From positions 248,001 to 312,000 of the forward strand of contig NZ_SMNA01000003.1 in the NCBI RefSeq assembly GCF_004353825.1: a stretch of 64,000 nucleotides of DNA. The letters are read 5' to 3'. This document shows, in pieces, positions 1-64,000 of the stretch (its first letter is position 1; each line of letters opens with the position of its first letter). The notes under the pieces were generated by a model that did not search any database, had not been told where the DNA came from, and worked only from the letters and a program-made list of their open reading frames with translations. Made by a program: the position numbers and the translations under genes. This DNA is from Occultella glacieicola (GTDB lineage Bacteria; Actinomycetota; Actinomycetes; Actinomycetales; Beutenbergiaceae).

Positions 1-28
1 CTCCGAGTGGCCCGGAGCGGGGCGAGCC

Positions 29-877
29 ATGATCGGCGCCGAGGGCCAGAGCCCGACGGACCAACTGGCCGGTCTGGTGGACTCCGCGAGCCTGAACGGG
101 TGGGACCTACTGGTGGTCGTGATCGTGGTGGTCCTCACCTGGGTCGGGTCACGTGCGGGCCGTCGCGCTGTGACGCGGCTGCTCGCCAAGACGGACGCGG
201 TCCCCTACGAGGTGGCCTACACCTGTTCGCGCGCCGTGGGCTACTTCATCGTCCTGCTCGGCGTCGGGATCGCACTCTCGGTGCTCGGCGCGCAGATCCA
301 GCCGGTGCTCGCCGCCGTCATCCTCATTGCGGTCGTGGCCTACTTCGCCCTGCGGGGGGTGGCCGACAACTTCGGTGCCAGCCTGATCCTGCAGATGCGC
401 AAGCCACTGCGGGTCGGCGACTGGGTCGAGACCGACGACCGCTGGGGCGCCGTCACGGACATGAACGCCCGATCCGTGGTGTTGCGGACCTCGGACGGGA
501 AGGTGATCCACGTCCCGAATGCTCAATTGCTCTCCGATCCGCTGGTGATCCAGCCGGTCACCGGAGCGGTGCGATCCGAGATCGAGGTCCGGACCACGGA
601 TCTGTCACGGCTCACCGCGGTCGCCACAACCGCTGTGACCCTGGCCGCAACCGCGGAAGGGGTCCATGCCGAGCCGGCCCCGGACCTGGTGTGGGTGTCG
701 AGCACCCCGGACCGCACGACCGGGCGGATCCGCGTCTGGCACGAGGCGGGCGCGAACACCACGGTGGGTTCGAACGTGGTCCGTGCCGTCGCCGAGGGCT
801 TCGCCGAAGCCGGCCTCACGGCGAGTCTGACCGCACCGCCACCGGCGCCACCGCTCATTCCGTCGCCGACGCTCTGA
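29..877 (+). CDS. MscS-family mechanosensitive ion channel
   Basis: Small-conductance mechanosensitive channel, 282 aa, predicted in the cytoplasmic membrane to release solutes on hypo-osmotic shock. Three hydrophobic helices are visible (about residues 27-45, 70-88 and 93-115). They are followed by the MscS beta domain, with the family pattern RVGDWVETDD and then VHVPN-like IHVPNAQLL at about residues 130-170. A short alpha/beta C-terminal domain follows and the tail is proline-rich. It is near the minimal MscS length. The ATG follows a purine-rich stretch (GCGGGGCGAG). Genes further upstream lie outside the window, so operon membership is unknown. It converges on pxpC. Confidence 0.88.
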   Translation: MIGAEGQSPTDQLAGLVDSASLNGWDLLVVVIVVVLTWVGSRAGRRAVTRLLAKTDAVPYEVAYTCSRAVGYFIVLLGVGIALSVLGAQIQPVLAAVILIAVVAYFALRGVADNFGASLILQMRKPLRVGDWVETDDRWGAVTDMNARSVVLRTSDGKVIHVPNAQLLSDPLVIQPVTGAVRSEIEVRTTDLSRLTAVATTAVTLAATAEGVHAEPAPDLVWVSSTPDRTTGRIRVWHEAGANTTVGSNVVRAVAEGFAEAGLTASLTAPPPAPPLIPSPTL

Positions 878-927
878 GGCCGTGATCGTTGCTGGGAGGG
901 GGTCACCCGACTCGATCCGGCCCGTGC

Positions 928-1803
928 TCAGGCCACCGGTGAGACATGGTGCCGGAACCGGAGTTCCTGGCCGGGCCGCAACTGTCCGGCAGCATCGCGT
1001 GCGGACTCCGTGAGCACCGCGATCACCGGGTAGCCACCGGTCACGGGATGGTCCGGACCGAAGATGAGCGGCTGCCCGTCCGGGGGAACCTGCACCGACC
1101 CGGCCACGACCGCCTCCGAGGGAAGTTCGGTGAGTCGGGAGCGGCCCAGCGGGGCGCCGCGCAATCGCACCCCGACCCGGTCACCGACATCGGTGACCCG
1201 GTACCGGCGGGCGAACAGCACCCGCCAGGCCTCCTCCGTGAACCAGTCGCGCCGCGGCCCGGGCATCGCATCGAGCATGAACGTAGGGCCCGACGGCGGA
1301 GCCGGGCCGGCATCGATCGTCGCCATGGCAATGCTCGCCCGCCCGACGGGCAGGACGTCGCCGGCGCGCACCGGCGCGGGTCCGAGCCCGGACAGGACGT
1401 CCGTCGATCGGGAGCCGAGGACGGCCGGGACGGCCAGTCCTCCGGCGACCGCGACGTACGTGCGCAGGCCCCACCGAGGCACCCCGAGGCGTACCACCGA
1501 CCCCGCCGCCACCGCCAGCACCCGTTGGGGTGGCGCCGTGCGACCGTCGACGGTGGTAGGCGCGCTCGCCCCGGTCAGGGCGAGGAGCACATCGGACTCG
1601 GCACGCAACGCCAGGCCGCCCATGGCGACCTCCAGCGCGGCCGCACCGTCCTCGTTGCCGAGGAGGCGGTTCGCGACGATCAGGGCGCCCCGGTCGGCAG
1701 CCCCGGAGCGGGACACGCCGAGCGCGGCGAAACCGGGACGGCCGAGGTCCTCGACCAGGGTGAGCCCACCGGCCTCCAGCACGGTCAGGGCGCGCTCGCT
1801 CAC
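928..1803 (-). CDS. pxpC: 5-oxoprolinase subunit PxpC (KipA-type carboxyltransferase family)
   Basis: Third subunit of the ATP-dependent 5-oxoprolinase PxpABC, which opens the pyroglutamate ring to glutamate in the cytoplasm. The 291-aa protein starts with the family pattern LTVLEAGGLTLVEDLGRPG and has VSRSGAADRGAL, typical of the biotin-dependent carboxyltransferase-like KipA fold. It later carries DRVGVRLRG and GPDHPVTGGYP, both usual for PxpC. The GTG start overlaps the pxpB stop by 4 bases (GTGA), so translation is probably coupled. The gene order pxpA-pxpB-pxpC on one strand supports the assignment. Confidence 0.92.
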   Translation of the reverse strand: MSERALTVLEAGGLTLVEDLGRPGFAALGVSRSGAADRGALIVANRLLGNEDGAAALEVAMGGLALRAESDVLLALTGASAPTTVDGRTAPPQRVLAVAAGSVVRLGVPRWGLRTYVAVAGGLAVPAVLGSRSTDVLSGLGPAPVRAGDVLPVGRASIAMATIDAGPAPPSGPTFMLDAMPGPRRDWFTEEAWRVLFARRYRVTDVGDRVGVRLRGAPLGRSRLTELPSEAVVAGSVQVPPDGQPLIFGPDHPVTGGYPVIAVLTESARDAAGQLRPGQELRFRHHVSPVA

Positions 1804-2411
1804 CCGGCCACCTCGAACCGGACCCGCATCCCGGCGCGCAGCAGTGCCGGCGGCTCGGCGGTCACGTCGAACAGGGCCGCGTCGGTCCGCCCGAGCAGGC
1901 GCCAGCCGCCCGGGGAGGCGCGCGGGTACACGGCGGTGCGATCGGCCGCGATCGCGACGGATCCGGCCGGCACGCTCGGCCGCGGCGTGGGCAGCCGGGG
2001 TAGGTGCAGCGCCGGATCGAGACCGGAGAGGTAGCCGAACCCGGGCGCGAACCCGATGAAGTCCACGATGTACTCGGGTGCGGTGTGCCGGGCGACCACC
2101 TCGGCCTCGGTCAGTCCGGTGGCCTCGGCGACGTCAGCGAGGTCGGTGCCGTCGTAGTCCACGGCGATCCGGACCGGGTCACCCGCCGGCGCCGCCTCGA
2201 CCGCGGTGAGGTCCAGGGTCCGCACCCGGGCCGCCACGTCGGCCAGGTGGGCGGTGGTGTCCACGACGACGAGCACGGTGCGGGCCGCGGGCACCACGTC
2301 GAGGATCCGGGGATCGGACGCGGCACCGAGCGCGGTGGCGAGCGCGTGCGTCTGTGCGAGCGTGTCCACCTCGACGAGCACGGCCCGTTCGCCGCTGGGC
2401 CGGATCAGCAT
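1800..2411 (-). CDS. pxpB: 5-oxoprolinase subunit PxpB (KipI-type)
   Basis: Second subunit of the PxpABC 5-oxoprolinase, 203 aa. It starts RPSGERAVLVE and contains VAVDYDGTDLADVAE-like IAVDYDGTDL, then the KipI hallmark EYIVDFIGFAPGFGYLSGL and a C-terminal PRASPGGWRLLGRT. An open frame continues 19 codons upstream, but I chose the ATG at 2411 because homologues begin at this point and it sits 10 bases after the pxpA stop. In Bacillus the homologues KipI/KipA were first described as a kinase inhibitor pair. With pxpA alongside, the oxoprolinase role is much more likely here. Confidence 0.92.
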   Translation of the reverse strand: MLIRPSGERAVLVEVDTLAQTHALATALGAASDPRILDVVPAARTVLVVVDTTAHLADVAARVRTLDLTAVEAAPAGDPVRIAVDYDGTDLADVAEATGLTEAEVVARHTAPEYIVDFIGFAPGFGYLSGLDPALHLPRLPTPRPSVPAGSVAIAADRTAVYPRASPGGWRLLGRTDAALFDVTAEPPALLRAGMRVRFEVAG

Positions 2412-2421
2412 CCGATCTCCC

Positions 2422-3153
2422 TCAGGTGAACGGCACCGGTGCCAGGCCGGCGCCCTCGAGTTCGGCACGGACCCGCGTCGCGATCGCCACGGCGCCCGGG
2501 GTGTCGCCGTGCACGCACAACGTCCGCACGTCGAGGCGGATGGCGGTGCCGTCGACAGCGGTCATGGTGCCGGTGCGGATCAGGTCGGCGACGCGGGCCG
2601 CGATGGTCGCGGCGTCGTGCAGGACCGCGCCAGCCTCCGTGCGTGGCACGAGCGTTCCGAGTGGGGTGTACGCGCGGTCCGCGAAGCCCTCGGCGACGGC
2701 GCCCAGGCCGGCCTCGCGGGCCAGGTCGAGGTCGAGTCCGCCGGGTGCACCGACGAGCGCGAGTCCCGCCGCGCGCGCCAGCCGCACGACCGCCCGCGCG
2801 TGGGGTGGGTGGGATCCGGCCGCGTGGTACAGCGCCCCGTGCGGTTTGACGTAGCTCACCCGGGTGCCGGCCCTGGCGGCGACGTCGGCGAGGGCGCCGA
2901 GCTGGTCGGTGAGGTGGCCGAGCAGGTCCTCCTCGGCCAGGTCGAGGAACGTGCGGCCGAAGTTTTCGGGGTCCGGGTACGCGACGTGCGCCCCCACCCG
3001 CACCCCACGGGCCGCCGCCGCCTCGCAGACCCGGCGCATCGAGTCCGGGTCGCCGGCGTGACCGCCGCAGGCCACGTTGGCGCTCGTGACCACGGCGAGC
3101 ATGGCCTCGTCGTCACCCACACCCTCGCCGAGGTCCGCGTTCAGGTCCAGCAT
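2422..3153 (-). CDS. pxpA: 5-oxoprolinase subunit PxpA (LamB/YcsF family)
   Basis: First subunit of the ATP-hydrolysing 5-oxoprolinase, 243 aa. The start MLDLNADLGEG, then SANVACGGHAGDP and VGAHVAYPDPENFGR, are the standard YcsF/LamB signatures. VKPHGALYH and the terminal CVHGDTPGAV are also present. The open frame extends 25 codons further upstream without homology, so the ATG at 3153, with a CGGAG motif just before it, is preferred. It is the promoter-proximal gene of pxpABC. Confidence 0.93.
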   Translation of the reverse strand: MLDLNADLGEGVGDDEAMLAVVTSANVACGGHAGDPDSMRRVCEAAAARGVRVGAHVAYPDPENFGRTFLDLAEEDLLGHLTDQLGALADVAARAGTRVSYVKPHGALYHAAGSHPPHARAVVRLARAAGLALVGAPGGLDLDLAREAGLGAVAEGFADRAYTPLGTLVPRTEAGAVLHDAATIAARVADLIRTGTMTAVDGTAIRLDVRTLCVHGDTPGAVAIATRVRAELEGAGLAPVPFT

Positions 3154-3241
3154 GCTCCGATGATCCCACGCGGCCCGGTCCCGGAACACGACGGTGCTGC
3201 CACGGGTGATCGTCGCCCGCGGCGGCACCGGGCCGTGGCAC

Positions 3242-3541
3242 TCAGCCGGCGAGGATGCGCGCCTTCTGGGCCTCGAACTCCGCGTCCGAGAGGATGCCCT
3301 GGTCCTTCAGGGTGCCGAGCTGCTGGAGCTGCTGGAGCTTGTCGTCCATGCTGGCGGCCGCGGCCGCGGGGGCCGGTGCGGGTGGCGGCGGTGCGGCGTA
3401 GACCGGCTGGGGCGGGGGTGCCTGCGCCGCCTGCTGTTCCTGCCATCTGCCGGCCTGGCGGTGGGCGACGCGGCCCGAGACGGCGGTGGCGGTGCCGGCG
3501 ATCGCGGCCGTGCGCGCCATGGATCGGAGCAGTCGTGGCAT
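3242..3541 (-). CDS. SHOCT-domain small protein
   Basis: A 99-aa protein with an N-terminal basic and hydrophobic stretch (residues 1-25), a Pro/Ala-rich linker (about 38-63) and a C-terminal SHOCT motif of the form LKDQGILSDAEFEAQKARIL. SHOCT motifs are short oligomerisation helices at the C termini of many actinobacterial proteins, and no enzymatic role is known. It lies 47 bases downstream of, and on the same strand as, the DUF6325-like gene, so the two are probably co-transcribed. Database neighbours of this type are usually of unknown function, and I assign none. Confidence 0.8.
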   Translation of the reverse strand: MPRLLRSMARTAAIAGTATAVSGRVAHRQAGRWQEQQAAQAPPPQPVYAAPPPPAPAPAAAAASMDDKLQQLQQLGTLKDQGILSDAEFEAQKARILAG

Positions 3542-3588
3542 GGTGGGTGTCCCTTCGTTCGGTCCGGTGGTGGCCTGTTCGGCGCCGG

Positions 3589-4032
3589 TCAGGCGTCCGG
3601 TTCGGTCTCGTCGAGGGTCTCCAGGAGCTCCTCCAGCGGGATCCGGCCGGTGGAGACCAATTGCCCACCGGAGGCCCGCACGGCGGCCGCGAACGGAGCC
3701 GCCCAGACGTTCTCGTAGATGAGCACGGCGGCGGAGCTCCCGGCTTCGAGGACGCCACCGACGTCGTCGAGGTCGTCCTCTCCGAGCAGCCCGGATGAGG
3801 CTCCCTCGAAGACGCCGAGGTCGAGTTCGCCGTCGCCGTCGAGGTCGGACACGCTCAGGATGACGACCTCACCGTCGACGTCCTTGCGGACGAACATCAG
3901 GTCGATGATCTTGATCAGCCCGCCCTCCACGAGGTCGAGCAGCCGGGGTAGGACGTCTCCGTTGAACTGGTTGCCGGGGAACTCCAGGACGAGGTAGTCG
4001 ATGGGGCCGATCTCCTCGAGGGTCTCGGTCAT
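3589..4032 (-). CDS. DUF6325-family-like acidic protein
   Basis: A 147-aa, strongly acidic protein of unknown function. It starts TETLEEIGPIDYLVLEFPGN and carries LLDLVEGGLIKIIDLMFVRKD, then an Asp-rich segment and a C-terminal IYENVWAAPFAAAVR. This pattern matches, from memory, the DUF6325 family of actinobacteria, which often sits beside SHOCT proteins as it does here. The reading frame is open well upstream. The ATG at 4032 is chosen because a GGAGG ribosome-binding site precedes it by 7 bases and the upstream residues look like out-of-frame low-complexity sequence. Confidence 0.78.
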   Translation of the reverse strand: MTETLEEIGPIDYLVLEFPGNQFNGDVLPRLLDLVEGGLIKIIDLMFVRKDVDGEVVILSVSDLDGDGELDLGVFEGASSGLLGEDDLDDVGGVLEAGSSAAVLIYENVWAAPFAAAVRASGGQLVSTGRIPLEELLETLDETEPDA

Positions 4033-4179
4033 TGTGCGTCCTCCGTGTCCGATCGGTGAGTGGGTCCGGCCGCGCCTGCCCCTGCCGCACCTGCACGGCA
4101 CCGGGGCCTGCGCCCGGACCCCAGGATGCGCGGCCGGACCGCCGGCACGCCTCACCCGAGCCGGATGAGTGCACCTCCC

Positions 4180-4198
4180 GCCGGGTAGCACCCCCGGC
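4180..4198 (-). terminator. short GC-rich hairpin after the TetR gene
   Basis: GCCGGG and CCCGGC form a 6-bp stem around a 7-base loop immediately after the stop codon of the TetR gene. There is no T-tract, so termination is only a suggestion. Confidence 0.3.
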
Positions 4199-4966
4199 TC
4201 AGGCCTCGATGAGCGCGGCCAGCCCGTCCAGCACCCGGTCCAGCCCGAAGGAGAACGCGACGCCTGGGTCGTACGCCGCCCCCTGCGCCGACCCCGCGGC
4301 CTCGCCGATCCGAACCGCTCGCGGGTACCGGGCCGGATCGAGCACGCTCGCCAGCAGGGGGCCGTTCGCGGCCCACCACTGTGCGTCCGTGCTACCCGAG
4401 TCCCGCCGGGCAGCCTCGACACCGTGCTGGGCGAGCGCCTGCTGTTGCGTGAAGCCGAGCACGAACGTCAGGGCGGCATCGGTGTCCACGTCGGAGAGCC
4501 CGGTGCCGTCGAACGCGGCGAGCTCGTGCTCGTACTTGGCCATCTGGCCGGGCCCGAGCGGCGGCCGGGACAGCGCGACGACCTCCACCAGCCAGGGGTG
4601 CGCCCGCAGCAGGTCGCGGTTCGCCTCGGCCACGGCCCGGACCCGGCTCCGCCATCGCCGACGCCCCCAGGCCGGGCGGGGCATCACCAGGTAGAGATGA
4701 TCGACCATCAGGTCGGTCAGCTCGGTCATCCCGGGCACGTGGGTGTACAGGGACATCGGTGCCATGCCGACGGCGGCCGCCACCGCGCGCACGCTCAGCG
4801 CGGCCGGTCCCTCGGTGTCCGCGAGCGCGATGGCCGTCTCGATCACCTCCTCGAGCGTGTGCGCGGGAGCCGGACCCCGACGGCGGGGGGCCGGTGGTCC
4901 GTGACCGCGCCAGAGCAGGGCGAGCGTCCGGTCGGCGGGCCCCGTGCCGGATCGGTCGTCGGTCAT
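4199..4966 (-). CDS. TetR-family transcriptional regulator
   Basis: A 255-aa repressor. The TetR N-terminal helix-turn-helix is at about residues 38-85 (VIETAIALADTEGPAALS, then VAAAVGMAPMSLYTHVPG). The C-terminal half resembles the TetR_C group found in tetracycline- and drug-responsive members, with a conserved Trp pair (QWWAANG). The open frame extends 72 codons upstream, but the ATG at 4966 starts a normal-length protein. It is divergent from a VOC protein gene, and the 90-base gap holds a perfect 10-bp inverted repeat. Regulation of itself and of the VOC gene is the obvious inference; the ligand is unknown. Confidence 0.88.
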   Translation of the reverse strand: MTDDRSGTGPADRTLALLWRGHGPPAPRRRGPAPAHTLEEVIETAIALADTEGPAALSVRAVAAAVGMAPMSLYTHVPGMTELTDLMVDHLYLVMPRPAWGRRRWRSRVRAVAEANRDLLRAHPWLVEVVALSRPPLGPGQMAKYEHELAAFDGTGLSDVDTDAALTFVLGFTQQQALAQHGVEAARRDSGSTDAQWWAANGPLLASVLDPARYPRAVRIGEAAGSAQGAAYDPGVAFSFGLDRVLDGLAALIEA

Positions 4967-4990
4967 GGGAATGATTCTTGCACCCCGATC

Positions 4991-5035
4991 GTTGTGCACC
5001 GTACGATGTAACAACACCGTACATCGTACGTTGTT
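4991..5035. promoter_or_regulatory. Operator and divergent promoters between the TetR and VOC genes
   Basis: CGTACGATGT (5000-5009) and ACATCGTACG (5021-5030) are perfect inverted repeats separated by 11 bases. Nested repeats GTTGT (4991-4995), AACAAC (5010-5015) and GTTGTT (5030-5035) extend the symmetry. Each arm contains TACGAT in the orientation of one of the two genes, and both would serve as -10 boxes giving leaders of roughly 45-50 bases. A TetR dimer bound here would block both promoters. The seen part is the dyad; promoter use is inferred. Confidence 0.75.
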
Positions 5036-5056
5036 CGTTCGACCGAAAGAGAGCCC

Positions 5057-5449
5057 ATGCAGATCACCGAATCGACCCTCTCGCTCAATGTCCCCGACGT
5101 GGGGGCGTCTGCGGACTGGGTCCGCGAGCACCTGGGCTTCACCCAGGCGATGGCCGCGGACGGATTCGTCTCGCTGACCCACCCTGACGCGGGCTTCTCC
5201 CTGGTCTACCTGCGGGTGGGCCTGGCGTCGTTCAAGCCGGCGTCGGCCGCCGGGCCCGCGGACGGCCTGCTCGTGGCCTTCACGGTGGACGCCATCGACG
5301 CCGAGTACGAGCGCCTGCGAGCCGAGGGCGTGGAGATCGTCACCGAGATCGAGACCGAGCCGTGGGGCGAGCGGTACTTCCAGATGCGCGACCCGAACGG
5401 CGTCATCTATCAGCTGGTCCAGTGGGTGGAGGCGCCCCCGCAGTCGTGA
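5057..5449 (+). CDS. VOC-family (glyoxalase/bleomycin-resistance-like) protein
   Basis: A 130-aa single-domain vicinal-oxygen-chelate protein with two beta-alpha-beta-beta-beta halves. Visible features are the start LSLNVPDVGASADWVREHLGF and the C-terminal RYFQMRDPNGVIYQLVQW, the usual end of glyoxalase/dioxygenase-superfamily proteins. Such proteins can bind or modify drugs and metabolites, and the substrate cannot be read from the sequence. AAAGAGAG precedes the ATG. It is divergent from the TetR gene and probably controlled by it. Its last 47 bases overlap the 3' end of the opposing ECF S-component gene. Confidence 0.88.
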   Translation: MQITESTLSLNVPDVGASADWVREHLGFTQAMAADGFVSLTHPDAGFSLVYLRVGLASFKPASAAGPADGLLVAFTVDAIDAEYERLRAEGVEIVTEIETEPWGERYFQMRDPNGVIYQLVQWVEAPPQS

Positions 5450-6320
5450 GGCGCGGCGGGACCGGCTCGGCCGGCGGCCCGAAGGCCGCTCGCCGGGCCG
5501 CCCGGCGCAATGTGGCGAGCACGGCGTAGCCGGCCACGGCGATCCCGGCCGCGGTCGTGATGAGCCGGCCGAGGTCCCAGGGCAGCGACGTGGTCAGGCT
5601 GTAGAGAACGAACCGCCGCACGTTCTCGGCGACCGGGTCCCCGGCCACGAAGGAGATCTCGGTGGCGGTCCCGAGCAGGAACGGCCAGAAGGAGAGGTTC
5701 AGCAGCACCCCGAAGCCCAGAGCCGCGAGTGCACCGTAGCCCGCCAGCATCGCGAGTTCACCCACGCCGCGAGCCCGGCGCGGCAGCAGCCCGGCACCGA
5801 GGCCGACCCAGCCGGCCCCGAGCATCTGGAACGGCAGCCACGGCCCCACGCCCCCGGTCAGCAGTGCGGAGGCGAGCAGGGTGGTGGTGCCGAGCAGGAA
5901 TCCGAAGCCCGGGCCGAACACCCGGGCGCCGAGCACGATCAGGACGAACACCGTCTCGATGCCGCCGGTGCCCGCCGCGAGCGGTCGCAGGATCGCGCCG
6001 ATCGCGGTGAGCAGGCCGAGCACGGCGATCGCCTTGACGTCGATCCCGCCGTCGCCGAACCCGACGCCCAGCACGGCGAGGGCGGCGGCCACCACGAGGC
6101 CGAGGACCAGCGGCGCCGAGGTGGCGTCGCTCAACACCGCCCCCTCGCCGACGAGCAGCGGCCAGCCGAACGCGAGCACCCCCAGCAGGGAGGCCACCGC
6201 CAGGGTCAGCCCCAGCCGGCGGCCGATCGGGACGGCGCGCGCGTCGACGCCGGGTGAGTCGATCCCACGCCTGCCGTTCCGGGGTCCGCCCGCCGACCCC
6301 TCCCGGCCACGTCCGGTCAC
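5403..6320 (-). CDS. ECF transporter S component, predicted cobalamin-specific (CbrT-like)
   Basis: Substrate-binding membrane subunit of an energy-coupling-factor transporter, 305 aa. About seven hydrophobic segments are seen between residues 30 and 270, with the ECF S-type motif IGAILRPLAAGTGGIETVF and LPFQMLGAGWVGLGAGLLP. It is the last gene of the riboswitch-controlled operon, and its ATG overlaps the ATPase stop by 4 bases. The family match (CbrT of actinobacteria) and the upstream cobalamin riboswitch together point to vitamin B12 or a corrinoid as substrate. Sequence alone does not prove specificity. The 3' end overlaps the VOC gene by 47 bases on the other strand. Confidence 0.88.
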   Translation of the reverse strand: MTGRGREGSAGGPRNGRRGIDSPGVDARAVPIGRRLGLTLAVASLLGVLAFGWPLLVGEGAVLSDATSAPLVLGLVVAAALAVLGVGFGDGGIDVKAIAVLGLLTAIGAILRPLAAGTGGIETVFVLIVLGARVFGPGFGFLLGTTTLLASALLTGGVGPWLPFQMLGAGWVGLGAGLLPRRARGVGELAMLAGYGALAALGFGVLLNLSFWPFLLGTATEISFVAGDPVAENVRRFVLYSLTTSLPWDLGRLITTAAGIAVAGYAVLATLRRAARRAAFGPPAEPVPPRLTTAGAPPPTGPADR

Positions 6321-8035
6321 GGCGCGGACTCCGGCTCGGCCCCGGCGTCCAGCGCCCGCCGGACGTCCGCAACGGTCAGCACCGGGGCCGGCGCCAGGAT
6401 CTTCGCCACCTGGGGTGCGAAGACCGGCGAGTCCAGGAGGAAGTCCCGGGCCGGCGCGTCGGTCACGACCTCACCGTCGGCCAGCAGCAGCACCCGGTCG
6501 GCGAGCTGGGCGACGAACTCCACGTCATGACTGGCCACGAGCACCGTCCGGCCCTGCCGGCGCAGGCCGGCGAGCGCCGCGACCAGCTCCGCCTTCGCCG
6601 GGTAGTCCAGGCCCCGGGTGGGCTCGTCGAGCAGGAGCACCGCGGGGGCGGCGGCGAGCTGGACGGCGACGGCGAGGGCGAGCCGCTGCCCCTCGGAGAG
6701 GTCCCGGGGGTGCCGGCCGGGATCGATGCCCGGGGTGATCGACCCCAGGATCCGCGCCGTGGACCCGGGCTCGGCGTCCGCCTGGGAGTCGGCAGCGGCG
6801 CACTCGGCGGACACCGTGGCCAGGTACAGCAGGTCGGTCGGCGACTGCGGCACCAGGGCCACCTGCCGGCGTGCGACGGCGGGCCGCTGGTCGGCAGGGT
6901 CGGCTCCGGCCGCGGTGCGTACGGTGCCCGCGGACCGCGGCCCGGCGCCGCTGAGCGCCCACAACAGGGAGGACTTCCCGGCGCCGTTGCGGCCCATCAG
7001 GGCCACCACCTCCCCCGCGGCCAGGGCGAGGTCGACGCCGCGGACAGCGTGGGCCCGGCCGTGCCGCACGTGCAGTCCGTCGGCCGTCAGCGTCGGTGTG
7101 CCCGGCTCGTCGGCAGCGGACCTGGCTGCCGACCGACCTGCCGACCGACCTGCCGACGCCGACCTGAAGGACCCGGGCTCCGCCGTCGTGCCCTCCGACC
7201 CGGGACCGCCCGCCGCCGCAGACGACCCTGCGAGCACCCGCTCGCGCAACGGACCGGCCGTCCGGCGGGCGTCCCGGACGGACAGCGGCAGCGGGTCCCA
7301 GCCGGCGAGCCGGCCCAGCTCGACCACCGGCGGTGCCACGGCCGATCCGGCGAGAACCGTGGCCGGATCGCCCGAGGTCGCGACGCCGTCGGCGGTCAGT
7401 GAGATCACCGCATCCGCGAACTGGACCACGCGTTCGAGCCGGTGCTCGGCCAGCAGCACGGTGATCCCGGCGTCGTGCACGAGCCGGGTCAGGGCGGCGA
7501 GCACGTCCTCGGCGGCGGCCGGGTCGAGCGCGGACGTGGGCTCATCGAGCACGAGGATCCGCGGCTGGGCGGTCAGCACCGCACCGATCGCGACCCGCTG
7601 CTGTTGTCCGCCGGACAGGTCGCCGAGCGGCCGGTCGCGCAGCGCCGCCAGACCGAGCAGGTCGAGCACCTCCTCGACCCGGCGGCGCATCAGCGTGGGC
7701 GCGAGAGCGAGCTGCTCCATGGCGAACGCCAGCTCCTCGGCCACCGTGTCGGTGACGAACGAGGCGAGCGGGTCCTGGCCGACCACTCCGACCACGTCCG
7801 CGAGGTCGCGCGGCAGGTGCTCGCGGGTGTCCCGGCCGTCCACGAGCACCGTCCCGGTGAGCCGGCCGCCGCTGAAGTGCGGCACCCTGGCGCCGGCAGC
7901 GCCGAGCAGGGAGGACTTCCCGGAGCCGGTGGGACCGACCACCAGGCACAGCTCACCCTCGCCGATCACGGCATCGACGCCCCGCAGCACGGGGCCGTTG
8001 CCGTAGTCGACGCTGACGTCCCGGAACTCGATCAT
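6317..8035 (-). CDS. ECF transporter double ATPase (two fused ABC domains)
   Basis: Energy-coupling ATPase of 572 aa with two complete ABC modules in one chain. Module one (residues 1-240) has Walker A GPTGSGKSS, signature LSGGQQQ and Walker B ILVLDEPTS. Module two (about 325-545) has GRNGAGKSS, LSEGQRLAL and VLLLDEPTRGLD. A low-complexity linker of about 60 residues between them contains a short tandem repeat. EcfA1/EcfA2 are separate genes in many bacteria, but the fused form is common in actinobacteria. The ATG at 8035 overlaps the EcfT stop by 4 bases. The open frame extends far upstream inside ecfT and is not coding there. Confidence 0.93.
   Translation of the reverse strand: MIEFRDVSVDYGNGPVLRGVDAVIGEGELCLVVGPTGSGKSSLLGAAGARVPHFSGGRLTGTVLVDGRDTREHLPRDLADVVGVVGQDPLASFVTDTVAEELAFAMEQLALAPTLMRRRVEEVLDLLGLAALRDRPLGDLSGGQQQRVAIGAVLTAQPRILVLDEPTSALDPAAAEDVLAALTRLVHDAGITVLLAEHRLERVVQFADAVISLTADGVATSGDPATVLAGSAVAPPVVELGRLAGWDPLPLSVRDARRTAGPLRERVLAGSSAAAGGPGSEGTTAEPGSFRSASAGRSAGRSAARSAADEPGTPTLTADGLHVRHGRAHAVRGVDLALAAGEVVALMGRNGAGKSSLLWALSGAGPRSAGTVRTAAGADPADQRPAVARRQVALVPQSPTDLLYLATVSAECAAADSQADAEPGSTARILGSITPGIDPGRHPRDLSEGQRLALAVAVQLAAAPAVLLLDEPTRGLDYPAKAELVAALAGLRRQGRTVLVASHDVEFVAQLADRVLLLADGEVVTDAPARDFLLDSPVFAPQVAKILAPAPVLTVADVRRALDAGAEPESAP
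7126..7157 (-). repeat. 12-bp tandem repeat in the ATPase linker
   Basis: The unit CTGCCGACCGAC occurs twice in tandem at 7126-7149, followed by a partial third copy. It is in frame and encodes the Ser/Ala/Gly/Arg-rich linker (RSAGRSAARSAA) between the two ATPase modules. It is a likely slippage site that changes linker length in 4-residue steps. Confidence 0.75.
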
Positions 8036-9147
8036 CGCCGGCCACCCCCGATCGTGGCCGGCGCGATGGCGGCGAGCGCGGCCACGACCCCGGCCACGTT
8101 CAGGGTGGGCCAGGTCGGCGGCGTCAGCCCGGCCGACAGCGTGCCCGGATCGAGCCAGCCGCCGAGGACGACCGCCGTCGCGGCGACGATCCCACAGCCG
8201 GCCACGAGGTTCTCGCGCAGACCCCACGGGTCGGGTCGGTACCGGGTACGGTCCACCCGCCGGCCGGCCCGGACCGAGGCTGCGACGGCGACCACCGCGC
8301 CGACGCCCAGACCCACCGCCCCGAGCCAGGCCGGGGCGGCGCCGTCGAGGAGGGCGTAGGTGCCGAGCACCCCGGCGACGAGGGCGACCACCAGGGCGGC
8401 GGTGACGTGACGGCCGCCGCCCGGGGTGGTCCCGCGGGCGTAGCCGCGCGAGTCCATCGAGGCGGCCAGGTCGAGCGAGCGGTCGAGGGCGTCCTGCAGG
8501 ACCGGGATCAGCCGGCCGGCGAAGGCCCGGGGTCCGCGGGCGTCCAGACCGCGCAGGCGCTGCGCCCGGCGGACCCGGCCGACGGCGGTGAACAGTTGCG
8601 GGGTCACGGTCACCGCGATCACGACGGCCGTGCTCAGGTGGTGCAGGGAGGCGGGCACGCTGCGCAGGGCGCGCTTGGGGTTGGCGAGCGCGTTCGCGGC
8701 GCCGAAGGTGATGATGAGCGCGGCCAGGCGCAAGCCGGCGTAGATCGCACCGAGGAGCCCCGCGGTGTGCACGGGGCCGAGCAGGGTGAGGCTGTCGACC
8801 CAGTCGGGCAACGGCACGGTGGGCAGGTCGATCAGGACCGGACTGGAGTCCGGCAGGCCGACGACGACGTAGAACGCCACGCGCACCGCGACCACGACCA
8901 GCCCGAGGATCAGGTAGGCGCCGAACGCCCGGGCCCACGGGCTCTCGTCCCGGCAGACGGTCACGACCAGCACGACGGCAGCCAGGAGCAGCGCGATCAC
9001 GAGCGGGTTCTGCGTGCGGGTGATCGCCACGGCGATCCCGGCCGCCCACGCCCACCAGGCCAGCGGGTGCAGGCCCCGTCCGCGGGCCGGAGTCGCCTCC
9101 GCCCGGGCGACCGGGCCCTCGATGACGGCCACGGCGGGCCCGCTCAC
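8032..9147 (-). CDS. ECF transporter transmembrane component EcfT (CbiQ family)
   Basis: Membrane coupling subunit of the ECF transporter, 371 aa. The first part has paired hydrophobic helices (about residues 28-65 and 70-95). The cytosolic coupling region holds ANPKRALRSVP and AASMDSRGYAR, the latter matching the Ala-Arg-Gly coupling motif that docks on the ATPases. Extra helices follow at about 245-300 and 330-365, making it longer than the usual 260-280-aa EcfT. Start and stop overlap both neighbours by 4 bases, indicating tight translational coupling. Confidence 0.9.
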   Translation of the reverse strand: MSGPAVAVIEGPVARAEATPARGRGLHPLAWWAWAAGIAVAITRTQNPLVIALLLAAVVLVVTVCRDESPWARAFGAYLILGLVVVAVRVAFYVVVGLPDSSPVLIDLPTVPLPDWVDSLTLLGPVHTAGLLGAIYAGLRLAALIITFGAANALANPKRALRSVPASLHHLSTAVVIAVTVTPQLFTAVGRVRRAQRLRGLDARGPRAFAGRLIPVLQDALDRSLDLAASMDSRGYARGTTPGGGRHVTAALVVALVAGVLGTYALLDGAAPAWLGAVGLGVGAVVAVAASVRAGRRVDRTRYRPDPWGLRENLVAGCGIVAATAVVLGGWLDPGTLSAGLTPPTWPTLNVAGVVAALAAIAPATIGGGRR

Positions 9148-9848
9148 TCCTCCCGCGCGGCGCGGCGCCGACGCGCCACCAGGGTCGCGACCACGATGAC
9201 GGCGGCCACCGCGGCGAGACCGGCGATCAGCCCGACCGGGACGCCGGAGTCCGCATCCTCGGCGGCGGCGTCGGGGTCGGTGGACTCGGACGCATCCCCG
9301 GTGGCCTGCTCCTCGGCGGACGTCTCGGTCGACTCCTGCGCCGGCCCGTCACCTCCGGCGGCTGCGGCGACGTCGGCTGCCGTGACGGTCGGGCCGGCGG
9401 TGCCGTCGAAGTAACGCCAGCCCTCGAAGGACCCGACGGCCGGGTCGGAGCCGTCCGCGCCCACCTGGTAGCTCACCCACTCCGCCCCGGGCTCCGCGCT
9501 CCAGTAGGACCAGAAGTTCCCGTCGAACTCGTCCGGCCCCGGACACGGGTCCGGCTGCGAATCGATCGTGCAGAGCAGACCCGAGCTCGAGTTCACGGGT
9601 GCGAAGCCGGCGAGTTCGAGCGCCTCTCGGCCCGAAGCCGGATCGCCCTCGGCGCAGCCGATCTCGACCTCGCCGCCGAGGCCGGTGAAGTCGACGACGA
9701 CCGTGACGCCCTCGTCCTCGGTCGGGCAGCCGCCCTCGGGGGCGGGGGCGCCGGCCGCGGACGCGGCGGTGGGCACGAGGGCGAGCAGGCCGAGACCGAG
9801 CGTGGCCGCGGCCAGCGTCCGGGTCGCGGAGGCGAACAGGTGCTTCAT
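9144..9848 (-). CDS. SCO2322-like secreted, C-terminally anchored protein of the B12 transporter operon
   Basis: First gene of the cobalamin-riboswitch operon, 234 aa. It has a signal peptide (residues 1-32, ending AASA), an extracytoplasmic domain with four Cys that could form two disulphides, and aromatic pairs WSYW and WVSY. An acidic Ser/Thr/Asp-rich spacer of about 50 residues and a C-terminal membrane helix with an Arg-rich stop follow (about residues 200-226). It matches, from memory, the SCO2322 family that accompanies cobalamin ECF transporters in actinobacteria and recalls the transcobalamin-like DUF4430 fold. A role in corrinoid capture at the cell surface is inference. The ATG at 9848 has GGAAGG upstream. 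Confidence 0.85.
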   Translation of the reverse strand: MKHLFASATRTLAAATLGLGLLALVPTAASAAGAPAPEGGCPTEDEGVTVVVDFTGLGGEVEIGCAEGDPASGREALELAGFAPVNSSSGLLCTIDSQPDPCPGPDEFDGNFWSYWSAEPGAEWVSYQVGADGSDPAVGSFEGWRYFDGTAGPTVTAADVAAAAGGDGPAQESTETSAEEQATGDASESTDPDAAAEDADSGVPVGLIAGLAAVAAVIVVATLVARRRRAAREE

Positions 9849-9964
9849 GGTGCTGGAGCCTTCCGGGAGGGGGCCTGCGGTGCGGGCCCGCTCCCCCGGA
9901 TCCGGGCACGACGGCACCGGACGAGGACTCGGGCTCCTCCCGCAGTCCACGACGGGTCGAGCCG
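9849..9964 (-). promoter_or_regulatory. Expression platform of the cobalamin riboswitch
   Basis: Between aptamer and start codon, GGGGGAGCGGGCC can pair with GGCCCCCTCCC on the minus strand. The downstream arm ends within a few bases of the GGAAGG ribosome-binding site. No T-tract follows, so control of translation initiation is more likely than transcription termination. The pairing is seen; the mechanism is inferred. Confidence 0.5.
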
Positions 9965-10070
9965 TCGACCCGAGCAGGCGATCCGGCTCGTCGCCCGCGC
10001 CATGATGCGGGCGACCCACGGTTGCGGGACAGCGCCGGCTTCGGACCGGCTTCCCCTGACCTCGGGTCGA
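9965..10070 (-). ncRNA. Cobalamin (B12) riboswitch aptamer
   Basis: Read on the minus strand, this segment has GGGGAAGCCGGTCCGAAGCC, then GCTGTCCCGCAACCGTG (10033-10017), then AGCCGGATCGCCTGC (B12 box, about 9988-9974). These are the conserved core blocks of the cobalamin riboswitch in the right order. The closing stem P1 is perfect: TCGACCCGAG (10070-10061) pairs with CTCGGGTCGA (9974-9965). A peripheral hairpin TCGCCCGC/GCGGGCGA lies between the blocks. The aptamer ends 116 bases before the SCO2322-like start codon, so B12 should repress the ECF operon. Confidence 0.93.
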
Positions 10071-10149
10071 TTGGGTTGTGTTGAGGCGCAGTCTATGGCC
10101 GCGCGGCGGGAACCGTGCGCCGACGTGGCGGCGGTGGCATGCTCCAGGC

Positions 10150-10737
10150 ATGGCAACGATCTCGACCGGCACCGGCGACGACGGCACCACCGGACTCTTC
10201 CTCGGCGGACGGGTGTCCAAGGCCGAGTCGCAGGTGGAGGCGGCCGGCGACCTCGACGAGACGGTCGCCGTGCTCGGGGTGGCCCGCGCCGCGTGCGCCG
10301 GCGGGGCCACCGTCCCCTTCGGCGACACCGACGACGGCGGCGCGGAGCTCGCGAGCCTGTTGCTGCGGCTGCAGCGCGAACTGTTCGTGTGCGGCGCCGA
10401 CCTGTCCACGAACCCGTTCCACCGGGACCGCCTGGTCCCCGGGACGTCGCTCGTGACGTCGCAGATGGTGGCGGATCTCGAGGCCCTCATGGCCGACCTC
10501 GTGGAACGGCGCCCGCTACGCCCGGTGTTCATCGTGCCGGGCTCGAACCCGGTCGGCGCCTCCCTCGACCACGCCCGCACGGTGGCTCGGCGGGCCGAGC
10601 GCCACGTGGTCGCGGCGCGCGCCTCCGGGGTCGAGGTGAACCCCCAGTTGTCCACGTACCTGAACCGGTTCTCGGACCTGCTCTTCGTGCTGGCCCGGCA
10701 CGCAGGCGGACCGGACGAGCCTGCCAGCCACGACTGA
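10150..10737 (+). CDS. Cob(I)alamin adenosyltransferase (PduO type)
   Basis: ATP:cob(I)alamin adenosyltransferase of 195 aa, making adenosylcobalamin from imported B12 in the cytoplasm. Family patterns seen are GRVSKAESQVEAAGDLDETVAVLG near the N terminus, LQRELFVCGADL, FIVPGSNPVGASLDHART and ARRAERHVV, then NPQLSTYLNRFSDLLFVLAR. It is transcribed divergently from the riboswitch-controlled B12 uptake operon, which strongly fits function. The frame is open 24 codons upstream. The ATG at 10150 is chosen by alignment to the family start; no clear ribosome-binding site is seen, and CATGCT lies 6 bases upstream as a possible leaderless -10 box. Confidence 0.9.
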   Translation: MATISTGTGDDGTTGLFLGGRVSKAESQVEAAGDLDETVAVLGVARAACAGGATVPFGDTDDGGAELASLLLRLQRELFVCGADLSTNPFHRDRLVPGTSLVTSQMVADLEALMADLVERRPLRPVFIVPGSNPVGASLDHARTVARRAERHVVAARASGVEVNPQLSTYLNRFSDLLFVLARHAGGPDEPASHD

Positions 10738-10775
10738 CCCGCCGCGACGTCCCGATCGTCGAGGCGATCGTACGC

Positions 10776-11112
10776 TCAGACCTCGGTGGCCCGCCGGGCC
10801 GTGATCTCCTCGGTGATCTCGCGGAACCTCTCCTCGGTGAGCGGATAGAAGAACATCACCGAGACCGAGAGCAACATGAAGGCGCCGACCAGGCCACCGG
10901 CCCACAACTGGATGCTCGCCGCCACACCGTCGGCCTGCATCTGCCCGGCCGCAGCGCTCGCGGCGCTGAACCCGGCCCAGGTGAGCGCGAAGCCACCGAC
11001 GAAGCCGCCCGAGCGCCTCCGCGACCCTCGTCCCCACGAGCGTCGCGCCGGCACCGTAGTGCTCGAACATCGTCACTACCGGCACCTCCGCCGGACGCTG
11101 ATCGGTCTCCAT
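10776..11112 (-). pseudogene. Truncated, frameshifted MFS (GPH-type sugar:cation symporter) remnant
   Basis: The segment encodes only the last quarter of a major-facilitator transporter. The 3' part reads GGFVGGFALTWAGFSAA, a membrane helix LWAGGLVGAFMLLSVSVMFF, and the family end YPLTEERFREITEEI. The 5' part, MFEHYGAGATLVGTRVAEAL, is in another frame. Removing one base from the CCC run at 11008-11010 joins the frames into a normal reading (EALGGFVGGFAL). The roughly 350 N-terminal residues are absent. It lies beyond the hairpin that ends the sugar operon and may be a relic of that locus. Confidence 0.65.
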
Positions 11113-11298
11113 CGCGCTCACTCTCCCGATAGTCCGGCGGGCCTCTTCGCCACCGTCGTCTGGTTCGTTGTCGAGTGCCCCCGGCTCACCCCAGCATGCC
11201 CTCAACGCGATCGGAATGTGTGCAGTTCGTGAAGAGACGGCGGACGGGGTGTTGTCGGCGACGGATCGCCACGGTGGTTCCCGGTCCGCCGACATGCC

Positions 11299-11334
11299 GA
11301 GGGCGTCCCCCGGCACCGGCCGGGGGACGCCCTC
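11299..11334 (-). terminator. Strong hairpin at the end of the sugar operon
   Basis: GAGGGCGTCCCCCGGC (11299-11314) and its exact reverse complement (11319-11334) form a 16-bp perfect stem with the 4-base loop ACCG, starting 8 bases after the isomerase stop codon. There is no T-tract, as is usual for actinobacterial terminators. Confidence 0.8.
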
Positions 11335-11342
11335 GTCGATGG

Positions 11343-12347
11343 TCAGCGGGTGCTGAACGCGGCGTCGAACGCGGCCTCGGGCGCGTCGAAGGCGAACCGC
11401 TTCACGAACTCCAGCGCCTCCGGTGCCCCGACGAGCCGGTCCATGCCGGCGTCCTCCCATTCCACCGAGATGGGGCCGTCGTAGCCGATGTGGTTGAGCG
11501 CGCGGAAGGCGTCCTCCCAGGGCACGTCGCCGTGCCCGGTGGAGACGAAGTCCCAACCGCGGCGCGGGTCCGCCCAGGGCAGGTGCGAGGACAGCCGACC
11601 GTTGCGGCCGTTGGTCATCCGCAGCTTCGTGTCCTTGCAGTCGACGTGGTAGATGCGGTCGGCGAAGTCGACGAGGAAGGAGACCGGGTCGATCTGCTGC
11701 CAGACCATGTGGCTCGGGTCCCAGTTCAGGCCGAACGCCTCCCGGTGCCCGATGGCCTCGAGGGTGCGCACGGTCGACCAGTAGTCGTAGGCGATCTCGC
11801 TCGGGTGCACCTCATGTGCGAACCGGACCCCGACCTCGTCGAAGACATCCAGGATCGGGTTCCACCGGTCCGCGAAGTCCTGATAGCCGGCCGCGATGAT
11901 CTCGTCGCGCACGGGCGGGAACATCGCGACGTACTTCCAGATCGCCGACCCGGTGAAGCCGACCACCGTCTTGACGCCGAGCCGGGCGGCGGCCCGGGCC
12001 GTGTTCTTCATCTCCTCGGCGGCCCGCCGGCGCACACCCTCGGCGTCGCCGTCGCCCCAGATGGAGTCGGGCAGCATCTCGCGGTGCCGGATGTCGATCG
12101 GGTCGTCGCAGACGGCCTGTCCCTTGAGGTGGTTGGAGATCGCCCAGACCTTGAGGTCGTACCGGGCGAGCAGGTCCAGCTTCTCCTGGACGTAGTCGTC
12201 GTCGGTGGCGGCGCGGTTCGGGTCCAGGTGGTCGCCCCAACAGGCGATCTCGAGGCCGTCGTAGCCCCACTCGGAGGCGAGCCGGGCGACCTCCTCGAAC
12301 GGGAGGTCCGCCCACTGTCCGGTGAACAGGGTGATCGGTCGTGCCAT
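11343..12347 (-). CDS. Sugar phosphate isomerase/epimerase (xylose-isomerase-like TIM barrel)
   Basis: A 334-aa TIM-barrel protein of the IolE/AP-endonuclease-2 superfamily. Likely divalent-metal ligands are seen in the family order: HEVHPSE, NWDPSHM, YHVDCKD and ISVEWED. Such enzymes isomerise, epimerise or dehydrate cyclitols and keto-sugars. It is the last intact gene of the ABC transporter operon, 39 bases after the dehydrogenase, and a GAGGAG ribosome-binding site precedes the ATG. Pairing with a Gfo/Idh/MocA dehydrogenase suggests an oxidation then isomerisation route, as for inositols or 3-keto-glycosides. The actual sugar is unknown. Confidence 0.87.
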
Positions 12348-12386
12348 GGGAAATCTGCTCCTCGCTGCGGGTTGTCTTCGGTCTGA

Positions 12387-13580
12387 TCAGGCTGGTTCGG
12401 TGCCGGAGGTCGGGACCGTCACCCAGTTGCTCCCACTCTGGGCGCTCTCCTCGACGGCAGCAAGGACCCGCTGGACCGCGAGCCCGTCCGCGAACGACGG
12501 TTCGGGCTGGTCGCCGGCGGCGATCGCCGTAGTCAGGTCCACCACCTGGTGGGTGAACGCGTGCTCGTAGCCGAGGCCGTGACCGGCCGGCCACCACGCG
12601 GAGATGAACGGGTGCTCCGGTTCGGTGACGAGGATCCGGCGGTACCCGGCGGTGCGGGTGTCCTCGCCGGCGTCGAAGTACTCGAGCACGTTCAGGTCCT
12701 CCAGGTCGAACGCGATCGAGCCGGCCGAGCCGTTGATCTCGAACCGCAGGGCGTTCTTGCGGCCCCAGGCGAACCGGGTGGCCTCGAACGTCCCGATCGC
12801 GCCGCCGGTGAGGCGGGCCAGCCAGATCGAGGCGTCGTCCACGGTCACCGGCCCGAGTTCCGCGCCGCCGGTGCCGGCCAGGCCGGAGAACTCGGTGGCC
12901 ACGGGGCGCTCCTTGACGAACGTCTCGGTGAGACCGGCGACGCCCGTGATCGCCTGACCGGTGACGAACTGGATCAGGTCGGTGATGTGGGCGCCGATGT
13001 CCCCGAGCGCACCGGAACCGGCCCTCGTCTTGTCCAGCCGCCAGGACAGTGGTGCGCCGGAGTCCGCGATCCAGTCCTGGAGGTACTGGGCCCGAACCTG
13101 CCGGATCGTCCCGAGCCGACCCTCGTCGACGAACTGACGGGCGAGCTGGATGGCGGGGACCCGGCGGTAGGTGAAGCCCACCATCGCGAGCACGCCGTTG
13201 GCACGGGCGGCCTCGGCGGCGGCGGCCATCTGTTCGGCCTCGGCGACCGAGTTCGCCAGTGGCTTCTCGCAGAGCACGTGCTTGCCGGCCTCCAGGGCGG
13301 CGATAGCGATCTCCGCGTGAGTGTCACCCGGCGTGCACACATCCACCAGGTCGACGTCATCGCGGGCGATCGCGGTGCGCCAGTCCGTCTCCGTGTCACG
13401 CCAGTCCAGCTTCTGCGCCGCGGCGGCCAGCGCCTGCGGGTTCCGCCCGCAGATCACCTGCTGGACCGGGGTGAGCGGCAGATCGAAGAAGCGTGGTGCG
13501 TTGCGCCACGCCTGCGAGTGGGCGGCACCCATGAAGGCGTAGCCGATCATCGCGACGTTCAGGGCTGGACTGACGGACAT
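12387..13580 (-). CDS. Gfo/Idh/MocA-family oxidoreductase
   Basis: NAD(P)-dependent sugar or cyclitol dehydrogenase, 397 aa. The N-terminal Rossmann motif appears as VAMIGYAFMGAAHSQAW, then DLVDVCTPGDTHAEIA and the family's HVLCEKPLANS, whose Lys is catalytic. The substrate-binding half has ALGDIGAHITDLIQF, where Asp and His of the GDIGxH motif contribute to catalysis. An ATG five codons further upstream exists, but GAGAGAG just before 13580 favours this start. It acts with the downstream isomerase and the upstream ABC importer. Substrate not assigned. Confidence 0.9.
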   Translation of the reverse strand: MSVSPALNVAMIGYAFMGAAHSQAWRNAPRFFDLPLTPVQQVICGRNPQALAAAAQKLDWRDTETDWRTAIARDDVDLVDVCTPGDTHAEIAIAALEAGKHVLCEKPLANSVAEAEQMAAAAEAARANGVLAMVGFTYRRVPAIQLARQFVDEGRLGTIRQVRAQYLQDWIADSGAPLSWRLDKTRAGSGALGDIGAHITDLIQFVTGQAITGVAGLTETFVKERPVATEFSGLAGTGGAELGPVTVDDASIWLARLTGGAIGTFEATRFAWGRKNALRFEINGSAGSIAFDLEDLNVLEYFDAGEDTRTAGYRRILVTEPEHPFISAWWPAGHGLGYEHAFTHQVVDLTTAIAAGDQPEPSFADGLAVQRVLAAVEESAQSGSNWVTVPTSGTEPA

Positions 13581-13613
13581 GGAACTCTCTCTCATTGGGG
13601 ATTGCTCGTGCGG

Positions 13614-13649
13614 CAGGGCCGTGGCGGCCGGTCGGCCACCACGGCCCTG
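13614..13649 (-). terminator. Intercistronic hairpin downstream of the binding-protein gene
   Basis: CAGGGCCGTGG and CCACGGCCCTG pair over 11 bp, with an inner GGCC/GGCC stem and loop GGTC, 38 bases after the binding-protein stop. Such hairpins between a binding-protein gene and later genes often attenuate readthrough or protect the mRNA 3' end, giving excess binding protein. Confidence 0.6.
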
Positions 13650-13687
13650 GGTCCGACGGCCGGATCACCGACCATCGGCCGAACCGG

Positions 13688-14761
13688 TCAGGACTGGAAG
13701 GCCGTAGGCAGATACTGCTCCACGTTCTCCGACGTCACCACCGGGGCATACAGCTGGATCAGGCGGGGAACCTCGACCTCGACGAGGTCGGTGAGGGCTC
13801 GCTGCTGGACGACGAGCCGGGCCAGCGCGATGCCGTCCGCGGCCTGCGTGGCCGGGTAGATGACGGTGGCCTGGACCACCGAGTCCCCGCTCTGGATCAG
13901 CTCCATCATGTTGACCGATCCGGCGCCGCCGACCATGACGAACTCGTCGCGGCCGGCGTTCTCGATGGCGGCCATCACGCCGACGCCCTGGTCGTCGTCG
14001 TGGTTCCACAGGGCGTCGATCTGAGGCGCGGCCTGGAGCAGGTTCGACGCCGCCGCCTCCCCGCCCTGCACCGTGAAGTCCGCTGCGACCCGGTTGTCGA
14101 CGTCCTGCCCGCACTCGGCCAGGGCGTCGGAGAATCCGCGGCTGCGGTCCTGGGTCAGCGGCAGCGAATCGATGCCGGCGATCTCGGCGATCACGGCATC
14201 GGCATTGTCACCGACCTGCTCGCAGATGTACTGACCCGCGCTGACCCCCATGCCGTAGTTGTCCCCGAGCACGGTGACGCGGGCGGCGTTCGGGTCGGAG
14301 AACTCGCGGTCGACGTTGACGACCACGATGCCCGCCTCCATGGCGCGCAGGGCCACCTCGGTGAGGGCGGCGCCGTCGAACGGCAGCAGCACGATCGCAT
14401 CGACGCCGTCGTTGATGAATGTCTCAACCTGGCTGATCTGCAGGTTGACGTCGTTGGTGCCCTCGGCGACCCGGAGTTCGACGTCGGAGTAGGTGGCCGC
14501 GTGCTCCTCGGCGGCCTCGGTGATGGCACCCATCCAGCCGTGGTCGGCGGCAGGCGCGGAGAAGCCGATCACGACGGTCTCCCCAGCCTCGGCGTTCGGG
14601 TTGCCGCCGCCGCCGTCAGCATCACCGGCGTCACCGGCGGCGGTCTCCTCGTCCTCGGGCGGTGGCTCGTTGCTGGTGCAGCCAGCCGTGACCATGGCCA
14701 CGGCGGCCAGCCCGGCGATACCGACCAGTAGCCGTCGGCGCAGCGTCATCGGTGCAGACAT
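13688..14761 (-). CDS. Sugar ABC transporter substrate-binding lipoprotein (RbsB-like)
   Basis: A 357-aa periplasmic-type binding protein of the ribose/galactose family (peripla_BP_4). It has a lipoprotein signal with lipobox VTAGC at about residues 24-28, followed by an acidic, Gly-rich spacer. The mature domain begins VVIGFSAPAADHGWMGAI and has DAIVLLPFDGAALTE, VVNVDREF and LDAL-like IDALWNHDDDQGVGV. It delivers a sugar or cyclitol to the permease encoded upstream. It is the third gene of the operon, 46 bases after the permease. Confidence 0.92.
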   Translation of the reverse strand: MSAPMTLRRRLLVGIAGLAAVAMVTAGCTSNEPPPEDEETAAGDAGDADGGGGNPNAEAGETVVIGFSAPAADHGWMGAITEAAEEHAATYSDVELRVAEGTNDVNLQISQVETFINDGVDAIVLLPFDGAALTEVALRAMEAGIVVVNVDREFSDPNAARVTVLGDNYGMGVSAGQYICEQVGDNADAVIAEIAGIDSLPLTQDRSRGFSDALAECGQDVDNRVAADFTVQGGEAAASNLLQAAPQIDALWNHDDDQGVGVMAAIENAGRDEFVMVGGAGSVNMMELIQSGDSVVQATVIYPATQAADGIALARLVVQQRALTDLVEVEVPRLIQLYAPVVTSENVEQYLPTAFQS

Positions 14762-14807
14762 GGTGTTTCCTCTCGGTTGGCAAGGCGATGCGATGGGTTC
14801 GGGGGAA

Positions 14808-15839
14808 CTACGGGGACGAGGAACCGGACCGGCTCGCGAACCGCTGCTGGAGCAGCACGGCGAGCACGATGATGGCGCCCTTGACGATGGACTGGGCGGA
14901 GATGGACAGGTTGTTCAGGGTGAAGATGTTGCTCAGCGTCGCGAAGATCAGGACGCCGAAGACCGTGCCGACGATCGTGCCGCGGCCACCGATGAGTAGC
15001 GTGCCGCCCACCACGACGGCGGCGATCGCGTCCAGTTCGTAGAGCCCTCCGTGCGTCGAGCTGCCGACCGTCGTGCGGGCGATCATCATGGCGCCGGCCA
15101 GGCCGGAGCAGAACCCACAGAGCACGTACAGCGCCACGGTGTGGGCTCGTACCCGGATGCCTGCCAACCGAGCGGCTTCGGCGTTGCCGCCCACCGCGAT
15201 GGTCCGGCGCCCGAACGTGGTCCGGTTCAGCAGCACCCAACCGGCGGCGGCGACGATCAGGAACACCCACACCAAGGTCGGCAGGCCCAGCGGCCGGGCA
15301 TCGAAGAAGTTGTCGAACCCCGGCACGTCCAGGATCTGGTTCCGATTGTTCGAGATGATCTCCGCGAGTCCGCGGGCCGCGACCATCATGGCCAGGGTCG
15401 CGATGAACGCGACCACCTTGCCGTAGGCGATGAGGATGCCGCTGACCAGTCCGCAGGCGGCACCGACGGCGCAGGCGGTGAACACCACCACGAGCCAGTG
15501 CACGTCCCCGGCCATGGCCTGGGTGGCGAGCGTGGAGGCCCAGACCGAGGCCAGGCCGAGCACCGAGCCGACGGACAGGTCGATGCCGCCGCCGGTGATC
15601 ACGAACGTCATGCCGACGCTGACCACGCCGGTCACGGAGGCGAACCGCAGGATCGTGATGAAGTTGTCACCGTCCAGGAACCGGGTGTCGGCAGTGAACC
15701 AGCCGACCAGGCAGAGCCCGAGGAGAGCGATCACGAGTCCCAGGTTGCGCACCATCCCGCCAGGCAACGAGATGCGTCGGCCCCCGGTCCGGACGGTCTC
15801 CTGTGACGGCGGCGGTGGGGCTTCGGCGGAGGCACTCAC
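14808..15839 (-). CDS. Sugar ABC transporter permease (RbsC-like)
   Basis: Membrane permease of 343 aa with 8-10 predicted helices. Family signatures are FVITGGGIDLSVGSVLGLASV, then AFIATLAMMVAARGLAEI, and GRRTIAVGGNAEAARLAGIRV, the cytoplasmic loop that contacts the ATPase. The GTG start overlaps the ATPase stop by 4 bases. It forms the channel of the ribose-type importer with the neighbouring ATPase and binding protein. Confidence 0.93.
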   Translation of the reverse strand: MSASAEAPPPPSQETVRTGGRRISLPGGMVRNLGLVIALLGLCLVGWFTADTRFLDGDNFITILRFASVTGVVSVGMTFVITGGGIDLSVGSVLGLASVWASTLATQAMAGDVHWLVVVFTACAVGAACGLVSGILIAYGKVVAFIATLAMMVAARGLAEIISNNRNQILDVPGFDNFFDARPLGLPTLVWVFLIVAAAGWVLLNRTTFGRRTIAVGGNAEAARLAGIRVRAHTVALYVLCGFCSGLAGAMMIARTTVGSSTHGGLYELDAIAAVVVGGTLLIGGRGTIVGTVFGVLIFATLSNIFTLNNLSISAQSIVKGAIIVLAVLLQQRFASRSGSSSP

Positions 15840-17347
15840 GCTGCCTCTCCTTCCATGACGAGGTCGAGGACCCGGTGTTCGTCGATATCCCGGGCCGGGC
15901 CGCTGTGGACCACCCGCCCGTCGGCGACCACGTGAATGGTGTCACTGAGCCCGAGCACCTCGGGCAACTCGCTGGAGACCACGAGGATGGCCGTGCCGGC
16001 CGCGGCGAGCTCCGCGATCAACTTGTAGATCTCCGCGCGGGCGCCGACGTCGACGCCACGGGTCGGTTCGTCGAGGACCAGGACCCGGCACCCGTGCTCC
16101 AACCACCGGCCGAGCAGGATCTTCTGCTGATTGCCGCCCGAGAACGTTCGGGTCACCCGGTTCGGGTCGGCCGGGCGCAGCTCGAGCCCGGTGATCTGCC
16201 GCATCGCGGCGCGGCGTTCCCGGTGCTCGTCGAGGAACCCGCCACGCGCGATGCGGGCGAACGAGGACAGCGTGATGTTCCGGTACAGCGGCTCATCCAG
16301 GAGCAGCCCCTGGCTCTTGCGCTCCTCTGGGCACAGCCCGACGCCTGCGGACACGGCGTCCGGCACCGAGCCGGGCCGCAACCGCCGCCCGTCGACCAGG
16401 ACCCGACCGGCGCTCGGTCGCCGGACGCCGCAGATCGCCTCCAGGATCTCGGACCGGCCGGACCCGACGAGACCCGCCAGACCCACGATCTCGCCAGCGC
16501 GGATCTGTAGCGAGACCCCCTCGAAGGTCCCCGGCAGGGCCAGGTCCTCGACGTTCAGGACCTCCGCGGCATCGGCTGCCACCGATGGCCGAGGCGGGAA
16601 CACGTACTCCTCGGTACGGCCGGTCATCAGCGTGATCAGCTCCCGGGTGGAGGTCGTCGCGACGTCGAGCCCGGTCGCCACCGTGCGGCCGTTCTTGAGC
16701 ACGGTGATCCGGTCGCCGACCTGCCGGATCTCCTCCAGTCGGTGCGAGATGTAGATGATCGCGACGCCCGCTGCCGTGACCTCGCGGACCACCCGGAAGA
16801 GGTTCTCGACCTCCTCGGCATCCAGGACGGCCGACGGCTCGTCCATCACGATGAGGCGGGCCTTCCGGGAGAGCGCACGGGCCATCGAGACCACCTGCTT
16901 GCCCGCCGCGGACAGCCGGCCCACCTCCAGGCGTGGCGAGATCTCGGCGTGGCCGAGCTGGGCGAGCAGCTCCCGGGACCGGGCGATCATGGCGCCGGCG
17001 TTGCTCAGACCGGCCCTCGACAGTTCGTGGCCGAGGAAGATGTTCTCGGCGACCGTGAGCCCGTCGACGACGTCGAGCTCCTGGTACATCGTCGCGATCC
17101 CGAGCCGCAGCGCGGCCACCGGGCTGGTGATCGTGACCGGTTGGTCGTCGATGTGGATCTCGCCGTCGTTCGGCTGGTGGGCCCCGGCGAGGACCTTGAT
17201 CAGGGTCGACTTCCCGGCCCCGTTCTGTCCGAGCACGCAGTGCACCTCACCGGTGCGCACGTCGAGATCCACGCCATCGAGTGCCTTCGCACCCGGGAAG
17301 TTTTTGACGGTGCCACGCATCGTCAGGAACGTGTCGCCGGTGACCAT
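15836..17347 (-). CDS. Sugar ABC transporter ATP-binding protein (RbsA-like, two domains)
   Basis: A 503-aa dual ABC ATPase of the ribose/xylose import type. The first domain has GQNGAGKSTL, LSAAGKQVVSMARAL and LIVMDEPSAVLD. The second has GLVGSGRSEIL, FSGGNQQKILLGRWL and VLVLDEPTRGVDVG, the degenerate second Walker A being typical for the family. It is the first gene of the operon and faces a ROK repressor. Upstream stands a well-spaced promoter whose -10 box ends 6 bases before the ATG, so the transcript is probably leaderless. Confidence 0.94.
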   Translation of the reverse strand: MVTGDTFLTMRGTVKNFPGAKALDGVDLDVRTGEVHCVLGQNGAGKSTLIKVLAGAHQPNDGEIHIDDQPVTITSPVAALRLGIATMYQELDVVDGLTVAENIFLGHELSRAGLSNAGAMIARSRELLAQLGHAEISPRLEVGRLSAAGKQVVSMARALSRKARLIVMDEPSAVLDAEEVENLFRVVREVTAAGVAIIYISHRLEEIRQVGDRITVLKNGRTVATGLDVATTSTRELITLMTGRTEEYVFPPRPSVAADAAEVLNVEDLALPGTFEGVSLQIRAGEIVGLAGLVGSGRSEILEAICGVRRPSAGRVLVDGRRLRPGSVPDAVSAGVGLCPEERKSQGLLLDEPLYRNITLSSFARIARGGFLDEHRERRAAMRQITGLELRPADPNRVTRTFSGGNQQKILLGRWLEHGCRVLVLDEPTRGVDVGARAEIYKLIAELAAAGTAILVVSSELPEVLGLSDTIHVVADGRVVHSGPARDIDEHRVLDLVMEGEAA

Positions 17348-17353
17348 GCGCCG

Positions 17354-17382
17354 AACCTAGGCGACCTTCTGTCGGCCGTCAA
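17354..17382 (-). promoter_or_regulatory. Promoter of the sugar ABC operon (leaderless)
   Basis: On the minus strand, TTGACG (17382-17377) and TAGGTT (17359-17354) are separated by exactly 17 bases. Only 6 bases lie between TAGGTT and the ATG, placing the start of transcription at or next to the start codon. It is the best -35/-10 match noticed in the window. Confidence 0.8.
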
Positions 17383-17425
17383 GCAAAAGTCGGCGCGGCG
17401 GCCAGCTGTGACCGATCCGTGACCC

Positions 17426-17431
17426 TATAGT
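17426..17431 (+). promoter_or_regulatory. Predicted -10 box of the ROK gene
   Basis: TATAGT lies 24 bases before the ROK start codon and sits inside the imperfect dyad GACCCTATAGTGGTC (17421-17435), a possible autoregulatory operator. An AAGGAGG ribosome-binding site follows. Confidence 0.5.
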
Positions 17432-17454
17432 GGTCGTTCGCCGCAAGGAGGCCC

Positions 17455-18636
17455 ATGGGTCAGACCCGTCGATCGAACGCTCCGCCCACCGGGCTCAGCG
17501 GCATGCTCACGCTGCTGCGCGACGGCGTGCCGCGCTCGCGCGCCGAACTCGTGGAGGCGACCGGGCACGCCCGGTCCACCATCGCCCAACGCATCGACCT
17601 GCTGCTCGAGAGCGGCCTGCTGGTCCACGGCGGCGCGGCCAGCTCGACCGGCGGGCGACCGCCGGAGGTGTTCGCGTTCGCGCCGGCCTCGCGCACGATC
17701 CTGGCCGTGGACGCGGGCGCCGCGCACCTGCACGTCGCGGTGACGGACCTCGATGGCAGCATCCTCGCCGAGCGTCAGGAGGAGGCTGCGATCGGCGACG
17801 GCCCGGACGTGATTCTCGCCCGGGTCGCGACGCTCGGCCACGAACTGCTCGGCGAGGTCGGACGCCCGTGCGGCGAACTCGTCGGGGTCGGGGTGGGCGT
17901 GCCCGGACCGGTCGAGCACGACACCGGCAGGCCCCGCAATCCCCCGATCATGCCTGGCTGGGACGGCGCCGACATCCCGGGGCTGCTCGGCGAGCGGTTC
18001 CGGGTGCCGGTCCTCGTCGACAACGACGTGAACCTGATGGCGGCCGGCGAGCACTGGGCCCGCTACCGCGACATCGACGACCTCGTCTTCGTCAAGGTCG
18101 CCACCGGGATCGGGGCGGGCATCATCTCCGAGGGACGGATCCACCGGGGCGCCCAGGGCGCGGCCGGCGACCTCGGCCACATCGCCGTGCCCGGCGGCGC
18201 GGACGTGCTCTGCACCTGCGGCAACACCGGCTGCCTCGAGGCCCTGGCGAGCCGCCGGGCGGTGCGTGCGGCGTGGCTCGCGGCCGGCCGCAGCGCCGAG
18301 GAGGCCGCGGACATCCACGCCCTCATCCGTTCCGATGACCCGCTCGCCCTGGAGTTGTCGAACCGGGCGGGCCGGGACATCGGGGCGGTGCTGGCGGGCA
18401 CGGTCAGCCTGCTCAACCCGTCCGTGGTGGTGATCGGGGGCTCGATGGCGATGGACAACCCGGTCCTCATCGAGGCGATCGCCACCGCGATCCGAACGAG
18501 GTCCCTCGCGCTGGCGACGAGGGACCTGCGCATCGAGACCACCGGCACCGGCGCCCGGGCCGCGGTCCTGGGCGCCGCCCGGATGATCGCCGACCACGTG
18601 CTCTCCGACGAGGCCATCGAGACCCTCCTACCGTGA
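17455..18636 (+). CDS. ROK-family transcriptional repressor
   Basis: A 393-aa regulator with an N-terminal winged helix (about residues 10-65: MLTLLRDGVPRSRAELVEAT, GHARSTIAQRIDLLLESGLL) fused to a ROK sugar-kinase-like domain. The ROK part has LAVDAGAAHLHVAV, the VGVPGPVE motif, VPVLVDNDVNLMAAGEHW, and the zinc site CTCGNTGCLEAL. Divergent placement next to the sugar ABC operon makes it the likely repressor of that operon, released by the transported sugar or its phosphate. AAGGAGG precedes the ATG. Confidence 0.92.
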   Translation: MGQTRRSNAPPTGLSGMLTLLRDGVPRSRAELVEATGHARSTIAQRIDLLLESGLLVHGGAASSTGGRPPEVFAFAPASRTILAVDAGAAHLHVAVTDLDGSILAERQEEAAIGDGPDVILARVATLGHELLGEVGRPCGELVGVGVGVPGPVEHDTGRPRNPPIMPGWDGADIPGLLGERFRVPVLVDNDVNLMAAGEHWARYRDIDDLVFVKVATGIGAGIISEGRIHRGAQGAAGDLGHIAVPGGADVLCTCGNTGCLEALASRRAVRAAWLAAGRSAEEAADIHALIRSDDPLALELSNRAGRDIGAVLAGTVSLLNPSVVVIGGSMAMDNPVLIEAIATAIRTRSLALATRDLRIETTGTGARAAVLGAARMIADHVLSDEAIETLLP

Positions 18637-18672
18637 GGCCCGGGCTCTGGTCTGCGGGGCCGCCGCTCCACT

Positions 18673-18678
18673 AGGGTC
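18673..18678 (+). promoter_or_regulatory. Predicted -10 box upstream of the M17 aminopeptidase gene
   Basis: TAGGGT lies 70 bases before the start codon, in the 112-base gap after the ROK gene. No convincing -35 box was seen. Confidence 0.4.
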
Positions 18679-18748
18679 GGCACCAGTTCTCGCACGTGTT
18701 CGACCCAGCGGATGAGGCCCGTGTGGCCACGACAAGAGGACATCGAAG

Positions 18749-20242
18749 ATGAGCAACCCGACCAGCATCTTCACCCCGGCCAGCCTCACTGCACGTTCGG
18801 TCGACGTCACGGTCACGGGCCTGGATGGAGCCCCGGAGGTCGCGGCGCACGGGATCCCCGTCTCCCCCGGCGTCGACGTACCCGCCCTGCTCGGGCTCGA
18901 CCGCGACGCTCTCTCCGCGGTCGGGTTCACCGGTGCCGTGGGTGAGACCCTGGTCCTGCCCGGCACGCCGATCCGGGTGGCCTACGGAACCGGACCACAG
19001 GAGGAGATCAGCTCCACGTCCGTGCGTGACGCCGCGGCCGCGTGCTCGCTCGCCGTGTCCCGGAGCACGGCCCTCGCTCTGGACCTGCCCGGCTCCACCG
19101 ACGAGGCGGGCGCGTTCGCCACAGCCGCGGTGGAGGGCGCGCTGCTGGCCCGGTACTCGTACCGACTCGGGCGGCCGTCGCCCAGCGCCCCGTTGGCCGC
19201 GTTGATGCTGCGTACCGGGGCCGATGGCGTCGCTGCGGCCGAGGAGGGCGCTCGCCGCGGCCAGATCCTGGTCCGCACCGCCGAGCGCAGCCGCGATCTC
19301 GCGAACGCTCCCGGAGGCGCGCTCACCGCCGCCCGGTTCGCCGAGCTCGCGACCGAGATCGGCGCGTCCGCCGGACTCCGGGTCGAGGTCTTCGACGAGG
19401 CGGCTCTGCGCGACCTCGGCTGCGGCGGCCTGCTCGGCGTGAACCTCGGCAGCGTCGACCCACCCCGGATGGTGAAGCTGACCTACGAGCCGTCCGGGAC
19501 GCCGTCGGGCCGGCTGACCCTGGTCGGCAAGGGGATCATGTACGACTCGGGCGGGATCGCGCTCAAGCCCGGTGACCTGATGCATGCGGCCATGAAGAAC
19601 GACATGACCGGCGCCGGGGCGATCCTGGCCGCGATGACCGCCCTCGGCGAGCTGGACTGCCCCACCCAAGTGACCGGGTTCCTGATGTGCACCGACAACA
19701 TGCCCTCCGGCTCCGCCATGAAGCTGGGGGACGTCCTGACCATTCGCGGCGGCACCACGGTCGAGGTGCTGAACACCGACGCCGAGGGCCGGCTGGTGAT
19801 GGCCGACGCCCTGGTGCTGGCCACCGAGGAGCCCACCGACGCGATCGTGGACATCGCCACCCTCACCGGTGCCTGCATGCGTGCTCTCGGCACCGAGATC
19901 GCCGGGGTGATGGGCAACGACTCCGGCGTGATCGACCAGGTCCGCCACGCCGGTGAGCGGGTCGACGAGCCGGTCTGGGAACTGCCGCTGGCCCGCCGCT
20001 ACCGCAAGGAGCTCGACTCGACGATCGCGGACCTCAAGAACCTCGGCGGCCCGAACGCGGGGGCGATCACCGCCGCGCTGTTCCTCGAGGAGTTCGTGGA
20101 TGGCCGCCCCTGGGCCCACCTGGATATCGCCGGGACCGCCCAGGCGGACGCCGCGAACGGGTGGCGCAACAAGGGCGCCACCGGCTTCGGTGCCCGGCTG
20201 CTGGTGGACCTGGCCCTGAACTTCACGGCACCCGGCCGGTAG
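18749..20242 (+). CDS. M17-family leucyl aminopeptidase
   Basis: Cytosolic metallo-aminopeptidase of 497 aa, removing N-terminal residues from peptides. The catalytic C-terminal half has LVGKGIMYDSGGIALK, with the conserved Lys and Asp metal ligands, and the family signature NTDAEGRLVMADAL at about residues 344-357. The N-terminal domain is divergent, as usual for M17. It ends 8 bases before the AbgT transporter gene, so uptake of small peptides or aminoacyl conjugates followed by hydrolysis is a reasonable inference. AGAGGA precedes the ATG. Confidence 0.9.
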   Translation: MSNPTSIFTPASLTARSVDVTVTGLDGAPEVAAHGIPVSPGVDVPALLGLDRDALSAVGFTGAVGETLVLPGTPIRVAYGTGPQEEISSTSVRDAAAACSLAVSRSTALALDLPGSTDEAGAFATAAVEGALLARYSYRLGRPSPSAPLAALMLRTGADGVAAAEEGARRGQILVRTAERSRDLANAPGGALTAARFAELATEIGASAGLRVEVFDEAALRDLGCGGLLGVNLGSVDPPRMVKLTYEPSGTPSGRLTLVGKGIMYDSGGIALKPGDLMHAAMKNDMTGAGAILAAMTALGELDCPTQVTGFLMCTDNMPSGSAMKLGDVLTIRGGTTVEVLNTDAEGRLVMADALVLATEEPTDAIVDIATLTGACMRALGTEIAGVMGNDSGVIDQVRHAGERVDEPVWELPLARRYRKELDSTIADLKNLGGPNAGAITAALFLEEFVDGRPWAHLDIAGTAQADAANGWRNKGATGFGARLLVDLALNFTAPGR

Positions 20243-20250
20243 GAGGCATC

Positions 20251-21918
20251 ATGACCGAGCTCACCGCCGACGAGACCCCGGCCGACACCAAGGGCTTCCT
20301 GAACTGGATCGAGCGGGTCGGCAACAAGGTGCCGAACCCGACGATCATGTTCGTCTACCTCATCGGCCTGATCGCGGTGATCTCCCTGATCCTGGCCTGG
20401 GTCGGGGTGTCGGTCACCGACGAGGTGGTCACCCCGGTCCCGCGCGACGAGTTCAACCAGGTCAATGAGCACCTGGGTGGCACCTGGACGATCTACGACT
20501 CCGTGACGGGAGAGCCCGCCGAGGTCCCGGAGTACATCGTCGAGGAGGTCACCTTCGAGGTCCGCAGCCTGCTGTCCGTCGAGGGCCTCCGGTTCTCCTT
20601 CTCGTCCTTCGTCGACAATTTCGCCGGCTTCGGCGTGGTCGCGGTCGTGCTCGTCGCGATGGCCGGGGTCGGTGTCGCCGAGCACGCCGGCCTCATGGGG
20701 GCCCTGATCCGGCGCACCGTGAAGGTCGCACCCAAGCGGTGGCTCGCCTTCATCCTGATCTTCGTCGGCGTGCTGTCCTCGGTGGCGACGGACGCCGGGT
20801 ACCTGATCCTGGTCCCGCTCGCCGCCGCGGCCTTCCTCACCGTCGGGCGACATCCGCTCGCCGGCCTGGCCGCCGCGTTCGCCGGCGTCGGCGCCGTGTT
20901 CGGGGTGAACCTGCTGATCACACCGTCGGACAGCATGCTCACCGAGATCACGAACGAGGTCCTCGCCACCGCCGGGATGGAGACGCTGGAGGTCACCCAG
21001 AACTTCTACTTCGCGATCGTCTCGTCCATCGCGATGGCCGTGGTCGTGCTGCTGGTCACCCTGTTCGTGACCGAGAAGCGACTCGGGACCTACCAGCGCG
21101 ACGACCTGGCCGCGGGCGTGGCCGAGGCGAACGCCGACGAGGAGGTCGACGAGGCCGCCGAGGCCCGGGGACTGAGATTCTCGTTCTGGGCACTGATCGG
21201 CTTCGTGGCCCTGATCGCCCTGCTCACGGCTCCTCCGGGGGCTCCGCTGCGTGACCCGGAGACCGGGGCGGTCATCGGCACCACGCCGTTCATGGCGAGC
21301 CTCGTCTTCATCATCTCGCTCGCGTTCCTGGTCTGCGGCGCCGCCTACGGTGCCGGGGCGAAGACCCTGGTGGGCGGGAACGCCGCCGTCGCCGCGATCA
21401 CCAAGACGTTCGCGAGCCTCGGCGGGTTGCTGCTGATGTTCCTGATGATCGCCCAGTTCATCGCGCTGTTCAACTGGTCGAACCTGCCGACGGTCGCGGC
21501 CGTCTCGGCTGCCGAACTGCTGGAGACGGCGGACGTCCCGGCGCTCGTGCTGCTGCTGGCGTTCATCCTGGTGATCGTCATCCTCGACTTCATCCTCCCG
21601 GGCCTGGTGCCGAAGTGGGTGATCTTCGCGCCGGTGTTCATCCCGATCTTCGCCTCGCTCGACGTGGCCCCGCAGACGCTGCTGGCCGCCTACCGCGTCG
21701 GCGACTCGCCGGTGAACGTGCTCACCCCGCTCATGGTGTACCTGCCGTTCATGGTCACCGTGGCGCAGCGGTACAAGAAGGACGCCGGCATCGGCACGAT
21801 CATCGCCCTGATGATCCCGTACGCGGTGGCGGTGCTGGTCACCTGGACCGTGCTGTTCGCAGCCTGGTTCCTGTTGGGGATCCCGTGGGGTCCCGGCGCG
21901 CCGGTGGACATGGGCTGA
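20251..21918 (+). CDS. AbgT-family transporter
   Basis: A 555-aa membrane protein of the p-aminobenzoyl-glutamate transporter family. It starts with the AbgT pattern GFLNWIERVGNKVPNPTIMFVYL, then has GVGVAEHAGLMGALIR, VGVLSSVATDAGYLILVPL and the C-terminal DSPVNVLTPLMVYLPFMV, all family hallmarks. It has about 12 hydrophobic segments. Members import p-aminobenzoyl-glutamate or export sulfa drugs. GGAGG 5 bases upstream fixes the ATG at 20251; the frame is open earlier but overlaps the aminopeptidase. It is probably an operon with the genes on either side. Confidence 0.92.
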   Translation: MTELTADETPADTKGFLNWIERVGNKVPNPTIMFVYLIGLIAVISLILAWVGVSVTDEVVTPVPRDEFNQVNEHLGGTWTIYDSVTGEPAEVPEYIVEEVTFEVRSLLSVEGLRFSFSSFVDNFAGFGVVAVVLVAMAGVGVAEHAGLMGALIRRTVKVAPKRWLAFILIFVGVLSSVATDAGYLILVPLAAAAFLTVGRHPLAGLAAAFAGVGAVFGVNLLITPSDSMLTEITNEVLATAGMETLEVTQNFYFAIVSSIAMAVVVLLVTLFVTEKRLGTYQRDDLAAGVAEANADEEVDEAAEARGLRFSFWALIGFVALIALLTAPPGAPLRDPETGAVIGTTPFMASLVFIISLAFLVCGAAYGAGAKTLVGGNAAVAAITKTFASLGGLLLMFLMIAQFIALFNWSNLPTVAAVSAAELLETADVPALVLLLAFILVIVILDFILPGLVPKWVIFAPVFIPIFASLDVAPQTLLAAYRVGDSPVNVLTPLMVYLPFMVTVAQRYKKDAGIGTIIALMIPYAVAVLVTWTVLFAAWFLLGIPWGPGAPVDMG

Positions 21919-21958
21919 GCCGTCCGCAGACCGACAACCGAGCGCGAAGGAACCCAGC

Positions 21959-23767
21959 ATCGATCCCGCAACGATCACCCTGATCATCCTCGGGCTGGCC
22001 GTGGTCGCCTTCATCACGAACAAGCTCCCGGTCGGGGTGGTCGCCCTGCTCGTGGCCCTGTCCCTCTGGGCCACGGGTGTCCTGGACCTCGGTGGCGCCC
22101 TCGGTGGCTTCGGCGACCCGGTGGTGATCTTCCTCGCCAGCCTGTTCGTGGTCAGCGAAGGGCTCGACGCCTCCGGGGTCACCGCCTGGGCCGGCCAGAC
22201 CCTCGCCCAGCGCGCGGGCACCTCGCCGCGCCGGGTCCTCGTCGCCGTCATGATCCTCTGCGCGCTGCTGACCACCCTGCTCACCCCGAACGGCTCGGTG
22301 GCGGCGCTGCTCCCGATGGTCATCCTGCTCGCGCTGCGCGCGAAAACCTCGCCCTCGCAGTTCCTCATGCCGCTGGCTTTCGCGGCGCACGCGGGCTCGA
22401 TGCTCGCCCTGACCGGCACCGTCGTCAACGTCATCGTCTCCGACGCCTCCGCCGACGCCGGAGCCGGGCGGTTCGGGTTCTTCGAGTTCGCGCTGATCGG
22501 ACTCCCGTTGCTCGCGATCACCATCGCCGCCTGTGTGATCCTCGGTCCGCTCGTGCTGCCCAAGGAGACCCCGAAGTACGTCCCGCCGGACCTGAGTCGG
22601 CACGCGAACACCCTGGCCGGGCAGTACGACCTCACCGGCGGGCTGCACCGGCTCCGGATCAGGGAGGGCTCCCCGCTGGTGGGCACCGCCCTGGGTGACC
22701 TGGATCTGGGCGCCGACCATCCGGGCCTGCGGTTCGTGGGTGCGCAGCGCCCGGACCGCAGCCCGGCACCGGCCGCGCACCTGCTCGACGTCGATGACGT
22801 GCTGGTCGTCGCGGGCCCCTCCGACCAGGTCGGCCGGCTCATGATCGACTCCGACCTCGCGGTGCGGATGCTCCCGCACAGCGCCGAGCCCGACGGCGGC
22901 CTCATCACCAGGGAGGCGGGCGTGGTCGAGGTGGTCGTCCCGCCTCGCTCCCCGTTCCTCGGCGACCGCGTCTTCCCGGGCATGGTGCGCGGCTCGGACG
23001 TGGTCATCCTGGCCGTGCGCCGCCGCGGGAAGGACGTCCTCGGCGCCACGGATGTGACCGAGGGCGACGTGCTGCTGCTGCACGGCACCTGGCCGGCCGT
23101 GGACGCCCTCGTCGACGACCGGGACGTCCTCCTGGTCGACTCCCCCGACCTGCTGCGGCGCCAGGCCGTGCCGTTCGGCAGCAAGGCCCCGCGGGCCCTG
23201 ATCGTGGTCGCGGTCATGGTGGTGCTGCTGGTGCTCGGGGTGGTGCCGGCCGCCGTCGCCGGCATCATCGGCGCGCTCGGCATGGTGGCGACCCGGGTGG
23301 TCACCGTGCCGCAGGCCTACCGGGCCCTGCCCTGGGAGATCATCATCCTGATCGGCGGCCTGATCCCGCTCTCGGTGGCCATCACGGACTCCGGTGCGGC
23401 CGACCTGATCGCCGACGTCATCGTGACCGTGGTCGGGGAGGCCAACCCGTACGTGCTGCTGGTGACCCTGTTCGTCTTCACCTGCGCCCTCGGCCAGGTG
23501 GTCTCGAACACGGCGACGGTCCTGATCGTGGTCCCGATCGCCCTCGCGGCAGCCGCCGAGACCGGGCTGGCGGTCCAGCCCGTGCTGATGCTGGTCGGCG
23601 TCGCCGGTGCGGCCTCGTTCCTGACCCCGATCGCCACGCCGTCCAACCTGATGGTGATGGGACCCGGCGGCTACCGGTTCGGCAGCTATTGGCGGCTCGG
23701 GCTACCGGTCATGGCACTCTGGCTGGTCGTGGCCCTGCTGGTGATCCCGGTGTTCTGGCCGCTGTAG
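21959..23767 (+). CDS. SLC13-family permease with two TrkA-C domains; probable ATC start
   Basis: Anion or dicarboxylate transporter of about 602 aa. Hydrophobic helices occupy residues 1-185, two RCK/TrkA-C-like cytosolic domains about 210-395 (LRIREGSPLVGTALGDLDL and VVVPPRSPFLGDRVFPGM), and more helices to the end. The first clear start codon is GTG at 22001, but that removes the first half of helix 1. Homology runs back to an ATC codon at 21959 (IDPATITLIILGLAVV), which has GAAGGAA 6 bases upstream. No ATG, GTG or TTG lies in frame between. An ATC start, or an ATG-to-ATC change, is the best reading. It follows the AbgT gene by 40 bases. Confidence 0.82.
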   Translation: MDPATITLIILGLAVVAFITNKLPVGVVALLVALSLWATGVLDLGGALGGFGDPVVIFLASLFVVSEGLDASGVTAWAGQTLAQRAGTSPRRVLVAVMILCALLTTLLTPNGSVAALLPMVILLALRAKTSPSQFLMPLAFAAHAGSMLALTGTVVNVIVSDASADAGAGRFGFFEFALIGLPLLAITIAACVILGPLVLPKETPKYVPPDLSRHANTLAGQYDLTGGLHRLRIREGSPLVGTALGDLDLGADHPGLRFVGAQRPDRSPAPAAHLLDVDDVLVVAGPSDQVGRLMIDSDLAVRMLPHSAEPDGGLITREAGVVEVVVPPRSPFLGDRVFPGMVRGSDVVILAVRRRGKDVLGATDVTEGDVLLLHGTWPAVDALVDDRDVLLVDSPDLLRRQAVPFGSKAPRALIVVAVMVVLLVLGVVPAAVAGIIGALGMVATRVVTVPQAYRALPWEIIILIGGLIPLSVAITDSGAADLIADVIVTVVGEANPYVLLVTLFVFTCALGQVVSNTATVLIVVPIALAAAAETGLAVQPVLMLVGVAGAASFLTPIATPSNLMVMGPGGYRFGSYWRLGLPVMALWLVVALLVIPVFWPL

Positions 23768-23771
23768 CGGT

Positions 23772-24536
23772 TCACCGCAACCCGAGGTCGGCGTGCCGTC
23801 CACGGTAGACGGCAGTGCGCAGTTCGATCGCGTACGCGTCGAGTTCCGGCATGCCGAGCCGGCGGGCCACCTCGATCTCGGCCTCGACGTCATAGCCGAT
23901 CCGGACGAACTGGACGCCGAACGGATCGCTCGGGACGCCGTCGGGCACGCCTTCGAGGATCACGTAGCAGGCGGTGGGCTCATCCAGCGGGTTGCCCACG
24001 CTGCCGGCGTTGAACAGGGTGCGCCCCTCGGAGGTCTCCAGGTAGGCGTCATGGATGTCGCCATAGCCCACCACGGTCGGTTCCGGGCCGGGGCCGGTCA
24101 GGTCGGTGCTGACGAACATGCCCTCGAACTGCGCGGTCGTGTGCTGGAAGTGCACCCGGGTGTAGACGCTCTGCGCCGAGGCGTGGAAGAGCCGGATCCG
24201 GCGACCGCTGAGGACCAGGTCGTGGGCCAGGGGCAGGCCGCGCAGCCAGCGCCGGTCCTCGGCGGTGAGTTCGTGGTGCCACCACCACCCGGCCTCGCCC
24301 CGTTCGGGCTCGTCCTCGCGGGGCAGGAAGTCGTCCCAGTTGCCGCGCACGGTGACGGCGCACCGTTCGCGGCTCATCCGCACCGCTTCGGAACCGCGAG
24401 GGCCCTTCCCGGCGACGTCGCCCAGGTTCACGATCGTGGCGATGCCGCGGGCGTCGATGTCGGCCAGAACGGCCGTCAGGGCGGTCACGTTGCCGTGGAT
24501 GTCGGAGATGATCGCCAGCCGCTGCGGGGTGCCCAT
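23772..24536 (-). CDS. Metallophosphoesterase (calcineurin-like)
   Basis: A 254-aa phosphoesterase. Metal-ligand motifs are in family order: LAIISDIHGNVTAL, ATIVNLGDVAGKGPRG, TVRGNWDD, then FHAS and VGYGDIHDAYLE, with NAGSVGNPLDEPTA near the C terminus, as in the YfcE/diadenosine-tetraphosphatase-like group. The substrate is not known. The ATG at 24536 is two codons inside a GTG-started frame and aligns better. Its stop lies 4 bases from the SLC13 stop on the other strand. Confidence 0.9.
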   Translation of the reverse strand: MGTPQRLAIISDIHGNVTALTAVLADIDARGIATIVNLGDVAGKGPRGSEAVRMSRERCAVTVRGNWDDFLPREDEPERGEAGWWWHHELTAEDRRWLRGLPLAHDLVLSGRRIRLFHASAQSVYTRVHFQHTTAQFEGMFVSTDLTGPGPEPTVVGYGDIHDAYLETSEGRTLFNAGSVGNPLDEPTACYVILEGVPDGVPSDPFGVQFVRIGYDVEAEIEVARRLGMPELDAYAIELRTAVYRGRHADLGLR

Positions 24537-24572
24537 CGGCACAGGGTAGCGACGTGGCCCGGTCCCCTCGGT

Positions 24573-24983
24573 TCAGGCGTCGACCGCGTGGTGCACCAGG
24601 GCGAGCAGCGCACCCGCGTAGGCGTCCTCGACGACGGCGGCCCGGTAGGTCGCGCGTCCGTCCGGCCCGTCCGTGGTCACCACGTAGACCTCGCCGTCGC
24701 GCTCGAGCGAGCGGAACGTGCCACCGAGCATCTCCCGCAACTGGTCCTCGCGCGGCAGCCAGAGCGTGTCGTCCTGCGCGATGCTGTCCAACGCCCACTC
24801 GGTGGTGCCGTTGAAGTGCAGCACCGTGCCGGTGTCGTAGGTGCGCGGCTCGATGACCATGTGCGACAGCGTGAACACGTCCTCACTGAGCGCCTCGGCG
24901 GAGATCCGGAACTGGTCCCCCGGCTTGGGGTCCCACCGGACGCCCGCCAGCGCCAGGTCCTGGGCAAGTTGATCGCTGATCAT
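24573..24983 (-). CDS. Conserved actinobacterial protein of unknown function
   Basis: A 136-aa soluble protein starting MISDQLAQDLALAGVRWDPKPGDQFRI and ending in LLALVHHAVDA. I recall close relatives across Micrococcales, usually hypothetical and sometimes carrying a pilus-assembly label that nothing in this sequence supports. No catalytic motif, signal peptide or membrane segment is visible. It stands 36 bases upstream of the phosphoesterase on the same strand and may be co-transcribed with it. The frame is open upstream, but ATG 24983 gives the family-length protein. Confidence 0.75.
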   Translation of the reverse strand: MISDQLAQDLALAGVRWDPKPGDQFRISAEALSEDVFTLSHMVIEPRTYDTGTVLHFNGTTEWALDSIAQDDTLWLPREDQLREMLGGTFRSLERDGEVYVVTTDGPDGRATYRAAVVEDAYAGALLALVHHAVDA

Positions 24984-25107
24984 CACTCCAGTATCCACGC
25001 CCGACGGCGGGCCAGCGAGACGCGGACCTCCCCCGGCCCACGTGCGACGGGCGCCCGGGCAACGGTCCCGGACGCCCGACCGCACGGCGGGCCGGTGCGG
25101 CCCTCGG

Positions 25108-25626
25108 TCAGATGGAGGCGCCGGCGAGCACCCAGTCGCCGTCCTGCGGGACCAGGGTCCAGGTGACGTTGCCATCGGTCCCGGTCACGATCCCCGAGAC
25201 GGTGGCGACATCGGTCATGCCCTGCTCGGTGAACCAGGCCTCGTAGAACGCGCTCAGCGCCTCGGGGTCCTCCGGTGCCGGGAAGTCGAGCTGCACGACG
25301 TTCGCACTGGCGGTGGTCACCGTGTACTCGACGCCGGCCGGCACGGATACCTCGGTCACGAAGCCGCCCTCGATCGGGACCACCTCGGCGTCGGCGCCGC
25401 CGGCACCGCCCTCGTCCTCGGCCGGGTCCTCGGCACCGGCGTCCTCGGCGCCGTCATCGTCGGTCGCGGCGTCGGTGTCGGCCGCGGTGTCGTCGGCACC
25501 CTCCTCGGAGGACGTGCCGGCATCTGAGTCGGCGTCGTCCGCACCGGCGGAGCAGGCGCCCAGACCGAGTGCGGTGGCGAGCACCAGGGCGGTGACGGGG
25601 GCGGCGAGGCGTCGAACAGGTCGCAT
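25108..25626 (-). CDS. Putative lipoprotein with Asp/Glu-rich spacer
   Basis: A 172-aa exported protein. Its N terminus has an Arg pair, a hydrophobic stretch and lipobox LGAC at about residues 22-25. A highly acidic Ala/Asp/Glu spacer (about 28-80) precedes a compact domain of about 85 residues that begins VVPIEGGFVTEVSVPAGV and ends WTLVPQDGDWVLAGASI. No recognised domain. The ATG at 25626 has GGAA-type purines upstream (AAGGAACTCC). Function unknown; surface-exposed by prediction. Confidence 0.8.
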   Translation of the reverse strand: MRPVRRLAAPVTALVLATALGLGACSAGADDADSDAGTSSEEGADDTAADTDAATDDDGAEDAGAEDPAEDEGGAGGADAEVVPIEGGFVTEVSVPAGVEYTVTTASANVVQLDFPAPEDPEALSAFYEAWFTEQGMTDVATVSGIVTGTDGNVTWTLVPQDGDWVLAGASI

Positions 25627-25728
25627 GGAGTTCCTTCGGGTTCGTGTCGGATCGTGCCCGTTGACCATAGGCGGGCCAGTCGGTCGCCGCCGCACCCGGC
25701 GCCGGGCAGAACTCCCCTGCTCCTGATG

Positions 25729-29211
<3,483 letters not shown>

Positions 29212-29215
<4 letters not shown>

Positions 29216-29670
29216 CCATCTTCGACCCCTACAAGCAGCGGTCCGCCGACCCGACGTCGCTCAACCTCGGTCGCGCGACCGTCTCACCGACCCTGCTCGG
29301 CACGGACATCGGGCGCATCGACCAGAGCCGACCGCAGGCATCGGGCGCGCTCTACGCGCTCGGGTTCGTCCTCGGCTGGGCCGCGATCGGCATTCCGCTG
29401 ATCCTCGCGGCCCTCGTCTACCTGACGCCGCTCGCCGTGGACGAGGGCTGGCAGACCCCGGAACCGGTCGGGGTCGACGTCCTCGTCATGGCCGGGACTA
29501 TCGTGCCGATGGTCACCGCCGTCCTCGCCAGCATCCTCGCCGCGGTCGGCAGGCGCCGGATCAAGGGGGCCCGGAACGGGGCCGGTGCGGTGTGGCTGGC
29601 GGTCAGTTTCGGGGTGCTCGCCCTGGCCACCGTGTGGATCGGCAACACGACCGGCATTCCGTTCCCCTGA
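29212..29670 (+). CDS. Membrane protein, 152 aa, partner of the preceding gene
   Basis: The N terminus (residues 1-45) is polar. Three hydrophobic segments follow (about 48-72, 88-112 and 122-143) with a short basic loop GRRRIKGARNG. No recognised domain; similar small proteins occur next to the preceding gene type in Micrococcales as far as I recall. Start overlap ATGA with the upstream gene indicates coupled translation. It converges on mnmA. Confidence 0.7.
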
Positions 29671-29689
29671 GCCCGCGGGACGTCCCGGT

Positions 29690-30820
29690 TCAGGCGCGGG
29701 CCGCAGGGCTCGGCAGAGCCGCCCGGTCGAGTGCACCACGCCCGGCCGCGGAGATGCTCGCCTGGCCGAGCACCCGGGTGCCGTCGTAGACCACGATCGA
29801 CTGGCCCGGGGCGATCCCGCGCAGCGGGGTGCCGAGCCTGGTGTCCAAGCCGCCGGCGTCCCGGCGGACCCGGGCCGACACCGGGTCGCCGTGGGCGCGC
29901 ACCTGCACGGTGACGTCGGTCCAGTCGCCCGCGGCGACGTCGTCGGCGAACCAGACCACGTCGGCGGCGGCGATCTCGGTGACCGAGAGCAGTTCGCTCG
30001 GTCCGACGATGACGCGGTTCGCGTCCGGGTCCACCTCCAGCACGTAGCGGGGCTTGCCGTCCGGCGCCGGCGCGCCGATGCCCAGGCCCTTGCGCTGTCC
30101 GACGGTGAAGCCATAGGACCCCTCGTGGCTGCCGAGCACCCGGCCCTCGGTGTCGACGACCTCACCCGGCTGGGCGCCGAGGCGAGAACGCAGGAAGCCC
30201 CGGGTGTCGCCGTCGGCCACGAAGCAGATGTCGTAGGAGTCCGGCTTCGCGGACACGCTCAGCCCGCGGCGGGCGGCCTCGGCGCGCACGTCGTCCTTCG
30301 ACGGCGCGTCCCCGAGCGGGAAGATCGACCGGGCCAACCGCTCCGGTCCCATGACCGCGAGCACGTAGGACTGGTCCTTGAGCTCATCGGCGGCTCGGTG
30401 CAGTTCGCGCACACCACCGGGTCCCTCGACGATCCGGGCGTAGTGCCCGGTGGCGACGGCGTCGAACCCGAGCGCCAGCCCCCGGTCCAGCAGCGCGGAG
30501 AACTTGATGTGCTCGTTGCAGCGCACGCACGGGTTCGGGGTGCGGCCGGCCGAGTACTCGGAGAGGAAGTCAGCGACCACCGTGTCCTCGAACTCCTCGG
30601 ACAGGTCCCACACGTAGTACGGGATGCCGAGCACGTCGGCCGCGCGGCGGGCGTCCGAGGCGTCCTCGATCGAGCAGCATCCGCGCGAGCCGTTACGGTG
30701 CTGGGCCCGCGAGCGCGACAGCGCCATGTGCACACCGACCACGTCGTGCCCGGCGTCCACGGCGCGGGCGGCGGCGACGGCGGAGTCCACTCCCCCGGAC
30801 AGCGCGGCAAGCACCCGCAT
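29690..30820 (-). CDS. mnmA: tRNA-specific 2-thiouridylase MnmA
   Basis: A 376-aa enzyme that puts sulphur on uridine 34 of Lys, Glu and Gln tRNAs, using persulphide sulphur from a cysteine desulfurase. It has the PP-loop SGGVDS at residues 8-13, the catalytic Cys in [12 protein letters not shown] at about 97-108, the second catalytic Cys in [12 protein letters not shown] near residue 200, and [12 protein letters not shown]. The start codon overlaps the stop of the cysteine desulfurase by 1 base (TGATG), a direct functional pairing. Confidence 0.95.
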
Positions 30821-32061
30821 CAGCGCACGCCCCCGACCATGCCGCCGCCACCCGCCGTGGCGCGCTGCGCCGTCGGGGTCCGACGCGGCGCGTGCGCCGC
30901 CCGGGCCCGCTCGACGACGTCGGGCAGCACCGCGAGCAGCACGTCCACGTCCGCGTCGGTGGACGTGTGCCCGAGCGTCAGGCGCACCGCGGACCGGGCC
31001 CGCTCGTCGTCATCGCCCATCGCGGCCAGCACGTGCGAGGGCTGCTGCACCCCGGCCTGACAGGCGGACCCGGACGAGGCGCACACCCCGACCATGTCCA
31101 GCCCGAACAGGAGGGCGTCCGCGTCGGTGCCCTCGATGGTGAAGTGGGCGTTGCCGGGCAGCCGGTCCGCACCCGACGGGGTGCCGCGCAGGGTGGCACC
31201 CGGCACCGCGTCGAGCACCCCGGCCACGAGCCGGTCCCGCAGCGCGGTCAGCCGCGCGGTCTCGTCGGCCAGATCGGCGACGGCGGCCCGCACCGCGAGC
31301 GCGAGGGCCCGGATCCCGGGGGTGTTGACGGTGCCGGAGCGCACGCCGCGCTCCTGTCCGCCGCCGTGCAGCACCGGGGTCATGGCCAGGTCCCGGCGGG
31401 CCAGCAGCGCGCCGACCCCGATCGGGGCGCCGAGCTTGTGCCCGGACAGCGCCAGCGCGGCGAGCCCGCTGGCGGCGAAGTCGACCGGCACGTGCCCGAC
31501 CGCCTGCACGGCGTCGGAGTGCACCGGCACCCCGTGCGCGGCCGCGAGCGCGACCACGTCGGCGACCGGCTGGACCGAGCCGACCTCGTTGTTCGCCCAC
31601 ATCACCGAGACCACCGCGGTGCGCGAACCCTCGCGCTCGAGCAGCTGCGCGAGCTCGTCGAGCCGGATGACGCCGTCGGGCCCCACCCCGATCTCGCTCA
31701 GGTGCGCGCCCTCGCGGTCGGCGAGCCAGTGCGCGGCGTCGAGCACCGCATGATGCTCGACGGCGGAGATCACGACCCCGGTCCGGTCCGGCTCCGTATC
31801 GGTCGCCGCGAACCAGGCGCCCTTGACGGCGAGGTTGTCCGCCTCGGAGCCGCCGGCGGTGAAGATCACCTCGGTCGGGTGGGCGCCGAGGTCGGCCGCG
31901 ATGGACTCCCGGGACTCCTCGACGACGCGGCGCGCGGCGCGGCCGCGGGCGTGCAACGAGGACGGGTTGCCGAGCTCGAGCGCGGCCTCGGCGTAGGCGG
32001 CCGCGACGTCCGGGCGCACCGGGGTGGTGGCGGCGTGGTCGAGGTAGACGGGGGTGGTCAC
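30820..32061 (-). CDS. Cysteine desulfurase (NifS/IscS-like)
   Basis: PLP enzyme of 413 aa that takes sulphur from cysteine. It starts [13 protein letters not shown]. The PLP Lys is Lys209 in [10 protein letters not shown], and the persulphide Cys is Cys334 in [20 protein letters not shown] is also typical. Coupling to mnmA suggests it chiefly feeds tRNA thiolation, while Fe-S roles are possible. A C-terminal Ala/Arg/Thr tail of about 25 residues is unusual. GTG at 32061 is the start, and TAGACT 8 bases upstream could be its -10 box. Confidence 0.94.
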
Positions 32062-32082
32062 GGTCCACCAGTCTACGTTCCG

Positions 32083-32340
32083 CCCCGGCCGACCCCTCTC
32101 TGGGACGACCTCCGGCACCGGATCCTCGACACCCTCGAGAAGGTCGGGGCCCACTCCCGCATGGGGCTCGACCTGTTCGGTGCCTTCCGCGAGGCCGGCC
32201 TGCCCGCTCCCGAGTTCGTCGTCGAGGTCCCGACGGGCAGCGGAGGCCGTTCACCGGCGTTCGGGTGGGCGAACATCCTGGGCGCCCTGCAGCCGCTGAT
32301 GGCGCGCCTCGGCACCTGGGCCGCCGTACCGGCAGCCTGA
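32083..32340 (+). pseudogene. C-terminal remnant of a SAM-dependent methyltransferase
   Basis: The frame encodes about 85 residues that resemble only the end of class I methyltransferases: LWDDLRHRILDTLEKVGAHS, then RMGLDLFGAFREAGLPAPEF and LGALQPLMARLGTWAAV. The SAM-binding Rossmann half is missing. The 5' end runs directly into the promoter region of the cysteine desulfurase gene, so no intact start remains. Short translation from ATG 32161 is possible but unlikely to matter. Confidence 0.55.
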
Positions 32341-32411
32341 GCGGTTCCCGACGGCGCGCCAAGGCCAGTCCTACCCCTGTGCAGGGTGCGCCGGCGCCCC
32401 CGGGTGTGGCC

Positions 32412-32417
32412 TAGGCT
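32412..32417 (+). promoter_or_regulatory. Predicted -10 box of the beta-propeller protein gene
   Basis: TAGGCT lies 53 bases before the GTG start in the 130-base gap after the methyltransferase remnant. No clear -35 box. Confidence 0.4.
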
Positions 32418-32470
32418 CATGCCGACGTGCGCGAGCACCATCGGCGGGATCGACTAGGCAGGGGTGGGGC

Positions 32471-34438
32471 GTGAGCGACGACGCCGACGACGAGTTCCGC
32501 GGTGGTGCCCGGTTCCGGGGTGGCGCCCGCTTCGGTGCGGGTGCCCCGGCTGCGTCCGACCCTGTCGACCCTGCCGGCCCGGCCGAGACGGACGGTGGGT
32601 CCGGCGAGCGGCCCAGCTACACCCCCAGCTACGCAACCACCGACCGGCCGGCGGGTTACCCGAGTAGCGACTACACGCCGTCGTACTCCACCAGCGGCTA
32701 CCAGCCGCCGCGTTACGACGCCCCCGCGAACCCGTATGTCGACCTGTCCAGACCGACCGACGCCGAGCCGACCTCCCCGACCCTCGGGACGCCGTCGACC
32801 GGCGACGCCTGGGCGACCACCGCCCCGGGCGACGTCGACGCCGCCACGGTCGCCAGCGGCCCCGCGGCGGACACCCGGGTGGCCCTCGGCCGGATCGAGC
32901 CAAAGCGGATCGAGGTCACCCGGGTCGCGCCGCCGCCCGAGTCGTCGCCGGGCCCGGCTGCCACCCCGGCGCGGCCCCCGGGCCGGGCGACGACACGGGC
33001 CGCGAGCACCAGCGAGCCGACCGTCGTCCGGATGCCGCCCCGCGGCGAACGGGTCCACCCGTCGGTGCGCCGCCGCAACCAGCGCCGCACCCGCCGCTAT
33101 CTGGCCGTGGCATCGGCGGTGGGCCTGGTCGCGATCGCCCTGCTCGTCGTGTTCCGGCTGGTCGGCGACCCGACCGGGATCTTCGACAGCGGACCCGGCG
33201 TGGATGACGACGCCGACCCGTTCGACGTGCGCTGGGAGGTCACCGCGGACGAGCTGCTCCCGGGGGCCGGGGACTTCCTGCCCGTGAACTCCGCCGACTG
33301 GTTCGAGTACCGCGCCCCGTACCTGATCGCGGGTGAGGGCGTCTGGGTCGGGCTCGTCGACGACGCGACCGCCAGCATCGACAGCGACTTCGTGCCGGCC
33401 GCGGACCTGGTCGCGTTCGACCCGGAGACCGGGAGCCGGCTGTGGGACCTGGCGCTGCCCGGGGCCCTGTGCGCGCAGGAGCCCACACCGGCCCAGGAAC
33501 TGGTCTGCGTGAGCCGCGACGGCGCCAACGGATGGGAGCTGTCCGTGATCTCCCTGGCGGACGGCACGATCACTGCCAGCCACGCCCTCGACATCGGGCA
33601 GCCGTGGACCGTGCACCTGTCCCCGGCCGGGCTGCTCGTGATCACCGAGGACGCCCGGGACGAGTTCACCACGCTCGACCTGGTCTCCGTCGCCGACGGA
33701 TCGCTGATCTGGTCGCGGGACCTGACCGCGCTGCCCGACGGCGCCGAGCTGTTCCGCGAGGACGAGGACTCGGCGGGCAGGACCCGGGTGGTCCCGTACC
33801 AGCCGATCTGGTCGGATCTGGGCGAGCACACGCTGCTGTGGACGCCGCAGACGATCCTGCACATCGACCCGCAGACCCCGGACCTCACCACGTACCTGTG
33901 CTACGACGCGGCCGTGGCCGAGGACAGCTTCGCCTGCAACGGGCGGGACGGGACCGCCCGGTACGACGCGGACGGCACCCGGCTGTGGCAGTCCGAGGAC
34001 GTCGGCATCGAGCGTGCTGCCTTCCAGCCGGCTCCGGCCCTCGTGAACACCGGCACGCCGGGCACGGTGCTCGCCACGGACTGGGCCACCGGGACCGTCG
34101 GCGACCCCCTGCTGGAGTACTCGCTGCCGCAGTCCACGAACGTGTCCGGCACCGCGCAGTACCCGTTCTTCACCACCGAGTCCGAGGTCGTGTCGCTGGC
34201 CCCGGACGGCGGTTCGACACGCTGGGTGGCCGAGATCCGGGACCTGAACTCCATCTCCGAGGTGGTCGTCGTCGACGACGTCGCGGTGGTGTCCGGCTAC
34301 AGCTCGCTCGGCCTCGACCTGGACACCGGCGAGGTGCTCTGGTCCCGGAACGCCCACGGCGACATCCGGCTCGTCGACGGGCTGCCCGTCACCCACAACT
34401 ACGACGGCTTCAGCCTGCTGGAGCTGCCGCCGGGGTGA
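32471..34438 (+). CDS. Membrane-anchored PQQ-like beta-propeller protein
   Basis: A 655-aa protein. Residues 1-195 are a disordered Pro/Thr/Ser/Tyr-rich cytoplasmic region, ending in a basic cluster (RRRNQRRTRRY). One membrane helix lies at about 207-228, and the rest is an external beta-propeller. Propeller blades show the pattern LVAFDPETGSRLWDLALPG, ARYDADGTRLWQSED and GLDLDTGEVLWSRNAHGD, as in PQQ/BamB-like WD40-type repeats. No catalytic dehydrogenase motif is seen, so it may be a scaffold or sensor. GTG start with AGGGGTGGGG upstream. Confidence 0.82.
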   Translation: MSDDADDEFRGGARFRGGARFGAGAPAASDPVDPAGPAETDGGSGERPSYTPSYATTDRPAGYPSSDYTPSYSTSGYQPPRYDAPANPYVDLSRPTDAEPTSPTLGTPSTGDAWATTAPGDVDAATVASGPAADTRVALGRIEPKRIEVTRVAPPPESSPGPAATPARPPGRATTRAASTSEPTVVRMPPRGERVHPSVRRRNQRRTRRYLAVASAVGLVAIALLVVFRLVGDPTGIFDSGPGVDDDADPFDVRWEVTADELLPGAGDFLPVNSADWFEYRAPYLIAGEGVWVGLVDDATASIDSDFVPAADLVAFDPETGSRLWDLALPGALCAQEPTPAQELVCVSRDGANGWELSVISLADGTITASHALDIGQPWTVHLSPAGLLVITEDARDEFTTLDLVSVADGSLIWSRDLTALPDGAELFREDEDSAGRTRVVPYQPIWSDLGEHTLLWTPQTILHIDPQTPDLTTYLCYDAAVAEDSFACNGRDGTARYDADGTRLWQSEDVGIERAAFQPAPALVNTGTPGTVLATDWATGTVGDPLLEYSLPQSTNVSGTAQYPFFTTESEVVSLAPDGGSTRWVAEIRDLNSISEVVVVDDVAVVSGYSSLGLDLDTGEVLWSRNAHGDIRLVDGLPVTHNYDGFSLLELPPG

Positions 34439-34452
34439 GCCCCACGGCCGGT

Positions 34453-35631
34453 TCAGCCGCCGAGGTGGGCGAGCACCCCGGTGACCGCCTCCCGGCCGGC
34501 CCGGTTCGCCCCGATCGTGGAGGCGGACGGGCCGTAGCCGACCAGGTGCACCCGTGGCTCGGCCGCCACCCGGGTGCCGTCCATCGCGATCCCGCCGCCG
34601 TGCCCGCGCAGGTGCAACGGGGCCAGGTGGTCCAGCTGGGAGCGGAACCCGGTGGCCCAGAGGATGACGTCGGCGCGCTGCTCGGTGCCGTCCGCCCAGC
34701 GCACCCCGGTCGGGGTGATCTCGGCGAACATGGGCCGGCGCTCCATCACGCCGCGCTCGGCCGCGGCGCGCAGCGTCGGCGTCCGGATCAGGCCGGTCAC
34801 GCTGACCACGCTGCGCGGCGGCAGGCCCTGGCGGACCCGATCCTCGACGAGCGCCACGGCCCTCCGGCCGGCGTCCGGGTCGAACTCGTCCTCACGCCAG
34901 ATCGGCTCCCGCCGGGTCACCCAGGTGGTGCCGGCGACGTGGGAGATCTCCTCGAGCAGCTGGACCGCGGAGATGCCGCCGCCGACCACGATCACGTGCC
35001 GCCCGGCGAACTCCTGCGCGCTCACGTAGTCCGCGGTGTGCAGCTGACGGCCTGCGAACGTCTCCTGCCCGGGATAGATCGGCCAGAACGGCTTCGTCCA
35101 GGTGCCGGTCGCGTTGATGATCGCCCGGGCCGAGACCTGCCCGCGGTCGGTCTCGATCAGCAGCGGGCCGCGCGGGTCGGCATCGGCCCGGGTGACCCGA
35201 TGCACGTGCACGGGCCGCAGGATCGGCAGGTCGAGCTCGCGCTCGTAGTCGGCGTAGTACTCCGGCACCACCTCCCGCGAGGGCGCGCACGGGTCCACCT
35301 CGGGCAGCTCGCGCCCGGGCAGGTCGTGGACCTTGTTGACCGTGGCCATCCGTAGCGTGCGCCAGCGGTGCCGCCAGGCGCCGCCGGGCCCCGCCTCGCC
35401 GTCGAGGACCACGTAGGTGCCCGACGGCGGCCGGTCGCCGTCGGAGGTCGTCGTCACCACCGCGGTGGCGGGGATCAGGCCGCGGCGGCGCAGGTGGTAG
35501 GCGGCGGACAGGCCCGCCTGACCGGCGCCGATCACGACGACGTCGGCGGCTGCCGGCAGAGCGGCTCGCGCTGCGTCGAGGGTCGACGGCGCAGGTACCG
35601 GGGCGACGCTGATCGCTTGCTCGGTGCTCAC
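34453..35631 (-). CDS. Flavin-containing monooxygenase-like NAD(P)/FAD oxidoreductase
   Basis: A 392-aa flavoprotein. The FAD Rossmann motif VVVIGAGQAGLSAAYHLRRR is at about residues 30-50. A second NAD(P) motif, HVIVVGGGISAVQLLEE, is at about 215-231, and ATGFRSQLDHLAPL near the C terminus is the usual FAD-contact region. GTWTKPFWPIYPGQETF matches the FMO/Baeyer-Villiger-like FxGxxxH area only loosely. Members hydroxylate or oxidise small organic substrates; this one cannot be narrowed. Its stop lies 14 bases from the beta-propeller gene stop on the other strand. Confidence 0.85.
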   Translation of the reverse strand: MSTEQAISVAPVPAPSTLDAARAALPAAADVVVIGAGQAGLSAAYHLRRRGLIPATAVVTTTSDGDRPPSGTYVVLDGEAGPGGAWRHRWRTLRMATVNKVHDLPGRELPEVDPCAPSREVVPEYYADYERELDLPILRPVHVHRVTRADADPRGPLLIETDRGQVSARAIINATGTWTKPFWPIYPGQETFAGRQLHTADYVSAQEFAGRHVIVVGGGISAVQLLEEISHVAGTTWVTRREPIWREDEFDPDAGRRAVALVEDRVRQGLPPRSVVSVTGLIRTPTLRAAAERGVMERRPMFAEITPTGVRWADGTEQRADVILWATGFRSQLDHLAPLHLRGHGGGIAMDGTRVAAEPRVHLVGYGPSASTIGANRAGREAVTGVLAHLGG

Positions 35632-35752
35632 GTCGCATCAACACCCGCCTGCCGTCGCTTTCTTCCGCGGCGGCCGCCTGCTCTCGCGCGCAGCACCCGG
35701 GTCGGGTAGGCATGCAGGGTGATCACCGAGCGACAGCGGGTGACCTGACCGC

Positions 35753-36586
35753 GTGGGGATACTCCTCGCGCTCGGTTCATCCGTCCTGTACGGGCTGGCC
35801 GACTACCTCGGCGGGATCCTGTCCCGCCGGGGCAGCTTCGTGGCCATCGCGCTGGTCGGGCAGGTCACCGGCCTGGTGTTCTCGCTGGTGGCCGTGCTGC
35901 TCCTGCCGGAGGTCGCGGCCGGTCCGGAGGATCTCGCCTGGGGCGCGCTGTCCGGGGTCGGGACCGGGCTCGGCATGCTGTTCCTCTACCGCGGCCTGAG
36001 CCGGGGCCACATGAGTGTGGTCGTGCCGATCAGCGCGGTCGGCGGTGTCGCGCTGCCGATCCTCGTGGGGGTGGCCCTGCTCGGCGAGCGGCCCTCGGTG
36101 CTGTCCTGGCTCGGGATCGCCGCCGCCGTTCCGGCCATCTGGTTGGTCTCCCGGGTGCGAGGGCCGTCCGGGTCCGGCTCGGCCGCGGCCACGACGGATG
36201 CCCTGGTCGCGAGCATGGCGATCGCGCTCCAGTACACCGCGCTCGCCCAGGCCGGACCGGACGCGGGACTGTGGCCGATCGTCACCGGCAGGGTCGCCGC
36301 AACCCTGGTCCTGGTGCCCGTGGCGCTCCGGGCGCGGCAGCGGCGGATCTCCGTCCGCCTCACCCTCGGCGCCGCGGCGGTCGGCGTGATGGCGACGCTC
36401 GCGCTCCTGCTGTACCTGCTCGCCACCCAGGTGCAGCTGATGACGGTCGCCGTCGTGCTGTCCTGCCTCTACCCGGTCATCCCCGTGCTGCTCGGGATCA
36501 CGGTGCTGCACGAACGGGTCGCCACGCACCAGGTGGTGGGCCTGCTGGCCGCCGGGGCGGCGGTCGTGCTGATCACGGTCGGTTGA
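35753..36586 (+). CDS. EamA/DMT-family transporter
   Basis: A 277-aa membrane protein with ten predicted helices in two EamA halves (about residues 1-125 and 140-277). It starts GILLALGSSVLYGLADYLGGILSRRG. The second half ends VLLGITVLHERVATHQVVGLLAAGAAVVLI, a typical EamA tail. Such carriers export or import small metabolites, and the substrate is unknown. GTG start at 35753, with no strong ribosome-binding site visible. Confidence 0.87.
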   Translation: MGILLALGSSVLYGLADYLGGILSRRGSFVAIALVGQVTGLVFSLVAVLLLPEVAAGPEDLAWGALSGVGTGLGMLFLYRGLSRGHMSVVVPISAVGGVALPILVGVALLGERPSVLSWLGIAAAVPAIWLVSRVRGPSGSGSAAATTDALVASMAIALQYTALAQAGPDAGLWPIVTGRVAATLVLVPVALRARQRRISVRLTLGAAAVGVMATLALLLYLLATQVQLMTVAVVLSCLYPVIPVLLGITVLHERVATHQVVGLLAAGAAVVLITVG

Positions 36587-36611
36587 GCGCAGCCGCTCGG
36601 CCCGGTGTCGG

Positions 36612-39600
36612 TCACACCCGCGAGCGGCGGTACAGCCCGACCCCGAGGCCGATCGCCAGGAGCGCGGCCAGCCCGAGAGCCGCCGGCGCCGCGCCGGTGT
36701 CCGGGAGACCACTCGAGCCACCGCCACCGGAGCCACCACCGCCACCGGGACCGGGCGGCGTGGCGGCGGCCGGCTCGACGGTCACCTCCTGCGTGACCGT
36801 GGTCGCGGCGCCGTCGGCGTCCACTGCCGTGACGGTCAGCGCGTACGTCCCGGGGCTGGTGTAGATGTGGCTCAGTTCGGTGGTGCCGGCCGCGACCGTG
36901 AGCGTGACCGTCGGCGTCGGAACCAGGGCGCGACTGCCCGGGCCGGTCCCGGAGTCGGGCCTGACGCCGAAGTCGACGGTCAGCTCGAAGCCGGCCGCCC
37001 GATCGGACGGCGAGGCATCGTCGAGCGTCACGCTGACGGTGAGCTCCTCGGCGACCTCGACGGTGCCCGGCGCACTCACCGTGAGCATCGGGCCCTCGCT
37101 GGTCACCTCGACGTCGGTGGTGTGGTCACTCGAGCCGCCGTACTGGTTGGTGATCCGCCCGGCGACGGTCACCGTCGCCGGACCGTCCGCGGTCAGCGCC
37201 GCCGGGACCTCTGCGGTCGGATCGGCGGAGTCGACGACGTCGAACGTCCCGTCACCATCGATGTCGAAGGAGTACGTGAACGTCGCACCCGGCGCCGCGT
37301 CCACCGGATCGGTGAACGTCACCGTGGCGGTGTCCCCCTCGGCCACCGGACCGGAGTTGGTCAGGGTCGCCGTCGGCGTGGACGCCTCGACGACGACGGT
37401 GGTGGACAGGTCCGTGGCACCGCCGTCCTTGTCGCTGAGCGTCACGACGAGCACGTGGTCACCCACCGAGGTCAGTACCGCCGGCGGGACCGAGATCGTC
37501 GGCTCCGGGTCGCCGGTGGTCCAGGAACCGCTCGCGTCCGCGATGTCGTCCCCGTCCCAGTCGAGCACGTAGTCGAGTCCGGCCGCCAGATCGGTCGGTG
37601 AGGCGTCGTCCAGGTCCGTCAGGGTCAGCACCGCCGGCACTCCGATCACCACCGGCCCGTCGTTGGCGAGCATGCCGCTCGGTGCGAGGTTCTCGACGAG
37701 CACGTCGGTGGTGTAGTCGCTGGAGCCGCCGTACTGGTTGGCGATCCGCGCGGACACCATCACGGTCGCCGGACCGTCGGGCGTGCCGACCGGCGCGGTG
37801 GGGTCGGTGGCATCCACGATGTCGAACGTCCCGTCGTTGTCCAGGTCGAAGGAGTACGTGAAGGTCGCACCCGGCGCGGCATCGACCGGGTCGGTGAACG
37901 TCACCGTGGCGGTGTCCCCCTCGGCCACCGGACCGGAGTTGGTCAGCGTCGCCGTCGGCGTCGTCGCCTCGACCACCACGGTCGTGGACAGATCCGCGGC
38001 GCCGCCGTCCTTGTCGCTCAGCGTCACCACCAGCACATGGTCACCCACCGACCCCAGCGCCACCGCCGGCACCGAGATCGTCGGATCCGGATCCCCGGCC
38101 GTCCACGAACCGCTCGCGTCCGCCGTCCCGTCGCCGTCCCAGTCCAGGGCGTACCCGAGCCCCGCCGCCACATCCGCGGCCGAGGGATCGGCCAGGTCGG
38201 AGAGTGCCAGCGTGACCGGTTCGCCGATCAGCACCGGCCCGTCGTTCGTGAGCGTGCCGGACGGCGCCGCGTTCGTCACGAGCACCTCGGTGGTGTGGTC
38301 GCTGGAGCCGCCGTACTGATTCGCGATCCGCCCGGTCACGGTCACCGGCGCCGGCCCGTCCACGGTGAGGGCTCCGGGGACCGCGGCGCTGGGATCGGTC
38401 GCGTCGACGACCTCGAACGTCCCGTCGTCGTCGAAGTCGAAGGAGTACGTGAAGGTCGCACCCGGCGCGGCATCGACCGGGTCGGTGAACGTCACCGTGG
38501 CGGTGCCGCCCTCGGCCACCGGACCGGAGTTGGTCAGCGTCGCCGTCGGCGTCGTCGCCTCGACCACCACGGTCGTGGACAGATCCGCGGCGCCGCCGTC
38601 CTTGTCGCTCAGCGTCACCACCAGCACATGGTCACCCACCGACCCCAGCGCCACCGCCGGCACCGAGATCGTCGGATCCGGATCCCCGGCCGTCCACGAA
38701 CCGCTCGCGTCCGCCGTCCCGTCGCCGTCCCAGTCCAGGGCGTACCCGAGCCCCGCCGCCACATCCGCGGCCGAGGGATCGGCCAGGTCGGAGAGCGTCA
38801 CGGTGACCGAGGACCCGATCGGGATCGGGCCGCTGTTGCCGATCGTTCCCGTCGGCGGCAGGTTCGAGACGGTCAGGGTGGCCGAGTCGGTCAGTGTGAC
38901 CGTTCCGTCCGTGGCCTGCACCGAGACAGTGGCGGTGGTCGGTCCGTCGCCGAGTCCGTAGAGGGCCAGGATCCCGGCGCCGAAGTCCGGGCTGCTCCCG
39001 TTGCCGTCGTCGAACGTGCCGTCGCCGTCCATGTCCCAGGCGTAGGTGGCGCCGGCGAGGTCGGACGTCGCAGCGAGACTGAAGAGCGGGTCGCCCTCGG
39101 CGATCGCGTACGGGCCGCCCGCGTCCACCGTCGCCGTGGTGACCGCCAGCGACCAGCCGTCGATCGAGCCGGCGTCACCGGTGGCGTCGTCGACCACGAA
39201 GAGCCGCCACGTGCCGTTCGGGTCGCTGCCGTTGAACACGGCGAGCGACGTCCCGTACGGGCCCGCGGGCGCCGGGGCGGGCATCGGGGCGTCCGGCAGG
39301 GGGCTGCCGTCCCCGTCGAGGTCGACGTCGGTGGGCCGGAACGTCCCGCTCACCGGCGGTACCGGGACGGTGGTGGCCGCGTCGTCGTCGAACGTGAGCG
39401 TGACGTCGCTGATGGGTTGGATGTTGCCGACGTCCGAGAACAGCACCACGGTCTGCCCGGCCGGCCCGACCAGCACCACGTCGATGTCCGCCGGCGAGGA
39501 GTGCGTGATCCCGGCCAGGGTCACCTCGACGTCGGTGACGTAGGAGCCGAGCCCGCTCAGGCGCACGTTCGACGGATACGGGGCGGCGGCGCCGGATGAG

Positions 39601-40622
39601 GGGATCACGATGCCCGTGGGGTTGGCGGAGCCGTCGTCGTTCTCGATCACCACCCGCGCGGTGGTCCTCCCGCCGAGCGCTGCCCCGCCGGTGGGCAGGT
39701 CCAGGGTGACGGTCAGGTCGACGTCGGCTCCCGGGTCGGGGTCGTCGAGGACGGGGATGCTCACGACGGCGCTCGTCTGCCCGTCCGCGAACGGCACCAC
39801 CTGGGACACGGCGGTGTAGTCGACGCCGTCGACCGCGGTCCCGTTCGCGGTGGTGAACCGGGCCGAGACGGCGCCGTCCGCACCGGCGGTGCGCTGCACG
39901 GTGATGTCGATCGTGCCGTCACCCTCGGTGCCGCGGTACTCGGCGGCCCCGAACGCGAGCAGGCCCGGCTGGGTGGCCTCGGCGGTGGTCAGGGTCAACG
40001 ACCAGCCGCCCGCGATGGTGCCGGTGTCACCGTCGGTGTCGTCGATGACATACAAGGACCAGGTGCCGTTCGGGTCGAGGCCACCGAAGGCGTCCGCGAA
40101 CGTGGCGTTGGTGGACGGGGCCGGCCCGCCGCCCGGAGCGAACGTGTCCGCGACGGTCTCGCCGACGTCGACGTCCGTGGGCGCGTAGGTCCCGGAACCT
40201 ACCTGGCCCGAGGCGGGGAACGGGGCGCCGCCGTCGGAGAGCGTCAGCTCGGCGTTCGAGGCGGAGGCCAGTGCTGCGGAACCCCCGATGTCGGACATGA
40301 TCACCAGGTTGCTCCCGCCCGGCGCGACGAGCAGGACGTCCATGTCGTTCAGAATTCCGTGAGTCACGCCGTGCAGGGTCACGTCGACATCGGTGAGCGT
40401 CCCGGCCATCCCGGCCACGCTGACGTTCGACGGGTAGGGCGAGGCGGGCTGGAGGTCCTCGAGCGGGTTCTGGCCGGGGACGGCGATCGGCGCGGTGGCA
40501 CTGAACGTGGTGGGACCGTCCGCGATGGCGGGTGGCGCGAGGACGGCGACGCCACCGAGCGCGAGCGCGGTCACCGCGAACGCGGCGAACGTGCGGTGGA
40601 TGCGATGAGTGTGCGCCGACAC
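36612..40622 (-). CDS. LPXTG-anchored surface protein with P-like domains, Calx-beta and PKD-type repeats
   Basis: A 1336-aa cell-wall protein. Order: signal peptide (1-34), a proprotein-convertase P-like domain (about 50-200; LYVIDDTDGDTG), Calx-beta (about 205-320; FTTANGTAVDGVDY), a second P-like domain (about 335-485), a PKD-like domain (about 490-590), three repeats of about 197 residues (about 595-1185) built of Ig/PKD-like units with DxDxDG calcium-type loops, a final Ig-like domain, a Gly/Ser linker, and LPDTG (from residue 1306) with membrane helix and basic tail. Sortase would attach it to peptidoglycan; no sortase gene is in the window. GTG 40622 has GGAAGGGG upstream. Adhesion or surface assembly is likely; no enzyme domain is seen. 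Confidence 0.88.
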   Translation of the reverse strand: MSAHTHRIHRTFAAFAVTALALGGVAVLAPPAIADGPTTFSATAPIAVPGQNPLEDLQPASPYPSNVSVAGMAGTLTDVDVTLHGVTHGILNDMDVLLVAPGGSNLVIMSDIGGSAALASASNAELTLSDGGAPFPASGQVGSGTYAPTDVDVGETVADTFAPGGGPAPSTNATFADAFGGLDPNGTWSLYVIDDTDGDTGTIAGGWSLTLTTAEATQPGLLAFGAAEYRGTEGDGTIDITVQRTAGADGAVSARFTTANGTAVDGVDYTAVSQVVPFADGQTSAVVSIPVLDDPDPGADVDLTVTLDLPTGGAALGGRTTARVVIENDDGSANPTGIVIPSSGAAAPYPSNVRLSGLGSYVTDVEVTLAGITHSSPADIDVVLVGPAGQTVVLFSDVGNIQPISDVTLTFDDDAATTVPVPPVSGTFRPTDVDLDGDGSPLPDAPMPAPAPAGPYGTSLAVFNGSDPNGTWRLFVVDDATGDAGSIDGWSLAVTTATVDAGGPYAIAEGDPLFSLAATSDLAGATYAWDMDGDGTFDDGNGSSPDFGAGILALYGLGDGPTTATVSVQATDGTVTLTDSATLTVSNLPPTGTIGNSGPIPIGSSVTVTLSDLADPSAADVAAGLGYALDWDGDGTADASGSWTAGDPDPTISVPAVALGSVGDHVLVVTLSDKDGGAADLSTTVVVEATTPTATLTNSGPVAEGGTATVTFTDPVDAAPGATFTYSFDFDDDGTFEVVDATDPSAAVPGALTVDGPAPVTVTGRIANQYGGSSDHTTEVLVTNAAPSGTLTNDGPVLIGEPVTLALSDLADPSAADVAAGLGYALDWDGDGTADASGSWTAGDPDPTISVPAVALGSVGDHVLVVTLSDKDGGAADLSTTVVVEATTPTATLTNSGPVAEGDTATVTFTDPVDAAPGATFTYSFDLDNDGTFDIVDATDPTAPVGTPDGPATVMVSARIANQYGGSSDYTTDVLVENLAPSGMLANDGPVVIGVPAVLTLTDLDDASPTDLAAGLDYVLDWDGDDIADASGSWTTGDPEPTISVPPAVLTSVGDHVLVVTLSDKDGGATDLSTTVVVEASTPTATLTNSGPVAEGDTATVTFTDPVDAAPGATFTYSFDIDGDGTFDVVDSADPTAEVPAALTADGPATVTVAGRITNQYGGSSDHTTDVEVTSEGPMLTVSAPGTVEVAEELTVSVTLDDASPSDRAAGFELTVDFGVRPDSGTGPGSRALVPTPTVTLTVAAGTTELSHIYTSPGTYALTVTAVDADGAATTVTQEVTVEPAAATPPGPGGGGGSGGGGSSGLPDTGAAPAALGLAALLAIGLGVGLYRRSRV
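37845..38200 (-). repeat. Near-identical internal repeat, copy nearer the gene 3' end
   Basis: About 355 bases here match 38436-38791 almost base for base at a fixed offset of 591 bases (197 codons). One visible change is GTGTCCCCC here against GTGCCGCCC in the other copy, altering Asp to Gly. A third, more diverged copy lies at about 37250-37600. Identity including silent positions points to recent duplication or gene conversion. Confidence 0.85.
38436..38791 (-). repeat. Near-identical internal repeat, copy nearer the gene 5' end
   Basis: Partner of the repeat at 37845-38200, 591 bases away and in frame, encoding the same Ig/PKD-like segment (SDKDGGAADLSTTVVVEATT and following residues). 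It is a probable hot spot for recombination that adds or removes 197-residue units. Confidence 0.85.
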
Positions 40623-40679
40623 CGGCCACCCCTTCCGTCGTGCCGCGGGCAGGCGACGACGAGCACCCCCGGGCGGCAC

Positions 40680-40685
40680 CACGCT
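40680..40685 (-). promoter_or_regulatory. Predicted -10 box of the LPXTG gene
   Basis: TAGCGT on the minus strand, 57 bases before the GTG start. A pair of TCACGAT direct repeats (in 40711-40730) lies just upstream and could bind a regulator. Confidence 0.35.
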
Positions 40686-40768
40686 AGCGGCTCGATCCGG
40701 ATCCCCGAAAGTCACGATCCGGTCACGATCACGAAGCGGCACTCGACGGCGCGGCCGCGCCTCTGCCC

Positions 40769-40774
40769 TACTGT
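40769..40774 (+). promoter_or_regulatory. Predicted -10 box of the tail-collar protein gene
   Basis: TACTGT lies 61 bases before the start codon. It is divergent from the LPXTG gene promoter in the same 213-base gap. Confidence 0.4.
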
Positions 40775-40835
40775 GCTCGCGCCCCACCCCTCGGGCGGGA
40801 CGAGTCCCCATCTGCGACGTCTCGACTGGAGCATC

Positions 40836-41345
40836 ATGGAACCCTTCATCGGCGAACTACGGCTCTTCGGCTTCAACTACGCGCCACGTGGCTGGGCCCT
40901 GTGCGACGGCAGTCTCATGCCGATCAACCAGAACCAGGCGCTCTTCTCGCTCCTCGGCACGATGTACGGCGGCAACGGGACCAGCACGTTCGGTCTGCCG
41001 GACCTGCGCGGGCGCGTGCCGCTCGGGGCGGGCCAGACACCAGGTGGCTCGCAGTACCAGCAGGGCCAGAGCGGCGGGACCGAGTCCGTGACCCTCACCG
41101 TCGGCCAACTACCGTCGCACAGTCACCAGGTCCAGGGGTCCGCCCAGGCGACGGGAAAGAGCCCGGCCAACCTCGTGCCCGGCTTCTCCGCAGCCGCGGC
41201 CGCGTACGGGCCCCCGGACGGCACGGCGATGAACGCGACCATGGTCGGCATGACCGGGAACGGCCAGCCGATCCCGGTGGTCCAGCCCTACCAGGCGCTG
41301 GTCTGGTGCATCGCCGTCGAGGGCATCTTCCCGTCCCGCCAGTAG
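40836..41345 (+). CDS. Phage tail-collar-domain protein (MdpB-like)
   Basis: A 169-aa protein with the tail-collar pattern: EPFIGELRLFGFNYAPRGWA, CDGSLMPINQNQALFSLLG, TMYGGNGTSTFGLPDLRGRV, then TVGQLPSHSH and the C-terminal VVQPYQALVWCIAVEGIFP. Such proteins form trimeric fibre tips in phages but also occur as stand-alone genes in bacteria (microcystin-dependent protein group). No other phage gene is nearby, so a prophage is not indicated. It faces the LPXTG repeat protein across a shared 213-base regulatory gap. CTGGAG precedes ATG 40836; the open frame upstream is not coding. Confidence 0.9.
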   Translation: MEPFIGELRLFGFNYAPRGWALCDGSLMPINQNQALFSLLGTMYGGNGTSTFGLPDLRGRVPLGAGQTPGGSQYQQGQSGGTESVTLTVGQLPSHSHQVQGSAQATGKSPANLVPGFSAAAAAYGPPDGTAMNATMVGMTGNGQPIPVVQPYQALVWCIAVEGIFPSRQ

Positions 41346-41412
41346 CGCGCCGGAAGCCTCGGCTGCGATCCCCAGGCGCACCGGGGAGTCCGGCCGCCTC
41401 GTCACGATCGGG

Positions 41413-42285
41413 TCAACCCCGGCGCCACGGCGGATCACCCCGAGCCCAGTTGTCCCCGGCCGACTCGATCCGCAGGCTGTGCCCCGTACCGGCGCGCTCC
41501 CCGCCGATCTCCTCGCTGTACACGCAGATCCCGGTGCCCACGTCCAGGCGGACCCGGTAGGCGTCGGGGTAGTCGCCCTCGCGCTTGCGCCAGTCGTCGG
41601 CGAGGTCGACCACCTCGCACGGCAGGAGCGCGCAACAGGAGCAGCGGGGGTCGTAGGCGGCCGTGGTGCGGAGCACGGCCTCCCAGGCCGGACGCCCCTC
41701 GTGCTCGACCACCCGGACCTCGTCGATCACCGTGCCCGGCGGCACCTTCTCGCCAGCCGTCATCGCCGCCAGGTGGTCCGGGTCGTCCTGATCGAACTGG
41801 CCATCCGCGAGCTCGACCGGGTCGAGCATCGCCACCCAGTGGTAGGTCTGATACATCGGCGCGTCGTGGTCGAAGCGGTCCGTGAGGCGCCGGCGCACCA
41901 GGCCCTGCTCGTCGAGGACGGCCCCGGCGGGGTCGCCCGCCCGTGCCTCCCGACGAGCCTCCTCGGCGTCCCGACGGACGTCGGCGGTCAGGGTGGCACG
42001 GTAGCCGGGATCCGCCAGCCGGGGCTCGTCCGCGAGCGCGGCCTCATCGAACGCGACGAGGAAACCGACCGACGGACCCGGATCCTGCCGCTCGTCGAGT
42101 CGCACCTGCCCGTCGAGCGCCTCCACCCGGATCCGGTCCGGCCGTTCGATCCAGGACCGGACGGGCTCCCCGGCGAACGGGCCGGACCACTGCGCGGTGA
42201 ACCGGACGGTGCGCCAGCGCCACGGGGACGAGCGCGCGAGGGCGCGGAAGTCCTCGGCATCGGGTCTGGCGGGTGCGAGCGACAT
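41413..42285 (-). CDS. Conserved hypothetical protein, 290 aa
   Basis: Soluble protein without recognised domain. The N-terminal half has a repetitive Trp/Arg region (SPWRWRTVRFTAQWSGPFAG) and reads like a beta-rich fold. The C-terminal half has CSCCALLPCEVVDLADDWRK with four clustered Cys that could bind metal, then DAYRVRLDVGTGICVY. Relatives, as far as I recall, are unannotated actinobacterial proteins. The ATG at 42285 has GGAGGG directly before it, and CACAAT 6 bases upstream may be a leaderless -10 box. Function unknown. Confidence 0.72.
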   Translation of the reverse strand: MSLAPARPDAEDFRALARSSPWRWRTVRFTAQWSGPFAGEPVRSWIERPDRIRVEALDGQVRLDERQDPGPSVGFLVAFDEAALADEPRLADPGYRATLTADVRRDAEEARREARAGDPAGAVLDEQGLVRRRLTDRFDHDAPMYQTYHWVAMLDPVELADGQFDQDDPDHLAAMTAGEKVPPGTVIDEVRVVEHEGRPAWEAVLRTTAAYDPRCSCCALLPCEVVDLADDWRKREGDYPDAYRVRLDVGTGICVYSEEIGGERAGTGHSLRIESAGDNWARGDPPWRRG

Positions 42286-42370
42286 CCCTCCATTGTGGCG
42301 GGCAGCGGGGCGGATCCCGGCAGTGATATCGCAACCCGTGAGCCACCGACGCCGGATCCGCCCGCACCAC

Positions 42371-42406
42371 GGATACGCAACTATTGCGTATCCGCAGTTA
42401 CTGCGG
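42371..42406. promoter_or_regulatory. Double palindrome upstream of the HTH-VWA gene pair
   Basis: GGATACGCAA (42371-42380) and TTGCGTATCC (42384-42393) are perfect inverted repeats around CTA. A second perfect dyad, CCGCAG (42392-42397) and CTGCGG (42401-42406) around TTA, overlaps it by two bases. Both have the 3-base centre and symmetry of repressor operators. They lie 45-80 bases upstream of the HTH gene start. Confidence 0.7.
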
Positions 42407-42450
42407 CATCATGGCAGGAGTCACCGAGCCCACGAACCCCAGGAGCCATC

Positions 42451-42840
42451 GTGTCCACCGAGAACCGCCTGCAGTCCGCGCTCGAACGCACCCGCGCCGA
42501 GCTCGACGCGTGCGACCCCTCGTCGGCGGCGACGTCCCTGCCCCACCTGCGGGCCGCCGTCGGGCATCTCGCCGACGCGGTGGACGAGGCGATGGCGATG
42601 GCGGTGCTCGAGGAGGGCACGTCGCTGCGGGCTGCCGGCGCGCTCGCCGGGCTGTCCGAGAACGCGGTCCCGCCCCGCCTCGGCCGTACGGCCGCGCTGG
42701 CCTCGTACCGCGACGCCAGCGGGCGCGTCTCCGCCCGGGGCGTCGAGCGGGCCCGGTACGACGTGGAGCGCGGCGACTACTCACCCGCCCCCGAGGCCGA
42801 GCGCGAGCCGATGCGGTTCCGGCCCCGCCGCCCCGACTGA
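42451..42840 (+). CDS. Small HTH-motif protein, possible regulator
   Basis: A 129-aa protein. Residues 50-75 (EEGTSLRAAGALAGLSENAV and following PPRLGRT) look like a helix-turn-helix of the sigma-region-4/resolvase type. The N-terminal 45 residues are predicted helical (LQSALERTRAELDACDPSSA), and the tail is Arg/Pro-rich (MRFRPRRPD). GTG start after AGGAGCC. Two perfect palindromes stand upstream, so autoregulation is a reasonable guess. The next gene is a VWA protein, 93 bases on in the same direction. The family has no described function known to me. Confidence 0.7.
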   Translation: MSTENRLQSALERTRAELDACDPSSAATSLPHLRAAVGHLADAVDEAMAMAVLEEGTSLRAAGALAGLSENAVPPRLGRTAALASYRDASGRVSARGVERARYDVERGDYSPAPEAEREPMRFRPRRPD

Positions 42841-42933
42841 GCCGCACCCAGCAGGGTCCGCGCCACCACCGGCGCCGACCGTGACCACCCGACACCAGCC
42901 ATCCGTACCACCCCACCGACGAAGGGACCCGCC

Positions 42934-43602
42934 ATGACCGACCAGAACTTCACCCACATCGCGTTCCTGCTCGACCGTTCCGGCTCGATGCAGTCCATCA
43001 GGTCCGACACCGTCGGCGGCTTCGACGCCTTCATCGCGGAGCAGCGTGGCGAGCCGGGCCGGTGCACGGTCTCCCTGGCGCAGTTCGACGACGAGTACCA
43101 GGAGGTCTACGCCGATCGGCCGATCGCGGACGTGCCCTCGCTCGACCTGGTGCCCCGCGGCCGCACGGCGATGCTCGATGCCATCGGGCGCCTCATCAAT
43201 GCCACCGGCGCCCGGCTCGCGGCACTGCCGGAGGACCAGCGTCCGGGCACCGTGATCGTCGGCATCATGACCGACGGCCTCGAGAACGCCTCGAGGGAGT
43301 TCACCCGCGCGCAGATCAAGGCGATGATCGGCGAGCAGACCGACCGATACGGCTGGCAGTTCCTGTATATGGGCGCCAACCAGGACGCCATCGAGGTCGG
43401 CACCGGCCTTGGCGTGGACCCGGGTCTGGCCGTCACCTACGCCGCGACCAAGGTGGACGCGGCGATGCGCATGACCAGCAGGAAGGTCGCCGGGGTCCGC
43501 GCCGCCATGGCCGCGGGCATGGCCGCACCGGCCGCTCGGGCCGCACACGGCTACACCGAGGCGGAGCGCGCCCAGGTGGGCGAGGACGGTACGGCCGGCT
43601 GA
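42934..43602 (+). CDS. VWA-domain protein
   Basis: A 222-aa cytoplasmic protein with a von Willebrand A domain covering residues 5-180. The metal-ion-dependent adhesion site is intact: DRSGSM (residues 14-19), a Thr in RGRTAMLDAIG, and Asp in VGIMTDGLEN. The C-terminal 40 residues are Ala/Arg-rich. No signal peptide or membrane helix. VWA proteins of this size usually mediate Mg-dependent protein contacts, for example with MoxR-type ATPases, but no ATPase is nearby. GAAGGGA precedes the ATG. Confidence 0.88.
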   Translation: MTDQNFTHIAFLLDRSGSMQSIRSDTVGGFDAFIAEQRGEPGRCTVSLAQFDDEYQEVYADRPIADVPSLDLVPRGRTAMLDAIGRLINATGARLAALPEDQRPGTVIVGIMTDGLENASREFTRAQIKAMIGEQTDRYGWQFLYMGANQDAIEVGTGLGVDPGLAVTYAATKVDAAMRMTSRKVAGVRAAMAAGMAAPAARAAHGYTEAERAQVGEDGTAG

Positions 43603-43681
43603 CCGGCGCGACCGAGGTGCCCGACGGCGTCCCGTCAGCCAGTCGGGCACCGCCCAGATGGAGCACCGGGCGCGGCGAGCC

Positions 43682-44644
43682 TCATCGACACACCGGCTCC
43701 GGGGCCGACTCGGCGTGGCCATCGGCCACAGCCTCGGGCCCGACCGTTCCGGCCACAGCCGGGACCGTCTGCGGCCCGGGCTCCGGTGGCGGCGTCGCCG
43801 TGCCGGTCCGCAGTTGGGAGGCCACGATCGCTCCGAGCGCCAGTGCGAACCCGAGAAGCTGCGCGGGTTCGAACCGCTCACCGAGGACGAGCGCACCCAG
43901 CGCCGCGGCCACGACCGGGGAGAGCAGTGCGAGCATCGCGGCCGACGTCACCGGGATCCGTCCGATCCCGGTGAACCACAGCGTGTAGGCGAGCAGGCCG
44001 CCGACCACCCCGAGCCAGGCGTAGCCCGCCACGGCCGGCGCGTCGATGCCCGCCGGCACCCCCTCCACGACCAGCGTCAGCGGGACCAGGACCAGCCCTC
44101 CGGCGGTGAGTTGCCACCCGGCGAACGCGAGCGCCCCGGTCGGCCTGCCCCACCGCTTCGTCAGGGTGACGCCGAGGCCCATCGAAGCGGCTCCGGCGAG
44201 CCCGGCCGCGACTCCGAGCACATCTGGCACGGCGTCGGCGCGGAGCACCACCAGGGCCACTCCGACCACGCCCACGACTCCCCAGCCGAGCCGCCAGGCG
44301 GACCAGGCCTGGCCCAGCAGGACGACCGCGAGCACGGCCACGATCAGGGGCTGACCGGCGCCGAGCGTGGCGGCGAGCCCGCCGGGCAGCCGGTAGGCGG
44401 CCACGAACAGCAGCAGGAAGAACGCCCCGATGTTGAGGACCCCGAGGACCGCCGACCGCCACCACCAGGACCCTCGGGGCAGCGCGCGGGAGAGCGCCAC
44501 CGCGAGCAGGCCCGCGGGCAGGGCGCGCATCAGGGCGGCGAACAGCGGCGCGTCCGGGGGCAGGAACTGGGTCGTCACCAGGTAGGTCGTGCCCCAGACG
44601 AGTGGAGCGAGGGCCGTTGCCAAGGTCACGGACAGGTGTCGCAT
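43682..44644 (-). CDS. EamA/DMT-family exporter under MarR control
   Basis: A 320-aa membrane protein of ten helices starting RHLSVTLATALAPLVWGTTYLVTTQFLPP, the standard EamA opening. The second half ends with PVVAAALGALVLGERFEPAQLLGFALALGAI, and a Pro/Gly-rich cytosolic tail of about 30 residues follows. AAGGAG precedes the ATG. It is divergent from a MarR repressor gene, with operator-like repeats between them, so it is probably an efflux pump induced by a small effector. Confidence 0.9.
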   Translation of the reverse strand: MRHLSVTLATALAPLVWGTTYLVTTQFLPPDAPLFAALMRALPAGLLAVALSRALPRGSWWWRSAVLGVLNIGAFFLLLFVAAYRLPGGLAATLGAGQPLIVAVLAVVLLGQAWSAWRLGWGVVGVVGVALVVLRADAVPDVLGVAAGLAGAASMGLGVTLTKRWGRPTGALAFAGWQLTAGGLVLVPLTLVVEGVPAGIDAPAVAGYAWLGVVGGLLAYTLWFTGIGRIPVTSAAMLALLSPVVAAALGALVLGERFEPAQLLGFALALGAIVASQLRTGTATPPPEPGPQTVPAVAGTVGPEAVADGHAESAPEPVCR

Positions 44645-44659
44645 CGCAAACTCCTTAAC

Positions 44660-44736
44660 GTTGAACTATTCAACATGAAGGACTGTAGGATGACCGGAGT
44701 CGTTCGTCAAACATTTCAACGTCAAACAGTTCAGCG
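44660..44736. promoter_or_regulatory. MarR operator region with overlapping divergent promoters
   Basis: GTTGAACTATTCAAC (44660-44674) is a perfect 6-bp dyad with a CTA centre. Two tandem 15-bp repeats follow at 44707-44721 and 44722-44736 (TCAAACATTTCAACG and TCAAACAGTTCAGCG). Overlapping -10 candidates lie between: TAGGAT (44686-44691, plus strand) and TACAGT (44687-44682, minus strand). All three elements share the TTCAAC or TTCAG core, so one regulator could bind several times. Confidence 0.68.
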
Positions 44737-44749
44737 CCGAGGAGTGGCC

Positions 44750-45247
44750 GTGGAAGACGCCGTCGATGCCCGTCTGCAGCAGTGGAACGTGGTCCGGCCC
44801 GATCTCGACGTCTCCGCCATGGGCGTGATCGGCCGCCTGTCCCGACTGACCCGGCTGCTCGAACATGCCCTACAGGAGGTCTTCGATGCGCACGGTCTCC
44901 AGCCCGGCGAGTTCGACCTGCTCGCCACCCTCCGGCGAGCGGACCCGGAGAGCACCGGCCTGACCGCCGTGGCGTTGGCGCGCGCGGCGATGCGGACCTC
45001 CGGGGCGATCACCAATCGCCTCGACCGCCTGGTCGCGAAGGGGCTCGTGCGTCGCGACGTGGACGAGTCGAACCGACGGGCCATCCTGGTCACGCTCACG
45101 CCGGACGGACGCACCGTGCTGGACGCCGCCCTGGCCGATCACGTCGCGAACGAGGAGCGTTTGCTCGCCGCTCTCGAGGCACCCGAACGCGAACAGTTGG
45201 CGAGCCTGTTGCGCACCCTTCTGCTCGCACACGGCGACCGAGCCTGA
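44750..45247 (+). CDS. MarR-family transcriptional regulator
   Basis: A 165-aa dimeric winged-helix repressor. The HTH region spans about residues 55-115, with LTAVALARAAMRTSGAITNR, LDRLVAKGLVRRDVDESNRR and AILVTLTPDGRTVLDAAL, the MarR wing and beta-hairpin. Start GTG 44750 has GAGGAG 6 bases before it; GTG 44744 is the alternative. It probably represses itself and the divergent EamA exporter. Confidence 0.92.
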   Translation: MEDAVDARLQQWNVVRPDLDVSAMGVIGRLSRLTRLLEHALQEVFDAHGLQPGEFDLLATLRRADPESTGLTAVALARAAMRTSGAITNRLDRLVAKGLVRRDVDESNRRAILVTLTPDGRTVLDAALADHVANEERLLAALEAPEREQLASLLRTLLLAHGDRA

Positions 45248-45292
45248 CCGGCCTGGCCTGACCGTTCGCCGCGGCGCCCCCTCACCGTTCGC

Positions 45293-45700
45293 CTACGGCG
45301 TGGCGTGCGGCGCGACCATCGGCGCACCGATCCGCGTGATCCGATCCTGCCCCCACGCACCCAGCGGGGCGAGTGCCGCGTTCAGCGCGACGCCCACCTC
45401 GGTCAGGGAGTACTCCACGCGGGGCGGGACCTCCCGGTACACCTCGCGATGGACGAGCCCATCCGCCTCCATCTCCCGCAGGTGCTGGACGAGCATCTTC
45501 TCGCTCACCCCCGGCAGGCCACGTCTGAGCGCGGAGAATCTCCGCGTGCCGTGATCGAGCTCCCACAGGATGAGCGACTTCCACTTGCCGGTGATCACAT
45601 CCATGGCGGCGTCGATGCCGCAGATGTAGGGGCCCTGCCGAGGGCTCGGCGACACCGCCTCGGCGGAACCCGCTGACGCTGTGACCTCGATACTTACCAT
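45293..45700 (-). CDS. HxlR-family transcriptional regulator
   Basis: A 135-aa winged-helix regulator. The family core CGIDAAMDVITGKWKSLILWEL starts at residue 27, with its Cys at the position often used for redox or electrophile sensing in YodB/HypR relatives. RRFSALRRGLPGVSEKML and LTEVGVALNAALAPLGAWG follow. It is divergent from two imine-reductase-like genes, and its start codon lies inside an inverted repeat, so autoregulation and control of those genes are likely. GATACT is 6 bases upstream of the ATG. Confidence 0.92.
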   Translation of the reverse strand: MVSIEVTASAGSAEAVSPSPRQGPYICGIDAAMDVITGKWKSLILWELDHGTRRFSALRRGLPGVSEKMLVQHLREMEADGLVHREVYREVPPRVEYSLTEVGVALNAALAPLGAWGQDRITRIGAPMVAPHATP

Positions 45701-45712
45701 GCGGTGAGTATC
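45689..45712. promoter_or_regulatory. HxlR operator overlapping divergent -10 boxes
   Basis: GATACTTACC (45689-45698) and GGTGAGTATC (45703-45712) form a 10-bp inverted repeat with one mismatch and a 4-base centre. It recalls the TACT...AGTA operators of HxlR/YodB proteins. Each arm holds GATACT oriented towards one of the two genes, usable as -10 boxes. The dyad covers the HxlR start codon. Confidence 0.72.
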
Positions 45713-45778
45713 GCACTCCGAAGTGGGTACTTGTGGAGCGGTGCGCGGCGACGCAGGCTCGAGGAGATGACTCCCTCA

Positions 45779-46747
45779 ATGAATCCGCCACCGTCCTCCC
45801 CCATCACGACCGCAACGCCGCCGACCTCGGCGGCCAACACCTCGACCACCTCGGACTCCCCGGCGCGGCCGCGGGTGAGCATCCTCGGACTCGGTGTCAT
45901 GGGCGCCGCGCTGGCCGGCGCACTGCTCGCGGCCGGGTACCCCACCACCGTCTGGAACAGGACGCCGGGCAGAGCCGAGCCGCTACGCCGCAGCGGCGCC
46001 GCAGAAGCCGCCTCCCCGACCGAGGCGGTCACCACGGCCGACCTGGTGATCGTCTGCGTGTTCGACCACGCCTCGGTGCACGACGTGCTCGATCCGCTCG
46101 TCGAGCACCTCGACGGCATCGACCTCATCAACCTCACCACCACCACGCCTGAGGAGGCCCGCGAGCTCGCGGCCTGGTCCTCGACCCGGGGCATCAACTA
46201 TCTCGACGGCGGCATCATGGCCGTGCCGGCGATGATCGGGCAGGACGGCTCGTCGATCCTCTACAGCGGCGCAGCCGAGGTGTTCCAGCGACACGAACGA
46301 CTCCTGGGCAGCTGGGGCGAGGCCACCTACTTCGGTGGGGATGCCGGACTGGCCTCGCTTGAGGACCTCGCGCTCCTGTCCGGCATGTACGTCATGTTCG
46401 CCGGACTCCTGCACGGTATGGCGATGGTCGCCTCCGTGGGGGTCAGCGCGAGCACGTTCGTCACGCGGGCCCAGCCCTTCCTGGCCGCCATGACCGAGAC
46501 CTTCCCGGCCTTCGCCGAGACCATCGACAGCCGTCGGTACGACGCGCCCGACCGGCAGAGTCTGGAGTTCTCCGACCTCGGCAACCTCGTCCGGGCCAGC
46601 ACCGAGGCCGGCATCAGCCCGGCCGTGGTGCAGATGGTGCAGGACCTGATCATGCGCCAGCGCGACGCGGGCTTCGGCGACGAGGACTTCTCCCGCATCT
46701 ACGAGAGCATCGCCCACCCAGTCACCACCGAATCGAGTGCCTCATGA
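45779..46747 (+). CDS. Imine-reductase-like NAD(P)-dependent oxidoreductase (Asp type)
   Basis: A 322-aa enzyme of the beta-hydroxyacid-dehydrogenase/imine-reductase group. It has the NADP Rossmann motif SILGLGVMGAALAGALLAAG, with TVWNRTPGRAE binding the 2'-phosphate, then the imine-reductase pattern INLTTTTPEEARELAAW, INYLDGGIMAVPAMIGQDGS and DAGLASLEDLALLSGMYV. Asp196 sits where imine reductases carry their catalytic Asp or Tyr. The helical C-terminal half would form the dimer. Residues 1-30 are a Pro/Thr/Ser-rich extension. ATG 45779 follows GAGGAG by 12 bases; ATG 45767 is the alternative. Natural substrate unknown. Confidence 0.85.
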   Translation: MNPPPSSPITTATPPTSAANTSTTSDSPARPRVSILGLGVMGAALAGALLAAGYPTTVWNRTPGRAEPLRRSGAAEAASPTEAVTTADLVIVCVFDHASVHDVLDPLVEHLDGIDLINLTTTTPEEARELAAWSSTRGINYLDGGIMAVPAMIGQDGSSILYSGAAEVFQRHERLLGSWGEATYFGGDAGLASLEDLALLSGMYVMFAGLLHGMAMVASVGVSASTFVTRAQPFLAAMTETFPAFAETIDSRRYDAPDRQSLEFSDLGNLVRASTEAGISPAVVQMVQDLIMRQRDAGFGDEDFSRIYESIAHPVTTESSAS

Positions 46748-47679
46748 CCACCCGGACCGAGACCGGCGCCCAGCATCAGCCTGCCACCACCGTCCCCGTC
46801 ACCGTGCTCGGCCTCGGCCCGATGGGGCAGGCCATGGGGCACGTCCTGCTCGCGGCCGGCCATCCGGTCACCGTCTGGAACCGGACGTCGGCGCGCGCAG
46901 ACACCCTCGTCTCGGCGGGGGCGACGCCGGCGCCGGACCCGGGCTCCGCCGTCGCGAGCAGTGAGCTGGTGATCCTCAGCCTCACCGACTACCAGGCGAT
47001 GTACGACATCCTCGGCGACCACACCGACGCACTGCGCGGTCGTCTGCTCGTGAACCTCAGCTCGGACACCCCGGAACGCACCCGTGAAGCCGCCGACTGG
47101 GCAGGTCAGCACGGCGCCCGGTTCCTGACCGGCGGTGTGATGACGCCCCCGCCGACCATCGGCACGGAAGGTGCCTACGTCTACTACAGCGGACCACGCC
47201 CCGACTTCGAGGCTCATTCGGCGGCCCTGTCCGTGATCGGCGAACCGCGGTATGTCGGCGAGGACCCGGGGCTCGCCCAACTCCTCTACCAGGCGCAGCT
47301 GGACGTGTTCCTGACGGGGTTGGCCGGCCTCCTGCACGCGACCGCACTCGCCGGTAGCGGCGGCGTCAGCGCCGCCGAGTTCGTGCCGCAGGCGTTGGAG
47401 ACACTCACCGGCATCCCGGCCATGATCGAGGACGGTGACGCGCTCGGGACCGCGTTGGACGCACGCTCCCATCCCGGCGACCTCGGCACGACCACCATGA
47501 TGGGCGCCACGGCCGACCACATCGCGGCCACCTCGGCGGCGGCCGGCCTGGACCTCGTCCTGCCCGACGCCGTGGCCTCGCTCTACCGGCGAGCCATCCG
47601 CGCGGGCCACGGGGCCGACAACTGGACCTCGCTGATCGAGGTGATCCGCGCGGGAGTGCTCACCCCAGCCGCGCCCTGA
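46744..47679 (+). CDS. Imine-reductase-like NAD(P)-dependent oxidoreductase (Tyr type)
   Basis: Paralogue of the preceding enzyme, 311 aa, starting at an ATGA overlap so that the two are translated together. It has VLGLGPMGQAMGHVLLAAGH, TVWNRTSARAD, LLVNLSSDTPERTREAADWA, FLTGGVMTPPPTIGTEGAYV and DPGLAQLLYQAQLDVFLTGL. Tyr182 occupies the position that is Asp196 in the neighbour, so the pair covers both known catalytic types of imine reductase. A heteromer or opposite stereopreference is possible. Its 3' end overlaps the convergent phosphotransferase gene by 20 bases. Confidence 0.85.
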   Translation: MTTRTETGAQHQPATTVPVTVLGLGPMGQAMGHVLLAAGHPVTVWNRTSARADTLVSAGATPAPDPGSAVASSELVILSLTDYQAMYDILGDHTDALRGRLLVNLSSDTPERTREAADWAGQHGARFLTGGVMTPPPTIGTEGAYVYYSGPRPDFEAHSAALSVIGEPRYVGEDPGLAQLLYQAQLDVFLTGLAGLLHATALAGSGGVSAAEFVPQALETLTGIPAMIEDGDALGTALDARSHPGDLGTTTMMGATADHIAATSAAAGLDLVLPDAVASLYRRAIRAGHGADNWTSLIEVIRAGVLTPAAP

Positions 47680-48577
47680 GCCACGCCAGGGCGACCTCCC
47701 CCTGCGCGCGCTGGAACGTGCGCAGGTGGGGGATGCCGGGTGGCGGCTCCTGCAGCGAGCCGTGGACGAAGAATCCGGTCACGGCCGCGACCAGCGCCGT
47801 GACGGCGTCGGGGTCGGCGCCGACGCTGAGCGGATGCGCCCGCCAGATCTCCTCCGGATCGCCGCCGCCCTCGAGGCCGATGCTCGGCAGCATCAGGACC
47901 AGGTCCACCCACGGCGCGCCGGACGCCGCGTACGGCCAGTCCACCACGAGCATCCGGCCGCCGGCGCGGACCAGGTTGTCCGAGCGGATGTCACCGTGCA
48001 CGAGGGCATCCCCGGCGACCGCCTCCCGCCAACCGTCGGCGCGGTCCGCGAGGGACTCCAGGTTGGCCGCGACCCACGGGTCCCAGCCCGACGGCGCCCG
48101 ACCGGACTCCAGGATCCGGTGCCACTCCTCGAAGGCGTGCCCGGAACTCATCGGGCCGATCAGGTCCGTCCGGGGCGCCTCGATGCGGCCGAGCGCGTCG
48201 AGCAGTTCCAACGTCTCGCGCAGGTCGTCGGTGCGCCATGGCGTGCTCGGGCCGGACCCGTCCGCGGCGTCGAAGCCGACGGCGACCCAGTCGCCCTCGT
48301 CCAGGGTCCACCGCCATCGGGGTGTGGGCACCCGCTCCGGAAGCACCGCGGCCACCGCGGCCTCCTGCCGGTACAGCTCGGCGCTGCGCTCGTGGAAACT
48401 CGTGGCGACCGCCTTGACGAACACCCGCTCGCCGTCCGCCGTGACCAGCGTGGCCGCCATGCCGGGGCTGTACCCGCCCTCGTGGCTGTGCGCGGCGACC
48501 ACCTCGCCGGTGCGCTCGGCGATCAGCGAGCGGACGCCGTCGGGCAGGCCGGCCCAGGCGAGCCGGGTGCGGCTCAC
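47660..48577 (-). CDS. Aminoglycoside-phosphotransferase-like kinase (APH family)
   Basis: A 305-aa small-molecule kinase-like protein. The catalytic loop is VHGDIRSDNLV at about residues 190-200, and the metal-binding Asp lies in LVVDWPYAASGAPWVDL. The ATP-binding Lys is in RVFVKAVAT. Members phosphorylate aminoglycosides, homoserine, choline or other alcohols, and the substrate is unknown. Its ATG overlaps the etfA stop by 4 bases, so it is co-translated with the electron-transfer flavoprotein genes, an unusual association. Confidence 0.87.
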   Translation of the reverse strand: MSRTRLAWAGLPDGVRSLIAERTGEVVAAHSHEGGYSPGMAATLVTADGERVFVKAVATSFHERSAELYRQEAAVAAVLPERVPTPRWRWTLDEGDWVAVGFDAADGSGPSTPWRTDDLRETLELLDALGRIEAPRTDLIGPMSSGHAFEEWHRILESGRAPSGWDPWVAANLESLADRADGWREAVAGDALVHGDIRSDNLVRAGGRMLVVDWPYAASGAPWVDLVLMLPSIGLEGGGDPEEIWRAHPLSVGADPDAVTALVAAVTGFFVHGSLQEPPPGIPHLRTFQRAQGEVALAWLRARLG

Positions 48578-49575
48578 GACTGCGCGGCCCGGCGGGAGCG
48601 GATCGCGGCCGCGGCGGCGGGCAGGATCTCGTGCAGGTCACCGATCACCGCGAAGTCGCTGAGCTCCACCAGTGGTGCCTCGGAGTCGGTGTTCACGGCG
48701 ATGATCGTGCGGGCCGCCTGCATGCCGCCGTGGTGGTGCGGCGCCCCGGAGATGCCGGCGCCGATGTAGACGCGCGGGGCGATCGTCACGCCGGTCTGCC
48801 CCACCTGGGCGTCGTGCCCGATCCAGCCCTCGTCGACGGCGTCCCTGGTGGACCCGATCGCGGCACCGAGGGCGTCGGCCAGGTCCTCGACGGGCCCGAA
48901 GTCACCGGCCGTGCCACGGCCACCGGCGACCACGACGGCCGCCTCCGCGAGCGCCGGGCGCACCACACCGCTCGCATCCGCCGACACCTCGTGCACCACC
49001 CGGTCCAGGAGTTCCAGACCGGCCGGGGACGAGGCCGCCACCGGCAGGCCCTCCACCGCGGCCGCGCCCCGTGACGCAGCGGCCTGCGCGGTCAGGGCGT
49101 TCGGGCGCAGGGTCGCCACGGCGGCCTGCGTGGTGACGGCGCACTCGGTGTCCCAGGTGCCCGCGAAGACCCGTTTGCCGCCGACCAGCCGGCCACCGGC
49201 GTCGGCGAGGGAGGTCACATCGATCAGCAGGCCGGCTCCGGTGCGCCACGCGGTGTGCGCGGCGATCTCCTTGTTCACGAACGAGGAGGTCAGCAGCACC
49301 AGGCCGGCGCCCGTGTGCGCGGCGGCGGCGGCGACGGCGACGGCCGCCACCGCCGGGATCTCTCGTGGGGCCTCGCCCAGGTCGGCGAACAGGACCCGGT
49401 CCACGCCGGCGTCGGCCAGCTGGTCCAGCGCGGGCGTGCTCGGCTCGGCGAGGGTCAGCGCCACCGGCATGCCCAGGGTCCGGGCGAGGGTGAGCGCCTC
49501 CAGCGCGGGTGAGCGCAGGGCTGCGTCGGCGTTCTCGATCAGGACCAGCACGGTCCGGACAGCGGTCTCGGTCAC
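48574..49575 (-). CDS. etfA: Electron transfer flavoprotein subunit alpha
   Basis: Alpha subunit of ETF, 333 aa, which binds FAD and passes electrons from acyl-CoA and other dehydrogenases to the respiratory chain. The C-terminal FAD domain has VVVAGGRGTAGDF, then GAAIGSTRDAVDEGWIGHDAQVGQTG, IAPRVYIGAGISGAPHHHGG and the terminal IIAVNTDSEAPL region. GTG 49575 gives the usual N terminus, and GTG 49587 is possible. It follows etfB by 14 bases. No ETF:quinone oxidoreductase is in the window. Confidence 0.94.
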   Translation of the reverse strand: MTETAVRTVLVLIENADAALRSPALEALTLARTLGMPVALTLAEPSTPALDQLADAGVDRVLFADLGEAPREIPAVAAVAVAAAAAHTGAGLVLLTSSFVNKEIAAHTAWRTGAGLLIDVTSLADAGGRLVGGKRVFAGTWDTECAVTTQAAVATLRPNALTAQAAASRGAAAVEGLPVAASSPAGLELLDRVVHEVSADASGVVRPALAEAAVVVAGGRGTAGDFGPVEDLADALGAAIGSTRDAVDEGWIGHDAQVGQTGVTIAPRVYIGAGISGAPHHHGGMQAARTIIAVNTDSEAPLVELSDFAVIGDLHEILPAAAAAIRSRRAAQS

Positions 49576-49589
49576 GGGTTCCACCACTC

Positions 49590-50372
49590 TCAGATGAGGT
49601 CGTTGCTGATCAGGTAGTCGGCGAGCGCGCGACCGCCGGAGGAGTCGGAGTCGGTGACGATCTCGGGCTCCGGCCGCGGCGGGCGGGGATCGGTCCGCAG
49701 GACCTCGGTCCGGTTGGTCGACGCGCCGTCGGCCAGTCCCAGGTCGGCGGCGCCGAGCACCTCGATCTCCTTCGCGCGGGCGGCCATGATCTCCTTGAAC
49801 TTCGGGAGCCGCGGGGTGTTGGCGAGGTCCGTCACGGCCACCACCGCCGGCAAGGTCGCGCGCAGGGTCTCGGTGACACCGTCGAGTTCGCGCCGAGCGA
49901 TGAGAGCGCCGTCGGAGTAGGTCAGTTCCTGCACCACGGTCAACTGCGGCAGGTCAAGGGCGGCCGCGAGCAGCGACGGCACCACCGCGCCGAGCCCGTC
50001 GAGGGCTGCCATCCCGGTGAGGACCACGTCCACGTCACCGATACGCCGGATGGCCGCCGCGAGCGCGGTGGCGGTGCCGAAGTAGTCGGCGCCGGCCAGT
50101 GCGTCGTCGGTGATCCGGATGCCACGGTCGGCGCCCATCTGCAGGGCGCGGCGCACGGCGTCCGCGGCGACGTCCGGGCCGAGGGTGAGCGCGATGATCT
50201 CGTGCTCACCGTCACCGGCAGCGGCCACGAGCGCGAGCGCCGCCTCGACGGCGTTCTCGTCCACCTCGTTCATGGTTCCGTCGTCGGCGCTACGAACCAC
50301 CCGGTGCTCGGCGGTGAAACCACGGGTCGATTGCAGGTCCGGGACATGTTTGACACAGACTACGATTCGCAT
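49590..50372 (-). CDS. etfB: Electron transfer flavoprotein subunit beta
   Basis: Beta subunit of ETF, 260 aa. It has MRIVVCVKHVPDLQS, MNEVDENAVEAALAL, the AMP-binding region VLTGMAALDGLGAVVPSLLA, and the family signature VTDLANTPRLPKFKEIMAARAKEIE. ATG 50372 is favoured, with CAGGCT exactly 6 bases upstream suggesting a leaderless transcript. Forms the etfB-etfA-phosphotransferase operon. Confidence 0.95.
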   Translation of the reverse strand: MRIVVCVKHVPDLQSTRGFTAEHRVVRSADDGTMNEVDENAVEAALALVAAAGDGEHEIIALTLGPDVAADAVRRALQMGADRGIRITDDALAGADYFGTATALAAAIRRIGDVDVVLTGMAALDGLGAVVPSLLAAALDLPQLTVVQELTYSDGALIARRELDGVTETLRATLPAVVAVTDLANTPRLPKFKEIMAARAKEIEVLGAADLGLADGASTNRTEVLRTDPRPPRPEPEIVTDSDSSGGRALADYLISNDLI

Positions 50373-50378
50373 AGTCAC

Positions 50379-50384
50379 AGCCTG
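50379..50384 (-). promoter_or_regulatory. Predicted -10 box of etfB (leaderless)
   Basis: CAGGCT on the minus strand, separated by 6 bases from the ATG, the same spacing as at glgE, trpS and the sugar ABC operon. No ribosome-binding site is present. Confidence 0.45.
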
Positions 50385-50445
50385 CCACTGCCGGGCCCCT
50401 GGCCGGAATTCCGCCCCCGCTCGCCTCCGACGGATCGACCACCTG

Positions 50446-52668
50446 ATGTTGTTCACCGAGACCGACCCACCCAGTACCGCGACGCCCCGGCTGACCGGCG
50501 TCGAACGGGCCGTCGGGAGCGCACGGCACCAGGACACCTACGGCACCCGTCTCGTGCCCGGCGGGGTCGACACCGTGGTGCACGCGCCGCACGCGACCGC
50601 CGTCGAGTTCTGCCTGCTCGACGGCGAGGGCGAGCAGGCCACCGAGCGCCGGTTCCGGCTCCTGGTGGGCGAGCACGGCCGCTGGCACGGCCACATCCCC
50701 GGGGTCGGCCCGGGCCAGCGGTACGGGCTGCGCGTGCACGGACCCTGGGACCCGGCGCACGGCCACTTCCACAACCCGCACAAGCTGCTCGCGGACCCCT
50801 ACGCCCGGGCGATCGTGGGCTCGCTCGACCTGGTCCCGGCCGTCTACGGGCACGTCGTCGACGACCGCCTCCGCCCGGTCCCCGGCCAGGACGGGCGGGA
50901 CGAGCGGGACAGTGCGCCGCACGTTCCCCACGGCGTGATCGTCGACGACCACTTCGACGACGAGCCCGTGCAGCACCCGGACACCCCGTGGGGCCGCACC
51001 GTGATCTACGAGGCGCACGTGCGCGGACTGACCCAGCGGCTGCCCGGGGTGCCCGAGCACCTGCGCGGCACGTACGCCGGCCTGGCCCACCCCACGACGG
51101 TGGCGCACCTGCGTGACCTGGGCGTCACCGCCGTCGAACTTCTGCCGATCCACGCGAAGGTGACCGAGCCGGCCCTCACCGAGCGCGGCGTCGTCAACTA
51201 CTGGGGCTACAACACGCTCGGCTACTTCGCGCCGGAACCGGCCTACGCCACCCAGGCGTCCCAGGCAGCTGGCCCGGCCGCGGTGCTCGCCGAGGTCAAG
51301 GGCATGGTCAAGCTCCTGCACGAGGCCGGTATCGAGGTCATCCTCGACGTGGTCTACAACCACACCTGCGAGGGCGGCACCGACGGGCCGCTGCTGTCCT
51401 GGCGGGGGCTGGACAACGTCGGGTACTACCTGCACGACGGCGCCGGGCACAGTCGCTACCTCGACGTCACCGGGTGCGGCAACTCGCTGGACTTCCGCAA
51501 CCAGCACGTGGTCCGGATGACCCTCGACTCGCTGCGGTACTGGGCGGCGGAGGTGGGCGTCGACGGGTTCCGGTTCGACCTCGCCGTCACCATGGGCCGC
51601 AAGGGCACCACGTTCCTGCCCGACCACCCGTTCCTGGTCGCGCTGGCCTGCGACCCGGTCCTCGGCGGGCGCAAGCTGATCGCCGAGCCGTGGGACCTGG
51701 GTCCGGGCGGCTGGCGCACCGGACAGTTCACGGCACCGGTCGCGGAGTGGAACGACCGCTACCGCGACGTGCTGCGGACGTTCTGGATCTCCGACGCCGC
51801 GGCCACCGTGAACGGCGGACACGGCCACGACCTGAGGGACCTGGCCACCCGGCTCGCGGGCTCGGCGGACATGTTCGCGCAGTCCCCCGTCCCGGGCGGA
51901 CGGGGGCCGATCGCCAGCCTCAACTTCGTCACCGCCCACGACGGTTTCACGCTGCGTGATCTGGTCTCCTACGACCACAAGCACAACGAGCTCAACGGTG
52001 AGGACAACCGGGACGGGACGGACAACAACCGGTCCTGGAACCACGGCGTCGAGGGTGAGACGGACGAGGCCGAGATCCTCGCGCACCGTCGGCGCACCAT
52101 GCGCAACATCCTCGGCACGATGATGGTCTCGGCCGGTGTCCCGATGATCACCGCCGGGGATGAGTTCGGGCGCACCCAGCACGGCAACAACAACGCCTAC
52201 TGCCACGACGACGAGTCCGTCTGGGTGGACTGGGACCTGGCCGACTGGCAGCACGAGCTGCGGGCCACCACCGCGCACCTGCTCACCCTGCGCCGGCAGA
52301 ACCGGGTGCTGCGGCCGGCCCGGTTCCGGCCGTTCGACCCACGCTCGTTCCGGTCCCGGCCCGCGCTGGCCTGGTTCGACGAGCACGGCGCCACCATGTC
52401 GCTGGAGCGCTGGCACGACGTGAACCGGCGGGTCCTGCAGATGTTCCGCGGCGGCGAGCGAGCCGACGAACGGGACGCGTTGATCGTGATCAACGGCGCG
52501 GCGAACCCCGTGCCCGTGACCCTCTCCAGCGACGGCCCGGAGTTCTACGAACTGGTCTGGGACTCGGCCTGGGAGCACCCGGACGAGCGGCCCGGCTCGG
52601 CGACCGTGCCCGCCGGGACCACGCTCGAGGTCCCGGAGTTGAGCATGCGGATCTACCTGCAGGCGTAG
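50446..52668 (+). CDS. glgX: Glycogen debranching enzyme GlgX
   Basis: A 740-aa GH13 isoamylase-type enzyme that removes alpha-1,6 branches from phosphorylase-limit glycogen. An N-terminal CBM48-like beta domain (about residues 35-160; YGLRVHGPWDPAHGHFHNP) precedes the barrel. Catalytic residues are Asp378 in GVDGFRFDLAV, Glu414 in LIAEPWDLG and Asp499 in FVTAHDGFTLRDLVSY. NYWGYNTLGYFAPEPAYAT is the isoamylase/GlgX signature. ATG 50446 gives the family start; the longer open frame overlaps etfB. Divergent from etfB. Confidence 0.95.
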   Translation: MLFTETDPPSTATPRLTGVERAVGSARHQDTYGTRLVPGGVDTVVHAPHATAVEFCLLDGEGEQATERRFRLLVGEHGRWHGHIPGVGPGQRYGLRVHGPWDPAHGHFHNPHKLLADPYARAIVGSLDLVPAVYGHVVDDRLRPVPGQDGRDERDSAPHVPHGVIVDDHFDDEPVQHPDTPWGRTVIYEAHVRGLTQRLPGVPEHLRGTYAGLAHPTTVAHLRDLGVTAVELLPIHAKVTEPALTERGVVNYWGYNTLGYFAPEPAYATQASQAAGPAAVLAEVKGMVKLLHEAGIEVILDVVYNHTCEGGTDGPLLSWRGLDNVGYYLHDGAGHSRYLDVTGCGNSLDFRNQHVVRMTLDSLRYWAAEVGVDGFRFDLAVTMGRKGTTFLPDHPFLVALACDPVLGGRKLIAEPWDLGPGGWRTGQFTAPVAEWNDRYRDVLRTFWISDAAATVNGGHGHDLRDLATRLAGSADMFAQSPVPGGRGPIASLNFVTAHDGFTLRDLVSYDHKHNELNGEDNRDGTDNNRSWNHGVEGETDEAEILAHRRRTMRNILGTMMVSAGVPMITAGDEFGRTQHGNNNAYCHDDESVWVDWDLADWQHELRATTAHLLTLRRQNRVLRPARFRPFDPRSFRSRPALAWFDEHGATMSLERWHDVNRRVLQMFRGGERADERDALIVINGAANPVPVTLSSDGPEFYELVWDSAWEHPDERPGSATVPAGTTLEVPELSMRIYLQA

Positions 52669-52673
52669 CCGCT

Positions 52674-52775
52674 GCGTCACTGACCCGCCTCCCGGGTCAC
52701 CGACGCGGGGGCCGCGAAACACCAGGCGACACCCACCGTTGCGTCACTGACCCGCCTACCGGGTCAGTGACGCAA
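52674..52775. repeat. Two REP-like palindromes between glgX and the FAD dehydrogenase gene
   Basis: The first hairpin, 52674-52706, pairs GCGTCACTGACCCG with CGGGTCACCGACGC. The second, 52739-52775, pairs TTGCGTCACTGACCCG with its exact reverse complement over 16 bp around a 5-base loop. The two share the same core, so they are copies of one element in direct array. They may terminate glgX transcription or be members of a dispersed REP family. Confidence 0.8.
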
Positions 52776-52845
52776 CCACCGGCGAACCGGCCGCCTGCGC
52801 GGCGGCGAGCCGACGCCGTCGGGCATCGTGCCCCCACCGCCTGAC

Positions 52846-52851
52846 TAGGCT
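52846..52851 (+). promoter_or_regulatory. Predicted -10 box of the FAD dehydrogenase gene (leaderless)
   Basis: TAGGCT ends 7 bases before the ATG, with no ribosome-binding site between. Confidence 0.5.
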
Positions 52852-52858
52852 TGGCGGC

Positions 52859-54514
52859 ATGACCGACACGGACGTCATCGTCATCGGCGCGGGCCTGTCC
52901 GGCCTCGTCACCGCCACTCGCCTGACCGCACGGGGCCGGCGCGTCATCGTCCTGGACTCCGAGCCCGCCGCGTCCCTCGGTGGGCAGGCGTTCTGGTCGT
53001 TCGGTGGCCTGCTTCTGGTGGACTCCCCGGAACAGCGACGCCTGGGCGTGCGCGACAGCGCGGACCTGGCGTTCTCGGACTGGCTCGGGTCCGCGAACTT
53101 CGCCGCCGGGGCCGAACGGGGCCAGGGGCCGGACGCGCAGGGCTACGCCTGGGCGCAGCGGTACGTGGAGTTCGCCTCCGGACCGATGCGCTCGTGGCTG
53201 CACGATCAGGGGGTGCGGTGGTTCCCGCTGGTGCAGTGGGCCGAGCGCGGCGGATACCCCGCCGGCGGGCACGGCAACACGGTGCCCCGGTTCCACGTCA
53301 CCTGGGGCACCGGCCCCGGAGTGCTCGCCCCGTTCCTGCGGGCCGCTCGGGCGGCCCGGGAGGAAGGGCTGCTCGAGATCCGGTTCCGGCACCGGGTCGC
53401 CGGACTGATCACGACCGACGGCGCGGTCACCGGGGTCCGTGTCGAGGTGCTCGAGCCCTCGGCGGTCGGGCGTGGCGAGCCGAGTTCCCGCACGGTCACG
53501 AGCGAGGTGGACCTCACCGCCGACGCCGTGGTGGTCGCCAGCGGCGGCATCGGGGCCAATCACGACCTGGTCCGGGCCGCGTGGCCTGCGTCGGCCGGCA
53601 GGTTGCCGGGCGGGATGCTCTCAGGCGTGCCGGACGCCACCGACGGGCTGATGCTCGCGGCCGCGGAGGACTCCGGTGCTGCCGTTGTCCATGCGGACCG
53701 GATGTGGCACTACCCGGAGGGGCTGCCGATGCACACCCCGGTGTGGAGCCGGCACGGCATCCGGATCCTGCCCGGGCCGAGCTCGCTGTGGCTGGACGCC
53801 GACGGCGACCGGCTGCCCGCGCCGCTGTTCCCTGGTTTCGACGCGCTCGGCGCGCTGCGGCACATCACCGGGCGCGGGGACTCGCACTCCTGGTTCGTGC
53901 TGAACAAGGCGATCATGGAGACCGAGTTCGCCCTGTCCGGCTCCGACCAGAACCCGGACCTGACCGGCAAGGACGTGAGGCTGCTCGCCCAGCGGGTGCT
54001 GCCGGGCGCCGTCGGGCCGGTCGCCGCCTTCGCCGAACATTCCCCCGAGTTCGTCTGGGCGCACACCCCGGCCGAGCTGGCCGCAGGCATGAACGCGCTC
54101 ACCGGCTCCGAACGTATCGACGCCGACGCCCTGGCCCGGCTCATCGAACTGCGGGACGCGCAGGTGGGCAGCGGGCTCGGCAAGGACCCGCAGCTGATGG
54201 CGATCAACCACGCTCGCGGCTACGTCGTGGACAGGCGCATGCGGGTCAGCCCGCCGCGGCCGCTCACCACACCCAAGGACGGGCCGCTGCTCGCTGTGCG
54301 GCTGTCGGTGCTCACCCGCAAGACGCTCGGCGGGCTTCACACGGACACCGAGGCCCGGGTGCTGCGACCCGACGGGCAGGTGCTGGCCGGGCTGTTCGCG
54401 GTCGGGGAGGCGGCCGGGTTCGGTGGCGGCGGCGTGCACGGTGAGCGGGCCCTGGAGGGCACCTTCCTGGGCGGCTGCCTGTACTCCGGCTGGGTGGCCG
54501 GCGGCGCGATCTGA
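52859..54514 (+). CDS. FAD-binding dehydrogenase (KsdD/fumarate-reductase flavoprotein type)
   Basis: A 551-aa flavoprotein with the FAD motif VIVIGAGLSGLVTATRLTAR, then LGGQAFWSFGGLLLVDSPEQRRLG. Near the end, the flavin contact GLFAVGEAAGFGGGGVHGERALEGTFLGGCL matches the FAD-binding dehydrogenase group often annotated as 3-ketosteroid-dehydrogenase-like. RGYVVDRRMRVSPPR is part of the substrate domain. No transhydrogenase or cytochrome partner is encoded nearby, and the substrate is unknown. The transcript is probably leaderless. Confidence 0.88.
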   Translation: MTDTDVIVIGAGLSGLVTATRLTARGRRVIVLDSEPAASLGGQAFWSFGGLLLVDSPEQRRLGVRDSADLAFSDWLGSANFAAGAERGQGPDAQGYAWAQRYVEFASGPMRSWLHDQGVRWFPLVQWAERGGYPAGGHGNTVPRFHVTWGTGPGVLAPFLRAARAAREEGLLEIRFRHRVAGLITTDGAVTGVRVEVLEPSAVGRGEPSSRTVTSEVDLTADAVVVASGGIGANHDLVRAAWPASAGRLPGGMLSGVPDATDGLMLAAAEDSGAAVVHADRMWHYPEGLPMHTPVWSRHGIRILPGPSSLWLDADGDRLPAPLFPGFDALGALRHITGRGDSHSWFVLNKAIMETEFALSGSDQNPDLTGKDVRLLAQRVLPGAVGPVAAFAEHSPEFVWAHTPAELAAGMNALTGSERIDADALARLIELRDAQVGSGLGKDPQLMAINHARGYVVDRRMRVSPPRPLTTPKDGPLLAVRLSVLTRKTLGGLHTDTEARVLRPDGQVLAGLFAVGEAAGFGGGGVHGERALEGTFLGGCLYSGWVAGGAI

Positions 54515-54533
54515 CCCGCGTCGCGGGACGGGC

Positions 54534-55175
54534 TCAGATTCCGAGCACCGGGAGGCATTCCTCGACACCAGTGAGCTGGATGTCCCCGCGCCGGTTCGAC
54601 TCCCAGCGTTGCCTGGTCAGGGCCCAACGCTGCAGGGCCGCCGCCTGGCCACGCCTGGTCGCCCGGTCCGTGCCGTTCCGCTGGTAACCGAGCGACCGGG
54701 AGACCGCGTTCGACGCGCCGTTGTCGGTGAACGCGTCGCTGGTCGCCTCCGCGGCGCCGAGCCCCACGAACGCCAGCTGCAGCACGGCGGCCCGCATCTC
54801 GCGGCCCAGACCTCGACCTCGGGCGGACGGCTTCAACCAGGAGAACGTGGTGACCGACCCGTAGGTCGCGAAGTTGACCCCGATGAGGTCCTGCATGCCG
54901 ATCGCCTCGCCATCGACCATCACCACGAAGTAGAGGCGCCAGAAGTCCGGGGCCACGTGGGCGCGGCCCGCCCAGATGCCCCGTAACCAGCGCCACTCGC
55001 GATCCGGAGCGTCGGCATACAGCGACATCGGATCATCGAACGGCGACTCGTCCGCCGCCACCACCCCCTCGCGTACGGCAGGCAGGAGCCGATCGAGCAG
55101 GTCGTCGGTGGCGCCCAGCAGGGCAAGCCGGGGGGTGCTGACACGAACGTTGAGCGGGGGGTACGGGCTGGCCAC
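54534..55175 (-). CDS. GNAT-family N-acetyltransferase
   Basis: A 213-aa acetyltransferase of the RimJ/RimL-like group. It has an N-terminal STPRLALLGATDDLLDRLL, the central FVVMVDGEAIGMQDLIGVNF and the acetyl-CoA loop LKPSARGRGLGREMRAAVL (R/QxxGxG/A form RGRGLG), then AFTDNGASNAVSRSLGYQRNG. Substrate unknown. GTG 55175 is favoured over the upstream ATG because TAGCGT lies 7 bases before it, consistent with a leaderless message. Confidence 0.88.
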   Translation of the reverse strand: MASPYPPLNVRVSTPRLALLGATDDLLDRLLPAVREGVVAADESPFDDPMSLYADAPDREWRWLRGIWAGRAHVAPDFWRLYFVVMVDGEAIGMQDLIGVNFATYGSVTTFSWLKPSARGRGLGREMRAAVLQLAFVGLGAAEATSDAFTDNGASNAVSRSLGYQRNGTDRATRRGQAAALQRWALTRQRWESNRRGDIQLTGVEECLPVLGI

Positions 55176-55182
55176 GGGCGCG

Positions 55183-55188
55183 ACGCTA
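55183..55188 (-). promoter_or_regulatory. Predicted -10 box of the GNAT gene (leaderless)
   Basis: TAGCGT on the minus strand, 7 bases before the GTG start at 55175. This decides between two possible starts. Confidence 0.45.
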
Positions 55189-55272
55189 TGCCAGACCGAA
55201 CGGCCGCACACCTCAATATCGGCGAGAGCCGGCCCGGATCTCGCCGGGCCGCCCGGGCACCGCCGTCGGCAT

Positions 55273-55278
55273 TAGGGT
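55273..55278 (+). promoter_or_regulatory. Predicted -10 box of trpS (leaderless)
   Basis: TAGGGT ends 6 bases before the GTG at 55285 and directly abuts the ATG at 55279. A transcription start at the usual distance would begin at the GTG. Confidence 0.5.
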
Positions 55279-55284
55279 ATGCGG

Positions 55285-56412
55285 GTGACTTCCGCCGCCC
55301 TGCCCACCGACGCCACCGCCACCGACGACGCCGAACTCAGCACCACCGAGACGATGGACCGGTCGCTGCTGTCCGCGATCGCCAAGAGCGGTGAGATCGA
55401 GGCGGCACTGGCTACCGACGCGAGCCGGTTCCGGGTGCTCACCGGGGACCGGCCGACCGGCCGCCTGCACCTGGGGCACTACCTCGGCACGCTGGCGAAC
55501 CGGGTCCGGCTCCAGGATCTCGGCGTACAGACGATGCTGCTGGTCGCCGACTACCAGGTGATCACCGACCGGGACGACGCCGGGCCGATCGCCGAGCGCA
55601 CCCGCGAACTCCTCACGGACTACCTCGCCGCGGGGATCGACCCGATGCGGACCACGATCTTCGCGCACTCCGCGGTGCCGGCCCTCAACCAGCTGATGCT
55701 GCCGTTCCTGTCCCTGGTCACCGACTCGGAGCTGCGTCGCAACCCGACCGTGAAGGCCGAGAACGAGGCCACCGGCGGCCGCCCGATGAGCGGGCTGCTG
55801 CTCACCTACCCGGTGCACCAGGCCGCGGACATCCTGTTCTGCAAGGCGAACCTGGTGCCGGTCGGCAAGGACCAGTTGCCGCACCTGGAGCTGACCCGGG
55901 TGGTCGCCCGCCGGTTCAATGAGCGCTACGCGGGCGGCCGCACGGTGTTCCCGTCCCCGGACGCCCTGCTCAGCGACGCGGTGAACGTGCTCGGCGTGGA
56001 CGGGCAGAAGATGTCCAAGTCCAGGGGTAACACCATCGAGCTGGCGATGACCGAGGACGAGACCGCCAAGCAGCTCAAGCGCGCCGTCACCGACTCCGAC
56101 CGGAACATCACCTTCGACCCGGTCGGCCGTCCCGAGGTCGCGAACCTGCTCACGATCGCCTCCCTGCTCGGCGCCGGCAGCCCGGAGGACCTCGCCGCCA
56201 GGATCGGCGACGGTGGCGGCGGCGGCCTGAAGAAGCTCGTCACCGAGGTGATCAACGAGCACCTGCGCCCGATCCGGGCCCGCCGCCGCGAGTTGGAGGC
56301 GGACCCGGGCTACCTGGCAGGAGTCCTCGCCGAGGGCAACGCCCGCGCCAACGAGATCGCCGACGCGACCCTCGCCGAGGTCCGCGAGACCATGGGCATG
56401 ACCTACCGCTGA
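55285..56412 (+). CDS. trpS: Tryptophan--tRNA ligase
   Basis: Class I aminoacyl-tRNA synthetase of 375 aa charging tRNA-Trp. The HIGH motif is HLGHY in RPTGRLHLGHYLGTL, and the KMSKS motif is intact in VDGQKMSKSRGNTI. FAHSAVPALNQLMLPFLS and LLTYPVHQAADILF are typical of bacterial TrpRS. An N-terminal extension of about 45 residues precedes the catalytic core. I place the start at GTG 55285, using the leaderless -10 box. ATG 55279, two codons earlier, is the alternative. Confidence 0.93.
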   Translation: MTSAALPTDATATDDAELSTTETMDRSLLSAIAKSGEIEAALATDASRFRVLTGDRPTGRLHLGHYLGTLANRVRLQDLGVQTMLLVADYQVITDRDDAGPIAERTRELLTDYLAAGIDPMRTTIFAHSAVPALNQLMLPFLSLVTDSELRRNPTVKAENEATGGRPMSGLLLTYPVHQAADILFCKANLVPVGKDQLPHLELTRVVARRFNERYAGGRTVFPSPDALLSDAVNVLGVDGQKMSKSRGNTIELAMTEDETAKQLKRAVTDSDRNITFDPVGRPEVANLLTIASLLGAGSPEDLAARIGDGGGGGLKKLVTEVINEHLRPIRARRRELEADPGYLAGVLAEGNARANEIADATLAEVRETMGMTYR

Positions 56413-56413
56413 G

Positions 56414-57336
56414 CCGGTCCGCCGGACCTCTCGTCCTGCCTGCGCGTGGCGTCGCACGGCCCTGGTCCGTCATGGCGTCTGGCGCCGGGTGGTGCGCTCC
56501 GTCTACGACTGCCGACTCCCGGTCGACGATGGCGAGGCACGCAATCTTCGCCGGCGCCGGTCGGCCTGGATCGCCATCCTCGCGGCAGGACCGGACGCGG
56601 TCGCCACCGGAATGTGTGTGCCCTCGTGCTCCACGGTGTCTGGGGACTACCCCAGGTGATCGCGCCGGAGGCGATGCTTCCCGGCATTCGCGCGAACCGG
56701 GGACCTTCCGGAGTCCGGATCCGCCGGGGACCACGGACCGGTCGGATCACGGTCGTCGACGGCGCCCGGGCGGTCGGCGTGCGCACCGCCCTCGTCCAGG
56801 CCCTGCCGGAGTTGGATCGCAACACCGCGGTCGCGGTCCTGGACTCAGCGCTGAACCGGAAACTCATCGACGCGGACGGGCTCGCGTCGATCCGTGCACG
56901 GCTGCGCGGACGCCGCGGCGCAAGCAGGCCAGAGGCCTGGTGGGCGCTCGTGGATGGACGCGCCGAGTCTCCGCTCGAGACTCACGCGCGGCTCGACTGC
57001 CACGACAACGGATTGCCGCCGGATGAACTCCAACTCGAGGTCCGGGCGGAGGATGGACGGTTCCTCGGCCGGGGCGACCTGGCCTGGCGGGGACCGGACG
57101 GGACCTGGGTGATCGCCGAGGTCGATGGCGTAGACAGCCACTCCGAGGCACCTGCGCTGTACCGCGACCGTGACCGTCAGAACGACCTCGTGATCAATTC
57201 CGATGTGACGCTGCTCCGCTTCGCCGCCCGCGACGTCTACCGGTCCGGGGTCATCCCGGCCAGGATCCGCGCGGCGATGTCGGCGCTGCGGTCGAACGTG
57301 CGGTCCCGCGGCGCAAGCGCCAGATCCGCCGCCTAA
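56414..57336 (+). pseudogene. Frameshifted AbiEi/DUF559-type protein gene
   Basis: In one frame the 5' part reads RHGVWRRVVRSVYDC and SAWIAILAAGPDAVATGMC, the N-terminal winged-helix region of AbiEi-antitoxin-like proteins. From about 56613 the match continues in another frame: CALVLHGVWGLPQ, then AVGVRTALVQALPELDRNTA, and a C-terminal DUF559/Vsr-like nuclease fold (ELQLEVRAEDGRFLGRGDLAW, VIAEVDGVDSH). The frames meet at a TG x4 tract (56613-56620), and loss of one TG restores a single frame. No start codon with the expected N terminus is seen after trpS, so it is also 5'-truncated. These solitary actinobacterial genes have no proven function. Confidence 0.65.
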
Positions 57337-57369
57337 CCGCACGCACGTCGACGTTGGCTCGGGATGAGA

Positions 57370-57414
57370 GTGTCCTTGTGCGGTCCAACGGAACTGTGGG
57401 CCGCACAAGGACAC
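57370..57414. terminator. Long hairpin between the AbiEi-like pseudogene and glgP
   Basis: GTGTCCTTGTGCGGTCC (57370-57386) pairs with GGGCCGCACAAGGACAC (57398-57414) over 17 bp with one G-U pair and an 11-base loop. It lies between convergent genes, so it could end transcription from both sides. The long stem and lack of T-tract would also fit a REP-like element. Confidence 0.6.
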
Positions 57415-57446
57415 GTTCGACGTGATGCCGTTCCCCGCGAGGACCC

Positions 57447-60038
57447 TCAGGCAGAGGCGACCAGGGCGAGTTCGGTCGCGGCCGCCAGGTCGCGGTGCTT
57501 GGGCACGATCCGGACGTTGTAACCGAACGGACCGGACTGGGCGAGGGTGAACGCACGGCTGAAGTGGTAGCGCCCGCCCTCGTAGGTGTCGGTCAGCTCC
57601 AACTTCGAGGTCCCGAACTCGTCGATCTCGTCATTGTCGGAGACCCGGCCGTAGTTCATCTGGACCTCGACGTCATCCGGGCTGAGCCGGCCGAGCGAGA
57701 CGAACGCCTTGATGGTGACGTGGTCGCCCACCTTGACCGCCTCGTGCAGCCCCTCGGACTCGACGTGGTCGACCCGCACGCTCGGCCAGGCGGCGTGCAC
57801 CTTGGCCTTCCAGTCCGCGAGCTCGATCGCACCCGTGTACCCGGGGCCGTCGACGTCCCGGAAGGACTGCGCCGTCGGGGTGTACAGCTCGGTGATGTAG
57901 TCACGCACCATGCGCGTGGCCTGGACCTTCGGGCCGAGGGTGGCCAGCGTGTGCCGGATGTTCTCCAGCCAGTGCACGGGCAGCCCGTCGGTGCGGTCGT
58001 AGAACCGCGGCGCCACGGTGTTCTCGAGCAAGTCGTACAGCGCCGCCGCCTCGAGGTCGTCCCGGTGCTCGGGGTCGTCGACGCCGTCCGCGGTCGGGAT
58101 CGCCCAACCGTTCTGGCCGTCGTACATCTCGTCCCACCAGCCGTCCAGCACGGACAGGTTCAGGGCGCCGTTCAGGGCCGCCTTCATGCCGGACGTGCCG
58201 CAGGCCTCGAGCGGGCGCAGCGGGTTGTTGAGCCACACGTCACAGCCCGGATAGAGGGTCTGGGCCATCTCGATGTCGTAGTTCGGCAGGAACACGATCC
58301 GGTGCCGGAGATCCTCGGAGTCGGCGAACTGGACCAGCTTCTGGATCAGTCGCACGCCCTGCTCGTCGGCGGGGTGGGACTTGCCGGCGACCAGGATCTG
58401 CACGGGCCGGTCCGGGTGAAGGAGGAGCCGGCGAAGCCTTTCGACGTCGCGCAGCATCAGGGTGAGCCGCTTGTAGGTGGGCACCCGGCGGGCGAACCCG
58501 ATCGTCAGGACGTCGGGGTCGAGCACGCCGTCCACCCAGCCGAGCTCGGCGGCGGAGGCGCCACGCTGGGTCCAGGACTTGCGCACCCGGCTGCGGGCGT
58601 TGTGGACCAGCCGCTCGCGCAGCTGGCGACGCAGCTCCCACAGGGTCGCGTTGTCGATGCCGCCGTCCTGCTTGTACCAGCCACTGCCCGACTCGATCTC
58701 GTCGGCGGTGAAGTACTCGGCCTGGGCGCCGGCGAACAGCGGGTCGATCCAGGTCGGGCTGTGCACACCGTTGGTGACCGACGTGATCGGTACCTCGCCG
58801 ACATCGAAACCCGGCCACAACTGGTGGAACATGGACCGCGACACCTTGCCGTGCAGTTTGGCCACGCCGTTGGCGCGCTTGGCCAGCCGCAGGCCCATCA
58901 CGGCCATGTTGAAGACGGTCGGGTCGCCGCCGTCGTAGTCCTCGCGGCCGAGCGCGAGCACGTCGGCGACGTCGATCCCGGGGATCGCGTTCCCGCCGCC
59001 GAAGTACTCGGCGATCAGGTCCGCGCCGAACCGGTCGATGCCGGCGGGCACCGGGGTATGCGTGGTGAACACGGTGCCGGCCCGGACCGCCTCGAGGGCA
59101 GCCGGGAATGCCAGCCCCTCCGCCTCGATCAGCTCGTGGACGCGTTCGATGCCGAGGAATCCGGCGTGGCCCTCGTTGCAGTGGTACACCTCGGGAGTGG
59201 GGGCGCCGGACAGCCGCGAGTGCACCCGCAGTGCCTTGACCCCGCCCATGCCGAGCAGCAGTTCCTGCTGCAGCCGGTGCTCGCTCGTGCCGCCGTACAG
59301 CCGGTCCGTGACCTTGCGGGCCGCGTCGTCGTTGTCGGGCACGTTCGAGTCGAGCAGGAGCAGCGGGACCCGGCCGACGTCCGCGCGCCACACCTGGGCG
59401 CGCAGGGTGCGCCCGCCGGGCAGCGGCAGGCTGACCCGCGACGGCGACCCGTCCTCCTCGCGCAGCAGCGTGAGCGGGAGGTTGTCCGGGTCGAGCACGG
59501 GGTAGGTCTCATGTTGCCAGCCGTCGCGGGTCAGCGACTGACGGAAGTAGCCGGCGCCGTAGAGGAGTCCCACGCCGACGATCGGCGCGGCGAGGTCGGA
59601 GGCGCTCTTGAGGTGATCGCCGGCCAGGATGCCAAGGCCGCCCGAGTACTGCGGCAACGCGGCGGCGATCCCGAACTCGGCCGAGAAGTAGGCGACCGCG
59701 GCCGGCAGGGCCGGCTCGCCGGCCTGCTCCCGACGGCGTCCCTCGGCCTGGTACCAGCGGTCCTCGCTCCGGTAGGTGTCCAGGTCCGCAGCGAGCGCAC
59801 GCACCCGCTCGACGAACGCCTCGTCGGCGGCGAGCTCGCCCAGCCGGGCCGACGAGAGGGACCCGAGGAGCCGGACCGGGTCGCCGTGGAAGCTCTCCCA
59901 CCGCTCCGGGTCGATCGAGCAGAACAGGTCGCGGGTCGGCGCATGCCACGCCCAGCGCAGGTTCAGGGCGAGCTCGTCGAGTGCGCCGAGCGCCTCGGGC
60001 AGGACGGTGCGAACGGTGAATCGTCGAATGGCTCTCAC
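57447..60038 (-). CDS. glgP: Alpha-glucan phosphorylase
   Basis: An 863-aa GT35 phosphorylase of the bacterial short type with N-terminal DUF3417, releasing glucose-1-phosphate from glycogen or maltodextrin. It has LNLRWAWHAPTRDLFCSIDP at the N terminus, then VAYFSAEFGIAAALPQYSGGLGILAGDHLK, YHCNEGHAGFLGIER and TSVTNGVHSPTWIDP. The PLP-site region is EACGTSGMKAALNGALNLSV, with VLDGWWDE following. GTG 60038 gives the family start (RAIRRFTVRTVLPEALGAL); the longer frame is not coding. Divergent from glgE. Confidence 0.95.
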   Translation of the reverse strand: MRAIRRFTVRTVLPEALGALDELALNLRWAWHAPTRDLFCSIDPERWESFHGDPVRLLGSLSSARLGELAADEAFVERVRALAADLDTYRSEDRWYQAEGRRREQAGEPALPAAVAYFSAEFGIAAALPQYSGGLGILAGDHLKSASDLAAPIVGVGLLYGAGYFRQSLTRDGWQHETYPVLDPDNLPLTLLREEDGSPSRVSLPLPGGRTLRAQVWRADVGRVPLLLLDSNVPDNDDAARKVTDRLYGGTSEHRLQQELLLGMGGVKALRVHSRLSGAPTPEVYHCNEGHAGFLGIERVHELIEAEGLAFPAALEAVRAGTVFTTHTPVPAGIDRFGADLIAEYFGGGNAIPGIDVADVLALGREDYDGGDPTVFNMAVMGLRLAKRANGVAKLHGKVSRSMFHQLWPGFDVGEVPITSVTNGVHSPTWIDPLFAGAQAEYFTADEIESGSGWYKQDGGIDNATLWELRRQLRERLVHNARSRVRKSWTQRGASAAELGWVDGVLDPDVLTIGFARRVPTYKRLTLMLRDVERLRRLLLHPDRPVQILVAGKSHPADEQGVRLIQKLVQFADSEDLRHRIVFLPNYDIEMAQTLYPGCDVWLNNPLRPLEACGTSGMKAALNGALNLSVLDGWWDEMYDGQNGWAIPTADGVDDPEHRDDLEAAALYDLLENTVAPRFYDRTDGLPVHWLENIRHTLATLGPKVQATRMVRDYITELYTPTAQSFRDVDGPGYTGAIELADWKAKVHAAWPSVRVDHVESEGLHEAVKVGDHVTIKAFVSLGRLSPDDVEVQMNYGRVSDNDEIDEFGTSKLELTDTYEGGRYHFSRAFTLAQSGPFGYNVRIVPKHRDLAAATELALVASA

Positions 60039-60076
60039 ACGGCGAGCATAGGGGACCCGCGCAACGGATTGCGAAC

Positions 60077-60095
60077 CTTGCAGTCGCGTTGCAAC
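60077..60095. promoter_or_regulatory. Possible maltose-type operator between glgP and glgE
   Basis: CTTGCAG (60077-60083) and the palindrome GTTGCAAC (60088-60095) lie in the 121-base divergent gap, with further TTGCG/GCAAC half-sites on the left. CTTGCAG repeats are, from memory, bound by MalR-type LacI repressors in Streptomyces. No such regulator gene is in the window. Confidence 0.4.
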
Positions 60096-60147
60096 GTCCT
60101 CCCGGGCGAGTGGCCGAACTCCACGTGTGCACCCGCCGCGCTCTGGG

Positions 60148-60153
60148 TAGGTT
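60148..60153 (+). promoter_or_regulatory. Predicted -10 box of glgE (leaderless)
   Basis: TAGGTT ends 6 bases before the GTG start, the same hexamer and spacing as at the sugar ABC operon. Confidence 0.5.
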
Positions 60154-60159
60154 CGACCT

Positions 60160-62171
60160 GTGAGCTCTCCACTTCCCACGCCCGCAGCACCCATCGGCCG
60201 AATCCCCGTCGTCGACGTCGGGCCCACCGTCGAGGGCGGACGCTGGCCCACCAAGGCGGTCGTCGGCGAGGTGATCCCGGTGCGCGCCACCGTGTTCCGG
60301 GAGGGGCATGACGCCGTCGCCGCGACCGCGGTCCTCACCCGCCCGGACGGCACCGACCACAGCAGGGTCCGGATGGTCGACGTCTCCCCCGGCAACGACC
60401 GGTACGAGGCCTGGGTCCAGCCCGACGCCGTCGGGACCTGGACGTTCCGCGTCGAGGGCTGGTCCGACCCGTACGGCACCTGGTCCCACGACGCGGTGCT
60501 GAAGGTGCACGCGGACGTCGACACCGAACTGATGCTGACCGAGGGCGCCCTGGTCCTCGAACAAGCCGCCACCGACCCGGCGATGACCGAGCAGCATCGC
60601 CGGGTCCTCGCCGATGCCGTCCTCGGACTGCAGGACTCCTCCCGCCCACCGGCGGCCCGACTGGCCGCCGGGACCTCTCCCGAGGTTCGGGACGTCCTCT
60701 CCGAGGTCCCGCTCCGGACGATGGTGTCGGCGAGCGCCGCCTACCCCCTGGTGGTCCACCGTCCTCGCGCCCTGTACGGCTCCTGGTACGAGCTGTTCCC
60801 CCGCTCCGAGGGCGCGCACCGGGACCCGAACACGGGCGTCTGGACCTCCGGCACCCTGCGCAGCGCGGCCGAGCGCCTGCCGGCGATCGCCGAGATGGGC
60901 TTCGACGTCGTCTACCTGACCCCGATCCACCCGATCGGCGCCACGAACCGCAAGGGCCGCAACAACACCCTCGGCGCCGAGCCCGGCGACCCCGGTTCCC
61001 CGTACGGGATCGGCGCGCCGGACGGTGGCCACGACGCGATCCACGCCGACCTCGGCACCTTCGACGACTTCGACGCCTTCGTCGACCGGGCCCGCGAACT
61101 GGGGCTCGAGGTCGCCCTGGACGTCGCGCTACAGGCCTCCCCGGACCACCCGTGGGTCGCCGAGCACCCCGAATGGTTCACCACCCGCGCGGACGGCACG
61201 ATCGCCTACGCCGAGAACCCGCCGAAGAAGTACCAGGACATCTACCCGCTGAACTTCGACAACGACCCGGACGGGATCTACACGGCCATCCGGGACGTGC
61301 TGCAGGTCTGGATCGACCACGGGGTGACCCTGTTCCGGGTGGACAACCCGCACACGAAGCCGTTGCCGTTCTGGGAACGCATCCTCGCCGACATCGCGGC
61401 CGACCACCCGGACGTGATCTTCCTGTCCGAGGCGTTCACCCGCCCGGCCATGATGCGCACGCTCGCCACCGTCGGGTTCCACCAGTCCTACACCTACTTC
61501 ACCTGGCGGCACTCGAAGACCGAGCTCGCGGAGTACTTCACCGAGGTGGCCGGCGATTCCGCCGCCGTGATGCGGCCGAGTTTCTGGCCGACCACCCACG
61601 ACATCCTGACCCCGTACATGCAGCAGGGCGGGGCGGCCGCGTTCGCCATCCGGGCGGTCCTCGCGGCCACCGGCTCCCCGACGTGGGGCATCTACTCCGG
61701 CTACGAGCTGGCCGAGCACATCGCCCGGCCCGGCGCGGAGGAGCAGATCGACAACGAGAAGTACGAGTACAAACCGAGGGACTGGGAGCGGGCGCGGGAG
61801 CAGTTCGGGCTGACCACGCTGCTGACGATGCTGAACCGGATCCGCCGGGACCATCCGGCGCTGCAACAACTCCGGAACATCACCATCCACCCCACGTCCG
61901 ACGACGCCACCCTCTGCTACTCCAGGCGGATCCGGGCCGAGCACTCCCCCACCGGGAAGGAGGACGTGGTGATCGTGGTGGTCAACCTCGACCCGTTCAC
62001 GACCCGGGACTCGCTGCTGCATCTGGATCTGGCCGCCCTGGGGCTCACCGGCCAGGACGCGTTCGCTGCCCACGACGAGCTCTCCGGCGAGACCTATTCG
62101 TGGGGCGCGAACCCGTTCGTACGCCTGGATCCGTGGGGCCGCTCGGCGCACATCGTCCAGGTGAGGCCGTC

Positions 62172-62175
<4 letters not shown>
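60160..62175 (+). CDS. glgE: Alpha-1,4-glucan:maltose-1-phosphate maltosyltransferase GlgE
   Basis: A 671-aa GH13_3 enzyme that extends alpha-glucans with maltose from maltose-1-phosphate. It starts GRIPVVDVGPTVEGGRWPTKAVVGE. The N-terminal beta and helical domains (1-190) precede the barrel. GlgE signatures are YGSWYELFPRSEG, HPIGATNRKGRNN, ENPPKKYQDIYPLNFD and FRVDNPHTKPLPFWE. Catalytic Asp395, Glu424 (LSEAFTRP) and Asp481 (TTHDILTPYMQQGG) are present. Its stop overlaps the treS ATG by 4 bases. GTG start, probably leaderless. Confidence 0.96.

Positions 62176-64000
<1,825 letters not shown>

Follow-up and report, generated by a model that had tools for sequence, protein, structure and literature searches.

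A clade of HxlR-type regulators linked to imine reductase genes, including a predicted R- and S-type pair in Occultella glacieicola

The HxlR-type regulator encoded at a three-gene locus of Occultella glacieicola belongs to a clade that is linked to imine reductases, an association that is new here. The locus is located in a 64,000-nucleotide stretch of contig NZ_SMNA01000003.1, hereafter the window, to which all positions refer; the host genome comprises 5.3 Mb in 23 contigs. The gene encoding the HxlR/DUF24-type regulator (45293 to 45700, minus strand; 135 residues from the ATG at 45700) is transcribed divergently from an overlapping pair of genes on the plus strand. The first of these, IRED-1 (45767 to 46747; 326 residues from the ATG at 45767), encodes an Asp-type enzyme with R-type hallmark residues, and the second, IRED-2 (46744 to 47679; 311 residues), a Tyr-type enzyme with S-type hallmark residues. 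Open reading frame calls, alignment and a dyad scan bore out an earlier sequence-only reading, which had placed an HxlR gene next to two adjacent imine reductase genes. In line with the coupling claimed by that reading, an ATGA is shared by the stop codon of IRED-1 and the start codon of IRED-2 (46744 to 46747, plus strand).

The flanking genes look unrelated to the module. They encode an EamA-type transporter upstream and, downstream, a phosphotransferase-family protein, two electron-transfer flavoproteins and an alpha-amylase-family enzyme. Scanning of positions 45600 to 45900 for promoters and terminators returned none, a simple scan giving no sigma-70-like promoter. In the host genome, the RedAm-like_C domain was matched twice, both times in this module, with no third match at an E value of 0.001, and the HxlR domain was matched five times.

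Catalytic residues and predicted stereopreference of the two reductases

Both enzymes matched PF21761 (RedAm-like_C; 88.3 bits for IRED-1 and 151.2 bits for IRED-2) and PF03446 (NAD_binding_2; 89.4 and 70.6 bits, respectively) above the Pfam cut-offs, and curated NCBIfam cut-offs were reached by none of the three module proteins. Structures were predicted with mean pLDDT values of 89.2 (IRED-1) and 91.0 (IRED-2), and imine reductases headed the structural search lists of both models (Z of 32.6 and 36.2, respectively). IRED-2 resembles imine reductase IR91 of Kribbella flavida (PDB structure entry 9r76), with 64% identity over 287 residues, a Z of 36.2, an rmsd of 1.0 Å and a phmmer score of 381.9 bits. 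For IRED-1, the first four structural rows (Z of 32.5 to 32.6, 40 to 47% identity) were within less than 1 Z of each other and are to be regarded as tied; the list was headed by imine reductases 7osn and 7wnn (Z of 32.6, 40 to 41% identity). The best sequence match of IRED-1 was PDB 9kb0 (245.5 bits; 47% identity in the structural alignment), which, like 9kbb and 9kbc, bears the molecule name 3-hydroxyisobutyrate dehydrogenase. The description of the two proteins as imine-reductase-like paralogues was therefore upheld by family (RedAm-like_C) and by fold (structural lists). IRED-1 and IRED-2 are imine reductases by these two measures, their activity being predicted.

A single alignment column holds Asp200 of IRED-1 (46364 to 46366, plus strand) and Tyr182 of IRED-2 (47287 to 47289, plus strand), as expected from the claim that the paralogues differ at the key catalytic position. 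The Asp had been designated Asp196; the residue stands, and the number, which counts from a later ATG at 45779, becomes 200 when counted from the ATG at 45767. In the predicted models, the residue of the catalytic column is carried by a long interdomain helix (residues 194 to 222 in IRED-1 and 175 to 205 in IRED-2). The catalytic residue of beta-hydroxyacid dehydrogenases is a Lys (PMC10851217), and a Lys was present at this column in the two beta-hydroxyacid-dehydrogenase-like open reading frames of the host genome that aligned (L003 and L004). Assignment of IRED-1 and IRED-2 to the beta-hydroxyacid dehydrogenases was ruled out because the catalytic column holds Asp200 and Tyr182 instead of Lys.

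Asn122, Asp200 and Tyr208 of IRED-1 are spaced like N98, D175 and Y183 of the reductive aminase AtRedAm (PMC9067572). The Asn was found in 82/83 distinct closer orthologues of IRED-1 and the Tyr at +8 in all 83; among the distinct remoter orthologues, the proportions were 16/22 and 11/22, respectively. IRED-2 has the Asn (Asn104), but its residue at +8 is Leu. Many enzymes with reductive aminase activity carry other residues at those positions, according to the same source (PMC9067572).

The sequence-only reading had also stated that Asp- and Tyr-type enzymes tend to differ in stereopreference. On 2-methylpyrroline, Asp enzymes have been described as R-selective and Tyr enzymes as S-selective (PMC9067572). 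An S-selective enzyme with an Asp has also been described, in which selectivity goes with neighbouring hydrophobic residues rather than with the acid (PMC7465668). Given this enzyme, the identity of the catalytic residue, Asp or Tyr, is too simple a rule for stereopreference: the difference in residue type was retained from the claim, and Asp or Tyr alone as the determinant was not. The enzyme in question, S-IRED-Ms (PDB 6smt), differs from IRED-2 by the Asp, in place of Tyr, at its catalytic column, and its selectivity-linked positions are M121, P123, L174 and F177 (PMC7465668). Among solved structures, it comes closest to the protein encoded by the second gene of an HxlR-linked tandem of Mycobacterium sp. 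AZCC_0083 (L075), with a score of 406.7 bits as against 246.5 bits for the next chain. The equivalents of the four positions are Met, Pro, Leu and Phe in IRED-2, which is the S set, and Met, Val, Leu and Met in IRED-1, which is not. Because the hydrophobic neighbours differ (Val and Met versus Pro and Phe), the likeliest guess is that the two enzymes would differ in R/S selectivity. We infer from the hallmark residues that IRED-1 is of the R-type (SFam1) and IRED-2 of the S-type (SFam2).

The regulator and an operator-like DNA site

The regulator matched PF01638 with 112 bits (cut-off of 20.8) and also matched the structures of YtcD, HypR (YybR) and HxlR; through its HxlR domain it resembles the MarR/DUF24 proteins HypR, YodB and HxlR of Bacillus subtilis. 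Cys27 (codon at 45620 to 45622, minus strand), its sole Cys, aligns with the N-terminal Cys of HypR (Cys14 of chain 4a5m). The conserved Cys that had been attributed to the regulator was indeed found in 90/92 closer orthologues (one Ser and one gap otherwise) and in 24/25 remoter ones (one gap). In the stretch compared, 65 of the 92 close orthologues had one Cys, 23 had two and four had three. An alternative start of hxlR, GTG at 45655, would fit the usual start of the orthologues, 11 residues ahead of the Cys; it was present in 2/4 Occultella sequences compared, and the ATG at 45700 in 4/4.

The two-Cys switch of HypR relies on a second Cys for an intersubunit disulfide, and such a HypR-like second Cys is absent from the regulator of this locus. 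B. subtilis HxlR is activated when its equivalent Cys, Cys11, and Lys13 react jointly with formaldehyde (PMC7835342). Unlike HxlR, the protein studied here has an Ile at position +2 of its single Cys, as do 81 of the 92 close orthologues, none of which has a Lys. Formaldehyde sensing through the Cys-Lys bridge of HxlR proper is thus unsupported and, given this Ile, the exact chemistry of HxlR is not expected. Electrophile sensing by this Cys and control of detoxifying enzymes have been described for related regulators of B. subtilis (PMC7835342; PMC10458429), YodB being one that controls such enzymes (PMC10458429). Azoreductase and dioxygenase genes are repressed by YodB and CatR, which lose their activity once an electrophile modifies the Cys; reactive electrophiles, diamide and hypochlorite all elicit a response from Cys sensors of the HxlR family (PMC10458429).

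The dyad that had been reported in the shared divergent region is present at 45688 to 45713 as CGATACTTACC-ATGC-GGTGAGTATCG. This operator-like site consists of two 11-nucleotide arms, 91% complementary and separated by a gap of 4 nucleotides, and overlaps the hxlR start codon. Its consensus, TACTYACC-N4-GGTRAGTA, occurs once in the 64-kb window, as a perfect match (with up to 3 mismatches allowed, chance would give 0.08 matches), and this locus is the single place in the host genome where it occurs without mismatch. Three further places in the genome had 2/16 mismatches; by a rough listing of open reading frames, they lie inside a LacI-like frame, inside a long frame and near the start of a frame, and no second target of the regulator is proposed on this basis. 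In the four aligned Occultella sequences, the site is nearly constant and overlaps the common ATG of hxlR, the site of O. gossypii being one base off the consensus.

With up to 3/16 mismatches, the dyad was detected in 95/115 intergenic regions upstream of hxlR, a set from which only identical upstream sequences had been removed, versus 0/115 coding controls; at most 0.08% of shuffled sequences contained it. Classified by the adjoining reductase genes (D for Asp-type and Y for Tyr-type), the proportions were 59/66 for D modules, 14/15 for DY, 8/10 for Y (including a misplaced region, at L010, scored as a miss), 2/2 for DD and 12/22 for remoter modules. This recurrence indicates that the DNA site is much alike whichever reductase adjoins the regulator. 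By eye, a second imperfect dyad was found at 45707 to 45732, which has its middle half-site in common with the first and ends in a further half-site, GGGTACTT (45725 to 45732). The motif GGTACTT/AAGTACC was present in 20/66 D, 12/15 DY, 8/10 Y, 2/2 DD and 10/22 remoter regions. Both activators and repressors are known in the HxlR family, and the dyad fits either. Control of the reductases by the HxlR protein, as had been proposed, is supported by the conserved DNA site and by the conserved linkage described below, binding being predicted.

Conservation of the regulator-reductase module

A class-wide search with the HxlR protein covered 388 genomes, including that of O. glacieicola, with up to 10 candidates scored per genome; 88 genomes had a match at an E value of 1e-36, and 97 places were listed. 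All 34 places with E values of 5e-50 or less adjoin an imine reductase gene, this cut-off having been chosen after viewing the list, at a gap between 3.6e-50 and 1.8e-46, and the places tabulated by hand. They comprised 13 D, 9 Y, 8 DY and 2 DD modules, and 2 modules in which Y accompanies a broken or fragmentary D gene. Twenty of the 63 places below the cut-off were inspected, namely the next 17 in rank and G270, G211:C1 and G262. An imine reductase adjoined 14 of the 17 next-ranked places and was missing from 3, a count that leaves out the other three places, which were picked because an imine reductase had already been seen nearby. The rows of these comparisons correspond to related species rather than to independent events.

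Among the best 80 of 91 loci retrieved with IRED-1, a divergent adjoining hxlR gene was found in 68 (67 by script and L021 by hand). The 12 loci without it include two near a contig end (L029 and L032) and one with hxlR at a distance of 954 nucleotides (L093). A second imine reductase gene was present in 10 of the same 80 loci: D with Y in L017 (Occultella aeris), L021, L038, L071 and L081, and D with D in L075, L086 and L090 and also in Paenibacillus loci L095 and L096, which are devoid of this HxlR. The search with IRED-2 gave a match at an E value of 1e-65 in 44/394 genomes, and 30 loci were returned. Nineteen of the 20 best, including that of O. glacieicola, adjoin an HxlR gene of this clade, the remaining one (L114) adjoining another imine reductase gene and a remoter HxlR gene. 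For the ten other relatives of IRED-2 (L116 to L125; 48 to 51% identity, except for the broken gene L123, at 59%), no HxlR of this clade was found in the stretch examined. Thus, the link is limited to close relatives of IRED-2 rather than extending to Tyr-type enzymes at large. L010, L016, L021 and L163 all carry D genes and were classified by hand on that basis. How often D-type modules occur was judged from the HxlR search, from 29 genomes selected by matches to IRED-2 and from the best 80 of 91 loci retrieved with IRED-1.

Short-chain-dehydrogenase-like open reading frames were seen near 7 of the 80 IRED-1 loci, in several genera, and the other recurrences corresponded to sets of related strains. 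Short-chain dehydrogenases form a very large family.

Distinct two-gene loci linked to HxlR numbered 22 by hand count (L001, L008, L009, L021, L038, L071, L081, L097, L098, L101, L104, L107, L108, L110, L115, L112, L075, L086, L090, L137, L138 and L169), of which four are from Occultella and eight from one family (f25). Tandems are present in several families. Both genes were readable in 21 loci, the D residue of L112 being unreadable, and an R-type first gene was followed by an S-type second gene, of either Tyr- or Asp-type, in 20 of these. In the exception, L137, both enzymes are of the R-type; the second enzyme of L138 has S-type residues at 2/4 positions. A 4-nucleotide overlap of start and stop codons is possible in 15 of the 21 distinct two-gene loci listed for overlap, a list from which L021 is missing.

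The first-position Asp-type enzymes encoded beside the closer HxlR group have Met and Tyr at the equivalents of F177 and W178 in 95/95 entries, and the HxlR-linked Tyr-type enzymes have Pro and Phe at the equivalents of P123 and F177 in 35/35 entries, duplicates included in both cases. The residue sets of 95, 35 and 6 proteins contain duplicate loci, the numbers of distinct proteins being 83, 22, 25 and 6. In a quick midpoint-rooted tree of imine reductases, the Tyr-types and the second-position Asp-types L138, L169, L095 and L096 were on one side, with 98% SH-aLRT support, and the first-position Asp-types and both L137 enzymes on the other. Included in this tree were modules with an HxlR score of at least 165 and six selected outer loci; none of the mycobacterial tandems is part of it. 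The number and timing of tandem gains are not resolved by the HxlR tree, in which 67 of 114 inner branches are open. D and Y genes substitute for each other beside the same regulator. One genome (G059) carries an HxlR-D and an HxlR-Y module on two contigs, and the Y gene is kept in two others in which the D gene is frame-broken (G041) or a fragment (G091).

Proposed function and alternatives

On balance, sequence and family evidence make it probable that the module is a local Cys-based HxlR switch, responsive to electrophiles or imines, that controls facially complementary imine reductases. The HxlR protein would bind the dyad between hxlR and the reductase operon, as its conservation suggests. 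By analogy with the family, the conserved N-terminal Cys would react to an electrophile that is, or accompanies, a reactive carbonyl or an imine/iminium. The response would lead to the production of more NADPH-dependent imine reductase, which would turn a C=N compound into a harmless or usable amine. With an enzyme of the R-selective kind (Asp200, Asn122 and Tyr208) and one of the S-selective kind (Tyr182), the pair may reduce imines at either face or accept a broader set of them. Against this reading, an imine reductase is missing beside three of the 17 next-ranked HxlR places, 12 of the 80 IRED-1 loci are without a divergent adjoining hxlR gene, and none of the neighbouring genes names a chemistry.

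Alternatively, the reductases may produce or consume one particular amine, for instance by reductive amination, in a biosynthetic or catabolic module whose HxlR protein senses a pathway intermediate instead of stress. The natural role described for one enzyme, RedE, is biosynthetic (PMC10851217), and IRED-1 has the Asn/Asp/Tyr set of reductive aminases, with the Asn and Tyr conserved as reported above. Around the 80 IRED-1 loci, however, no third gene family recurs widely, and we consider this explanation rather unlikely. It is improbable that the two enzymes are a redundant pair of ordinary reductases, that the HxlR protein answers general thiol-oxidative stress and that imines are irrelevant in vivo. 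Interchange of D and Y genes beside the same regulator would fit such redundancy, as would the response of HxlR-family Cys sensors to electrophiles, diamide and hypochlorite (PMC10458429), but the closest HxlR clade is tied to imine reductases, at 34/34 places.

That IRED-1 and IRED-2 associate into a mixed dimer whose two active sites differ appears less probable still. Imine reductase dimers share domains reciprocally (PMC7465668), the gene order is fixed, the genes may overlap by 4 nucleotides in 15/21 tandems and one enzyme of each kind is encoded in 20/21. Against this, single-enzyme modules are common (Y alone in 9/34 and D alone in 13/34 of the closest places). Since these modules share the regulator and the site, since the two modules of G059 are on separate contigs and since Y outlives a broken or fragmentary D gene, each enzyme can probably act alone, which speaks against an obligate mixed dimer.

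Returning to the switch controlling facially complementary reductases, we put forward more tentatively that it may constitute a dedicated imine/iminium stress response. Actinomycetes, and remoter kin, would possess an HxlR clade devoted to imine reductases and, in some lineages, co-translated R- and S-type enzymes that would reduce either face of a reactive carbonyl-amine adduct. By family, the module may be classified with systems that combine an electrophile-responsive regulator and a detoxifying reductase. No link between imine reductases and HxlR was found in the open-access PMC literature searched. Within that literature, neither the conserved module nor its DNA site nor the R- and S-type pairing appears to have been described, the enzyme and regulator families being known.

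If correct, the dedicated response would provide a natural role for a considerable fraction of the imine reductases of actinobacteria. A module that recurs across many soil bacteria offers a testable lead on that role: the regulator clade and its site travel with the enzymes across families, which opens the way to an inducer screen, and a compound to which the HxlR protein responds should indicate the substrate. The natural pairs of predicted R- and S-type enzymes are, in addition, candidate stereocomplementary catalysts.

Neighbours of the module in the window

A second regulator/effector pair directly adjoins the HxlR-imine reductase module (window 43682-45247). It consists of an EamA-type transporter gene, located on the minus strand within this interval, and of a divergent MarR-like regulator on the plus strand, which visual inspection identified in the terminal part of a long open reading frame with its stop at 45247. 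An open reading frame (36612-40811) encodes a protein of 1399 amino acids that contains repeats and ends with an LPDTG motif and a hydrophobic tail, and that appears similar to sortase-anchored surface proteins.

Incomplete and separated loci

Intact genes for HxlR and the Tyr-type enzyme were found alongside a fragment of the Asp-type gene at locus L147 (genome G091) and alongside a frame-broken Asp-type gene at L148 (G041). At L146 (G271), both genes were intact and no Asp-type gene was seen alongside. At L123 (G184), the Tyr-type gene was itself broken, and an HxlR of the clade studied was not seen. Either module decay or sequencing error may lie behind these four incomplete loci. Genome G185 harbors a close relative of IRED-1 (L144, 61%) with no HxlR match within the 5 kb examined, and an HxlR-Tyr-type module at another place.

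Catalytic-column variants and remoter HxlR loci

Tyr-type imine reductases occur in tandem with a relative harboring Glu in the catalytic column (ALYEMAV) at L114 (G292, 578-2400) and L125 (G060, 1453-3318), both outside the HxlR clade studied. Phe occupies this column in the imine-reductase-like genes L011, L012, and L013 (VEFLAQVAVGYEF) of three same-genus genomes; the same search gave no Phe-type gene among the matches listed for the window's own genome.

The HxlR genes of a remoter group (L150-L169) are, for the most part, arranged divergently with Asp-type imine reductase genes. Residue comparison revealed that, in 10 of the 22 remoter first genes, Tyr is replaced by Thr, Asn, or Trp at the eighth position after the catalytic-column residue. 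This group may constitute another HxlR-imine reductase module, one with a different chemistry.
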